Positions 1 through 64,000 of a stretch of 64,000 nt of DNA are shown here, one piece after another; position 1 is the stretch's first letter; the number at the start of each line of letters is the position of its first letter. The stretch is from Sinohyriopsis cumingii (Eukaryota > Mollusca > Bivalvia > Unionida > Unionidae). A program made the position numbers and the translations under genes. Under the pieces are notes generated by a model. That model made no database searches. It was not told the DNA's origin and was given only the letters and a program-made list of their open reading frames with translations. The DNA is taken from contig CM068824.1 of assembly GCA_028554795.2 (NCBI GenBank), positions 159,279,789 to 159,343,788 on the forward strand, in the 5' to 3' direction.

Positions 1-585
1 TGTACCTATGGAAAGGTGACCACTACTAATGTATCTATGGAAAGGTAGCCATGACTAATGTACCTATGGAAAGGTGACCACTACTAATGTATCTATGGAA
101 AGGTAACCATGATTAATGTACCTATGGAATGGTGACCACTACTAATGTATCTTTGGAAAGGTAGCCATGACTAATGTACCTATGGAAAGGTGACCACTAC
201 TAATGTATCTATGGAAAGGTAGCCATGACTAATGTACCTATGGAAAGGTGACCACTACTAATGTATCTATGGAAAGGTAGCCTTGACTAATGTACCTATG
301 GAAAGGTGACCACTACTAATGTATCTATGGAAAGGTAACCATGATTAATGTACCTATGGAATGGTGACCACTACTAATGTATCTATGGAAAGGTAGCCAT
401 GACTAATATACCTATGGAATGGTGACCACTATTAATGCACTATGGGATGGATAGCCACTATTAATGTACCTACATTAGATGGCCAAAACTAATATACCTA
501 TGGGATTGTAGCCAGTACCATTGTATCTATGGAAATGTAGCCACTACTAGTGCACCTAAGAGAAGGTAGCCACTACTAATGTATC
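1..585. repeat. Minisatellite, 58-bp unit made of two 29-bp halves
   Basis: About ten copies of a dimer alternate TGTACCTATGGAAAGGTGAC and TGTATCTATGGAAAGGTAGC halves. The array is already in progress at position 1 and decays to the right. Confidence 0.95.
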
Positions 586-1829
586 TAATGGTCACACCCA
601 CCCCAAAAACAAATTTGTTGCTATTTTAAAATACCATTCATCAAGAAATTATGGAGGTCCTGTTCTCAAAAATGGATCATATATGACAATCCAGGTGAAA
701 CTTCAAGTAAACTGAAGACTCTGGTGGTACAGTAATTAAAACTACATAATATAATTTAAATAGTATTTAATTCCTTCAGTAGTGAGCAGCTTTACCTCTC
801 CGAGTTTTTATGCACAAATTATAATGAAACTGTTGCTGTCTATTTCATTATCATTTCTTTTCACAGAATGAATAATATACTTCCAATGTGCAATAAGTCT
901 CAAGATTATATATGTAACATTATGACTTGTGTGAAATAGCTTCCTGTTCTAAAGCTAGGAAAGTGTTAAATTTTCCATTTCAAACTCATGGGATAGGAAG
1001 GGGAATAACTCCCCAAGACATACACTGTTTATTTTCCTGGTGCAAATACACGGCATAGAAAGGGGAATAACTCCCCAAGATATATATATAGTGACAATGT
1101 TCCTATTGCAAATTCATGAGATAGAAAAATCAGAATAACATACCAAGACATATACTAGAGCAATTTCAATAGCTTACATATCAAATTCACAGGCTTAATT
1201 TGAAACAGCAACATTTTACCAAAAACTCCTACCTAATGTAATCATCCCATCCACCATGGAAAATGACCTATAAATCAAAACTTGATATATTTTACTTTTG
1301 TTTCTTTCTACTATGATTGATATTAAGATGTTGCTATAACATTGCTGAAAGTGATATTTTATAGATTGGGCCTTCCAAGACCATCCCAAGGGCTCAAGAG
1401 AATAGTAGCAAAAATAATTTTAAAAAATGCCAACAAGTTGACACTAACAAGGTTATTACCTTTATAAAATGCAGGAGGGCTGGAAACTGAGTGTCATTAC
1501 TCCATCAATCATATGCATTTTTACATGATTTAAATAGGACAAACATTTTCAGTGTCTGACCTGAATCATGTGATTTGCTCTAAGTATAGGTTATTAAATG
1601 AGTATTGAAAAATATTGGACCAGAGGTCACGTGGCAGAAAATGACCAAGTTTGTGAGATATTCTATGCCACATAAACAACAGCCCAATATTTTTGAATGC
1701 TCAGTCAATAACCTGTTTATTATATACTTAAAAACAATCAATATTAATCAATATATTACATTATAGGAAAAATATGGTTGAAAAAATATATATTTAAGCT
1801 TTTAATTGAACATTTTACACATCGTTCAA
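586..1829. other. No gene recognised
   Basis: AT-rich sequence with no supported exon. A segment containing GGGGAATAACTCCCCAAGAC occurs twice, near 1000 and 1061. Nothing else is recognised. Confidence 0.6.
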
Positions 1830-2545
1830 ATAATGAATGAAACCTGAACACTGCACACTAATACACACTATGTTACTGCCATAAGGTACATATGTATATG
1901 GAGTGATTCTCTTTCAACAATGAATGAAAACTGAACACTGCACACTAATGCACACTATGTTACTGCCATAAGGTACATATGTATATGGAGTGATTCTCTT
2001 TCAACAGTGAATGGAACCTGAACACTGCACACTAATACACACTATGTTACTACCATAAGGTACATATGTATATGGAGTGATTCTCTTTCAACAGTGAATG
2101 GAACCTGAACACTGCACACTAATACACACTATGTTACTATGTACCATAAAGGTACATATGTATATGGAGTGATTCTCTTTCAACAATGAATGGAACCTGA
2201 ACACTGCACACTAATACACACTATGTTACTGCCATAAGATACATATGTATATGGAGTGATTCTATTTCAACAATGAATGGAACCTGAACACTGCACAGTA
2301 ATACACACTATGTTACTGCCATAAGGTACATATGTATATGGAGTGATTCTATTTCAACAATGAATGGAACCTGAACACTGCACACTAATACACACTATGT
2401 TACTACCATGAGATACATACATACATGGAGTGACTCTCTTTCAACAATGAATGGAACCTGAACACTGCACACTAATACACACTATGTTACTGCCATGAGG
2501 TACATATGTATATGGAGTGATTCTCAGTCAACAATGAATGAAACA
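1830..2545. repeat. Minisatellite, about 86-87 bp unit
   Basis: About eight copies contain AACCTGAACACTGCACACTA and GTATATGGAGTGATTCT. The copies are highly similar, so the array is recent or homogenised. Confidence 0.95.
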
Positions 2546-2761
2546 ACATTTATTAAAGAGAATGAAAAGACATGCTGCTAAAGAAACACAAGAAAATAAT
2601 TACAAAAAATTATGCAATACATAAATCAAAATTGTAGACACCATTATGAAAAGATGATAAAGAAAAATAGTGTAAGGTTACAATACTTATTGCAATTGTG
2701 TCAATGCTGCTGTCATGGTGACAGGTAAATTTGAAAGTGCATTATGCATCATGTTTATTGC

Positions 2762-2993
2762 CCAGGTATTGTGGTCAATCAACCAGGTATTGTGGTCAAT
2801 CACCCAGGTATTGTGGTCAATTAACCAGGTATTGTGGTCAATCAGCCAGGTATTGTGTTCAATCAACCAGGTATTGTGGTCAATCAACCAGGTATTGTGG
2901 TCAATCAACCAGGTATTGTGGTCAATCAACCAGGTATTGTGGTCAATCAACCAGGTATTGTGGTCAATCAACCAGGTATTGTGGTCAATCAAT
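2762..2993. repeat. Minisatellite, 21-bp unit
   Basis: Eleven copies of CCAGGTATTGTGGTCAATCA plus one base. Because 21 is a multiple of three, all frames through it look repetitive and one strand reads a seven-residue repeat (LIDHNTW). This is not evidence of coding. Confidence 0.96.
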
Positions 2994-3784
2994 CTTAGAT
3001 AATACCTCTGGAAAAAAGGATATAGATTAATTCTGTCCTTGCCTGTGTTTCACTAAATTCCAAGTAAAGGATAAAATAAAATGCCCTACATAGTGAATAA
3101 ACTGCTCTGTTTACATTAAAGAGTGTTTCACTAATGAATTGATTCAATGCATCAAAGGTCACTTTGACACACTCTCACACTCTCTCTCATACTAACAGTA
3201 GCAATGATCAAGAACTAGCTATCCATTTTCAATATATGTCATTATTTAGTATCTTTTTATCTTTCTTGCATCTTTGGATGCATTCAGATTTTCTTGACTT
3301 AATTTGTACGATTTTATTTTGGATGAGAGCTAGAGCTACTGATTCTCCAGAACTCGTGTCAGGAGGACACTCTTTGTCAGCATCTGGTAACATTCAGATT
3401 TATGACAAGGACGGCATTCCACTTTTCCATTGCCATTTTTATTTAGCAAAAGCCAGAAGCAGCTCAATGAATGTGGGCAGGTGTTTACTACATAAGGAAG
3501 TGGTGAATATATTTACTAACTACAATCGATACAAGTAGATATTAACTAGATGCAAGAACATTAAACTAATGAGAATACTTATAAAGTATATAATAATTCA
3601 TGATCTTGCACCATCATGATATCATAAAAAAATTGTATAGTGTCACGCTGTAGAAATGACCGTTCCATTATACCAAAACAAGCTAAATTTCATTAGGTTA
3701 TGTAACAAAACAATTATAGATCTTTGTTTCAGTGACTATGAAGTTGTATCAACATTAAAAATATAATCTTGACTTTCAGTTTAT
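2994..3784. other. No gene recognised
   Basis: Contains a 124-codon plus-strand open frame at 3164-3538 with no recognisable domain and low-complexity T-rich content. I do not regard it as a gene. No repeat structure was seen. Confidence 0.55.
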
Positions 3785-4257
3785 GGCAGTCAATGTGAAT
3801 TTTACTGGTTCATACAGACCTTCACATCAGTCAATGTGAATTTTACTGGTTGATATGGACCTTCACATCAGTCAATGTTCATTTTACTGGTTCATATGGA
3901 TCTTCACATCAATGTTAATTTTACTGGTTCATACGGATCTTCACATCAATGTGAATTTTACTGGTTCATACGGATCTTCACATCAGTCAATGTGAATTTT
4001 ACTGGTTCATACGGACCTTCACATCAGTCAATGTGAATTTTACTGGTTCATACGGATCTTCACATCAGTCAATGTGAATTTTACTGGTTCATACGGATCT
4101 TCACATCAGTCAATGTGAATTTTACTGGTTCATACAGACCTTCACATCAGTCAATGTGAATTTTACTGGTTCATAAGGATCTTCACATCAGTCAATGTGA
4201 ATTTTACTGGTTCATACGGATCTTCACATCAGTCAATGTGAATTTTACTGGTTCATA
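3785..4257. repeat. Minisatellite, 41-bp unit
   Basis: About twelve copies built on CAGTCAATGTGAATTTTACT and GGTTCATACGGATCTTCACA. A few early copies lack the CAGT start. Confidence 0.95.
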
Positions 4258-4429
4258 AAACTTCATATTTTCCTCAAGAGAGGTCAAGAATTGTCAATAA
4301 TTTTCTAATAATGCGGTAAAATAGCATACAAACTCTTCAGGAATTGATCTCATCAGAGTTCCTGAAATCAAGCTTCGCAAAAACATTTGGTTACATATTA
4401 ATTATAAATGCAAAAACCTGAGTGTTCAC

Positions 4430-4692
4430 AATGGTTGTGCAGCAGCAATGCCTGTGTTTTGATGACTGAAAACTCCAAGAAATGGTTGTGCATCAGCAAT
4501 GCCTATCTTTTGATGACTGAAAACTCCAAGAAATGGTTGTGCATCAGCAATGCCTATGTTTGATGACTGAAAACTCCAAGAAATGGTTGTGCATCAGCAA
4601 TGCCTATGTTTTGATGACTGAAAACTCCAAGAAATGGTTGTGCATCAGCAATGCCTATGTTTTGATGACTGGGGACCAAAACTCCAAGAAAT
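4430..4692. repeat. Minisatellite, 51-bp unit
   Basis: Five copies with ATGGTTGTGCATCAGCAATG and GATGACTGAAAACTCCAAGA. A diverged relative (TTAGCAATGCCTATACTAAG) lies near 4911. Confidence 0.93.
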
Positions 4693-5623
4693 ATAAAAAG
4701 AACAGGCCTATCATCTAATTTATCTGAGCTCTTGTTGTGATGAACATTCACTGAAATTTGGTTAACATCTTAAAATAAATTTTGAAGCAAGAGTTCACAA
4801 GGTTGTACTAAGATGATCAATGGCTATAGGTTTGGGGAAATGCATGCAGAATGTATTCATCAAATTGTAATGAATAAAAGTGGAAACAATAGTGTTCACA
4901 AAGTTGTGAATTAGCAATGCCTATACTAAGATGACAAAAGGCAGTCCAAAGGGAAATAACTCTAAGCAGAATGTGCTCTTGACTGGGCTCGTTTTGAGCT
5001 GTTGCTGACATAGTTTCACAGCAAATCTGGTTCAGTTCTAATAATTAATGTGGATTTTGGAATGTTCAAATGGTAGAGAGAGTGATGGATGGATGGATGG
5101 ATGAATGGAGAGAGAAATTTATATGTGCACTCACCTTAGCAGCATGGGACAAATAAACATCTTGCACATGGTTACCATATAGACAAGTGTATTAATAAGT
5201 TTAATGAACTTCAACTCAGCAGTTTAGGAGGAAATAGCATAATGGACATATAGGCAGACAGACAGACTGAAAATATTACTATGTCCGTGGTGCTTTATCA
5301 ACTAGGTGTACATCTAAAAATACTTAAAAACACTTTTAATAATATCAAGCTGTTTAGTAATTACCTGCATTTTGCTTTCAAGCACAGCATTTTTTTAAAC
5401 AATTATGCCAATTAGCTACTAAGACTAATGGCAATTTTATGTATCAATCAACATGAATTATAATCATTTTAACTTTTTCACAGTAAATAACATCAATGAC
5501 ATGGACACTTAAAGGTTGTTTCTTTGAATATATCCCAAAAAAAGCTACACCATCCAAAAAGTCTGTCTGACAGCCTACCATCCCCAAGAAGTCAAGCCTT
5601 GCACAAGTTATGGAATTACTTAA
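4693..5623. other. No gene recognised
   Basis: Apart from a short ATGG/ATGA microsatellite near 5085-5107, nothing is recognised. Confidence 0.6.
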
Positions 5624-5873
5624 ATGGTTGTTATTGTTCTAGATTTAAAGCCAATATTTTTACAGTACACACACATGAAAGCCAGCTTAACTGGTGGAAG
5701 AAGAACCCATGAAATCCCCTGAAAGAACCCACTACACACGCAAAGCTAATGATAAGCTTTCTCAGATATCCACAGTGGCCAAGCTCTAGACTCAAACCCA
5801 CATGTACAGAGGTGAGATGACAAAGATCATTCAAGTTGAATGCTTTATACCACTCAGCCACCCAGGGCCCCCT
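5624..5873 (-). mobile_element. SINE family A, full-length but diverged copy 1
   Basis: On the minus strand this has a tRNA-like head (GGCCC...GGTGGCTGAGTGGTATAAAG, B-box-like GGGTTTGAGTC), the conserved body and a tail equivalent to the TTAAACCCC(AAC)n end of the clean copies. It has many substitutions relative to the copies at 20815 and 38771, so it is the oldest copy here. Confidence 0.85.
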
Positions 5874-6031
5874 GAAGGAGGTCAAATAAAAATGATACAG
5901 AATTGTAAATTGCATCTAAGAGTAACCACTTCTTCTTATAAGTGCCTTCACTGGGTTCCATATATATCTAACTCAAAAGCCGTTAAAAGGTAAGGACTAG
6001 TATCATCACTAATATAGGTGAAATGACTTAC

Positions 6032-6082
6032 TGCTCTCTCCACAGATTCACGATCCTTATCTGTACCCGTGATATCTTCTGT
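6032..6082 (-). CDS. CCDC78: Exon i: short 17-codon exon
   Basis: This is a 51-nt phase-0 exon between TTCTTTCAG and GTAAGT, encoding TEDITGTDKDRESVERA. Both splice sites are strong and the phase agrees with exon h, but the exon is short and I cannot tie it to a named motif. The next exons would lie left of position 1. I see no further convincing exon in 1-6000. Confidence 0.7.
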
Positions 6083-9000
6083 CTGAAAGAAGATGTCAAT
6101 TTATTACAATATTTTGCCACTGACATTAACGTTGTATTTAATGTATGAAATATAAATTAAATTCAATTAAACTGAATAACTTTAAATGTTACAGCAGTCT
6201 ACTAACAGTTACAAATATATACAAATGTATGTATCAAAATTTAACAGCACATCAGTATGATAATGGCTATAACATGCCAATTAAGTAAAGTTGCAAAAAT
6301 ATAAATATAAAAGGAGCTGCATCTAAAAAAGATTCCATATATATGAAAAGATAAAATACTACAATGTAAAGGAATAATGTAAAAATAAAACTTCATGAAA
6401 ATAAAGTTTTCCAAACAAGCATAAGCATGAGTTACTATAAGATAAAATATATAGTGATTTTGAAATTCTATAAAATTCATATAAAGCAAAATGATAAAGG
6501 TAAATATAGGGTTCACATTTTTTATATAAACTTAATTCCCTCAAAAGTCTAAGATTTTTTAAGGTAGAAGATTATCATAAAGTTCCTTAATTGAGCTCAC
6601 ATCCAAAACCTTTTATCTCACATGGTGGAAGTCAATACATTGTACAAAAACATGTTCCACCGCCAGTGGACACTGGCAGAGTATGCACTCAGGCAGATGT
6701 TCACCTTCAGGAGTTGTGCATAAATCAAGAATTTGTGTCCTATTTGTGATCAACACAATATCACCGTATCTCTGTCATTTGCTCTATATGCAGGATGCCA
6801 CACTACAATGATGGATTTGATGTTCTGAAACTTGTTTGTGAAGTTTTCATTCCATATATATTGCCAAGCATAGAAAATGCTAATTTAAAAATATCTGAAA
6901 TTAGTATATGGAATCTTCCATTCCAAACTGTTGGCTTCATGGCAGCTTTGGCTGCTTGACATGTCCTTTTATTACCCTTAATATCAACTGTACCAAATAC
7001 TTTTTCCAGCTTGTGAGTAAATTATATTTCTGTAAGAACTGGGATGTTAATCGGTGGTCAGACATAAGGTTTTGCAAGATATTCTGCATGGAAAGGGAAT
7101 CTTCTAAAAAGATGACGAAACTGGTTTTTTTGGGGTCTCAGTGTAGTTAAAAGATTTTAGTTCTTGTTGTTGTCGGGTTTAACACCATTTTTCAGCACAA
7201 GATAGGCTAATAATGGTGGCCAGTATAATTGGTGGAGGAAGAACCCAGGAAAAACCTGGAAAGAACAACCGACCTACGAAAAGATTTTAGTATGGATGTA
7301 ATTTCTGCATAAAAAGGAGGCTTTATCCTGTAACTGGCTTGAGATATTGCCAAACATCAAATACCATTTTGGTGGGCATTGATAACCATGGTAGTGATTT
7401 GGAAATATAGAACGGTGGAGTAGTTGCAACAAGTACTTTTGCTGCTTCTTGATGAGGACAAACTTGTATGCTGCAAGGTGAAATAAAAAACTGTCAGAGT
7501 ATACATTATATGCAGGACTAAATGGCAGGATTATAAGATAGTTTGAAGAGCCTTTTCATTTGTCTGTGTTAAAGTATTTGTTTGGACTTCAGAAGGTGAA
7601 GTTCTACATGGTCCTAGACAAAGTCCAATTCCCTGACTGTTTATAGGATCAAGCAAATGATCTTGGTCAAGTTTAGATCCCACTAAAGACCTGCATAACC
7701 AGACTAAGACTTGATCTATACATAATGGCATGGGAAAGTTTAGATCCCACTAAAGACCTGCATAACCAGACCAGACTTGATCTATACATAATGGCATGGG
7801 AAAGTTTAGATCCCACTAAAGGTCTGCATAACCAGACCAGACTTGATCTTATACAAAATGGCATGGGAAAGTTTAGATCCCACTAAAGACCTGCATAATG
7901 ATACAAGACTTGATCTATACATAATGGTATGGGAAGGTTTAGATCCCACTAAAGGCCTGTATAACATTACCATGACTTTACCTGTACATAATGTCATGGG
8001 GATGTTTAGATCCTAAAACAGACCTGTATAACTAGACCAAGCCTTGACCTGTTCATAATGCCATTGAAAGGTTCAGATCCTACTAAAGGCCTGAATACCA
8101 GACCAAGACTTGGTTTGTACATAATGCAATGGGAAGGTTTCCATCCTACTAAAGGCCTGTATAACTAGACCATGACTTGATCTGTACATAATGCCATGGG
8201 GAAAGTTTAGATCCTACTAAAGACCTGTATAACCAGACCAAGACATTCTGGTCTGCTCCACAATCTGTGCTTGCCACAAAACATATTAAATCAGTTGCTT
8301 TTGAAATTTCCCACTGAAGCATCTAATATGTGGAATAAAAGCCAGTTTACAGTCAAATATAAAAATTGTGTCCCCTGCACAACAGTAAAATAAGACTTTA
8401 TCTGTACATAATGCCATGGGGAAAGTTTAGATCCTACTAAAGACCTGTATAACTAGACCAAGACTTGTTTTGTATATAATGCCATTGGAAGGTTTATATC
8501 CTACTAAAGGCCTGAATACCAGACCAAGACTTGTTTTGTACATAATGCCATGGGAAAGTTTAAATCCCACTAAAGGCCTGTATAACTAGACCATGACTTG
8601 ATCTGTACATAATGCCATTGGGGAAAGTTTAGATCCTACTAAAGACCCGTATAACCAGACCAAGAAATTTTCGTCTGGTCCAAAATCTGTGTTTGCCACA
8701 ATACATGTTAAATCAGCGGCTTTCGAAATTTCCCACTGAAGCATCTAATATGTGGAATGAAAGCCAGTTTACAGTCAAATATAAAAAATGTGTCCCCTGC
8801 ACAACAGGAATAAGACAAATGTCAATATAGAGCTTTGGGACATCATTGATTCAATGCAATCAGCAGAAAAATAATACAGATTTAGATTAATATTATTTAC
8901 AAATTTTCTTCTGCCTATTTCTGAAATTTATTTAGGCTTTTCTTTATTCAATATACAACAGCATGCATACTCTCTGATCTACATCCGATCAAACTGTCAA

Positions 9001-12000
9001 CATAGGATGAGTAGTCTGTTCCTGGATCAAGGCATTTCAATGTGTCATAAATTTTAATGTTTAAACGGTTGACTGAAAACAATCTGAGGTGCACTGACAT
9101 CCTGAGGATAGCTTTCTGAATCAGTGCTACTCACCATAACTCTGAAATTTCTATCTTTCACCAAATTAGGTATAAAAATAGGCAGGCAGCCCAAAAGACT
9201 AGGTTGAATAGGTCATTCAAAATGCCATACTTGTACATGTGTTATAAGTTTTCTCCAAGTCTGAAAAGATGGTAGCTATATGTTCGCTTTTTATGAAAGC
9301 TTTTCAGATAAATGCTTCAAGTCTGATTAGATTATCAAATGTGCTTTTCTGGTGTCTGAATCCACATTGATGGTCTGCTAGTAGTCTGCTGAACTCAAGG
9401 TACCGGAAGAGTTTGTTGTTTATTGTCCATTTAATGGTTTTGCAAATACAGCTTTCAAGTGACATAGTATGATAGTTTGAAGTGTTGGTATTGTCCTTTA
9501 GCTACTGGTACCACTGCTTCTTCTTGCTATTATGGTGGGAAGTTGCATGTTTCCTAAATTTTATTAAAAATGATTATTAGCGTATTGAGACCTGTATCAG
9601 ATGAGTGTTTCAGCAGTTGAAAGTTTAATCATCTGGTCCTGCTAAATGTCATGGGCCTTAATCAATTATGTATGTCACATGTCTTAATCAATTATGTATG
9701 TCACAGGCCTTAATCAATTATGTATGTCATGGACCTTAATCAATTATGTATGTCATGGGCCTTAATCAATTAAGTATGTCACAGGCCTTAATCAATTATG
9801 CATGTCACGGACCTTAATCAATTAAGTATGTCACAGACATTTATCAATTATGTATGTCATTTTCCTTAATCAATTAAGTATGTCACAGGCCTTAATCAAT
9901 TAAGTATGTTGCATGCCTTAATCAATTATGTATGTCACGGGCTTTGATCAATTAAGTATGTCACAGGTCTTAATCAATTAAGTATATCACAGGCCTTAAT
10001 CAATTAAGTATGTTGCATACCTTAATCAATTAAGTATGTCAGGGGTCTTAATCAATCAAGCATGTCACAGGCCTTAGTTAAGTATGTCACAGGCCTTAAT
10101 CACTTAAGTATGTCATGGGCCTTAATTAAGACAGTCTGGTAGTTTTTAAAGTATGAAAAGTTTATTGTAATCTTTGGAATAAGCAAAAATTAAATTTAAA
10201 TGAATCCATTCCTTCTGTAAATTTTCTGAATCATTTTTTGTGAAGAGTTTTTCAAGAATGTTTCAGCCAATGTATTTTAGATTTCTGTTAAGGCTATCAC
10301 AGTTGAGGAATAAATTCAAGGTATCCAGGCTCTTCTTTCTTGTGAAGTATGCAAATTTCAAACTTACAGAATGTAAAACATTTCATTTCAGCATCAAGTA
10401 CATCTTGATCTGAATTCTGCTTATTTGTCAAAAAAATATAGTGTAACTGATCCTCAATATATGAGTGCATGTGATTTAGATTTTCAATTTAGCTTTAGCA
10501 GTTTTAGTCATGTCCGCATCATGTCAGTTTATAGTGATATCTAGCACTGGGGTATCATGCTCATGGACATGTAGCATCATGTCCCACCAAGTCACATTAA
10601 CCTGACTCCAGCTCAATCAATTCTAACACTAACCTCTAAATGCTGGGAGGCATGCAATGCAGCTTAAAGTACCATTTTTACAAGTCTCTGGTATGTCTCA
10701 GTCACTCAGCCAGAGTTCAAACCCATGACCTCCTGCATGCATTGCAGAAGCCCTAACCATTTAGGTCAAAGGAGTGGTCAATTCCGAATATATAGTGTAA
10801 CCAATCCTCAATATTTAGTGTAAATGATACTCAATATGGCATAGCTGATCCTCAAAATAGTGTTACTGATCCTCAATATATACTGTAATTGATCCTCAAT
10901 ATATAGTTTAACTGATCCTCAATACACTGTAGCCAATCATCAAAATAGCATAACTGATCCTCAATATAGTATAGCTGATCCTCAAAATAGCATAACTGAT
11001 GCTCAAAATAGCATAACTGATCCTCAATATAGCATAGCTGATCCTCAATATAGTATAGCTGATCCTCAATATAGTATAGATGATCCTCAATATAGTATAG
11101 CTTATCCTAAATATTAAGCAACTGACCCTCATTATAACATCATATATCCTTTCACAAATATTTTTAAAAAATGTTGTTGAAAATGAAATTCTGAAAATCT
11201 TGTCTTAGCTTAAATTTGTGATCTGTAGTAATTATTTGTTCTCCTGCTTTCATAATATTCTGTTCACTCACCCGTATCTTTTTTGAAGAGTTCTGCATAA
11301 CCAAGGCCTTGACCCGACTGACCTCAGCGTCAGGGTCACCCATAGAGGCAGATGGTTCACCGTCCACCATGGCATTGATCTGTTTCATTAGGGCGGCCTT
11401 GGCATTCACCAGGTTCAAAAGCTCAACACTCAGATCCTCATTTCTCTTGGTCTAAAGGAAACACAAGACAGTTTGCATATTTTGTAAATGAAATAATCTA
11501 ACCATAACATGCTCCCATCCTCAATTTACTTTGTAGTCTTTATTTATTGTACAGTCAAGTAGATGAAGTTGGTTTGTACATGAAGCAAGTTAAAAAAAAT
11601 GAAGTTATTAAACTATTGCCCAATTTAGGATCTTCAAACTTTCGTGGGCTCAGAACACATCAAATCTTGACCAAGCTTGCTAAATTGTAAAATCTTGACA
11701 CAGCTTGCTAAATTGTAAAATCTTGACACAGATTGCTAAATTGTAAAATCTTGATAGCTTGCTAAATCATAAAATCTTGACACAGCTTGCTAAATTGTAA
11801 AATCTTGACACAGCTTGCTAAACTTTAAAATCTTGACACAGCTTGCTAAATTGTAAAATCTTGACACAGATTGCTAAATTGTAAAATCTTGACACAGCTT
11901 GCTAAAGTTTAAAATCTTGACACAGCTTGCTAAATTGTAAAATCTTGACACAGATTGCTAAATTGTAAAATCTTGACACAGATTGCTAAATTGTAAAATC

Positions 12001-15000
12001 TTGACACAGCTTGCTAAATTGTAAAATCTTGACACAGATTGCTAAATTGTAAAAGCTTGACAAAGATTGCTAAATTGTAAAATCTTGACACAGCCTGCTA
12101 AATTGTAAAATCTTGACACAGATTGCTAAATTGTTGGAGCAAGATGCAGCTGGTCATAAGCATGGTTCACATGTATAATAATTAACCAACTGGCATCAAA
12201 GTTGAATTTTTCAATTCTTAAGCCACTTTGGTAACACCATGGTCACTCACTGGAAAATACTGATGGTGCAGTTTTATGGACAGTGATTTAAAGGAAGAGA
12301 TTATATATATGTAATTTAATAACCAATTAGCTGAGTCTTGTTTGCTACACTGGCTATATTTAATGCTGAATGTAAGTGATTGACTTTGACAGGTGTTTTA
12401 TTTGTGCTCATTCATGAGGTAGTGGTTTCAGCCATTGAAGTGACTGCCATTTGTTATTGGAATACTTTTGTTCTTATGTACTATTTACTTTTAGATTTTT
12501 CAAGGTTAATCCACAAAATGAAATACCCACAAATATGCAAAACTATTCATTTCTGTATACTTCAAAATGTCCTTTCTTGTTCTTTTTTAACAAAACCACA
12601 AAAATAAATGATATTACAGTACTTTCTGAGAAATGAAATTTTGGTAAAACCTCCTTGAATTATCAAGTCCCTGCATATTTTTAATCATACATGGAAGATG
12701 ATATAAAAAATGATAAAATAGAAAAACTGGTACAGCAATCCCCTGAAACGTCAACAAACTACCTGGATAATAAACTACCTGGACAATAAACTACCTGGAT
12801 AATATGTCCCCCACATAGATGATCCTTCATTTGTTATCATACCAGAGAAAACTGGAAACATTAACATATATGTTATGATTAACAATCCCTGCAATTGGAA
12901 ATTTCCATAAGAACTTTTTTCCTGATGTTTATGAGCTAAGTCATTTCAAGCAAGAAAAATGTTCATAATTAGTCTAACTGGTCCAGTAAACAGGCTCCAA
13001 AAAATATTTAAATGGTCACTCTGCATGAACTACAAAGACTACTTAAAATGAATTACAAAATCTACTGAAAAGGAACTAAAAAATCTACTGAAAATGAACT
13101 ACAACATCTACTGAAAATGAACTACAAAAAACTACTGAGAATGAAGGACAAAACTAATGGGAATGAATGACAAAACTACTGAGAATGAATGACAAAACTA
13201 CTGAGAATGAATGACTGACAAAACTACTGAGAATGAATGACAAAACTACTGAGAATGAATGACAAAACTACTTAAAATGAGTGACAAAACTAAATAGAAA
13301 GAATGACAAAACTACTTAGAATGAATGACAAAACTACTTAGAATGAATGACAAAACTACTGAGAATGAATGACAAAACTACCTAGAATGAATGAAAAAAC
13401 TACTGAGAATGAATGAAAAAACTACTGAGAATGAATGACAAAACTACTGAGAATGAACTGCAAAAAACATTTGAAATTTACAATAAAGTCTAATGAAAAT
13501 GAACTACAAAAATACTGAGAATGAACAACAAAAAATATTGAAAATAAACTACGAAGACAAATCAGAATGAACAAGAACAGCTACTGAAAATGAACAAAAA
13601 CTACCAAGAAAGAAAATTACTGAGAATGAACCTTGAAACTCACAGAGTATAATTCGAAACTGTTGTTTAAAAAAATAAATAACCGATTCTGTAAAAAAAA
13701 ATCCTAGCAAGTCGTTCTTGTCCAGGACAAAATTTCTTGACAATGAATAAACAGATATGCACTAAACATCAATAAATCCAGCATTCATTAGTTTAAAGGA
13801 ACGTTTCTGTGAAAGTAGGGAATTATGAAACAAAATACAAGTTTATAATGGGTAATTACTAAAGCTGAATAGAAATCAGACCTGTAGCAGTAAATTCCAG
13901 AGTGCAGCCCTGTTGTATTACGCTGGGTACTTTGACAAGTCAGTATTTTGTCATGGCAAAAAGAGGCAACTATGTATAAAATTCTACTGCCAACATTGTT
14001 ACCTAAAAATGTTAATAAGGCACTCACCATATACATGAGCTTATGTGGTACAAGTAGAAATGTTTAAGCAGTGCTGAATAAACCCTGCAAAGTACATCAC
14101 TGTGACCAAGTTCTGAGCACAATGTACATTTTCATTCAAGATGCACACACATCATGTTTGGTGAAGGAATAATAAAATTAAAATCAGGACTTGAGTTTTA
14201 TGTAATTCTGATCACACTCTGGGAAATAGCCACTGTAACCCACTTAAGGAAGTAGTCACAGTAACTCATTCTGGTAAGTAGTCACAGTAACCCAGTTCAG
14301 GATGAAGTCACAGTAACCCACTTCAGGAATTAGTCACAGTAACCCACTTTGGATGTGGGGAAGAAAACAATCATCCAGTGATTATTTCACTCTACAAGTT
14401 TAGTGCCCATAATTTCACTGATACAAGAGTTACAGAACAGACATATAGTATCAATACAGTGTCAACTCTTTTAGTGACACCAGAGTTACAGAAAGTGGAG
14501 TATGGATGCAGTGTCAATTCATTTATTGATACCAGAGTTACAGAACAGATATACAGTATGGATACAAAAATCCTATCCAACAATTATTCCACTCTGCAAG
14601 TTTAGTGTCAAATGGGTTATTTATACAAGAGTTACAGAACAGACAGGGTGGATGGATACAAATACAGATGGGCTGAGTAAATAACATACAAAACTCCTGT
14701 CTTGAAATTAGGATTTAAACCTTCTGAATGACTGCTATAATAAATGATCTCACACACCTCTTTTTCATGCTCTCTGACCATAGCAAGATAGTTGGTCTTG
14801 AGAACAACATATTCATCTGCCAGGTCTTTCCTGTCCTTCTCCATCTCTGACAATCTATCCTTGGCATTTCTGGCTGTCCTGGAGTTCTTATCTTTCTCTG
14901 CTTGAGCTTCCATCAGCTCATTCTCTAGGATAAGAATCTGTCAAAATAGAAGTTAAATGAATACAAGCAACAGGCTCCTGTGGAGAAAGGCCCATTAATC

Positions 15001-18000
15001 TATGACAAAATTATAGAAAAGAGACAAAAGGTTCCTTTGAGAAAGGCCCATTAATCTATGATAAAATTATAGAAAAGAGACAAAAGGTTCCATGAAGAAA
15101 GGCCCATTAATCTATGATAAAATTATAAAAAAATGGATAAAAGGTTCCATGGAGAAAGGCTCATTAATCTATGATAAAATTATAAAAAAATGGATAAAAG
15201 GTTCCACAGAGAAAGGCCCATTAATCTATGATAAAATTATAGAAAAGAGACAAAAGGTTCCTTTAAGAAAGGCCCATTAATCTATGATAAAATTATAAAA
15301 AAATGGATAAAAGGTTCCATGCAGAAAGGCTCATTAATCTATGATAAAATTATAAAAAAATGGATAAAAGCTTCCATGAAGAAAGGCCCATTAATCTATG
15401 ATAAAATTATTAAAAAAATGGATAAAAGTTTCCATGGAGAAAGGCCCATTGATCTATGATAAAATTATAGAAAAGAGACAAAAGGTTCCTTTGAGAAAGG
15501 CCCATTAATCTGTGATAAAATTATCGAAAAGATACAAACTGTTCCATGGAGATAGACCCATTAATCTATAAAATTATCAAAAAGAGACAAACTGTTCCAC
15601 GGAGATAGACCCATTAATCTATGATAAAACTAAAGAAAAGAGACAAAAGGTTCCATGGAGAAAGGCCCATTAATCCATTATAAAATAATAGACAGCAGAG
15701 ACAAAAGATTCCTGTTGAGAAATGTCCTTCAATCCATGACAAGTTAAAACAAAAGTAAAACAAGAGCCATACTTATCACTGACTGAAAAACATGTTAGAA
15801 CCAACAAAATGAAGTCAATCAAATACATGAATCAAGACAACTGAGTAATTAAATATTGTCCATTTCTCAAAATAAAGAAATTAACAAATAAAAACTAAAC
15901 ATAATGCCAGTATTTCTATTAAATATAACTTTCATTTCTGAATCATTCATCCAAGAGTGAACACAAACCAGTTTTATATAACAAACACTTAATTATAGCA
16001 GTTATCTTCTTACTTTCTCAGATGTTTGTACAACAAGTTTTAGCATGTCCACTGTCACAAAGCTTACCTAGACTTTCTACTGAATTCAAAGCTCTATGCA
16101 TTTTAATGCATTTCTCTTCATCAAATTATTTATATTTTTTCCCCCCTGTATTCATTAAAAATTGATTGTACATAGCAAATAATGTTTCCCCTTTATAATG
16201 CTGTTCATAGGAACCATAAAAATGACCAACATTGAAAAAGAGACATACTTATATAGTGGGATGTTCCATACATGCTTGTGTCTTAATAGTGCATTAGAAC
16301 AAAACAATATGAAATGAAATTTTAATTGCATATTATGAAAAAAGTGTTAATATAAAGTAAAACAAATTAAAGTAGCAATGATCAAACCAAATTAACCAAT
16401 ATGATATAATTCATGACTATATCCACATTATGAGTGACATCAGGATAATGATTAACACTGGTATACTGGGTGACACCAATGTAATGATTAACACTGGTAT
16501 ACTGAGTGACATCAGTGTAATGATTAACAGTATACTGAGTGATATCAGTGTAATGATTAACACTGGTATACTGAGTGACATCAGTGTAATGATTAACAGT
16601 ATACTGAGTGATATCAGTGTAATGATTAACACTGGTATACTGAGTGACATCAGTGTAATGATTAACAGTATACTGAGTGATATCAGTGTAATGATTAACA
16701 GTATAGTGAGTGACATTTGTATAATGAGTAACATCAGTATAGTGAGTGACATCAGTATAATGAGTGAAGGCATTGGTATAATAAGGGACTTCAGTATAGT
16801 GAGTAACACTGGTATACTGAGGAACATCAACATACTGAGGGACATTGGTACATTGAGTGACATCAGCGTAATGAGGGACACAGGCATCCTGAGAGATATC
16901 AGAATACTAAGGGACACTGGTGTACTGAGAGACATCAGTATATCAAGGTACACTGGTATGCTGTGGGATATTGGTATACTGTGGGGCTTTAATACTGAGT
17001 GACATCAGAATACTGAGGTACATCTGTAAATGGAGGGTTACATTTTATAGTGAGAGACTACTGTACTCTTGATAGTTCAGATGTTGGTGTGAAATGTCTG
17101 TAAGGTGAAGGCTAGCAAATAACTAGCCTCTGATGGTGACACCAACAGGAGATTAAACCAATGTTGTGAAATGTCTGTAAGGTGAAGGCTAACAAATGAC
17201 TAGCCTCCGATGGTGACATCAACAGGAGATTAAAGCAATGGTATGAAATGTCTGTAAGGTGAAGGTTAGCAAATGACTAGCCTCCGATGGTGACACCAAC
17301 AGGAGATTAAACCATTGGTGTGGAAATGTCTGTAAGGTGAAGGCTAATAAATGACTAGCCTCCAATGGTGACACCAACAGGAGATTATGTTGTTGTTGTT
17401 GTTGTGGGGTTTAACGCCATTTTTCAGCACACGATAGGCTATACATGGCGGCCAGTATTAATGGTGCCAACAGGAGATTAAACCAATTGTGTGAAATGTC
17501 TGTAAGGTGAAGGCTAACAAATGACTAGCCTCCGATGGTGACACCAACAGGAGATTAAACCAATGGTGTGAAATATCTTTAAGGTGAAGGCTAGCAAATA
17601 ATTAGCCTCCAATGGTGACACCAACAGGAGCTTTAACCAATGGTGTGAAATGTCTGTAAGGTGAAGGCTAGCAAATAACTAGCCTCCAATGGAGACACCA
17701 ACAGGAGATTAAACCAATGGTGTGAAATGTCTGTAAGGTGAAGGCTAACAAATGACTAGCCTCTGATGGTGACACCAACAGGAGATTAAACCAATGGTGT
17801 GAAATGTCTGTAAGGTGAAGGCTAGCAAATGACTAGCCTCCAATGGTGACATCAACAGGAGATTAAACCAATGGTGTAAAATGTCTGTAAGGTGAAGGCT
17901 AGCAAATAACTAGCCTCCAATGGTGACACCAACAGAAGATTAAACCGATGATCACAACGGTAGCAAGCCAGTACATTGTTGATTCCCGATGCAGACCCCA

Positions 18001-21000
18001 TATTTATGAATGGCTTTCTTACTGCTTCATTGGCTGCAAAAATTTTAAAGTGAACATCTAGAAGGTCAGACAGAGATAATTATAATGCAGTCATACTATT
18101 TTGAATATTTTTAATGAGGCTTGTTGTAAACAAATTTTGTTGATTTCCTCAAATTTTAGAAAAGAAAACCTCAAACTTCTTTTCAATAATAAAAGCATTC
18201 CTATGTGCACATTTTTATAACTATTGATATATTTTTCTTTCTTTTCACCATTGCTGAGAAAAAAATCTCACAATTGTTAGCAGCAATGCAAAATTTTAGT
18301 CTGAGAAATTTTGTCAAGCTGGGGGCAACATCTCTACCTAATACCATGAAGTGGCTTACCTTATTGGTCAGTTCAAACTTGGTGGCTTCTGCCTCCTCAC
18401 GGATCTTATTGTTTTCTATCTGCATCTCCACCAGGGACTGTGAGATCTGGCATTATACAAAATAAATGCTATGTCATTTATGCTTGAGGACAATAACAAA
18501 AACAGTGCCAAACTGTATAAAGTTGTTCACAAAGTTATTATTATTTCTTTAGGTGTACAAATAATTAATGGTCAAATTATCATTTTCATAGTTACCTAAA
18601 ATGTATGAAATTTAAAACGATCTATGTACTGTATATTACAGAACAAATAAAAATAATATTCTATATGGACTGATGGTGTATGAAACATTACATAAAGTAA
18701 CAGATAATGCATTTTTCACCAGACAATACAGTTACAGAAGACAGTATGGTGATACTAGACAATTCAGTTTTACCAAACTCTAGACAATTGAGTTATACCA
18801 GACAATACAGTACTGTTATAGAAGACAGTACAGTGATACTAGACAACTCAGTTTTTACCAAACAGACAATACATTTATACCAGACAATGCAGTACTGTTA
18901 CAGAAGACAGTACAGTGATACTAGACAACTCAGCTTTTACCAAATAATAGACAATGCAGTTATACCAAACAATGCAGTACTGTTACAGAAGACAGTACAG
19001 AGATACCAGACAATTCAGTTTGTACTGAATAATAGACAATACAGTTACTGCAAACAATACATATATACTTGACAGTACAGTTATAACAGATAGTACAGTT
19101 ATACCAAACAATAGTTTGAGCAAACAGCACAGTTATAGCAGACAGCACAGTTAACTGTTGTACCAGACAGTAGTTATTCCAGACTATACAGTTAACTGTT
19201 ATACAAGACAGTACAGTTATACCAGAGAGAAAATACAGTTATAGCAAACAGCAGTTATAGCAGACTGGAAAGTTATAAGAGACAGTATGGTTATACCAGA
19301 TAGTACAGTTACACCAGACAATACAGTTATAGCAAACAATACAGTTATAGCAGACAGCAAAGTTATACCAGACAGTACTGTGTTACCAGATCATTCAGCT
19401 GTGCCAAATACTAGATGATACATTTATACCAGACAGTGTGGTTATACCAAACAGTACAGTTACAACAGATAAAACTGTTATAGCAGGCTGCACAGTTATA
19501 CAAGAAAATATTGTTAAACCGAACAGTACAGTTATACTAGACAGTACAGAGATACCAGAAAGTACAGTTGAACCATACAGTACAGTTACACCAGACAATA
19601 CAGTTATACCATACACCATACAGTACAGTTATAGCATGTATTACAGTGATACCAGACAGTACAGTGATACCAGACAGTACAGTTACACCAGACAACACAG
19701 TTATACCATACAGTACAGTTATAGCATACATTACAGTGATACCAGACAGTATAGTTATACCAAACAGAACAGCTAAAACAGACATTATAGTTATACTGGA
19801 CAGCACAGTTATACCAGACAGTACAGCAATACCAGCCAGAAGTGTTATGCTGGACAGTTATAGTTATTCAAAACAGTACAGTTATATAGTACAGTTACAT
19901 GAGACAGCAGAGTGATCCTCGACGGTAAGTAAAGTTATACCATACAGTATAGTTATACAAGACAGTGCAGTTATACCATACAGTACAGCAATACCAGAAG
20001 TACAGTTAGCCCAGCCAGTACAGTAAGTAATAAAGGACAGTACAGTTATGCCACAAAGTACAGTGATACCAAACAGTAAAGTAAAACCAGGCAGATTTGA
20101 TTTCCCTATCCACATCTAGGCAAAGAAAAGTTGTTTTTATTTCTTTATTCTACATATTTCCATGGGCATCCAATCTGAGAACTACCAATAACAGGATAAA
20201 AAATCATAACAACATGAAGAAAAAATTACTTATTTGGTGAAAAAATTGCTTATTTGGTGAAAATATTCTGATAAAAAGAAAAAGTAAATAGATAATAAGT
20301 ACAAAAGTACTTACAGTAGAACCTTAGTGTCCAGGATGAATAGTTTAATTATTAAAAGTTTTATTATTAAAACAAACTTAATCCCTTTCTAATAATAGAA
20401 TTATCTACACACATCTCCTTTTAATCTTACTTTGTGAGTTTTGCATGTATCATTCTGCTACATTTTTCCTCAGAGCATCAACAATAAATACAGTTCAGTT
20501 GTAAAACTTCCATGGACAACTGATCTGTAAGGTACTTTATAAAATATGTAAAATCTACTTGCACTTTGGTAGTTTTTTTTGTGACCAGCATACAGAAAAT
20601 AAGATTTTTACTGCATAGGAATATTAAAAGTGGATAAAGCTATGAAATCATCATGCACAAACACTAGGACTCATGGTAATACACATACACAAACACTATG
20701 ACTCATGGTAATACACATACACAAACATTGTGACTCATGGTAATACACATACACAAACATTGTGACTCATGGTAATACACATACACAAACATTGTGACTC
20801 ATGTAAATACTCGTTGTTGTGGGGTTTAACGCCATTTTTCAGCACACGATCAGCTATGCATGGCGGCCAGTATTAATGGTGGGGGAAGAACCCGGGAAAA
20901 CCCCGGGAAGAACCACCAACCCATGAGAAGCTACTGGCAAGCTTTCTCACATACCCACATTGGCCGAATCCTAGACTCGAACCCACGCAGACAGAGGTGA

Positions 21001-24000
21001 GATGGCAGTGATCCGTAACAGAGAGCACTTTAGACCACTCGGCCACTCAGGGCCCCGTAAATACTTGTAGATGAACATTATAACTCATGTTAATGCTCAA
21101 TCTCAAATATAATTAGTCAAGTTAATATACACATAAAAACATAATGAATGATGTAAAACCTCATACACAATCATTATAACTCATGTTAATACTCATATAC
21201 AAATATTATGATTCGTGCTAATACACATAAAAACATTATAAGTCATGTTAATACTCATATACAAATATTATGACTCGTGTTAATACACATAAAAACATTA
21301 TAAGTCATGTTAATACTCATATACAAATATTATGATTCGTGCTAATACACATAAAAACATTATAACTCATGTTAATACTCATATACAAATATTATGATTC
21401 GTGCTAATACACATAAAAACATTATAAGTCATGTTAATACTCATATACAAATATTATGATTCGTGCTAATACACATAAAAACATTATAAGTCATGTTAAT
21501 ACTCATATACAAATATTATGATTTGTGCTAATACACATAAAAACATTATAAGTCATGTTAATACTCATATACAAATATTATGATTCGTGCTAATACACAT
21601 AAAAACATTATAACTCATGTTAATACTCATATACAAATATTATGACTCGTGTTAATACACATAAAAACATTATAACTCATGTTAATACTCATGCACTAGT
21701 ATCACGACTCACGTTACTTATATACAAACATTACAAAAAGCACATCAAGGATAGGTTAGTAATAAATGTAGTAAATAGTATTTCCTTTACTCCGTTCCAA
21801 ATTTTGTTTTGTGCATCAGTTTGGGGTTCATTTTTTTTAGTACACTTTGCTTTTCAAGTCACTGAAATGTGCAGATTCAGAAACACCCAACCACTTTCCA
21901 AATAAAAGAAAATCAAAACTGAAAGATCGAAACTATGTTTAACATTTTCAGTTTTTTAATGTTACAAATAATAATAATGACTGAAAAAGAAAGCTTGCCC
22001 TGTTGCTACCCTCTACTGAGATCATAAAAGTTTTACAAACCTTGAGTTTCTCCTCCTCTGTAAGCAGGAGTTGCTGGGACAAGTCAGTCTTAGTGTTGGC
22101 TATGTTTCCAAACTTGCTCTGCATGCTTTCCATACGATTACGCAGTCTCTCATTGTCATCTCGCAAACGCAACTGAAATACACAATGATTCTCATTTTTC
22201 AAAATTTTTGTAAGACATTCAAGGTTAGCTTAATCTAACTGACTTACAAATCAATAATGCTTGAATAAAACAACACTATCAGGAAACACCTTAAATAACA
22301 ACGTAAGAAAACTCAATATATTCAAATTTTACCTGGATAGGTCCCAGTGACCCATTTAAAGTTCAACAGCATACAATACTATGAAGACCAGCTGGATAGG
22401 CCCAGTGCACCAGCTAAAAGTTCAACAGCATACAATACTAAGATGACCAGCTGGATAGGTCCCAGTGCCCAAGTTAAAACTTTAACAGCATACAATATTA
22501 AGAACACTAGCTGGATAGGTCCCAGTGACCCATTTAAAGTTCAACAGCATACAATACTATGAAGACGAGCTGGATAGGTCCCAGTGCCCAAGTTAAAAGT
22601 TCAACAGCATACAATACTAGGAAGACCAGCTGGATAGGTCCCAGTGCCCAAGTTAAAACTTCAACAGCATACAATATTAAGAACACTAGCTGGATATGTC
22701 CCAGTGACCCATTTAAAGTTCAACAGCATACAATACTAAGAAGATCAGCATGATACATCCCAGTGCCCCAGTTAAATGTTCAACAGTATACAATACTAAG
22801 TAGACAAGCTGGATAGGTCCCAGTGCCTCAGTTAAAAGTTCAACAGCATGCAATACAGTAAAACTGTTACGAGCGACCACCTGTCACTTCCAACCACAAT
22901 CGTAATACATGGATTGATTTTATTAAATAAACACTGTGTTGTGAGCCATCACCTGCTGAACATGACCAGCGACCATGATGTCTTGGCAAAATATGCATTT
23001 TGACACTGCTATGAATGACCGGATTGCAAACAGGGATAAACCCCACAAACCTTTATTTAATCCAATGACTGCTTATACGTTCTATTAAAAAAAGAAAAAA
23101 TAAGAGACTGATTGCCGGTATCTGAAATTTTGTATTTTCTATTGTAAACCAGACTAAAGTACTATAGAGTATTCCAGCACTTAGCCTGATTCCAAGCCAT
23201 ACTGTAATGGGACCATCATAGCTACCGCTGATAAGTATGAGTCTATCCTGGTCTATGAAGAACCATGTCGCGAGAACAGAGATAGACACCACTGACCTTT
23301 ATGTAATCATTTGTATCAACAACTGTTTAAATAGTAAAGTCTGTTCTGATCAAAAACATGCATGAAAAGAACATGAAAAAGCAATCCGACTACTGTTCTG
23401 TATATTATGACAGATGGTACAGTCTGCAAACTAGGCTGATGTACATGTTGCAAATTTGCCATTGTAGTGCCTAAATTAAGGCAGTGGTCACATATATTGT
23501 TTCTCTTTAGAGATAATCCGTATTACCTGGGGGAATCTTTGTCTACTAAACCAGCAAGTGAGAATCCTCTGAGGAATTTGATTGATAGAGTTAAAGGCTA
23601 GTGATGTTTGTTGTTTCCCCCCCCATGTTACAGTGATTATATCCCAGTCACCAAGCTGTCATCTATTCAAATTGGTGCAACCAGATTGTACGCTTTGTTT
23701 ATAGAGTTAATTCCTTTATGTCTTCTTTGAATTAAGCAGATGACTTTTGTCTCCGAGTAAATGATTCTGTTTCTGGATGAGATAACTGTTTCTTTTTATT
23801 TCATTAATTGTTAGATATGAAACGCAGATGCATAGATTTGTCATATTTTCCCAAAGCCTAGTCAAAACCATCTTTACAGTCGATGTTAACACCTAGTACC
23901 TTAATAACAATCGAAGAACCTCCAACTAAAACAAGGTAAATTCAACTAAAACGAGGTAAATTTAGCACTGGAGAAAATAATTATTGTAACTGAAAGAAGT

Positions 24001-27000
24001 GAAAAAGTGCAGACCTTGCAAAATAGCGGTTTAAACGTCGGTAAAACAAATTTAAGGTCTTATAAAGGAAAAGGAGTAAATCAGAAACAATTTCATATGC
24101 TAATATATGAACATGTGATCTTCAAATATAAATGTGATTTTATATTGAACGACAGAAGTATATCTTTACTGCTATATAATTTTGTTTTCAGATGAATGCA
24201 TACAATATTTTAGCAAGAACTATTAGTACAGAATAGAATATATGTACAGTGATTGTGGTTATTTTTCTTTAAATTGTTCTAAAGCTGGACCTTGAGAACT
24301 GGTCTTTTTGTACAATGCTGTTATGACAGACCACCTATCTTCAGAGAGCGTTTTAAGTTGGCAGAAGGAGCAGTCTCTCATAACAGGTTTTACTGTATTA
24401 AGAAGGCCAGCTGGATAGGTCCCAGTGCCCCCGTTAAATGTTCAACATCATACAATACTAAAAAGACCTGTCAGATGAGCATATAGCATAACATAAATGT
24501 TTAAGTGGTTACACATAACTTTTATTGTGGGCCTTTCAGACAATACTGATCACAAGCAACATTTACTAATCACAGGCAAAATAAACTAATTACTGGCAAA
24601 ATAAACTAAATACTGGCAAAATAAACTAATTACTGGCAACACATACCAACCACTCATCAAATTACCCATTCAGAAGATCTGTGAATTTAACCGTAAGAAT
24701 GAATGCATGATACAATCATTCTGAAATAATTTGCTTATGTACACAATGAACAATAAACCTTATAAAACATTCTGACTGTAAAGTTTAGCCCCAGAAGACC
24801 AAGGACCCTCAAGGCATCAATGTCATTTCAATGGTTTTTCCAAAGTGATCTAGAACGTGATCAGGACCCAGGGCTTGGGGACATTATTTAATAAATTTGG
24901 AAAAATGTTTCACAGGACACAGAATGTCCTTATTCTTATAGGCATTCTAAGACAGATAACTGGTAAAATTCAAATGGAATATTAATCTTCCTTATTTAAA
25001 AAATCTGATATCAAAATAAAAATCTAAAGCACAGCAACAAACCAAAATCTTACATTTTCTGTTTCCAGCTGCCTGATGGTCTCCTTGATATCTCCTACAT
25101 TTGTGACTCTGGCCATTGGTGCTGGTCCAATTCCACTCTGCTGTCGCAGATCTATAATCTGGGCACGATACTGTGTTACTAAATGCTGCAAAATTTAAAT
25201 CATTATAAACGTTGTAAAAAATAGTATTGTTATAATAAAGTTGTGCTTTAGGACTGTATGAGGAATCATTAATAAACACCGTCTGAGGAATCATTAATAA
25301 ACACCGTCTGAGAAATCATTAATAAACACCGTCGGAGGAATCATTAACAAACACCATCGGAGGAATCATTAATAAACACCGTCGGAGGAATCATTAATAA
25401 ACACCATCTGAGGAATCATTAATAAACACCGTCTGAGGAATCATTAATAAACACCGTCTGAGGAATCATTAATAAATACCGTCGGAGGAATCATTAATAA
25501 ACACCGTCGGAGGAATCATTAATAAACACCGTCGTAGTGTAAATAAGAGAAGTGCAGCACATGAACAATTTAGCCTAAAGAAAACAACCACACAAAAAAA
25601 AGGCCTGCTCCAAATGTAAAATGGGGGATAACTCTGTTGCAGCTTGTATGATTAATTATAGTCCCACGAGGTTTTACGAATAAGCTATGTACGACACACA
25701 ACACAGTGATTCAAGAAACAGAATTGGAGTAAACGATGCATTTACAAAGTGAAAAGTTTATATAGAATTGAACTAATATTTAATTATATTCTTCCTTGGA
25801 AGGTTTGTCTGAAATTTTGATGCCAATAATGTCTTTATTAAATGGTGTCATCTTTGACAGTGCATTTACACAGACCTTACAGGTGTTTATGGAAATCATA
25901 TCTCACAATTCTTTGATTAAAATATCACTATCTGTTCTCTTCCAAGATATCTTCTGAGATACAGGGAAAAAAAAGGAAATGCGTGGTTACCTGAGCAAAG
26001 CTGTCATTGACAATGGGGAAGTTCTTGACCTGTGTGACCCTTGTGGAAAACTGGAGAACTGATGTTAGGACAGAAGGATCAATCTGTGGCTTCAGACATA
26101 GAATACCACGGGTTTTACAGTTTCCACCTAACTCATCCCTCAAAAGCTGAGTTAGCTTTGAATCACTACAAATAGAAATGCAACTTATTCTATATGCCAT
26201 TACTAATGATTAAAAACAGATATGAGTATGAAACAACTTATAAAAGGAATGAATCATGAAATCTTCAAAAATATGATGACATCTTTAGCATACAAACTGA
26301 AATCCATCAACTGAAAAATCTCTAGCCTGGTAGACATGGGCAAGTTAAAAACTTTCCTGGGCAAATATAACTGTTGGTCAGTTGCAATAAGTTTATATAA
26401 AACATGGTGAAGAATGATGATTTTTTAAATATGCAGATTTTTTAAATGTTAGGTACCAATTTCTTCCATATATATATATAGTAAATTACATGCAGTTTTG
26501 TAGCTTTGAACATAAATGTCATTAATTCAGTTAAATATGCTGATAAAGTACCCTTCAAGTAAAGTGAAATTCAATAATTCTTCCAAGACATTAAAGAGAC
26601 ATGGAACAAGGTACATACAAAAGAATGTGCATCAGCTGATAACATGAATAGACTGGTTGCTGATAACATGAGTAGACTGGTTGCTGATAACATGAGTAGA
26701 CTGGTTGCTGGATAACATGAGTAGACTGGTTGCTAGATAACATGAATAGACTGGTTGCTGATAACATGAGTAGACTAGTTGCTAGAACAGCTCAACCAAA
26801 TGTACAATCATTGGATAATTACACAATACCTAACTATTAATCATGCTATAATAACTGGTAGGAAAGCAAGAGGAAAAGCTACCATAATAATAGTACCTCT
26901 CCCTTGCAAGCAACAGAATTCATAAACACCCACTCCATCATAAGCAATAGCATGGAACAGTCAAGGAAACAAATCCTGATTTACTGACATGGTGGGGTGG

Positions 27001-30000
27001 GGTGGAAGCACTGCTAGCAACTTCTGTTGCTACATGAGAGTCTTTGTCCTATACACATATTTGTACATTGGATTTTAATATAAATGGATGCTACATGTTA
27101 AGAAATCAATAAAAGTTAACAAATTGATGATCGACTTTTAATATAAATCCATATAAATCTAAGTGACATAGTACTCATGCACTAAGATTTCAGTGATCAC
27201 CCTATCAGTATTAAACTGCAAAGACAATTGAACTAAAGCCTTGTAACTCAAAAACTGCCAGGATCTAAACTCATTAATATCACTGTAGTAGATAATTATG
27301 GAACTAAAGCCTTATATCTCAAAAACTGCCAGGATCTAAGCTCATTAATATCAATGTAGTAGATAATTCCTCAAAACAACAGTTTTAAGTGTTACTTATT
27401 TAGTTGTTCATTTATAGCACATGGAATTGACTGAATACAAGTTCTTATAGTTTGTGCTAATACAAAACATAGGCATCTTGCACTGTCTCAGATGTTCCAG
27501 ATCTTTAAACTTATTTGTAAAAATATGGACCAGAAAGAAAGAGAATTTCTGTGAGTATGTGGCTGAATGATCAAGCCAGTATGTGCTCTGAACTGTCTGT
27601 GGCACGAATAACGGAAGATGCCACAAGTGTTTGCTTAATCAACAGTGGAAATGTTCAAGTCTGAGATTCACACAGATCACACTTCTTCAACATCTCAGCA
27701 ATTCTGTTAGATCAAAGTAAGTAGCTCCAGTATGGTTGAGACTGGACTAGGTAGCAATCCTGTGCAAGATCTTACCAAGACTCACTGTCTATGTTGACAT
27801 GTTTCAAGGATGACCTAAGGAAATCTTTGAAGCATTTCTTTTGACCACCGTGACACTGCTTTCCCTCCTTCAACTCACCAAAGAGGATCTTCTTGGTAGT
27901 CACTCTTTTGACATCCTAGTAAGGAGGCCTGCCCATCTCAACTGTGATTTCATCAGCAGAGTGTAGATGCTTGGAATGCCTGCCTCTGTGAGAATCTCAA
28001 TGTTTTGGACCCTGTCCTGCCATCTTATCTTCATCAGTTTCCTCAAGCAACCCATGTGGAAATGGTTCAGCTTCTTGGCATGGCATCTGTACCCCATTTA
28101 TGTTTCACAAGCATGCAGGACAGTTAGCAACACACTGATGCCTCTGGACTCCCACACATTTGCACATAGTTGCTGAAGACCACACCTGCTTTGACATTGA
28201 TTTCATCACTGATGTAGACTACATGTTACAGTGTGCTGCCAAGATAGGTGAACTTGTCCACTGCCAGGAGAGTTTGACCATTACTGTGATGGTAGGCTCT
28301 TCGTAAGGCTTTCCTGATGCAGATTAGTACATCACCTGTCGTCTAGATACTGAACATGAGACCGATATTGTTACAAGCTGAAGAGTAATGGTCCATACTG
28401 TGTTGCATGTTAGACTCAGATTTGGCATTCTGGCAATAGTCATCAGCAAATAGAAATAATCAATGTGACAATCAATGATGGAACCACTGATAGACTAACA
28501 AAGCAGGATATATACACTGCTTAATGAACAAGAATCTAGCAGTTCTATTCAATACAAAGCTTTCTTTAAAAAAACTGACATAAATGCATAATGGAAAAGG
28601 ACAAAATAAAAAAAATTAACATTACCCATAGGAGATGACCCTGTCTGGGAAGGGGTTACTGGAGAGGGAGGTGACCACTTGATTTAGGGCTATCAATGCC
28701 TTACTAAGGGCAGGTCCCTCTTTCAGTCTCAGATGATTGGGGTCATCAGAAAGCTTCTCTAAACCTGGCAGCTCAACAATTGTAAAGCATGCCTTTGTTG
28801 GTTGTGAATTGTCTCCAAAATTCTGAAAGTTGAAGGAAAAAAAATGTAACATTAAACATTTCAGCAAATATACTTACAACCTTATAAAATTTAAGTACTG
28901 AAAATAATGCAAAACCAGAATTGTTCCATTTTGATCCAAAAAGCATTGCACAATATCATTAGAACTCCTTTAACTGCAGAAAAATATTTTATTAACATGT
29001 TCAAGATCTGGGTTATGGAACTGATAAGCTCATGTCTGTCATGATAAGATAATTTCTACAACATACCCGCATGTGAAAAAGATGACATCATTTACAATCA
29101 TCAGGGTGAGCTATTGCCTGCAGTGTGTTGATATGATTATATAGATGTGACATCAAAATTTACGTACAGTGGAACCCTGTTATAGCATGCTTTGTTATAA
29201 CTTGAATTCAGCACATTTGTGGCATCAGCACATTTGTGGCATGTGGCTGCCAAAATTATACAATATTTTCACCAATTTATTCAAATAATACACACTTTTC
29301 ATGCTAAAATAAACAAGAGTTTCGTTTAATAATTTGGCAAGATGTGTTCTTGCAGAAAAAATGTCTTGTCACTTATATGAACAAAGATGTGAAAAGTTTC
29401 TATTTATGAATGTTAAAGTTTGATCTTAGCATATTTATGAAAGACAATCGTTGCTTTGTGTTTATCTTCAATGCATTATATGTACAATCATTGCTTTGTG
29501 TTTGTCTTCAATGCATTCTATGTACAATTGTTGCTTTGTGTTCTTCAGTGCATTCTATGTACAATCATTACTCAAACAATAGCTTACAGAAGTTTGTCCT
29601 TTCAACTGGCATATGTAACCAAATACCAAACAAAATAGTGGTTGGTAAAAGATTCTCACCTGAATTTATGAATCAATTAATACAAGTAATTGCTAAGCAT
29701 CAAAGTCAATCTCACATCTGAAGTTCAAATTATGGGGTAATGATTTATAAAAACATTTTTTTAAATGAAAGCCACCAACATGCAAAAATGGCCTGGTTGT
29801 GTGGTCAGACAATTACCAAATGACCAGTTGACAATGAATGATGTCGTCCATTCCAGATAAAAATGACCCCATTTTTAATTAACAATTATTCTTTTTCTAG
29901 TCATGAAATAAACAGGTGTCAAAGTATTAAATAGTGAGTATTCACAAGGATAACAATATATGGAAACACACAGCATTTTCTATTAAAGAGAAATTTGAGA

Positions 30001-33000
30001 CACTGGACAGGATTAAGTAGTGTTAGATGCATAAATGATGACGCAGAATACTCGTTTAAGCTCTTCACTTGAGAAATATGAATGATTTTGCAAGCATGAC
30101 CGTCCCAGGAAGCAGCTAAAAATCAATGTTTTTCAAAAAAAACACAAAAAAACAATAAAATATTCTGATTCAAAGAAGAGAAATTTCTAACAGTATGACA
30201 TTTATACAGACCTCACTTAATGACCATGGGATGAACACATGCATACATACTGAACTGCAAATGTACTTCACCTTAACTTACATATATTTTTAATTCTTTT
30301 TCTGCACTGAATTCAAATACACAATGATTTATGATAAAGTGAGTAAACATAATATGTCTATCAAATTACTATGGAATCGCTCTTACAGATGTAATAAGAT
30401 TGGTCAATGAATACACATGTTGATACTCTAATTATTATGGATTCACTCTTACAGATGTAATAAGATTGGTCAATGAATACACATGTTGATACTCTAAATA
30501 TCATGGATTCACTCTTACAGATGTAATAAGATTGGTCAATGAATACACATGTTGATACTCTAAATATCATGGATTCACTCTTACTGATGTAATAAGATTG
30601 GTCAATGAATACACATGTTGATACTCTAAATATCATGGATTCACTCTTACTGATGTAATAAGATTGGTCAATGAATACACATGTTGATACTCTAAATATC
30701 ATGGATTCACTCTTACAGATGTAATAAGATTGGTCAATGAATACACATGTTGATACTCTAAATATCATGGATTCACTCTTACAGATGTAATAAGATTGGT
30801 CAATGAATACACATGTTGATACTCTAAATATCATGGATTCACTCTTACTGATGTAATAAGATTGGTCAATGAATACACATGTTGATACTCTAAATATCAT
30901 GGATTCACTCTTACAGATGTAATAAGATTGGTCAATGAATACACATTTTGATACTCTAATTATTATGGATTCACTCTTAAGGATGCAATAAGATTGGTCA
31001 ATGAATACACATGTTGATACTCTAATTATAATGGATTCACTCTTACGGATGTAATAAGATTGGTCAATAAATACACATGTTGATACTCTAATTATAATGG
31101 ATTCACTCTTACAGATGTAATAAGATTGGTCAATGAATACACATGTTGATACTCTAATTATTATGGATTCACTCTTACAGATGTAATAAGATTGGTCAAT
31201 GAATACACATGTTGATACTCTAAATATCATGGATTCACTCTTACAGATGTAATAAGATTGGTCAATGAATACACATGTTGATACTCTAAATATCATGGAT
31301 TCACTCTTACAGATGTAATAAGATTGGTCAATGAATACACATGTTGATACTCTAAATATCATGGATTCACTCTTACAGATGTAATAAGATTGGTCAATGA
31401 ATACACATGTTGACACTCTAAATATCATGGATTCACTCTTACTGATGTAATAAGATTGGTCAATGAATACACATGTTGATACTCTAAATATCATGGATTC
31501 ACTCTTACAGATGTAATAAGATTGGTCAATGAATACACATTTTGATACTCTAATTATTATGGATTCACTCTTAAGGATGCAATAAGATTGGTCAATGAAT
31601 ACACATGTTGATACTCTAATTATAATGGATTCACTCTTACGGATGTAATAAGATTGGTCAATAAATACACATGTTGATACTCTAATTATAATGGATTCAC
31701 TCTTACAGATGTAATAAGATTGGTCAATGAATACACATGTTGATACTCTAATTATTATGGATTCACTCTTACAGATGTAATAAGATTGGTCAATGAATAC
31801 ACATGTTGATACTCAAATTATTAGTCAATCACTCTTACAGATGTAATAAGATTGGTCAATGAATATACATATTGATACTCTAATTATTATGGATTCACTC
31901 TTACAGATGTAATAAGATTGGTCAATGAATACACATGTTGAAACTCTAATTATTATGGATTCACTCTTACAGATGTAATAAGATTGGTCAATGAATACAC
32001 ATGTTGATACTCTAATGTTCATGGATTCACTCTTACAGATGTAATAAGATTGGTCAATGAATACACATGTTGATACTCTAATTATTATGGATTCACTCTT
32101 ACTGATGTAATAAGATTGGTCAATGAATACACATGTTGAAACTCTAATTATTATGGATTCACTCTTACAGATGTAATAAGATTGGTCAATGAATACACAT
32201 GTTGATACTCTAATTATTATGGATTCACTCTTACAGATGTAATAAGATTGGTCAATGAATACACATGTTGATACTCTAATTATTATGGATTCACTCTTAC
32301 TGATGTAATAAGATTGGTCAACGAATACACATGTTGATACTCTAATTATTATGGATTCACTCTTACTGATGTAATAAGATTGGTCAATGAATACACATGC
32401 TGATACTCTATTATGCATTCACTCATACAGATGTAATAAGATTGGTCAATGAATACACATGTTGATACTCTATTATGGATTCACTCTTATGGATGTAATA
32501 AGATTGGTCAATGGATATACATGTTGATACTCTAATGTTCATGGATTCACTCTTACAGATGTAATAAGATTGGTCAATGAATACACATGTTGATACTCTA
32601 AATATCATGGATTCACTCTTACAGATGTAATAAGATTGGTCAATGAATACACATGCTGATACTCTAATGTTCATGGATTCACTGTTACAGTTGCAATGAG
32701 AATGGTCAATGAATATACATGTTGATACTCTAATGTTCATGGATTCACTCTTACAGATGTAATAAGATTGGTCAATGAATACACATGCTGATACTCTAAT
32801 GTTCATGGATTCACTGTTACAGTTGCAATGAGATTGGTCAATGAATATACATGTTGATACTCTAATGTTCATGGATTCACTCTTACAGATGTAATAAGAT
32901 TGGTCAATGAATACACATGTTGATACTCTAATTATCATGGATTCACTTTTAAGGATGAAATGAGATTGGTCAACGAATACACATGTTGATACTCTAATTA

Positions 33001-36000
33001 TTATGGATTCACTCTTACAGATGTGATAAGATTGGTCAATGAATACACATGTTGATACTCTATTATGGATTCACTCTTACAGATGTAATAAGATTGGTCA
33101 ATGAATACACATGTTGAAACTCTAATTATTATGGATTCACTCTTACAGATGTAATAAGATTGGTCAATGAATACACATGTTGATACTCTAATGTTCATGG
33201 ATTCACTCTTACAGATGTAATAAGATTGGTCAATGAATACACATGTTGATACTCTAATTATTATGGATTCACTCTTACAGATGTAATAAGATTGGTCAAT
33301 GAATACACATGTTGATACTCTAATGTTCATGGATTCACTCTTACAGATGTAATAAGATTGGTCAATGAATACACATGTTGATACTCTAATTATTATGGAT
33401 TCACTTTTACTAATGTAATAAGATTGGTCAATGAATACACATGTTGAAACTCTAATTATTATGGATTCACTCTTACAGATGTAATAAGATTGGTCAATGA
33501 ATACACATGTTGATACTCTAATTATTATGGATTCACTCTTACAGATGTAATAAGATTGGTCAATGAATACACATGTTGATACTCTAATTATTATGGATTC
33601 ACTCTTACTGATGTAATAAGATTGGTCAACGAATACACATGTTGATACTCTAATTATTATGGATTCACTCTTACTGATGTAATAAGATTGGTCAATGAAT
33701 ACACATGTTGATACTCTATTATGCATTCACTCATACAGATGTAATAAGATTGGTCAATGAATACACATGTTGATACTCTATTATGGATTCACTCTTATGG
33801 ATGTAATAAGATTGGTCAATGAATATACATGTTGATACTCTAATGTTCATGGATTCACTCTTACAGATGTAATAAGATTGGTCAATGAATACACATGTTG
33901 ATACTCTAAATATCATGGATTCACTCTTACAGATGTAATAAGATTGCTCAATGAATACACATGTTGATACTCTAATTATTATGGATTCACTCTTACAGAT
34001 GTAATAAAATTGGTCAATAAATATACATATTGATACTCTATTATGGATTCACTCTTATGGATGTAATAAGATTGGTCAATGAATACACATGTTGATACTC
34101 TATTATGGATTCACTCTTATGGATGTAATAAGATTGGTCAATGAATACACATGTTGATACTCTCATTATTATGGATTCACTCTTACAGATGCAATGAGAC
34201 TGGTCAATGAATACACATGCTGATACTCTAATTATTATGGATTCACTCTTACAGATGCAATGAGATTGGTCAATGAATACACATGTTGATACTCTAATTA
34301 TCATGGATTATGGATTGGTTGATGAATGCATGTGCCAATACTTTATCCACACCAATATCAGAACTGAACATATATATGTACTAATGCATGGTTCTCTGAA
34401 TAAAGTAACTTATTATATATGTAATATCTATGTTTTAGGTACATCTGTATTTCTCATTTAATATGCACTGATTCAAGAGTATCAATGTGCCCATGAAGCA
34501 TGAATTTTTGCTCCCATATCTATTATCTCCCCTCCCATTTTTAGCATGCATCATTTTCTTGGCTAACTAACTTGGTTGCTTATAGAACAATATATTACAA
34601 AGCATGGTAATGGTCGGTGGATCCCAATAAATTGTGCTACAGCAGGGTTTCAGTGAACTTGCATTGTTATATTAAGCAACCTGTAATTAAGACAATATTG
34701 TTATAACAGTATGTCACCATATCTATCTATTGATATCAATATATTACAATTGGTAACTCATCTTGTTGATGTAAGAGACACTGCTTTGATCGGGTACACT
34801 ATAGAAATGTCACATCATCATGAATGGCAGCTTAAATGGGCAAATAATTAAGGGCAAACTGTTACACTGCCAGACCTGCCAACCCTGACGAGTCCATCTC
34901 AGTAATGCAGTTGCTTTTTTTCTGTAAGATTTACCAGTTTTCAGTACGGTGTAACCAAAAATCAATAACTGCTACTGTAAAGCTGGAAAATGTAAATAAA
35001 AGTTTGAAGCATTGACAATAAACACTATGTTCAACTGAAAGGTTTTTAAAGTAAGCGTAGACTTTATTTACCACTAGTACAGTTACACAAACTCTTGTTC
35101 CAAACCCTATGCAGCTCAGTGGCTTGTTGCTATCTCTCAACTTAACATAATTCTTGGAAATTCTTTTCAATTTAAAATGACAACGGCAATCATATTTCCC
35201 ACCATGAGACATACTCAAGTTGACGCATGATGTCCTATAAACTGTTTCATTTCCAGCTTTTATTCACAAGAATCTGAATACTCCTTTTTATTCTTTTGTG
35301 TTGATTATTAACACTTTTCTAGAAGCTTATTTTCCCTTTCGTCTTAAACATGCATTGCTTTCTGGATGCCATTTTTAAAAATTCTATAATCAACAGTTTG
35401 ATCATGCAGATGCTTTGCATGAACAAATAGGTGCAGTTTGAAGCATCTGAAGTACTGCCGTGAATTTAGTCTGGTTCCCTGACTAATTTTACTAATTCTA
35501 AGATGAAACCCGAATCCAAATAAAACATGGATGAACCAATTATCCGATCTTTTCGGCAACGATCATTTTCCCATAGTTTTTGCGATTTTAAGAGTGATTT
35601 TCACAAGACAATGGCAGAATCATAAGAGTTGGCAGGTCTGCACTGCAGGCATATATCATTCGTAGATTCTTTCAACTCTGGATATAATTACCAATATGAC
35701 TCAGCTTACACTAAGTATTATTAAAAAATTTATTAGGTATGAGTAAATGTAATTTAAATAATCTATATGTCCTATTTTGGTGAAACAAATCATATCTAAT
35801 ACCACTCAGTATTTAAGATAATTAAAACAATCATATTATTGCCACGTCTTTAGACAATTAAACATATCTTATATTGCCCTGCATTTAGATCATTAAACAA
35901 ATATTATTTATTACTGACCTCTATTTAGATAATTACACATATGATATATAATATGGTCCTATAGTTATCAAAAAATCTTAATATTTCCCTAAATCTAGAT

Positions 36001-39000
36001 AATAAAAAAATTATATTCAATACATTGCCCTAAAATTTAGATACTTAAACAAATTCATTTCTAATGCTGCCCTGTATTTATATAATTAAACAACTCATAT
36101 CTAATATTACCCTTCATTTATAATTAGCCAAACCTTATTTAATATTGCCCCACATTTAAATAATTATTGCTGAAGCAAATTTTACACAGTACAGTGGCCC
36201 CTCATCATGCTGGGACCCATAAATGTGTACAATGTTAAAGTCAAGGATGTAACAGGTACACAATGAGGTACATTATGTACAGTACAGTGGTCCCTCATTA
36301 AAATGCCATTGACAGGACCCATAAATGTGTACAGTGTTAAAGTCAAAGATGTAACAGGTACACACTGAGGTACATATGTACAGTACAATGGCCCCTCATC
36401 ATGCTGGGACCCATAAATGTGTACAGTGTTAAAGTTAAAGATGTAACAGGTACACACTGAGGTACATTATGTACAGTACAGTGGTCCCCAATTAAAATGC
36501 CACTGACAGGACCCATCAATGTACAGTGTTAAAGTCAAGGATGTAACTGGTACACACTGAAGTATATTATGCACAGTACAGTGGTCCCTCATTAAAATGC
36601 CATTGACATGACCCATAAATGTGTACAGTGTTAAAGTCAAGGATGTAACAGGTACACACTGAGGTACATTATGTACAGTAGTGGTCCCTCATTAAAATGC
36701 CATTGACAGGACCCATACATGTGTACAGTGTTATAAGAGGTCTCCCTCTACTTGGGTCCATTATACATAGTACAGTGGGCCCATACTATAATTAGGGGGA
36801 TTCATTCAAGTGTACTGTGTAATATGAGAGATCACTGTATAATGGGGTACATAATACTTGAAGTGCATTATATGTGAGGTCATTTTATACTGAAGTCATG
36901 CTAAACTGGGTACATACACATAGTACAGGAATCCCTCACTATACTGATGTTCAAGAAAGCCAGAAAATCATAGTATTAGATTGAGGTCACCATATAATGG
37001 GGTACATTACACAAGAGTACAGTGGTCCATCACTATAATGTTAAAGGTGTGTGTGTGTATGTGTATGTGTGTGTATGTAAAATTGACCAAGCCACTAATC
37101 AGACTCATGGAATATGGCATGTGAACTATCTACTTAACTTCTGTGATGCTGATTTGACCTACTTTACTACATCTGGATACAAATTCTTGCAAAAGATAAT
37201 TGCATAATTAATATCCAAAGTCTCTTTTTCATAACCAAAATCATTCAGATCTTGATAATAATAAATTGAACATATCAAATATGGCTTTGAAAGTGGAAAC
37301 AAGGTCAGCAATTCAGATGCAAGATCGACTAATTAACATGGGTCCTGCTGACTTCCAAAATAAAAAAGATATTAATGGTATAATCAAAACTGGATCCGAA
37401 TTGTGACTTCTTCAATGGTAATAAACTCTGCCAATCCCATGAAAAATTATCTCATATATATGCATAGATTTCACTCATGATTGACAATCCAAGATCTTTA
37501 TGATATAAGCATTGATTCCAAGTTTTATCAAAATCCAATCACAGAGTTCAGAGTGAAAAGTTCTGATAATCAGATCCCAGATTAAATTATCAATATTCAT
37601 CCATCTAACTCATTGACTGAAGATCTTGATTAATACAAACCCACAGTTCAAGTTTAATCAAAATGGGATTAGAAATATAGTTTCCTGTGCGGTAACAAGC
37701 AAAGCAAACTAATTAATATGCATGCCTCTAAATCCTATTCAAACTTGTACAAGAACTTGATGAAACAAGCCTATATTCCAAGTTTGATCAAAATCAGATC
37801 AGAATTACAGCCTCCAAATTTGTAACAAGTTCATCCAATCATATGCAAGGTCATTGAATTAGTACTCTTGGATCTTGCTCATTCATTATTTAACTCATCC
37901 AAGATCTTATTGAGCTAGCATATATTCCCAGTTTTATAAAAATCAGATCAAGTATTTCCTTGAGAGGTACCCACTCAGCCGATCAGCAGCATGATCTCCT
38001 GAGGGGTAACAAGCTCAGCCAATCAGAAGTGTGGCCTACAGAGGGTATCAAACTCAGCCAATCAGAAGTGTGACCTCCAGAGGGTAATATACTCAGCCAA
38101 TCAGAAGTGTGGCCTCCAGAGGGGTAACAAACTCAGCCAATCAGAAGTGTGACCTCCAGAGGGTAACAAACTCTGCCAATCAGAAGTGTGGCCTTTAGAG
38201 GGGTAACACTTTCAGCCAATCAGAAACTGTGGCCTCCAGTGGGGTAACAAACTCAGCCAATCAGAAGTGTGACCTCCAGAAAGTAACAAACTCAGCCAAT
38301 CAAAAGTGTGGCGTTTAGAGGGGTAACACATTCAGCCAATCAGAAGTGTGACCTCCAGAGGGGTAACAAACTCAGCTAATCAGAAGTGTGACCTCTAGAG
38401 GGTAACAAACTCAGCCAATCAGAAGTATGACTTCCAGAGGGTAACAAGCTCAGCCAATCAGAAATGTGGCCTCCAGAGGGGTAACAAACTCAGCCAATCA
38501 GAAGCAAGATCAGCTCATTAGTTGGCACGGATCTAACTCATTATGAAACTTGTCTGAGAGTTTGATAATATAAGCACTTACTCAAAGTATGGTTGAAACT
38601 GGATCTGAAATATGGACTCTACTGTGGTAATAAGCAACATGTTCATTGACGGATGCTTGATGTACTATTTCTGATGCACAATGGATAATGCTTGATGGTC
38701 ACATGGCCATACCAACTGATTATTTGGTCACAAGCTTAACATTTACATTTTTTCACAAATTTTAGATTGTTGTTGTTGTTGTGGGGTTTAATGCCATTTT
38801 TCAGCACAAGATAGGCTATATATGGTGGCCAGTATTAATGGTGGAGGAAGAAACCGGGAAAACCCCGGAATGAACCACCAACCCACAAGAAGCTACTGGC
38901 AAGCTTCCTCACATACCTACATTGGCTGAATCCTAGACTCAAACCAACGCAGACAGAGGTGAGATGGCAGTGATCCGTAATGGAAAGCACTTTAGACCAC

Positions 39001-40948
39001 TCGGCCACTCAGGGCCCCAATTTTAGATTGTAATTTAAATGCCTTTCTTTGATGGCCATAATTGGTATTATTGGAGTGTGAATTGATTTATTTCATGACA
39101 AAGACTTTAAACTTCTAAACATTTCATGAAATTTCATTATTCCCAAGAAAATGTCTAAAAAAATAAAATGGTATGTTTGTATATTTATATTTCTCACACT
39201 CAAATGCACACTGCATTTTACTGACATAGGCCTATTCAAAACAAACCCTCCAGTATATGTCTTTACAAGTGCAAAACTAGTACTTAACCCCAACAGGGTT
39301 CACACAGAATTCTGAATGATAAATTCAAAGACTTTTCCCAAACTTTCAAACACCACAAACATAGATTTCCAAGAACTATTTTTGCTAACAATTTGTATAC
39401 AAGTTATGTTATATGAGAAAACGATGAATGCAAAATACTACAATTTCATTTAATGATGAAATTCAAACTATAATTAATCAAAAAGAAAGAAACCAGGAAA
39501 ACTCAACTACATCCAAATCTAACAACCTTGGACAATATTATTTGTGATTATGTTAAGATATTAAAATGTTTGGGTTTATTTCAATTTTCAAAGACTTTTA
39601 AAGACCTCAGGGTAATCTGCTTGATTTTCCCAAACTTTCTAGGCTTTGAAAATGCCACCTCATTTTTCCCAAACTGTCCAAGACCATAAGAACCCAGCCC
39701 AATGCAATCTGCTCCCCATTTAGTGTATTAGCAGATATCCCTGTGCAATTTACTCCCCATTTAGTGTATTAGCAGATATCCCTGTGCAATTTACTCCCCA
39801 TTTAGTGTATTAGCAGATATCCCTGTGCAATTTACTGCCCATTTAGTGTATTAGCAGATATCCCTGTGTAATGTACTCCCCATTTAGTGTATTAGCAGAT
39901 ATCCTTGTGTAATGTACTCTCCATTTAGTGTATTAGCAGATATCCCTGTGCAATTTACTCCCCATTTAGTGTATTAGCAGACATCCCTGTGCAATTTACT
40001 CCCCATTTAGTGTATTAGCAGATATCCCTGTGCAATGTACTCCCCATTTAGTGTATTAGCAGATATCCCTGTGCAATTTACTCCCCATTTAGTGTATGAG
40101 CAATATCCCTGTGCAATTTACTCCCATTTAGTGTATTAGCAGATATCCCTATGTAATGTACTCCTCATTTAGTGTATTAGCAGATATCCCTGTGCAATTT
40201 ACTCCCATTTAATGTATTAGCAGATATCCCTGTGTAATGTACTCCCCATTTAGTGTATTAGCAGATATCCCTTTGCAATTTACTCCCATTTAGTGCATTA
40301 GCAGATATCCCTGTGCAATTTACTATCCATTTAGTGTATTTGCAGATATCCCTGTGCAATTTACTCTCCAGTTAGTGTATTAGCAGATATCCCTGTGTAA
40401 TGTACTCCCCATTTAGTGTATTAGCAATATCCCTGTGCAATTTACTCCCCATTTAGTGTATTAACAGATATCCCTGTGTAATGTGCTCCCCATTTAGTGT
40501 ATTAGCAAATATCCCTATGCAATTTACTCCCCATTTAGTGTATTAGCAATATCCCTGTGCAATTTACTCCCCGTTTAGTGTATTAGCAGATATCCCTATG
40601 TAATGTACTCCCCATTTAGTGTATTAGCAGATATCCCTGTGTAATGTACTCCCCATTTAGTGTATTAGCAGATATCCCTGTGTATTGTACTCCCCATTTA
40701 GTGTATTAGCAGATATCCCTGTGCAATTTACTCCCCATTTAGTGTATTAGCAGATATCCCTGTGCAATTTACTCCCATTTAGTGTATTAGCAGATATCCC
40801 TGTGTAATGTACTCCCCATTTAGTGTATTAGCAGATATCCCTTTGCAATTTACTCCCATTTAGTGTATTAGCAGATATTCCTGTGCAATTTACTCCCCAT
40901 TTAGTGCATTAGCAGATATCCATGTGCAATTTACTCCCCATTTAGTGT

Positions 40949-40996
<48 letters not shown>

Positions 40997-43900
40997 GACT
41001 TTGTATAGCGCCTAATCTTTAGAAGCTCTAAGCGCTTTACAACATTAGACAACACCTATAAGATAAAAAACATAATAATATTCTTACAAAAACAAACAAG
41101 ATGAAATTAGAAAAACATTAAAAAATAAAAAACATGCTGAGAATATTTCAGGTAGGAAACATTATTAGGTCTTTAAGTTTGTTCTTGCAGTCGAAATAAG
41201 TGAGTTTTGAGAGCCCTCTTGAAAGTGATCACTGTGTTCTTGTGTCTAAGTTCAGTGGGCAATTCATTCCACGTTGCTGGGCCCTGGTATGCAAAAGAAC
41301 GCTGTCCACATGACTTTGTTTTCATAGTGAGAATAATGAGTACACGATTGTCAGAAGAGGAGCGTAAGTATCTTGGTGGCGTGTACACATGGGTGAGATC
41401 GGATAGGTATGTTCGACTAGAGTCCGACAGTGAAATGTAGCACAGAGAACTAATTTTGTGTTTGATTCTGGATTGAATGGATAGCCATTGTAGGGTACAG
41501 AGCAGCAGGGAGGTGTGCTCTGATCGTGGTACTCTAAGCATGATCCGAGCAGCTGTTTTGAACTTTTTGAAATTTCTGGAGTAGATATTGAGATGAACCA
41601 GACAGAACTGAGTTACAATAGTCCAGTCTTGAAAGTACTAATGAACACACAAGTGTTTTAGTGGCATCAACTGAAAGATATTTGCGAATTGAGCTGATGC
41701 GTCTCAGCTCAACATATGCAGACTTGCATATGTTCATGACATGTTGGTGCAATGTGAGAGTACTGTCCAGAGTAACACCTAGGTTTCGTACTGATTGTGT
41801 GAATTTAATGTTGGCGTTGCTGATATTTATTGTTTGAGGTAAAGGATGTGAATGATAAAGTCTTTGTGTTGTTATCAGAATGGCCTCAGTTTTATCATCA
41901 TTCATCTGCAGCTTGTTACAAGTCATCCATGATTTCACATCAGAAATGCACCTCTCTACACCTTGGATGGTTGCATCAACTGCAGTTGGGTGGCTAGATT
42001 TGTATATTTGGGTGTCATCAGCGTACAATTGGTGAGACACTGGATGATGATCTGTGACACTTGAGAGAGACTGAGTGTACAGAATGAAGAGAACAGGTCC
42101 GAGAACAGGTCCAAGAACAGACCCCTGTGGAACACCACAACATAGATCAACTGGGCTGGAGTGTATTCCATTTGCAGATACAATTTGTGTCCTGTTGACC
42201 AAGTAGGACTTGAACCACAGTAAGGCTGTATCATGAATGCCAAATACATGCTGGAGATGGTGAAGTAATATATCATGGTCTATTGTGTCAAATGCTGCAG
42301 ACAGATCAAGGAGGGTGAGGACTGTAATCTTTCCGCTATCCAACGCAGAGAGAATGTCATTAACTACTTTTAGAAGAGTAGTTTCAGTACTGTGGCAAGG
42401 GCGATATGCAGATTGTACATTCCTAAAAAGACTGTTTGAAATTTAGATGAGATACAAGCTGGGATAGAACAACCTTTTCTAAGATTTTTTAAATGAATGG
42501 GAGATTAGAAACTGGGCGGTAGTTCTTTAAATCATTATGGTCTAGTGTTGGTTTCTTCAGCAGAGGCTTTACAATGGCAGTTTTGAAAAATGATGGGAAT
42601 TCCCCAGATGAAAGAGAGGTATTAATAACATCAGTTAGTGAAGGCAATACTGGATCTGAGTACTCAAGCAGCAGTGATGTTGGAATTGGATCAAGTTCAC
42701 ATGACTTTGGTACACTCTTCATCACGATTGTACGTACCAAATCCAGAGACAGGTTCAAATGCTGCTAATGGTTGCCGCTCAAATTCTGTATCCCAACTGT
42801 ATGGTGACGACGAGTCAATTGAAACTGTAGTGTCAAGCTTGTCTCTAATGGTTTGTACTTTGTCACGGAAGAAATTTGCAAACATGTCCGGAAGGTCAAC
42901 TGGAGAGAAGGTAGTTGGAAGTGGTGTTGATTTGTTCCTTGACATTAGCTTGTTAGTAATCTCAAAGAGTTCTTTGCAATTGGAACTTTCCATGATCTTA
43001 GTAGTGTAGTAGGCTGATTTCGCTGCAGATTAGCAGGTATCCCTGTGCAATTTATTCCCCATTTAGTGTATTAGCAGATATCCCTGTAAAAGTTCCTCCC
43101 CATTTAGTGTATTAGCAGATATCCCTGTCCAATTTACTCCCCATTTAGTGTATTAGCAGATATCCCTGTGCAATTTAGTCCCCATTTAGTGTATTAGCAG
43201 ATATCCATGTACAATGTACTCCCCATTTAGTGTATTAGCAGATATCCCTGTGCAATTTACTCCCCATTTAGTGTATTAGCAGATATCCCTGTGCAATTTA
43301 CTCCCTATTTAGTGTATTAGCTGATATCCCTGTGCAATTTACTCCCCACCTAATGTATTAGCAGATATCCCTGTGCAATTTACTCCCATTTAGTGTATTA
43401 GCTGATATCCCTGTGCAATTTAATCCTTGTTTAGTGTATTAGCTGATATCCCTGTGCAATTTACTTCCCACCTAGTGTATTAGCAGATATCCCTGTGCAA
43501 TTTACTCCCCATTTAGTGCATTAGCAGATATCCCTGTGCAATTTACTCCCCATTTAGTGTATTAGCTGATATCCCTGTGCAATTTATTCCCCACCTAGTG
43601 TATTAGCAGATATCCCTGTGTATTAACTGCTATCCCTGTGCAATTTACTCCCCATTTAGTGTAATAGCAGATATCCCTGTGCAATTTACTACCCATTAAG
43701 TGTATTAGTAGATATCCCTGTGTAATTTACTTCCCACTTAGTGTATTAGCAGATATCCCTGTGTAATGTACACCCCACTTAGTGTATTAGATGATACCCC
43801 TGTGTAATTTACTCCCAATTCAGTGTATGAGCAACCCCAGTCAAACTACTATCCAACTGCACTGTATCAGCAGGTACCTCACAACAATATACTCCCCACT

Positions 43901-46900
43901 TAACTTTATTGGCAGGTAGCTCCATCTAATCCCCTGTTACAGTGTTAGCAGATAACCCAGTGGAATCTGCATTCAAGGTAATACAGCATTTACAGGCACC
44001 CCATTGCAATCTACCCATCAGTTACAGTGTACTAGCAGGTACCACAGTGCTATTGCTATTGTGGATTTAATAAAAAATTTCAGCATATTATATACTATAC
44101 ATGGTGGCCAGTATATCTGGTGGAGGAAGAAAAACCATCAACCCATGGAAAGCAACTGGCAAGCTTTCTCACATACCCACATTGGCCAAGCTCAAGACTC
44201 GAATCCATGCAGACAGGTGAGATGTCAGTGATCAGTAAAGGTGAGTACTTTAGACCACTCTGCCACCCACAGGCCTGGTGCCCTAGCATAATTTACTCCC
44301 CAGTTCTAGCGTATTAGCAGGTACCCAGTGCTTCATACTACGCAGAGCATCAGCTAGTGACAACTGTATATTTTGCCTCAAATCCCACACTGCTGTCAGA
44401 TCACAACCGTTTATGTCAAAAATATTATTTACAATTTAAATTAAAAATTATGGTTTTTAAATGTCCTTTTAAATTTGTTTAAAAAAAATTTTCCATTAAG
44501 TTTATTTTAAGTTTTATTTCTAATAACTGTCTTTTTTAAAATGTGAAACATGTTCATCATGAATTAGTAATTTTCAAGTTCAAATACACACTCTTTAACC
44601 TATGTAAATAACAGTACAAAATGATGGCAAACATTTATCATTAATAAAACAATCTATATAATAAAGTTTGTATTGATACCTGGGAATGGAGGAAGCAACA
44701 ATGACATCTTCAATAAATTAAGACTCTGTCTAATTAAGGTATTACTGTCTTTACATCTTAGGTAATTAAAAAAATCATTTAACAGCTTATGCGGATAAAA
44801 AATTACTAATAAGTAGCAGTTGTAGGATCATGCAGAGTTTGAAAGTAGTCAGAGGCTAGTAAATTTCCTGTTGGACATGTAGTTTGAAATTAGCCCAAGG
44901 CTAATAAATCTCCCGTCAGACATGTAGTTTGAAATTAGTCCAAGGCTAGCAAATTTCCTGTCAGACATGTAGTTTGAAATTAGCCCAAGGATAATAAATT
45001 TCCTGTTGGACATGAAGCTTGAAATTAGCCCGAGACTAGTAAATTTCCTGTCGGACATGTAGTTTTCTAGGAAGGATTAGTGAAGATTCAGAAGGAAAAT
45101 AAAATGTATCACTCTACAAGTCCTACTTACTACAAAGAAATTTATGTTAAATTCTAAACTTTCATTTACTACATCATATATAAATGCCACCAATATTAGA
45201 TATTACCTATTCTTCAAAAACTATCTATAGTAAATATCACAGTATATGTACTTACAATGTATGGGTATATATCAAATAGGGTGCAGTCTTACAGAATGAG
45301 ATGTCAGCTATTACCTATACACCAATACCTACCAATTACCATCTGAAAGGCTCCCCTGCCAAAATATGTCAGGTAAACACATTCATTACTTTGCCTTTTG
45401 TGATGATGTAAATATCTAACACAGTGCAATGTTCTCCATGGCAAACTCCTAGCTAAAAGCCTGAATGCTATTTTCACATTTCATCGACTGATATAGTCTG
45501 TTTCTTTATAGCAGAGTCCATTTAATCTTTTCAGTTGGAAAGCTTTTTAATATATTTCCCTGAATACTTAACTATACACAGCCTTGATAAAATTTGCACT
45601 GCTGAATGGAAGTTTGGCAAAACCATTCCATGTAATTATCTATGTGATTCCTAACAACTCTGACATTTGACCTGATATCAGACCTTCGTACCAGTTGTTT
45701 CCAATCTATTTCAAATACTGTGAAGTTACTAGTTTTCACCAGTTACCAATTTTAATGGATTCCCTGGCTGTTAAGAACACAAATTAAAAGATCCAATGAA
45801 CATTTGTACCATGGAAATAATGGATTTGGCTTGGTTTCCTGTTTATAGCACAGCAACACTTTTGAGGCTGGCTATGTAGTTATATCAAGTGAGGCAAGTA
45901 GAGTGTTTTGACAAAGGAAGTACCATTTTAGCCAATCCAGGCTGATCCAATATTGAGAATCCAACCTGCAACCATCTGGTCAAAAGTTTAACAACTTCCC
46001 TGCTGAGCCAATACAGGTCCCCAGAGAAATAATGGAACCACTTACCAAATCCTCAAATTCATGTTAAAACTTTTTAACAAAATTTCTGGCAAAACCATGA
46101 AAATTAAAACCATCAACAAATTACTTCATAGATGGTCTGAAAACCAGTCAACATAACCCTTATCCTTCCTTAAAATAACCCTTATCCTTCTTCAACATAA
46201 CCCTTATACTTCCTCAACATATAAACATTTTACTTTCTGAAAACTTAACTGTACATTTTCCCATATAAACCTTTTGCAAGATTCTTACATTTAATTATTT
46301 TCCAACAAGAATATATATTGCAAGACTTGTCTCAGTGTGAGATAATCAAAGTGACAATAACTTTTCAGCCCAAAACCCAGTAAGAGTATTAACAAAGTAC
46401 CTTATATTCTCAATAATAAGTCCAACTGCAAACAACATAGGGAATCACATAATACACCAGTAGGTCAGGGTCTATGTTGTTTGTTCTATTGATTACTCCT
46501 AAACAAACTGCCAATGGATTAAACTTATAAGCAAGCATACTATTAGAAAGCATATTATTATTTTGGATTTTTCTCATCAAACATTTCCTGCTACCTTGTT
46601 TTATTGTACTTGCAAATCATATTAGATAATGATTGAAAGCACTGTTGTGCTGAATCACAGTTTCAACTGTAACTTTAATCCATAACATTCTACCTAAAAC
46701 CAATTATACAAGTAAAGTGGGTGAATCAGTACACTGAGAATATCACTGTGACAATTTCTAATGTGTCAGACTTTTCATACTCCTATATCAATTAGTATAG
46801 CTAATCTCACCTATAAAAACACAACTGCATCTATTTTCAAAGACACATTGAGTAACAACTGTTTGTTCTCAGCTGGACAACTTTTAATTAAACCTTTATT

Positions 46901-49900
46901 TAATCTCAGTCATGTTCATAGAATTATTTTCGCCATCGTTGCAGCAGAGATCTTAAGTTATTGAAAATAAAATCCTAAAAATGGACCAAAACTTAATAAA
47001 TGCTCTACTGTCCAAACAGAATATCAATGAACAGAAGACCATTTTATCTTAACCATCTCCTATATTCTTGCATGAAATTTTTGTTAAACTAGTCACTGTG
47101 ACAGTCATATTGGATATAATGCTAATATTATTTCATTCAGGATCAACTGGACACCATTATAAGACTTTTAGTGAAAGCCACATGCTGATATGAGGAGAGT
47201 GGATTTTCAATATGCTTATTCTGGCAGCCATATCTGAGGTCAGATGGGCACATTTTCATTCAAGACCATCTAGATATCATAATTAGCCTTCTGGTGAAAA
47301 CCTAGTCAATGAGATTTTTCATTTAGAAAATAACAAGATTTTTAAGATGGCTACCATAGCGACCATATTGATTGTCAGATCAGCACAATTTCAGACCTGC
47401 CAACCCTGACGAGTCCATCTCAGTAAGGCAGTTGATTTTTTTCCGTAAGATTGACCAGTTTTCAGTAAGGTGCAATAAAATATCAATAACGTAATTAAAA
47501 GTTTGACACATCGACGATAAACATTATGTTCAACTGAAAAGTTTGTAAAGTATGAGTGGACTTCATTTCCCACCAGTACAGTTGCACAAACCCTATGCAG
47601 CTCAATGGCTTGTTGCTATTTCTCAACATAATTCTTGGAAATTGTTTTCCATTTCACATGATGACGACAATCATATCTCCCGCCACTTTCAAAACTGACT
47701 CATGATGTCCAATTTTCGTGACTGTTTCCTTTCCAGCTTTTATTCACAAAAATCTGAGTAATCCTTTTTTTCTTCTGTGTTGATTAGTAACACTTTTCTA
47801 GAAGCTTATTTTCTCCTTAAACATGCATCACTTCCTGGACGCCATTTTTAAAAATTCTATAATCAACAGTTTGATCATGCAGATGCTTCATATAAACAAA
47901 TAGGTGCAGTTTAAATAGTCTGGAGTGCTTTTGCAAAGTTAGTCTGGTTCCCAAACTAATTTTACTAATTCTAAGATGAAACCCAGATCCAAATAAAACA
48001 TGGATGAACCAACTATCCTGATGTTTTGGCAGCAATAATTTTTCCGTAGTTTTTGCTAGTATGCCGTAAGTCTGTATTTTAAGGGTAATTTTTGTAATAC
48101 TTATGGCAAACTTGTAAGAGTTGGCAGGTCTGCAATTTTCATTCAGAAACAACAAGACATCATCAGAAGTCTTCTGGTCAAAACCTAATGTTGATATGAC
48201 TTTCCATCTAGGAGGAGTAGTGACAAGATTTTAAAGACAGCCAAGCTTGATGACAAATTGGCATCATTTTTATTTAAAACCAACAAGACACTAGAAAAGT
48301 GTGTGTGTGTGTGTGAGATTTCAATTTTTAACATAGCTTTAACAATTTTTCAGTCATATTGCTACGATGTCTGCAGTGTGGCAGTTTAAAGTGATTTCTA
48401 GCACTGTCACACCCAGTCACATTATCCTGACACCAGGCCGACCAGTCCTAACACTAACCTCTTAATGCTGAGCACCAAGCAAGGCAGCTGTTAGTACCAT
48501 TTTTGTAAGTCTTTGGTATGACTCGGCCGGGGAACGAACCCACAACCTCCCACGTCCGAGGCAGATGCTCTAACCACTGGGCCACCGGAGCGGTCAACAC
48601 TAGAAGAAGTCTTCAAGTGGAAAAACCATTTTGATATCAATTTTGTTTCAGGAGGTCACTATCACCACCAAGAACTTCAGACATTATAAGAAATCTCTCT
48701 GTGAAAACACCATGATGAAATGAGAATCTATTCATCTGGAGTTGTGAACACAATATTTTTAAGATGACGGCTGGGTGGCCATACTGGCCATCCAAGTCAA
48801 ATCATTTTCTAATGATGACTAACTAGACATCATATCTAATGTTACGTGTTTATGCTCAAATATACAGTAACACAAGAAAGAGTGAAAACAACAAGCTTTG
48901 AAAAATTGTACAAATATTTTATTTCCCTGGAAAAATACTGTAAAAATGAAAAATTAAGAACTTACTGTTTTAAGAATCAAATCCAAAAATAAACCAAGAA
49001 TAATCCATGAATTAAATTTTAGAAGTCCTAATAATGAAATGTTCTAATGAATTCAAGTTTGAGTCCTGTTGAAGAATCCAAGATGGAAGGTGATGATGTA
49101 TACTGTATCCTTTGTGGTGTTGGAATGTCTACAGTTCTGTGTTATTCACAAACAATAATACAGTGTTTTGAATTTGCCAATAAAATTTATTGAAATGTCT
49201 TTGTCCAAGAATTCTGTATGAGCACTTATATATTTCCAGAAAAAAGAATTAATCCTTTTGAATCCAAATAGTTCGAATAAACATTAAAATGTAATTCCCA
49301 AAATGACACAAAAAAGAAACACCTTTACGTACCAGTGTTTAGAAGCCCAACTGAGAGATATCTCTAAAAACAATGATAATACAGTAACTTAAAACAAAAA
49401 ACAAATTCCCCGATGAGGGTCAATTTCCCAGAATAAAAGCACATTGGCCCAGTATGACCTTGACAAAAAACAATCATTTTACTCAAAGAATAAGATAAAA
49501 ATAAAAAGTTGTTTACTTCTCTCACTGATTTCTGAAGTAAGGTCAGGAACTAGGTCAGCTTTAAGTGTTTACAAATGACCAGTCAAGGTCAAACTATTTT
49601 CTGGAAAAGTATCAAGTTCCTAGTAAACAGAACTACATTATTTTGACATACAATGACATTTAAAATAAAAAGATTTTAAAACTTACAAACAATTAACTTA
49701 AATTAAATATAAATCAATCAAATATACATAACACATAAGTCTTCTGGTGAAAAAACAATGTTGTTATGACCTCTGTTTAGGAGTAGCAGTATCAGATTGC
49801 CATTATTTTCATTTAGGACCAACTGAACATCAGAAAAAATAATCTTTCAACGAAAATCCCATGTTGACATGATGATCCATTCAGGAATAGTGATAACAAT

Positions 49901-52900
49901 ATTTTCAAAATGGCTGTTCTGTGGTGGTCAATGTCTGTTTGGAACTATTTTCATTTAGGACAAACATCACAACAAGTCTTCTGTTGAAAACCTCATGTTA
50001 ATATGACTTTCTGATCAGGATGTAAAGTAAAAACAAGGTTTTCAAGATGGCTGCCATGGAGGCCATACTGGACATCAGATCAGCACCATTTTCATTTTTA
50101 CATGTTTGACAACCATATATCCATTCCTAATTGACTCAACTGTACATCAGGTTTCATGTCTGATAGCCATTCCTAAATTTTCAACATTGGACACAAGTCA
50201 TGCTTACAGCTTAAATAAGTTCCTGAAGACCACTTAACATTTTTCATATGCCTACATGTGGGACATCATGCCTATTAAAGTGGCATACACAACAACCATG
50301 TAGGTCATTATATTAAGCTATCTACATAATGGTTGCATACATTGACTCAGCCTAAAATGAAAACAGTCTTATCATTTTACAAGTGTGTTTGATAATTTTT
50401 ATAGAATAAAGATATAACCTGCAACTCTTTTCCATTGTTTATAGTAGATGAAATCATTTGGATTACTTGGATCTTATTGTTCATCTTGCTGTAAATTCTC
50501 CAATTCTGTTAGCACAGATTTTTTCAAACAAATCTTCATAAACCTTGTGAATAAATGTGGAGTTAAACATGTTACAGGCAAAGAGAGTTTAGTCTATAAA
50601 CAATAGCAGCAAAGAAAGATTTTATTCACTAACAAAATGAAAGACTTTAAGGAAACTGAGACAATCACCTGTTTAAATGAAGGAAACAGTGGTTTCTGAT
50701 TGGCCGAACACCAAGATGATGAAACCGAAAAATTATGGATAACTGAGATATATCTAGATCTCTGCCATTTACAATGACACCATCCACAACTGCTAAATGC
50801 TATTTTTTAAAATGAGACAATGAATGAAAGCATCTAATTCCTCTAACTGTCATTGAGTATGGACTTTATTCTGATGCATGAACTAGAAATCAGCTGCTTA
50901 CTTTATCTGTTAATAATGAGGTATACAAGTTAATCAACATTACAGGGGCATGTCAAATCATCCATATTCTAATTTCAAACATGCTCTGTCAATTATATTT
51001 TTGCAGGAATTTGGAGAAAACGCTATCTTATTTTTTAAAAATAATCGTGATGCAGCCTTAATAACAAAGTTTGATAAGAAGCCTTAAAGCTGTGATTCCT
51101 TGCTATCAAAATGAAAGTTAACTAAGATAATGGCATGACATGATTTTATGGCTGTCCCAACAAAAGTAAAAATAATTTTGAAAAATGTACAATAGAGTCC
51201 CAAAAAAGAGGACATCGAAGTTGAGGCCTAAAATGAATACTAGTAATATGTATATCATCAGGTCAAAATCACTATGGCACACATAAACATAATGAACTAG
51301 AGGGGTGGCAATGCAAAGTTCAGGGATCACTTGTACTATCTGGCCAAGTGTCACTATCAGATGGTTTGTGCCAAACCTATTACATTGTCTACCTATAAAA
51401 ATGTAATGGACTGAATCCAAAATCAAGACAATCATCTGAACACAGTTTACACTTTAGAGAAAGTGAGTCTCAAAGATTATAAACCCCAACATTAACACAT
51501 ACATGTATATAACACATGGGTTTCCCCAAAAACAAAGCAAGCTAAACTAAACGATTTATGAAGAATTTAGTGTTATAAAAATCATTTAACATTAAGTGAT
51601 GCAAAGAAAACACTCCTAATATTAGTTAAAAGTCAGTATTGGGACGGAATGAATATTAGTTAAAAGTCAATTTTGGGACGGAATGAATATTAGTTAAAAG
51701 TCAGTATTGGGACAGAATGAATATTAGTTAAAAGTCAATTTTGGGACGGAATGAATATTAGTTAAAAGTCAGTATTGGGATGGAATGAATATTAGTTAAA
51801 AGTCAGTATTGGGACAGAATGAATATTAGTTAAAAGTCAATTTTGGGATGGAATGAATATTAGTTAAAAGTCAGTATTGGGACGGAATGAATATTAGTTA
51901 AAAGTCAGTATTGGAACAGAATGAATATTAGTTAAAAGTCAGTATTGGGACAGAATGAATATTAGTTAAAAGTCAGTATTGGGATGGAATGAATATTAGT
52001 TAAAAGTCAGTATTGGGACGGAATGAATATTAAAACTGCAGCTGATCTTAAATTTTTTGCTGGAGACTGATTTTCAGCAGCAGGGGATTTCTTCTGCTTA
52101 CTGGGGTGAGATGATTTTGTTTTTAATGAAAATGCTGTTTGACAACTATAAGAGTTCTTCATCTGCATCCTGCAAGCGCCCCCCTGCTAAATCTGCCACT
52201 GTTAAGTGAAAAAAATGACATTTTGTTCTAAAGAGACAACTTCTGATAACTGAATAATCTGAAATAGGAGTATCGGTAGTTGGGACAGTGACTTAGAATC
52301 TAGGGTGGAAAAATATTTGTCAACTTTTATAAACCCAAGCATTTGTAAGCCAGCTAGCATATTAAAACAGACTGTAACTCAATTCAATTTTTCTGAGCTA
52401 TCTTGTCCTATACAAAGTTCAGATTTAAAAGCCTTAGACAGTTGTGACTATGTTTATTTAGTAAAGCTGATATGGAATCAATCATTTCAGGCATACAGAT
52501 GTAAAATCACTCACATGATTTGTTTGCCTCGATAAATGGGAATTAAACAAGATACAAAAACACATAGTATCAACCAGTTCACATCTGATTCCAATGCAGA
52601 ATACAAATCCTTTTCTGATTCTCTGGCAAACAGTTTCTATCTGGTGACAATGTTTGCTATAGGCTGAAGTAAATGGATAAATGAATGTACTTTAATGAAA
52701 TTTATGTCTACACAAGACTGGAAAGGAAGAATGTCCTATGACCTGATTTAGTTGAAATCTGCTTATGTGAATTTCAAGAGATAACTGATAATTCCTTAGA
52801 AAATGAATTAAATTTTGAAAAATAATGTACTTCAAATCAAGAGACCCAAGTGAATCTGAGATCACTCACCTTCTGACATGTGCCTAACCACCAAATTTGG

Positions 52901-55900
52901 GAGCAGTCAACCTAAACATCAGGATCAGTGGGATGCTTCTGTAGAAATTTATTTCAATGTTGTTGATTGCATATGTTATGAAAGAGCTGTAATTTCAGTT
53001 TCAAAATTTCTCTAATTTTAATACCTTCATACAGCAAGGATAAATGCATGACAAGACCAGGGCTTGAATCCAGAACCTCTCTAACTCTAGATGGGCACAT
53101 GGCCATTTGAGTCATCTAAATCAACATGCCCAGTCCTACCTTTTACACTTTCTTTCACATTTCTGTCTCAATGCCCAACTTCCACTTAACTGCACCTTGC
53201 CAAGATGGTTGGAGGTGCATAAATGGAATTATGTTGGCAAAGCTAAATGTAACAGTGAAAAATGCACAGCCAGACTGGGGCTGAAAACCCAGGACCTCCC
53301 TAACTCTAGATGGGTGTTCTACCATTTGAACCATCTGAGCCAATATTTGATGTCCCACCTATTACACTTTCTTGTTGCATGTTTGAGACATGTCCCTATT
53401 TCTCAGTTTCCAAACTTCTACCTAACTGCACCCTCCCTAGCTGGTTGGAGGTGTATATGTGAAATTCTTTTGGTGATGTCAAATTTAGCAGAAAAGATAC
53501 ACAGCAGGACCAGGGCTCAAACCTGCAACCTCCCTAACCCAAGGTGGGTGCTCTACCATTTCAACCATCTGAGCAGACATGCTCACCCCTACCCTTTACA
53601 CTTTCTCCTTGTATTTTGTATAAAAGTCCCTTTTTCTCAATGCCCAACATCCACTTAACTGCACCCTCCCCAGATGGTTAGAGGTACGTATGTAGAATTC
53701 TGTTAGCAACACCAAATTTAGCAGGCAAAAATGCACAGCAGGAGTTGGTTCTCTAACCTGGAACCTCCCTGACTCTAAACAAGAGCTCTACCATTTCAGC
53801 CATCCAAGCCAACGTGCCCAGACCTACCCATTTCGCATTTCTGATGGCACATCAATATCATCTGCCACAGATTGGAAGGCCTCTGTGCTAGGATGCATTC
53901 TGGCACAGTTGTCCAAATTATGTTGCCCATTGTTATTTTTAATAAAGCTGTATCAGTATTTTCTACCTTTAGTCATGGTAACCATATTTGAAGTGGATCA
54001 TTCTCACTTTTATAAAAAAAAAAGCAAAGGCCTTCAAGTTACTTTCTGTAAATATTGTTCAATATTTGTTAAGTATTAAAAGTTTTCTATTTTTAGTAAC
54101 AGTAGCCATATTTGAATGCAGATGGACATCATCTGTGCCAATACAAAGGCCCTTTCATGCTAGAATGCTTTCTGTCAAGTTAGGTCAAATTCTGTTAAGT
54201 GATTTTTGAGGAGTTATTCAAAAGATTTTCTATTGTTTAGTAACAATGGCCTTATTTGATTCTGGATCAGCATTTTTTATATAGATTCAAAAGCTTTTAG
54301 TGCCTGAAATTTTTTCCAATTTGGTCAAAATATAATGAGCCAATTCTGAGAAGTCATTTCAATATTGTTTAAATTTTTAGTAACAATAACTGTATTTGAT
54401 GGTGACCAGTAACATGTGTACAAACTTAAAATATTTTAGGCCAGGTTGTTTTCTGTGAATTTTTGTTAAATTCTCAAGAGTAGTTTTAAAGAAGCTGTTT
54501 AAAGATTGTTCTATTTTTAGCAAAGGTATCAATAACTGATACCTGAAAAAAATCATTTACAGTTTCTGAAAGCCAGCTATGCCAAGAAGGTTTCTGTTAA
54601 AATTGGACAACTTTTGTTTAGCTCATTTGCGAAGAAGTCATTTAAACTTTTTTCTGTTTGTTACAAAGGTGGCCATATTTGATGTTTGATCAACATATTT
54701 AGACAAATGTTAAAACCCTTCCATGCTTTCTTCCAATTTAGTCAAATTCTGTTCAGTGGTTTTTGAGAAAAAGTTGTTTAAAGATTTTTCTATATTTAGT
54801 AACATGGGTTATATATGACAGCTGATCAGCATTGTTTGAAAGAGACTGGTACCAGGATATTTTTCTTAAATCTCATCATTTTCTGTTGAATATATTTTGA
54901 GAAGAAATTGTAAATTGTATATCATGCACAACAACCAATGCGTGATGAATGAAGGACCATGCTGTAAGCTCAGTTTACTGTAAGAACTGATGGGCTAATC
55001 TGGAACTCTTCTTGAGAGTTATAATTTAAAAAAATTAAATACGAAGTAAAGGAAACAAAGCTTGCAAAGTCAATTATAATCTTAATGACAAAGTAGTAAC
55101 TGCCTGAAATTTGCGGAAACTAAATGATTCGTCCTCATAAAACAGTGACATTCTAAACTTATACGATTTCAGCCTTCTAGCAGCCTGCTGGCAGACACCT
55201 AAAAAAACCTTTCAACATTAACACTGTAAATGTCTATTTTTTACAACAATGAAACATTTTTTTTTAATTGTTTCATTGATCAGCCTTGTTATTTTGATTT
55301 TGAACAAACTACTTCAAAAGATAAACAGACTGATTTCTATCAAATATGAACATATTGCAATTTAAAAGTTCAATGATGATGATCTCAGTATTGATATAAA
55401 TGTATTAATCAAGTTGAATAGCACTTTTCTGCTTATTTACTGCCCATAGATGAAGAGAACTATTAAATCCTTGCTATGATCCGAACTGATTATTGTCATA
55501 TAATTGACTTACAATATAACAGATTAAACTAATATCCAAAATACAGCATTTCTGATTTTAATTCAGCTATTCATAACCAACTTAATATATATATATCAAC
55601 AAAAACAAACATAGTTAAAACATGGAGATAGATATATCCAAACTTGATTCCAACATTTACAAAAGATAAAACAATTGAAAAGCACTCATAGATCAAAGAG
55701 AACAAAGTTTGGCATGCTCTAGATACAAAATTATAATAATATATTTTTGTAAACAATGAATTTTAAAGGCAGAATATAAATTATAATAGTGAATAAATTT
55801 AAATGTGACAAGAAGTGATGTTCATTGTCAATAATTAATTTCATAACAGTGGATGGATCACAAATTATATGACACATAACACACAGTGTTAACAGTAATA

Positions 55901-58900
55901 ATTTCTTCTCAAACAAATGTCCATCTCATTTTGACAAAAGTCCCTCTTGCTTTGATAAAAACACTCTTTTTTTGAAAAATGTCCTTCTTGATTTGACAAA
56001 CATCCCTCTTCTTTTGACAAGTGTCCTTCTTGATTTGACAAACACCCCTCTTGTTTTGACAAATGTCCTTCTTGATTTGACAAAAAACCCTCTTGTTTTG
56101 ACCAAATGAATGACGAAGAAAATAGAGTACTTGAAAAGATAATTTGCAGTAAAAATGATTTCTCTTAAAATACTAAATGTGGCTGAATATTAGATACAAT
56201 TGTTCTTCTGCAAAATATTTAGCTTATTCATGTTATAATGATAGAAAAGCAACCTAAAAAATTCCTGAAAGGTTGATAGAATTGTATGAAATTAACAAAA
56301 ATATAAATGTATGCATATTATAGTCACTGACATCAGTAATATATTTAAAAATGTATTACTTTTTATTACTAAAGGTTTTATACGTTCAAGCCATGACACA
56401 AGAAAATCCCCCTCTGGGCAAAAAACTGACACTCTGAAAGTTTGTGTACAATCTTTTTGAATAAAGTGCAACATATTTCATACAAATACCATGAACAATA
56501 ATAGAGACACAAATGTCTTGAATGCAGCATTCCACAATGAAATTATCTTACGATTCCTTTATATGATGTAAGTTCTGTATATTGATGTCATATTGTCCTA
56601 AGGGGAATTTCTAGCATTGCAGCTCATTTTCATCCATCTGTTCTACAAAATGTGTGTGGGTAGGGCTTAATGCCAATATGAGTTTTTTATCTGGCAAGAA
56701 ATATTTTTCTGGTAGAATCTTTCTGGCAGGATATCATATTTTACAGAAACATGTTGTCTTGCAGATAAACAAAGCTATATATTAATTGAAATATGGAGAT
56801 TTTCTTATCATTTCTGGAAAAATAATGGTCAAGAATCAAGATTTGCTATAAGGTCTTGGGCACTAAATGTATACATGTCAAGAGAAGGTCTTAGACATTA
56901 AATGCATACATGTCAATAGAAGGTCTTAGGCATTGAATGCATATATGTCAACATAAGGTCTTAGGCACTGAATGCATACATGTCAAGATAAGGTCTTAGG
57001 TATTGAATGCATACCTGTCAAGAGAAGGTCTAAGGCATTGAATGCATACATGTCAAGAGAAGGTCTTAGACATTAAATGCACACATGTCAAGAGAGGTCT
57101 TAGGCATTGAATGCATACATGTCAAGAGAAGGTCTTAGGTAATGAATGCACACATGTAAAAAGAAGGTCTTAGGCACTGAATGCATACATGTCAAGAGAA
57201 GGTCTTAGGTATTAAATGAATACATGTCAAGAGAAGGTCTTAGAAATTAAATGCATATATGTCAAGAGAAGATCTTAGGCAATGAATGCATACATGTCAA
57301 GAGTAGATCTTAGGCACTGAATGCATGCATGTCAGGAGAAGGTCTTAGGCATTGAATGCATACATGTCAAGATAAAGTCTTAGGCATTGAATGCATACAT
57401 GTTAAGATAAAGTCTTAGGCATTGAATGCATACATGTCAAGATAAAGTCTTAGGCATTGAATGCATAATGTTAAGATAAGATCTTAGGCATTGAATGCAT
57501 ACATGTCAAGATAAGGTCTTAGGCATTGAATGCATGCATGTCAAGAGAAGGTCTTAGGCATTGAATGCATACATGTCAAGAGAAGGTCTTAGGCATTGAA
57601 TGGATACATGTCAAGAGAAAGTCTTCGGCATTGAATGCATACATGTTAAGATAAGGTCTTAGACACTGAATGCATACATGTCAAGAGAAGGCCTTAGTCA
57701 TAGAATGCACACGTCAAGAGAAGGTCTTAGGCATTGAATGTATACATGTCAAGAGAAGGTCTTAGACATTAAATGCATACATGTTAAGATAAGGTCTTAG
57801 GCACTGAATGCATATATGTCAAGAGAAGGTCTTAGGCGTTGAATGCATACATGTCAATTTAAGGTCTTAGGCACTGAATGCATACATGTCAATTTAACGT
57901 CTTAGGCATTGAATGCATGCAAGAGTAGGTCTTAGGTACTGAATGCATACATGTCAATTTAAGGTCTTAGGCACTGAATGCATGCATGTTAAGAGAAGGT
58001 CTTAGGCACTGAATGCATACATGTCAATTTAAGGTCTTAGGCGTTGAATGCATGCATGTCAAGAGAAGGTCTTAGGTACTGAATGCATACATGTCAAGAG
58101 AAGGTCTTAGGTACTGAATGCATACATGTCAAGAGAAGGTCTTAGGCAATGAATGCATACATGTCAAGAGAATGCATAAACAATTTATACTCTTTTATCC
58201 ACAGTGACCTTGGCCTTTGACCTTTACACCCCAAGCTCAATAAGCTTCTTATATATCCTCAAGTGCAAGCCATCTACAATGTTTGCTAAACTAAAGTTAT
58301 TGGAGAAGTCAAGTTATTGTGCAGAAACCATTTTTCTTCTTTTAGTCAGCCTTGCCTTTGACTTTTTCTTACTCCGAAATCAAAGGGTTCGTCCTTACCC
58401 AAGTGCATGCCATTCACACAAAGTTTTGAAACTGTTGATGGTGGAGAACTTCAGTTATTGTGATGAAACCATTTTTCTTCTTTCAGTCACAGTGATCTTG
58501 ACCTATGAACTTTTGACCCCTAAATCAACAGGGTTCCTTGCAATAACTGCAAGCTACAACAAATCTTGGCTACTGTTGATGCTGATTATTGTGCAGAAAC
58601 AATTTTTATTTTCAGTCAGTGACCTTGAATTTATTAAACTGAAATGAATACAGTTCTTCTTTATCCTAAGTGCAAGTCACCCATAAAGTTAGGTGACTTC
58701 TGATGGATTGATGGACAGAATAAAAACATAATACATTTTGCCTTATAGCAGGCATATACAAATGTTTCAATACATATCTCCTTAAATGTAGCTTTGAATA
58801 ACCTATACTTGGAAGAAAATAAAGTTTTAAAAAAAGCAATACTATTAAATATCCACAGAAAAATACTTGCCCACATTTGTATATCCTTTTGTTGCATCAA

Positions 58901-61900
58901 CTTCCATTCTATTTGAAAGAAACTTTGAAGTGAACTCAAAATTAAGGAAGTTACTGATGATGTACTGCCTGAGAAAATATTGGACATATTGAGAGATTAC
59001 GATTTATATAACAAATTTTGACCCAATATTTTAAGGATTTTACATTTTCTACCTTTATATCATATTTTTTATACATTTTTCATAATGTTATTCTTTACCT
59101 TACATCTTTTATCTTGCACTAGTTCACATTTTCATATAACTGGAAGTGATTATCTGCTAAGAATTGTTTTGCAATTCTTTACTGTATGCATACATATTTT
59201 CCAAACCAATCACATGCAATTTTTATGAACAAAACGTGAAAGTAAAGCAAGTATTTTATGGAAACCAATGTCTCACATGCATGCCTTCTTTGATTTGCCC
59301 CATTTGTATCCAACTTGCAAAAGATGTAACACAACAGTGTTACACAAAGCCTGAACAATGCTGACAGTGACAACACCACCAAAAAATCTTGAACATCCTT
59401 CACAATGACAACACTGTCACTACAAGAAAAGTGACACCTGTGTCTCATTATACTAATGCAAGAGAGACAATCAAACTAATCTAAAATTCACTCTGAAGTT
59501 TTAAAACTTTAAGTCCTGGTTAGTTTTGGTCCACTCTCTACCACCAGTGTTTATCTAGTTCATACATTACAATGATGGAGGGTTATACATCACATATCTT
59601 TAGTTAACCTGATGAAAGTTTAAATATGTACTTCCACAGATCTCCTACGAATCTGATACAGGCTTACACAAGTACATCCACTGGCTTATATATGTACAGT
59701 GGTGAGGGTCACCCCACCCCACCCCGACCAGCAGCCACCTGCTTTTTATGGCCAGAATTCATCAGCACCGAGTTTGTGTTTAAAAGTGTCGTCAAGAATG
59801 GCCACCTCTCTAACATGACCAGTGGCCAGCATAAGTGTACAAAAATGGCCATATTTTATTTTAAATGTATCCAGAACCAATAACTGATTCACATGGTAAG
59901 GTAAGTAACCTGATTTTCTCTACTCATATATGTCTCTTGATGGTTTCTGTTACTGAAAGAAATGGTGGCAAAAGTAGGTGTAACGCTAAGGTTAATATTA
60001 TATCATCATCTATAAAGGCCGACATTAACTGGAAATGGGCTCAACAATGATGTGATAAGAGTTTTGTACTTCACACAGCTGCTGAGTTCTTGTCTTTGAT
60101 GATTACAACCTGACATAATTTGTTGAGATCATAATATGGTCACCATAGGCCTAATATAGATTTTGTGGTTTAACACACACACAGAAATTAGCCTTGAACA
60201 AAACAGGGCACCAGCATGTTTCACTTCCTTGATAAAGGCATTTCGTCTGCTCCACAAAAGTTTCATCTGCATAATTAAATCGCAGTACTGTACAATGAGA
60301 AACATAGGAATAAATCATTACAAAACTTTAACATGTCATCACGTAAATGGAGATTTATTAAGATAAAAAGTCACAGTTATTCGACTTGACATAGGGGTGG
60401 GAGAGACTTGCCAAACAATTTTATGTTGAAAGGATTCACATAAACAACATCGTAACAGATAAGAAGAATATTCAGCAACAGTGGGAAAATGGAGCAAATG
60501 GAAAGAGAATTATATGTGTACCATGATTTCAATAACTCATATTTATTTTATGCTGATATCAAGAATAAGAACTACTGTATTCAGTTGAAATAAATCTAAA
60601 AACAAGAAGAACCTTTAATAATTAATGTTACTTTGAATTAAACGATTATATTAAATGCTTTGAAGTATGTACCTTTTCTTACTACAAACATTATATATAC
60701 TTCTCACAAAAAATTTAGTCCCCCTCTGGAAAAGCCATATATCTTATAAGGCCACATTCCCAGTGCAGAAGGGGTGTCTGTATAAGAGGGGGACCACTGT
60801 ACTTCCACAGATTTTCTATTAATCTGATGCTGGCTTATACAAGTACATCCACAGATCTCACACTGGCTGCATCTTTTCTATCCAATTAATGGGTAAATGT
60901 TCAGTCAATGAAATGGGTATTTAAATGTTTTGGGGTTACATATTCCAGAGGTCTCATAAACGCTTAACCACGTGCATTTGGATGCAATATTTTTGTCTGG
61001 GACACAGAAAATCACTTACTCAGGATTCCTCCACATGCAAGCAATGGCTGGGTGGCAAATTCAATGGCTTGCCAGTCCTGCTTTCACCACTTCGACAGTG
61101 GGAGAATTTGTTGATCAATTAATCATTTAGCTGAGATGATATTTACAACAAATGAATTTAGTAGCTGTAAGTCCCCCAGATGTACAAGTTGTCATTATAA
61201 GAGTACACCAATGAACATGATGCAATAATACCTGGGCAGGAAGTTCAAAGCCTTCGACTAGCTGCTGAGTCATGGGAAAAATGTACTGATATTTACAATG
61301 ACTGAATTCAGCAGAAGAAAGACCCAGATATGTACATGTTGTTATTATAAGAGTACATCAAAAGAACATAACACAACAGCTGGATGGCAAGTTCTAAGTC
61401 TTCGACTAGCTGCTGAGTGGTAGGAAAATGTACTGATATTTACAATGACAGAATTCAGAGGCAGCAAGACTCAGAGGTGTACATGTGGTCATTATAAGAG
61501 TACAGTACATCAAATAAAGAACATTTAGCTTTCATTATTGTGTTCGTTTCCTATTGTAGCTGAATAAATTGTGAGTTTGAACTCCAAATCAAGATATGTT
61601 GAGACTTAAATGAAATGCTGTTTGCATTCACATAGAAGGGGCACTTTTCCTTTATTTAACTTTGTTCTGTGGTTAAACTGCAAATTGATGAAATTGTAAT
61701 GAGATTCAGAAGAGTGTTGAAGTTCAAGTTTTTGCTAGAACTGATAGTTCTGATGGAACAGTAGCCAAGTGTAAGAACGTGTGTGATGCCTGGCTTAGTG
61801 TAAGGCCTTTCCTCGAACTGACAAAATTCAGTCTGACTCCAATGGACAAACAAGAGCTACATGTCAGTTGTGTAAAGAATTTGGAAAATTAAACTCTATG

Positions 61901-62607
61901 ACAACCAGCGGTTCTTCTCATCTGGACATTTAGCCAAGTCAAGTTTACATACCGGTAATATGTATATTGGGACTGAAACTTTTCCTGATGGGACTCCGAT
62001 TTTTACTAAAATAGGGGTCCCTGGCTCCTAGTTTTAAAATCATAGTGAAATGTCTGATATTCTCAAACCATTTTGAGTATTAGACTCATACTCAAGTACA
62101 AAACCTGAACTTAGATACTGTATGTGAGTGAATTTTAACATTCTGAGTACTAACTAAGGAACCAAAGTAATCATTCTACCTTTTACATTAGTTAAAATCA
62201 CACAGTGATAAAAATCTTCATACCATACCTTGAACTCCCTCAGGAAGTTTCTAAATACAGAGGCCAAATGTTCAGTGGCTTTGATGCTGACTTCTAGAAG
62301 CCTTATTTTGTCCATACACTAATATTATACTTTTTCACCCTTCTGATTCTGATCACCATAATAAAATGACCAACTCCTTTGTTCTGATCCAGCAATAGCT
62401 CATGTCAATCACAAAGCTAACAATACAAACAAGGTAGCCATGCTGCTATTTCCATTCACTTACCATATTTAAGTCAATGTGTATAAGTGTGGCTGCGTTG
62501 TGCTGTGCTGGACCATAGTCTGTTGTTGATTCTGTACGACGGTTCAGACCCTGTCGAAACTCTGTTGTGGCTTGAGTTGCATCTTTCAACAGCAAATGTG
62601 TGCCATT
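6032..62607 (-). CDS. CCDC78: CCDC78-like kinesin-related coiled-coil gene, partial, nine exons
   Basis: Exons, 5' to 3' on the minus strand, are 62607-62464, 28822-28626, 26165-25991, 25185-25054, 22172-22041, 18446-18360, 14937-14758, 11451-11272 and 6082-6032. All introns are GT-AG. All junctions are phase 0 except the one after the second exon, where GG joins T to make the Gly before DSKLTQLL. The joined frame is open for 426 codons. Codons 1-172 match the C-terminal half of a kinesin motor (DSKLTQLLRDELGGNCKT is the clearest block). The rest is coiled coil, and MQIENNKIREEAEATKFEL matches the DUF4472 region of CCDC78. CCDC78 acts at deuterosomes in centriole amplification; vertebrate copies are shorter and lack a full motor, while motor-bearing forms occur in invertebrates (family knowledge). 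The P-loop exons should lie beyond the window's right edge and the C-terminus beyond its left edge. The gene symbol is inferred from motif likeness. A different motor-coiled-coil paralogue is possible. Confidence 0.75.
7162..7278 (-). mobile_element. SINE family A, 5'-truncated copy 2
   Basis: Tail half only, flanked by perfect 13-bp target duplications AAAAGATTTTAGT at 7149-7161 and 7279-7291. It is nested in the RNase H part of the Jockey-like LINE, so it is younger than that LINE. Confidence 0.92.
7660..8680. repeat. LINE-derived minisatellite, 66-67 bp unit in two blocks
   Basis: About nine units at 7660-8247 and four to five at 8391-8680 contain GTTTAGATCCCACTAAAGAC and CATAATGCCATGGG. 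The minus strand of a unit reads VLVWLCRSLVGSKL. The blocks are separated by 8248-8390, which is duplicated at 8671-8815. The unit corresponds to the LLxLYRSLVRSKLDYG motif of Jockey-type LINEs. Confidence 0.9.
9653..10128. repeat. Minisatellite, about 26-bp unit
   Basis: About eighteen copies of a unit with CCTTAATCAATTATGTATGT followed by CACAGG or CATGGG. It abuts the 5' edge of the recognisable Jockey-like LINE. Confidence 0.95.
10430..11120. repeat. Minisatellite, about 21-bp unit, split by a SINE
   Basis: Units of the type ATAGTATAGCTGATCCTCAA run from 10795 to 11120. An isolated part lies at 10437-10462, before the SINE B insertion, so the SINE inserted into or beside an existing array. 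Confidence 0.9.
10478..10782 (-). mobile_element. SINE family B, copy 1 (diverged)
   Basis: The tRNA-like head lies on the minus strand at the right end (A-box-like and B-box-like GGGTTTGAACTC). The body shares CTAACACTAACCTCTAAATG, AAGTACCATTTTTACAAGTC and a TAGTGATATCTAGCACTG segment with the clean copy at 48297-48596. Confidence 0.88.
11272..11451 (-). CDS. CCDC78: Exon h: coiled-coil stalk
   Basis: This is a 180-nt, 60-codon phase-0 exon with acceptor TTCCTTTAG and donor GTGAGT. TKRNEDLSVELLNLVNAKAA then LMKQINAMVD forms a helix. A Ser/Gly/Pro-rich hinge (GEPSASMGDPDAE) follows, then a second helix, VSRVKALVMQNSSKKIR. Base composition is visibly richer in G and C than the flanking intron, as expected for coding sequence. 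Confidence 0.87.
11665..12135. repeat. Minisatellite, 28-bp unit
   Basis: About seventeen copies of AAAATCTTGACACAGCTTGC plus TAAATTGT, with a C/A variant (GCTTGC or GATTGC) scattered among units. Confidence 0.96.
12136..13034. other. Intron sequence, nothing recognised
   Basis: AT-rich intron sequence. It holds only a three-copy 18-bp run of AACTACCTGGATAATA type near 12757-12802. Confidence 0.6.
13035..13560. repeat. Minisatellite, 22-bp unit
   Basis: About twenty-three imperfect copies of AAAACTACTGAGAATGAATG plus AC. Both edges are more degenerate than the centre. Confidence 0.94.
13561..14214. other. Intron sequence, nothing recognised
   Basis: No repeat, exon or mobile element recognised. 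Confidence 0.55.
14215..14645. repeat. Two short degenerate tandem repeats
   Basis: At 14225-14350 there are about five copies of an AGTCACAGTAACCCACTTCA unit (about 26 bp). At 14400-14645 there is an imperfect series built on AGAGTTACAGAACAGA. Confidence 0.85.
14758..14937 (-). CDS. CCDC78: Exon g: coiled-coil stalk
   Basis: This is a 180-nt, 60-codon phase-0 exon with acceptor TTGACAG and donor GTGTGT. It begins ILILENELMEAQAEKD, which continues the DUF4472 register (LxLExxxLELE in vertebrate CCDC78). A basic/acidic helix follows, then LADEYVVLKTNYLAMVREH, similar to the LKDEYV segment of CCDC78. Confidence 0.87.
14970..15725. repeat. Minisatellite, 57-bp unit
   Basis: About thirteen copies of a unit containing GAAAGGCCCATTAATCTATG and AAAATTATAGAAAAGAGACA. 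Two subtypes (AGAAAAGAGACAAAAGG and AAAAAATGGATAAAAGG) interleave, which suggests unequal exchange or conversion. Confidence 0.95.
15726..16424. other. Intron sequence, nothing recognised
   Basis: AT-rich intron DNA without repeats or exons that I can support. Confidence 0.55.
16425..17010. repeat. Minisatellite, alternating 33-bp and 27-bp units
   Basis: Units GTAATGATTAACACTGGTAT with ACTGAGTGACATCA alternate with shorter units lacking CACTGG, so the real period is a 60-bp dimer in 16480-16690. It becomes degenerate after 16700. Because all lengths are multiples of three, both strands show long open frames (178 and 190 codons) that I do not regard as genes. Confidence 0.94.
17080..17950. 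repeat. Minisatellite, 77-bp unit with an internal dyad
   Basis: About eleven copies contain GTCTGTAAGGTGAAGGCTAG and ACTAGCCTCCAATGGTGACA. GGCTAGCAAATGACTAGCC within each unit is a short inverted repeat able to form a hairpin. The array is broken by a SINE fragment at 17389-17463. Confidence 0.95.
17389..17463 (-). mobile_element. SINE family A, 5'-truncated copy 3
   Basis: The (GTT)n/GGGGTTTAACGCCA tail and about 55 bp of body (TGGCGGCCAGTATTAATGG) sit inside the 77-bp array. The flanking CCAACAGGAGATTA matches the array itself, so a target duplication cannot be separated from the repeat. Confidence 0.9.
17951..18359. other. Intron sequence, nothing recognised
   Basis: No repeats or extra exons seen before exon f. 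Confidence 0.5.
18360..18446 (-). CDS. CCDC78: Exon f: DUF4472-like core
   Basis: This is an 87-nt, 29-codon phase-0 exon with acceptor AATGCCAG and donor GTAAGC. ISQSLVEMQIENNKIREEAE and then ATKFELTNK are the signature of the CCDC78 DUF4472 region, where human CCDC78 has an ISKELVDIQ block followed by an AEIFxLK block (recalled, not searched). This exon is the main reason for naming the gene CCDC78-like rather than a generic kinesin. Confidence 0.88.
18700..20100. repeat. Minisatellite, 18-bp unit, about 1.4 kb
   Basis: About 75 imperfect copies of an ACAGTTATACCAGACAGT unit. Early parts show a longer pattern (TACTGTTACAGAAGACAGTA spaced about 100 bp). Open frames through it arise because 18 is a multiple of three. 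Confidence 0.95.
20101..20640. other. Intron sequence, one transposon-end-like motif
   Basis: ACAGTAGAACCTTAGTGTCC at 20315 resembles a pogo/Tigger-type end, but no partner end was found nearby. Otherwise nothing is recognised. Confidence 0.4.
20650..21725. repeat. Related 32-bp and 62-bp minisatellites around a SINE
   Basis: Before the SINE are five 32-bp units (ACAAACATTGTGACTCATGG, TAATACACAT). After it are about ten 62-bp units made of two similar halves (ATACAAATATTATGATTCGT and ATAAAAACATTATAAGTCAT). The halves resemble the 32-bp unit, so all derive from one ancestral repeat of about 31 bp. Confidence 0.94.
20815..21056 (-). mobile_element. SINE family A, full-length copy 4
   Basis: This is a 242-bp clean copy. 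On the minus strand the head is GGCCCTGAGTGGCCGAGTGG (A box) and GGGTTCGAGTC (B box), a Leu/Ser-tRNA-like promoter. The tail ends TTAAACCCCACAACAA. Flanking 12-bp duplications, GTAAATACT(C/T)GT, lie at 20803-20814 and 21057-21068. It sits inside the repeat array above. Confidence 0.96.
22041..22172 (-). CDS. CCDC78: Exon e: coiled-coil stalk
   Basis: This is a 132-nt, 44-codon phase-0 exon with acceptor ATTTCAG and donor GTTTGT. LRLRDDNERLRNRMESMQ, followed by LSQQLLLTEEEKLK, is strongly charged with leucines at heptad spacing, typical of a parallel coiled coil. The length equals that of exon d. In CCDC78 relatives the segment before the DUF4472 block has this EEKLxISKxLVDLQIENNK flow, which continues into the next exon. 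Confidence 0.88.
22330..22855. repeat. Minisatellite, about 59-bp unit (main block)
   Basis: About nine copies contain AGTTCAACAGCATACAATAC and AGCTGGATAGGTCCCAGTGC. The array continues at 24396 after a transposon insertion. Confidence 0.95.
22856..24395. mobile_element. pogo/Tigger-like DNA transposon remnant, TA target
   Basis: The ends are imperfect inverted repeats: CAGTAAAAC-TGTTACGAGCGAC at left and CAGTAAAACCTGTTATGAGAGAC at right (read inward). They are flanked by TA at 22854-22855 and 24396-24397, and the 59-bp array resumes in register on either side. The CAGTRRAACC start plus TA target is typical of pogo/Tigger elements. The 1540-bp interior has no intact transposase frame, so it is non-autonomous or decayed. 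Confidence 0.8.
24396..24660. repeat. Tail of the 59-bp array and a short 21-bp repeat
   Basis: 24398-24470 holds the last 59-bp unit and part of another (AGCTGGATAGGTCCCAGTGC). 24555-24640 holds about four copies of an AAATAAACTAATTACTGGCA unit. Confidence 0.85.
25054..25185 (-). CDS. CCDC78: Exon d: neck and start of the coiled coil
   Basis: This is a 132-nt, 44-codon phase-0 exon with acceptor TTTGCAG and donor GTAAGA. HLVTQYRAQIIDLRQQ is a heptad-like helix following the neck. A short Gly/Pro linker (SGIGPAPM) comes next, then VGDIKETIRQLETEN, a second helix start. The placement directly after the kinesin neck fits a motor-to-stalk transition. Confidence 0.87.
25258..25535. repeat. Minisatellite, 25-bp unit
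   Basis: Eleven copies of GGAATCATTAATAAACACCG plus TC(T/G)GA. It lies in the shortest intron of the gene (805 bp). Confidence 0.96.
25991..26165 (-). CDS. CCDC78: Exon c: kinesin motor C-terminus and neck
   Basis: This is a 175-nt exon; the acceptor TTTGTAG precedes T GAT TCA AAG and the donor GTAACC follows CAG. It begins with DSKLTQLLRDELGGNCKT, the best-conserved kinesin block (DSKLTxLLxDSLGGNxKT). LKPQIDPSVLTSVLQFSTRV and VTQVKNFPIVNDSFAQ then match the last motor helix and neck (TLxTLRYAxRAKxIKNxPxxNE). This exon gives the firmest family assignment in the window. Confidence 0.92.
26634..26790. repeat. Minisatellite, about 25-bp unit
   Basis: Six copies of GCTGATAACATGAGTAGACT plus GGTT. 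Confidence 0.92.
26791..27689. other. Intron sequence with a two-copy 70-bp duplication
   Basis: GAACTAAAGCCTTGTAACTC, AAAACTGCCAGGATCTAA and GTAGTAGATAATT occur twice, at about 27229-27297 and 27300-27370. Nothing else is recognised. Confidence 0.65.
27690..28485 (-). mobile_element. RTE-like LINE fragment, RT C-terminus and tail
   Basis: Minus-strand reading shows a FADD-like catalytic relic (about 28445), TLLAVDKFTYLGSTL (about 28245), HAKKLNHFHMGCLRKLMKI and RWQDRVQNIEILTEAGIPS (28090-27965), and SQLRWAGLLTRM (about 27930). These are standard C-terminal motifs of RTE-type and related LINEs. Several frameshifts and stops make it a dead 5'-truncated copy in the intron between exons b and c. 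Confidence 0.85.
28626..28822 (-). CDS. CCDC78: Exon b: kinesin motor, switch II region
   Basis: This is a 197-nt exon with acceptor TTTCAG and donor GTAATG. It encodes 65 codons plus GG, the only non-phase-0 junction seen. ACFTIVELPGLEKLSDDP aligns with the kinesin strand and switch II block (LxxVDLAGSE). The Asp of DxxGxE is Glu here and the motif reads ELPGLE, so the nucleotide-sensing geometry is altered. LSKALIALNQVVTSLSSN matches the kinesin helix alpha-4 (NKSLxALGxVIxAL). The exon ends in RVISYG, equivalent to VPYR just before DSKLT. Confidence 0.88.
28823..30360. other. Start of the 33.6-kb intron
   Basis: A 42-bp repeat of about three copies (ATTGCTTTGTGTTTGTCTTC, AATGCATTCTATGTACA) lies at 29440-29575. 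TACAGTGGAACCCTGTTATA at 29166 looks like a pogo-type end without a partner. No further exon seen. Confidence 0.6.
30361..34310. repeat. Large 66-bp minisatellite, about 60 copies
   Basis: The unit contains GGATTCACTCTTACAGATGT, AATAAGATTGGTCAATGAAT and ACACATGTTGATACTCTAAT. Variants (AAATATCATGG, ATTATTATGG, ATGTTCATGG, shortened CTATTATGG) form higher-order patterns: one block recurs after 594 bp (nine units) and another after 1308 bp. The minus strand reads an open 22-residue repeat (RVSTCVFIDQSYYICKSES core) for up to 377 codons. I treat this as a consequence of the 66-bp period. It lies wholly within the intron between exons a and b. Confidence 0.97.
34311..34870. other. Intron sequence, nothing recognised
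   Basis: AT-rich intron DNA up to the 6-bp target duplication of the next element. Confidence 0.5.
34871..35640. mobile_element. TIR element copy 1 with 6-bp target duplication
   Basis: The inverted ends are CAGACCTGCCAACCCTGACG at left and CAGACCTGCCAACTCTTATG at right (inward). The 6-bp direct flanks are CACTGC at 34865-34870 and 35641-35646. It is 770 bp long. Two minus-strand open frames of 95 and 71 codons are fragments. One (WFIHVLFGFGFHLRISKIS) is also seen in copy 2, but I cannot assign it to a transposase. The element is non-autonomous or decayed. Confidence 0.88.
35641..36184. other. Degenerate AT-rich repeat
   Basis: Weak repetition of the type CCCTGCATTTAGATAATTAAAC with CATATCTAATATT, spaced about 60 bp. 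It is too degenerate to define a unit. Confidence 0.5.
36185..37030. repeat. Tandem repeat, about 98-bp unit, with transposon-end-like start
   Basis: Six clear units, spaced 93-101 bp, begin TACAGTGGTCCCTCATTAAA and continue GTGTACAGTGTTAAAGTCAA. Two subtypes (CCCCTCATCATGC and TCCCTCATTAAAATGCC) alternate at first. Degenerate copies continue to about 37030. Confidence 0.93.
37031..37969. other. Intron sequence with a GT microsatellite and weak repeats
   Basis: A GTGTGTGTATGTGTATG run lies near 37050-37078. After it there are loosely repeated phrases (CCAAGTTTGATCAAAATCAG, AAGATCTTGA) spaced roughly 120 bp, an ancient decayed tandem repeat. Confidence 0.55.
37970..38512. repeat. Minisatellite, 40-bp unit
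   Basis: About thirteen copies of CAGCCAATCAGAAGTGTGAC plus CTCCAGAGGGGTAACAAACT. The AGCCAATCAG core, repeated every 40 bp, contains a CCAAT-box match. Confidence 0.95.
38771..39018 (-). mobile_element. SINE family A, full-length copy 5
   Basis: This 248-bp copy is flanked by perfect 13-bp duplications AATTTTAGATTGT at 38758-38770 and 39019-39031. A-box-like GAGTGGCCGAGTGGTCTAAA lies on the minus strand at the right end, and the (GTT)n tail at the left. Confidence 0.96.
39032..39699. other. Intron sequence, nothing recognised
   Basis: No repeat or exon recognised. Confidence 0.5.
39700..40950. repeat. Minisatellite, 41-bp unit, left block
   Basis: About thirty copies of CCCCATTTAGTGTATTAGCA plus GATATCCCTGTGCAATTTACT. 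Several one- and two-base length variants occur (CTCCCATT, GCAATATCC). It continues at 43028 beyond a LINE insertion. Confidence 0.97.
40951..43027 (-). mobile_element. L2/CR1-like LINE, 5'-truncated, inserted in a minisatellite
   Basis: This 2077-bp minus-strand insertion has an (ATT)n 3' tail at 40951-40993, preceded by the GCGCTTAGAGC and GGCGCTATACAAAGTCCTCA 3' end typical of L2/CR1-type LINEs. Reading from the right, it encodes the pre-RT segment (42993-42697), RT N-terminus (42758-42489, LKNYRPVSNLPFI), RT core (42343-41534) and the C-terminal tail (41541-41173). The 41-bp array resumes in register at both ends, so it is a simple insertion. Frame breaks make it inactive. Confidence 0.93.
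41534..42343 (-). pseudogene. Reverse transcriptase core of the L2/CR1-like LINE
   Basis: The 269-codon frame contains LTLLDLSAAFDTIDHDILL (RT motif A), GVPQGSVLGP (motif B), and QLYADDTQIY (catalytic YADD), in normal order. VLGP is repeated immediately after the first copy through a 12-bp tandem duplication (near 42093-42116). The C-terminal segment, ending in KRALKTHLFRLQEQT at 41173, is in another frame, so at least one frameshift separates them; another break lies upstream between 42343 and 42489. It acted in target-primed reverse transcription when intact. Confidence 0.92.
43028..43830. repeat. Minisatellite, 41-bp unit, right block
   Basis: About nineteen copies continue the left block. 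This side has private variants (TTAGCTGATATCC, CCCCACCTAGTGT) not common on the left, so the two blocks have evolved separately or differed before the LINE entered. Decayed units continue to about 44050. Confidence 0.96.
44051..44275 (-). mobile_element. SINE family A, diverged copy 6
   Basis: The tail is equivalent to TTAAACCCCAACA and the body has TACATGGTGGCCAGTAT and GCAAGCTTTCTCACATACCC. The head is at the right end on the minus strand (GAGTGGTCTAAAG). It sits in the decayed end of the 41-bp array. No clear target duplication was seen. Confidence 0.88.
44276..44834. other. Intron sequence, nothing recognised
   Basis: Very AT-rich, with no repeat unit or exon recognised. Confidence 0.5.
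44835..45065. repeat. Minisatellite, 45-bp unit
   Basis: Five copies of TTGAAATTAGCCCAAGGCTA plus ATAAATTTCCTGTCGGACAT and GTAGT. Confidence 0.94.
45066..47099. other. Intron sequence with one possible tRNA-SINE relic
   Basis: At about 45880-46025 the minus strand reads a tRNA-like head (TGGCTCAGCAGGGAAG, then GGTTGCAGGTTGGATTC). It may be an old SINE of a third type. A three-copy CATAACCCTTATCCTTCCT run lies near 46157-46218. Nothing else is recognised. Confidence 0.4.
47392..48132. mobile_element. TIR element copy 2 with 6-bp target duplication
   Basis: This 741-bp relative of the element at 34871, in the same orientation, has ends CAGACCTGCCAACCCTGACG and CAGACCTGCCAACTCTTACA (inward). 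Its 6-bp flanks are CAATTT at 47386-47391 and 48133-48138. It sits inside the degenerate 150-bp repeat, splitting the phrase GCACAATTTTCATTCAG. No intact transposase. Confidence 0.9.
48297..48596 (-). mobile_element. SINE family B, copy 2 (clean)
   Basis: The tRNA-like head lies on the minus strand at the right end (GGTGGCCCAGTGGTTAGAGC as A box, GTGGGTTCGTTCCCC as B box). The body contains GGTTAGTGTTAGGACTGGTC, and a GT-rich tail lies at the left end. Flanking 9-bp duplications ACACTAGAA are at 48288-48296 and 48597-48605. Confidence 0.95.
50111..51619. other. Intron sequence, nothing recognised
   Basis: No repeat unit, mobile element or exon recognised. A 105-codon minus-strand open frame at 51118-51435 has no recognisable domain. 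Confidence 0.5.
51620..52032. repeat. Minisatellite, 34-bp unit
   Basis: Twelve copies of ATTAGTTAAAAGTCAGTATT plus GGGACGGAATGAAT, with GTCAATTTTGGG and GGGACAG variants interleaved. Confidence 0.96.
52033..53039. other. Intron sequence, nothing recognised
   Basis: No feature recognised. Confidence 0.5.
53040..53870 (-). mobile_element. Tandem array of a tRNA-SINE-like unit, four copies
   Basis: Four units spaced about 219, 235 and 236 bp each carry, on the minus strand, TGGCTCAGATGGTTCAAATG (tRNA A-box-like), then GGGAGGT(CCTGG)GTTT as a weak B box, and a shared body (CACTTAACTGCACCCTCCC on the plus strand). Copies are about 75-80 percent alike by eye. The units resemble SINEs but are arranged head to tail. 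Confidence 0.8.
53880..54910. repeat. Degenerate tandem repeat, about 145 bp
   Basis: About seven copies share, in order, TTTTCTATTTTTAGTAACA, GGCCATATTTGATG, TTCATGCTAGAATGCTTTCT, TTTGGTCAAATTCTGTT and TTTTGAGAAG. They are strongly diverged from one another. Confidence 0.82.
54911..55914. other. Intron sequence, nothing recognised
   Basis: AT-rich intron DNA without a repeat or exon I can support. Confidence 0.5.
55915..56102. repeat. Minisatellite, 20-bp half-units in a 40-bp dimer
   Basis: About nine half-units alternate between GTCCTTCTTGATTTGACAAA and CACCCCTCTTGTTTTGACAA. Confidence 0.92.
56103..56849. other. Intron sequence, nothing recognised
   Basis: No feature recognised. Confidence 0.5.
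56850..58172. repeat. Minisatellite, 35-bp unit, about 38 copies
   Basis: The unit is CATGTCAAGAGAAGGTCTTA plus GGCATTGAATGCATA. Variant classes (AAGATAAGG, AATTTAAGG, GGCACTGAA) cluster locally, as expected from unequal exchange. Confidence 0.97.
58200..58700. repeat. Diverged tandem repeat, about 140 bp
   Basis: Three and a half copies begin CAGTGACCTTGGCCTTTGAC and continue with AAGTGCAAGCCATC and GTCAAGTTATTGTGCAGAAA. The CTTGACCTTTGACC phrase occurs as a dispersed repeat in marine invertebrate genomes (from memory). Confidence 0.85.
58701..59624. other. Intron sequence, nothing recognised
   Basis: No feature recognised. Confidence 0.5.
59697..60799. mobile_element. pogo-like TA-flanked element 2
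   Basis: The ends are CAGTGGTGAGGG at left and CAGTGGTCCCCC at right (inward), flanked by TA at 59695-59696 and 60800-60801. It is inserted in a repeat of about 70 bp: TACTTCCACAGATCTCCTAC lies left at 59629 and TACTTCCACAGATTTTCTAT starts right at 60800. The 1103-bp interior has no long transposase frame. TIR similarity beyond 7 bp is weak, so the boundaries rest mainly on the flank match. Confidence 0.6.
60802..61134. other. Intron sequence, remainder of the 70-bp repeat
   Basis: The first 70 bp repeat the flank of the element above. The rest is not recognised. Confidence 0.5.
61135..61530. repeat. Tandem repeat, about 148-bp unit
   Basis: Two and a half copies share TGATATTTACAATGACTGAA, GTCATTATAAGAGTACA and CTTCGACTAGCTGCTGAGT. 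Confidence 0.9.
61531..62228. other. Intron sequence, nothing recognised
   Basis: No feature recognised. It ends at the candidate exon 62229-62318. Confidence 0.5.
62229..62318 (-). CDS. Candidate extra exon or alternative first exon (uncertain)
   Basis: The minus strand has a 90-nt open segment, in phase 0, ending at a good donor (TTCAAG then GTATGG). It encodes an amphipathic-looking peptide that includes KATEHLASVFRNFLREFK, with an ATG as its second codon. The upstream AG has no pyrimidine tract, so the acceptor is weak. If spliced between exons a and b it would add 30 residues to the loop before switch II without breaking the frame. It could instead be an alternative 5' exon starting at that ATG, or a chance open frame. 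Confidence 0.25.
62464..62607 (-). CDS. CCDC78: Exon a: kinesin motor, switch I region
   Basis: This is a 144-nt, 48-codon phase-0 exon. The acceptor TTTTCAG precedes AAT GGC, and the donor GTAAGT follows ATG. The residues NGTHLLLKDATQATTEFRQG correspond to the kinesin segment before switch I (the helix with the EVxxLL/G pattern). DYGPAQHNAATLIHIDL then aligns with the N-x-x-SSRSH switch I block and the strand after it (SRSHxIFxIxI in active kinesins). The serines and arginine of SSRSH are missing here, which argues against normal ATP hydrolysis. The preceding exons, which should hold the P-loop GQTxxGKT, are not in the window. Confidence 0.8.
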
Positions 62608-63159
62608 CTGAAAATTGAGCAACAAATCTAAACGTGTGTTTTTAGTGTTACATTTTCTAAAAAATTTCTCTACTTTATTCATCAAAAACATGTCTCTGTT
62701 TGTGAAAGAAAACTCCTGAGTAATAGTTTTCCTCTATTAATGAGATCCCATTTGAAATTTTATTTGATGAATCTCCATGACATCTATTTAATCTTCTTTG
62801 AAATCAATTATTTAAAGATTAGAACATCACAGAAGGTATAACTAACTTCCCATCATCTTGTATCTACATTTATGTATTCAGCCATAAGTCTTTAACATAT
62901 ATATACACACACACACAAACAAATCTGTCTATCACCTATATAGTACTCAAACTGAATTGCCAGCATTTAACTCCATCTCCCTAATGTTTTTTCTTCAAAC
63001 ATTATGTTCTTTAAAACCTTTCTTTTAATAAAATTTAATTGTTTAACAAGATACTACTTTTCATTTCTTCTAAATTATACATTCATCCATTCCAAATATA
63101 ATCTTTTCAGAAATGGTAAATACTGGAAACAAACAACAAAAATAGAGGATATAACATGA
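62608..63159. other. Intron upstream of exon a, nothing recognised
   Basis: Contains a short TATATACACACACACAC run near 62897. No kinesin exon is visible between here and the window end. Confidence 0.55.
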
Positions 63160-64000
63160 ATGTGTTTGCATATGCTAATGATACATCTGAATGTGTCCAC
63201 TTATACTAATAATACATCTGAATGTGTCCACTTATACTAATGATACATCTGAACGTGTCCACTTATACTAATGATACATCGATATTAATGACATCAAACG
63301 TGTCCACTTATACTAATGATACATCTGAATATATCCACTTATACTAATGATACATCTGAATTTGTCCACTTACACTAATGATATATATGAATGTATCCAC
63401 TTATACTAATGATACATTGAATGTTTCCACTTATACTAATGATACATCTGAATATATCCACTTATACTAATGATACATCGAATGTGTCCACTTATACTAA
63501 TGATACATCTGAATTTGTCCACTTACACTAATGATATGTATGAATGCGTTTACATATGCTAATGACACATCTGAATGTGTCCACTTATATTAAGGATACA
63601 TCTGAAAGTGTCCACTTATAGTAATGATACATAACAATTTGTCCACTTACAGCTGTTGCGGGTTTTAACGCCATTTTCAGCACACGATAGGCTATACATG
63701 GCGGCCAGTATTAATGGTGGACAAAGAACCCAGGAAAACACCGGAAAGAACCACTGACCCACGAGAAGCTACTGGCAAGCTTTCTCACATACCCACATTA
63801 GCTGAATCCGAGACTCGAACCCACGCAAACAGAGGTGAGATGGCAGTGATCCGTAGCGGAGAACGCTTTAGACCACTCAGCCACTCGAGGCCCCGTCCAC
63901 TTATAGTAATGATACATAAACATTTGTCCACTTATACTAATAATACATATGATTGTGTCTGCTTATACTAATGATTTATCTGAATGTGTCCACTTATACT
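63160..64000. repeat. Minisatellite, 31-bp unit, interrupted by a SINE
   Basis: About sixteen copies before 63650 and at least three after 63895 contain GTCCACTTATACTAATGATA and CATCTGAAT. The array runs off the right edge of the window. Confidence 0.95.
63652..63894 (-). mobile_element. SINE family A, full-length copy 7
   Basis: This is a clean copy with GAGTGGCTGAGTGGTCTAAA and GGGTTCGAGTC on the minus strand. The flanks GTCCACTTACAG and GTCCACTTATAG could be a 12-bp target duplication, but they also match the array unit. Confidence 0.94.

Follow-up and report, generated by a model that had tools for sequence, protein, structure and literature searches.

A minisatellite in Sinohyriopsis cumingii composed of an ORF2 segment of a decayed LINE copy

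An old, decaying LINE copy in the genome of Sinohyriopsis cumingii has probably given rise to a minisatellite in place, through exchange between short direct repeats, expansion of the unit and a later duplication of 421 bp. The array lies within the 64,000-nucleotide stretch of DNA that was analysed (the window). The succession of events (insertion, decay, array birth and the 421-bp duplication) can be read as a relative order. TE-derived minisatellites are a well-known kind, and the single array in the window is by itself ordinary.

The array and its host LINE copy

By TRF, the region holds two short-period arrays, one of 67 bp at 7669-8240 (8.6 copies, score 689) and one of 66 bp at 8392-8665 (4.1 copies, score 388), together with a longer period of 421 bp at 7974-8807 (2.0 copies, 91% matches). 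Thirteen units of 66-67 bp occupy about 7664-8666 on the minus strand; in coding-strand order, block A is followed by units U1-U4, block B, units U5-U13 and the right flank. The features, in window coordinates, are as follows.

6544-9628, minus: decayed LINE copy (ORF2) hosting the array (tblastn of the intact ORF2 L064, residues 210 to 972 collinear)
8714-9628, minus: upstream ORF2 part, reverse-transcriptase region (L064 residues 210-524; RVT_1 is L064 252-502)
8667-8807, minus: block A, LINE sequence preceding the first unit and copy 1 of the duplicated block (alignment to siblings)
8393-8666, minus: units U1-U4 (TRF and unit alignment)
8245-8392, minus: block B, copy 2 of the upstream block (7.6% from block A)
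8248-8255, minus: putative seeding direct repeat, left member, reading CAGACCAG (CAGATCAG in the family consensus)
7664-8244, minus: units U5-U13 (TRF and unit alignment)
7974-8807, minus: 421-bp tandem duplication, two copies of a block plus four units (TRF, 91% matches; unit distances)
7658-7663, minus: AGATCA in the shortened right flank, a possible and uncertain remnant of the right member (by eye against the consensus)
7546-7663, minus: post-array LINE sequence, LDPINSQGIGLCLGPCRTSP (tblastn with L064 and reading frames)
6544-6988, minus: ORF2 C-terminal part (L064 residues 823-972)

The host copy was delimited with an intact ORF2 of 982 amino acids from the same genome (L064), which maps collinearly from 9628 to 6544 on the minus strand by tblastn. 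Its residues 210-524 fall at 9628-8714, residues 502-554 are matched twice, and residues 540-604 and 823-972 fall at 7713-7546 and 6988-6544, respectively, with E-values of 8e-7 to 2e-19 except for the 540-604 piece (4e-4). The array sits near L064 residue 550 and is collinear with the host LINE, which continues on both sides, shortened on the right. Pfam found no domain in any of three pieces of the window's own broken frames, and the intact genomic copy was used instead. The minus-strand frames do contain the peptides that the initial annotation had reported. Two similar stretches, 5690-5760 and 7220-7290 (tggtgga-agaacccatgaaa and tggtggaggaagaacccagg), were seen by eye and could represent a single dispersed element of short length; the latter of the two sits within the decayed LINE copy.

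The LINE had been described as Jockey-type, an assignment that appears doubtful because its ORF2 has RNase H: in the intact L064 ORF2 a LINE-type reverse transcriptase (RVT_1, E 1.1e-36, residues 252-502) is accompanied by RNase_H (E 1.5e-12). Canonical Jockey elements are not known to have RNase H; in the I group (Nimb, Ingi and others) it follows the reverse transcriptase. By this domain the LINE is a candidate member of the I group. LINE-1 ORF2p and R2 are among the solved relatives. The I-superfamily clades of molluscs are given as Nimb and Ingi in PMC10294476.

The unit corresponds over its whole length to positions 476-546 of the composite family consensus, less one codon and a base or so at the join, and its peptide LVWLYRSLVGSKL..GIMYRSS parallels the family's LLWLYRSLVRSKLDYGSIVYRSA. 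Aligned to the family composite, the TRF rows of 66 and 67 bp reach z 15.4 and 16.6, respectively (60 shuffles each), and the overlapping longer-period rows of the window array z 9.9 to 32.2; of 196 control rows, taken from elsewhere in the window and from 20 further 10-kb stretches, none reached z 5 and four reached z 3. At the level of sequence comparison, these alignments show that the unit is a contiguous stretch of ORF2 from a single decayed LINE. The claim that the 66-67 bp unit is a LINE segment on the minus strand is thus upheld by both TRF and alignment to the family, and the case named at the outset as fatal to it, a unit that does not align to ORF2, did not arise: alignment is full length, one codon short. 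The unit is longer than about 10 bp by TRF and single-copy in the TE consensus, as TE-derived minisatellites are defined. It is extremely improbable that a foreign minisatellite was inserted into the LINE. The window is indeed minisatellite-rich (34.9% of bases), but the alignment led us to reject such an insertion, as the unit consists of LINE sequence in its collinear position and the ORF continues on both sides.

The earlier report of a duplicated segment of about 420 bp, comprising the upstream block and several units, agrees with the 421 bp TRF period and with the distances between units, which confirm the nearest expected partners U2-U6, U3-U7 and U8-U4; U1, U4 and U5 are mutually too similar for sorting to partners. 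The units nearest the consensus are U5 (10.8%), U4 (13.8%) and U1 (14.1%). Blocks A and B lie 21.2% and 19.0% from the consensus and differ from one another at 7.6% of 132 sites, and hence the block and its four units were duplicated later than the array was born.

Family state and timing of the array

A similarity search with the window segment gave 39 other places (siblings) at 67-80% identity, with 40 of 67 candidates scored. In a 341-bp consensus of 38 of them (L056 was left out, and L004, L035, L048, L050, L056 and L059 were left out of its extension), the segment is present once, with one in-frame stop (TGA); this was the check that the initial annotation had set for itself, and the unit stands at the expected position. 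A query of three tandem consensus units returned 43 rows, five from the window array and 38 single-unit matches elsewhere; among the 40 of 259 candidates scored, no match elsewhere exceeded 92 bp and the only multi-unit alignment was at the window. The L056 array was not returned, so diverged arrays escape this search. A 40-nt unit probe gave one match in 28 of the 39 siblings, four in L056 and none past the cut-off in the other 10. At the protein level, the 150 matches scored among 13,406 candidates cover the 132-aa query in full, with no stop within the segment, and lie in open frames of 253 to 1687 aa; they are the best-scoring, young copies rather than a random sample. Many of these listed long-frame copies are clustered at G000:C8 78.0-79.4 Mb and G000:C4 46.4-47.6 Mb.

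Since the consensus holds a single unit and the matches elsewhere are single units, local birth of the window array is supported by these comparisons over a family trait. Tandem units carried by the LINE family or a subfamily and brought here by retrotransposition would have a precedent in the human LTR12 and L1PA consensus sequences with internal tandem repeats reported in PMC3389668. For the copies scored we reject such an origin as very improbable, against which stand the one-copy consensus, the 38 places aligning a single unit, the 150 uninterrupted protein matches and the lack of a second locus for the array DNA among the 40 scored. The initial claim that source and amplified copies can be read in one place holds in part: the right flank has been shortened, and it is the siblings that show the single-copy state.

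Local birth can be placed in time by changes that the units share. Seven consensus columns are derived in at least nine of U1-U12, and the substitutions at 484, 501 and 508 extend to U13 and are common to all 13 units, one gap aside; U13, at the right edge, retains the ancestral base at 521. The number of the 39 siblings with the same state is 0 at 484, 8 at 501, 2 at 508, 0 at 521, 3 at 523, 3 at 529 (a deletion) and 2 at 535, and four of the seven derived columns therefore occur in 0-2 siblings. Six substitutions in about 66 sites suggest a drift of roughly 9% in the host copy by the time the founder unit began to multiply, provided that these changes did not reach the other units afterwards.

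An array formed at reverse transcription or insertion by template switching, rather than later in the resident copy, seems improbable. The argument in PMC3389668 that tandem repeats are more frequent in TEs that are younger and more active would favour it, but the derived changes are common to all 13 units and mostly rare in siblings, and none of 12 young copies (near-identical, and so not independent tests) carries an array inside ORF2. One young copy, L073, has a 139-bp array lying beyond ORF2. Among siblings, array presence showed no link with decay, mean identity being 72.8% with arrays (n=13) and 75.1% without (n=26; p 0.33).

Initiation of the array and a second array from the same segment

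We favour an origin in the resident copy. The first duplication would have arisen after insertion, once the copy had drifted roughly 9%, by slippage or unequal exchange at a pair of short direct repeats (CAGATCAG in the consensus) with a spacing of 73 bp. Further events of the same two kinds would have enlarged the array, and the period would have shrunk from 73 to 66-67 bp as one codon and, at the join, about three bases were lost. The block and four units were later duplicated (421 bp). The array has no evident function and is presumably an incidental product of replication or repair in neutral sequence.

A second array made from the same segment is found in the sibling L056, at G000:C8, 101938028-101938550 (73-bp period, 7.1 copies). 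Its units share variants with their own first, flank-side copy, the LINE continues on both sides, and a genome search with this array returned only itself; it is independent of the window array. The L056 unit spans from one CAGATCAG to the other in the consensus and has nine near-tied rotations, as an 8-bp repeat predicts. The window unit is this segment with one codon and, at the join, about three bases missing, and its best-fit ends fall a few bases inside the 8-bp repeat. In the young subfamily copy L064, the direct-repeat pair is absent. The L056 element (L056 379-801, L061 1-563) holds two LINE-made arrays, of 73 bp and 45 bp, the latter with 7.2 copies. We considered a proven hotspot at 467-547 and dropped it, since in 7-14% of simulations chance alone makes some pair of the 14 arrays coincide at both ends.

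At the joins of 14 arrays, the window array included, the summed direct-repeat length was 28 against 20.3 at random (p 0.039) and 49 against 37.6 (p 0.005), and in the other two settings 52 against 43.1 (p 0.022) and 68 against 58.6 (p 0.014), the four p values being uncorrected. This enrichment is modest, and the start of the array is something that we infer. With zero spacing tolerance the window join has a 1 bp repeat and L056 none, the 8-bp repeat counting only with a spacing tolerance of 2; a direct repeat of at least 8 bp appears in 153 of 300 shuffles of the 341-bp consensus and is thus not rare. In L004, a 5-bp repeat, TCTTC, has a spacing of 22 bp, equal to the array period. Judged from sequence, repeat exchange fits L056 well, the window approximately and L004 too.

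It is possible, if rather unlikely, that the array was born from the LINE after insertion but was started without a direct repeat, for example by end joining or break repair with templated copying. Several LINE-born arrays have a repeat of only 2-3 bp at their joins, never more than 3 bp, and in PMC3389668 the two named models account for just 6% of the TE-derived arrays of the human genome. Against such a start, L056 fits the 8-bp repeat and L004 fits a 5-bp repeat at exactly its period, and we retain repeat exchange as the preferred reading for the window array.

Frequency of LINE-born arrays and comparison with known systems

The window array is not unique: among the siblings, 10 of 39 by a strict test and 13 of 39 by a loose one carry arrays of their own LINE sequence. 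The strict test requires a collinear array that scores z 5 or higher and selects L004, L043, L045, L048, L049, L050, L051, L056, L057 and L059. The loose additions are L007, a 25-bp array placed inside ORF2 by protein alignment, and L033 (z 3.5) and L035 (z 2.5), which are collinear but low-scoring and rest on position. Only 2.1-2.2 copies are present in L033, L043 and L057, and the arrays of L004, L035, L043, L045, L048 and L050 reach the end of the extracted piece. The loose count of 13 refers to 23.5 kb of LINE sequence, with the L007 array just outside that stretch. Two TRF rows in or overlapping LINE stretches did not score as LINE-made (L052, z 1.5; L004 1303-1387, z 2.1). As siblings were chosen by similarity to the window segment, the count falls short for arrays within the matched stretch, and the rates do not hold for the genome as a whole.

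Twenty random 10-kb stretches contain 59 arrays of period at least 15, 25 of them with at least 2.9 copies, and old LINE copies hold no fewer arrays per kb than the sampled genome. On a simple reading, any sequence that happens to be present can give birth to an array here, and it is in LINE copies that such births can be read. We consider the chances about even that in this genome a decaying LINE copy, once inserted, regularly turns into a minisatellite (between a quarter and a third of those sampled) and that particular short direct repeats are reused as starts in independent copies.

Minisatellites of period at least 10 cover 34.9% of the window (1-64000) and 6.2% of 200 kb in 20 stretches elsewhere (range 0 to 23.3%). 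The longest array in the window, at 30364-34309, is 3.9 kb of a 66-bp unit (60 copies, 93% matches). A 41-bp array is split into 39703-40952 and 43029-43833, with the same unit in both, by about 2.1 kb that starts with (TAA)14 and contains a diverged reverse-transcriptase match at 41588-42439 on the minus strand. The region 39703-43833 looks like a different LINE inserted into a pre-existing minisatellite, the reverse of a LINE-born array.

Minisatellite starts are hard to study because the sequence that preceded the array has as a rule disappeared. A LINE family of thousands of copies provides it, together with exact segment ends and a second array from the same segment. Such a system with known ancestors is useful because the named models explain so few (6%) of the cases in PMC3389668. 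If births are regular and repeats are reused, the dispersed family would be a natural replicate experiment with the pre-array sequence known for each birth; the slippage model could be tested array by array. With several siblings holding arrays of their own, the element family can serve as a ruler for array starts. In the open-access text searched, no match listed described an ORF2 in which a single repeat pair had seeded arrays more than once.

TEs are reported to account for 23% of human minisatellites and satellites (PMC3389668; Ahmed and Liang, 2012). As described there, the human arrays likewise derive from TE pieces, L1 among the sources, with local expansion after or at insertion; the present case differs in its old LINE, its 2.9 Gb genome and its two copies with nearly the same segment ends. 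The TE-born satellites and minisatellites listed in PMC6947457 (Alu, B1, MaLR, ogre, CR1 and LINE-1) represent the same conversion from dispersed to tandem; here the LINE is a different one, presumably of the I group. The model of minisatellite origin from short direct repeats (Haber and Louis, 1998), as described in PMC6947457 and PMC3389668, places short repeats on either side of the future unit, a feature that our arrays may share when a direct repeat of at least 5 bp at the segment's ends is asked for. What differs from its description there is that the pre-array sequence is known here from siblings, and that the repeat fits L056 exactly but the window only after small losses.
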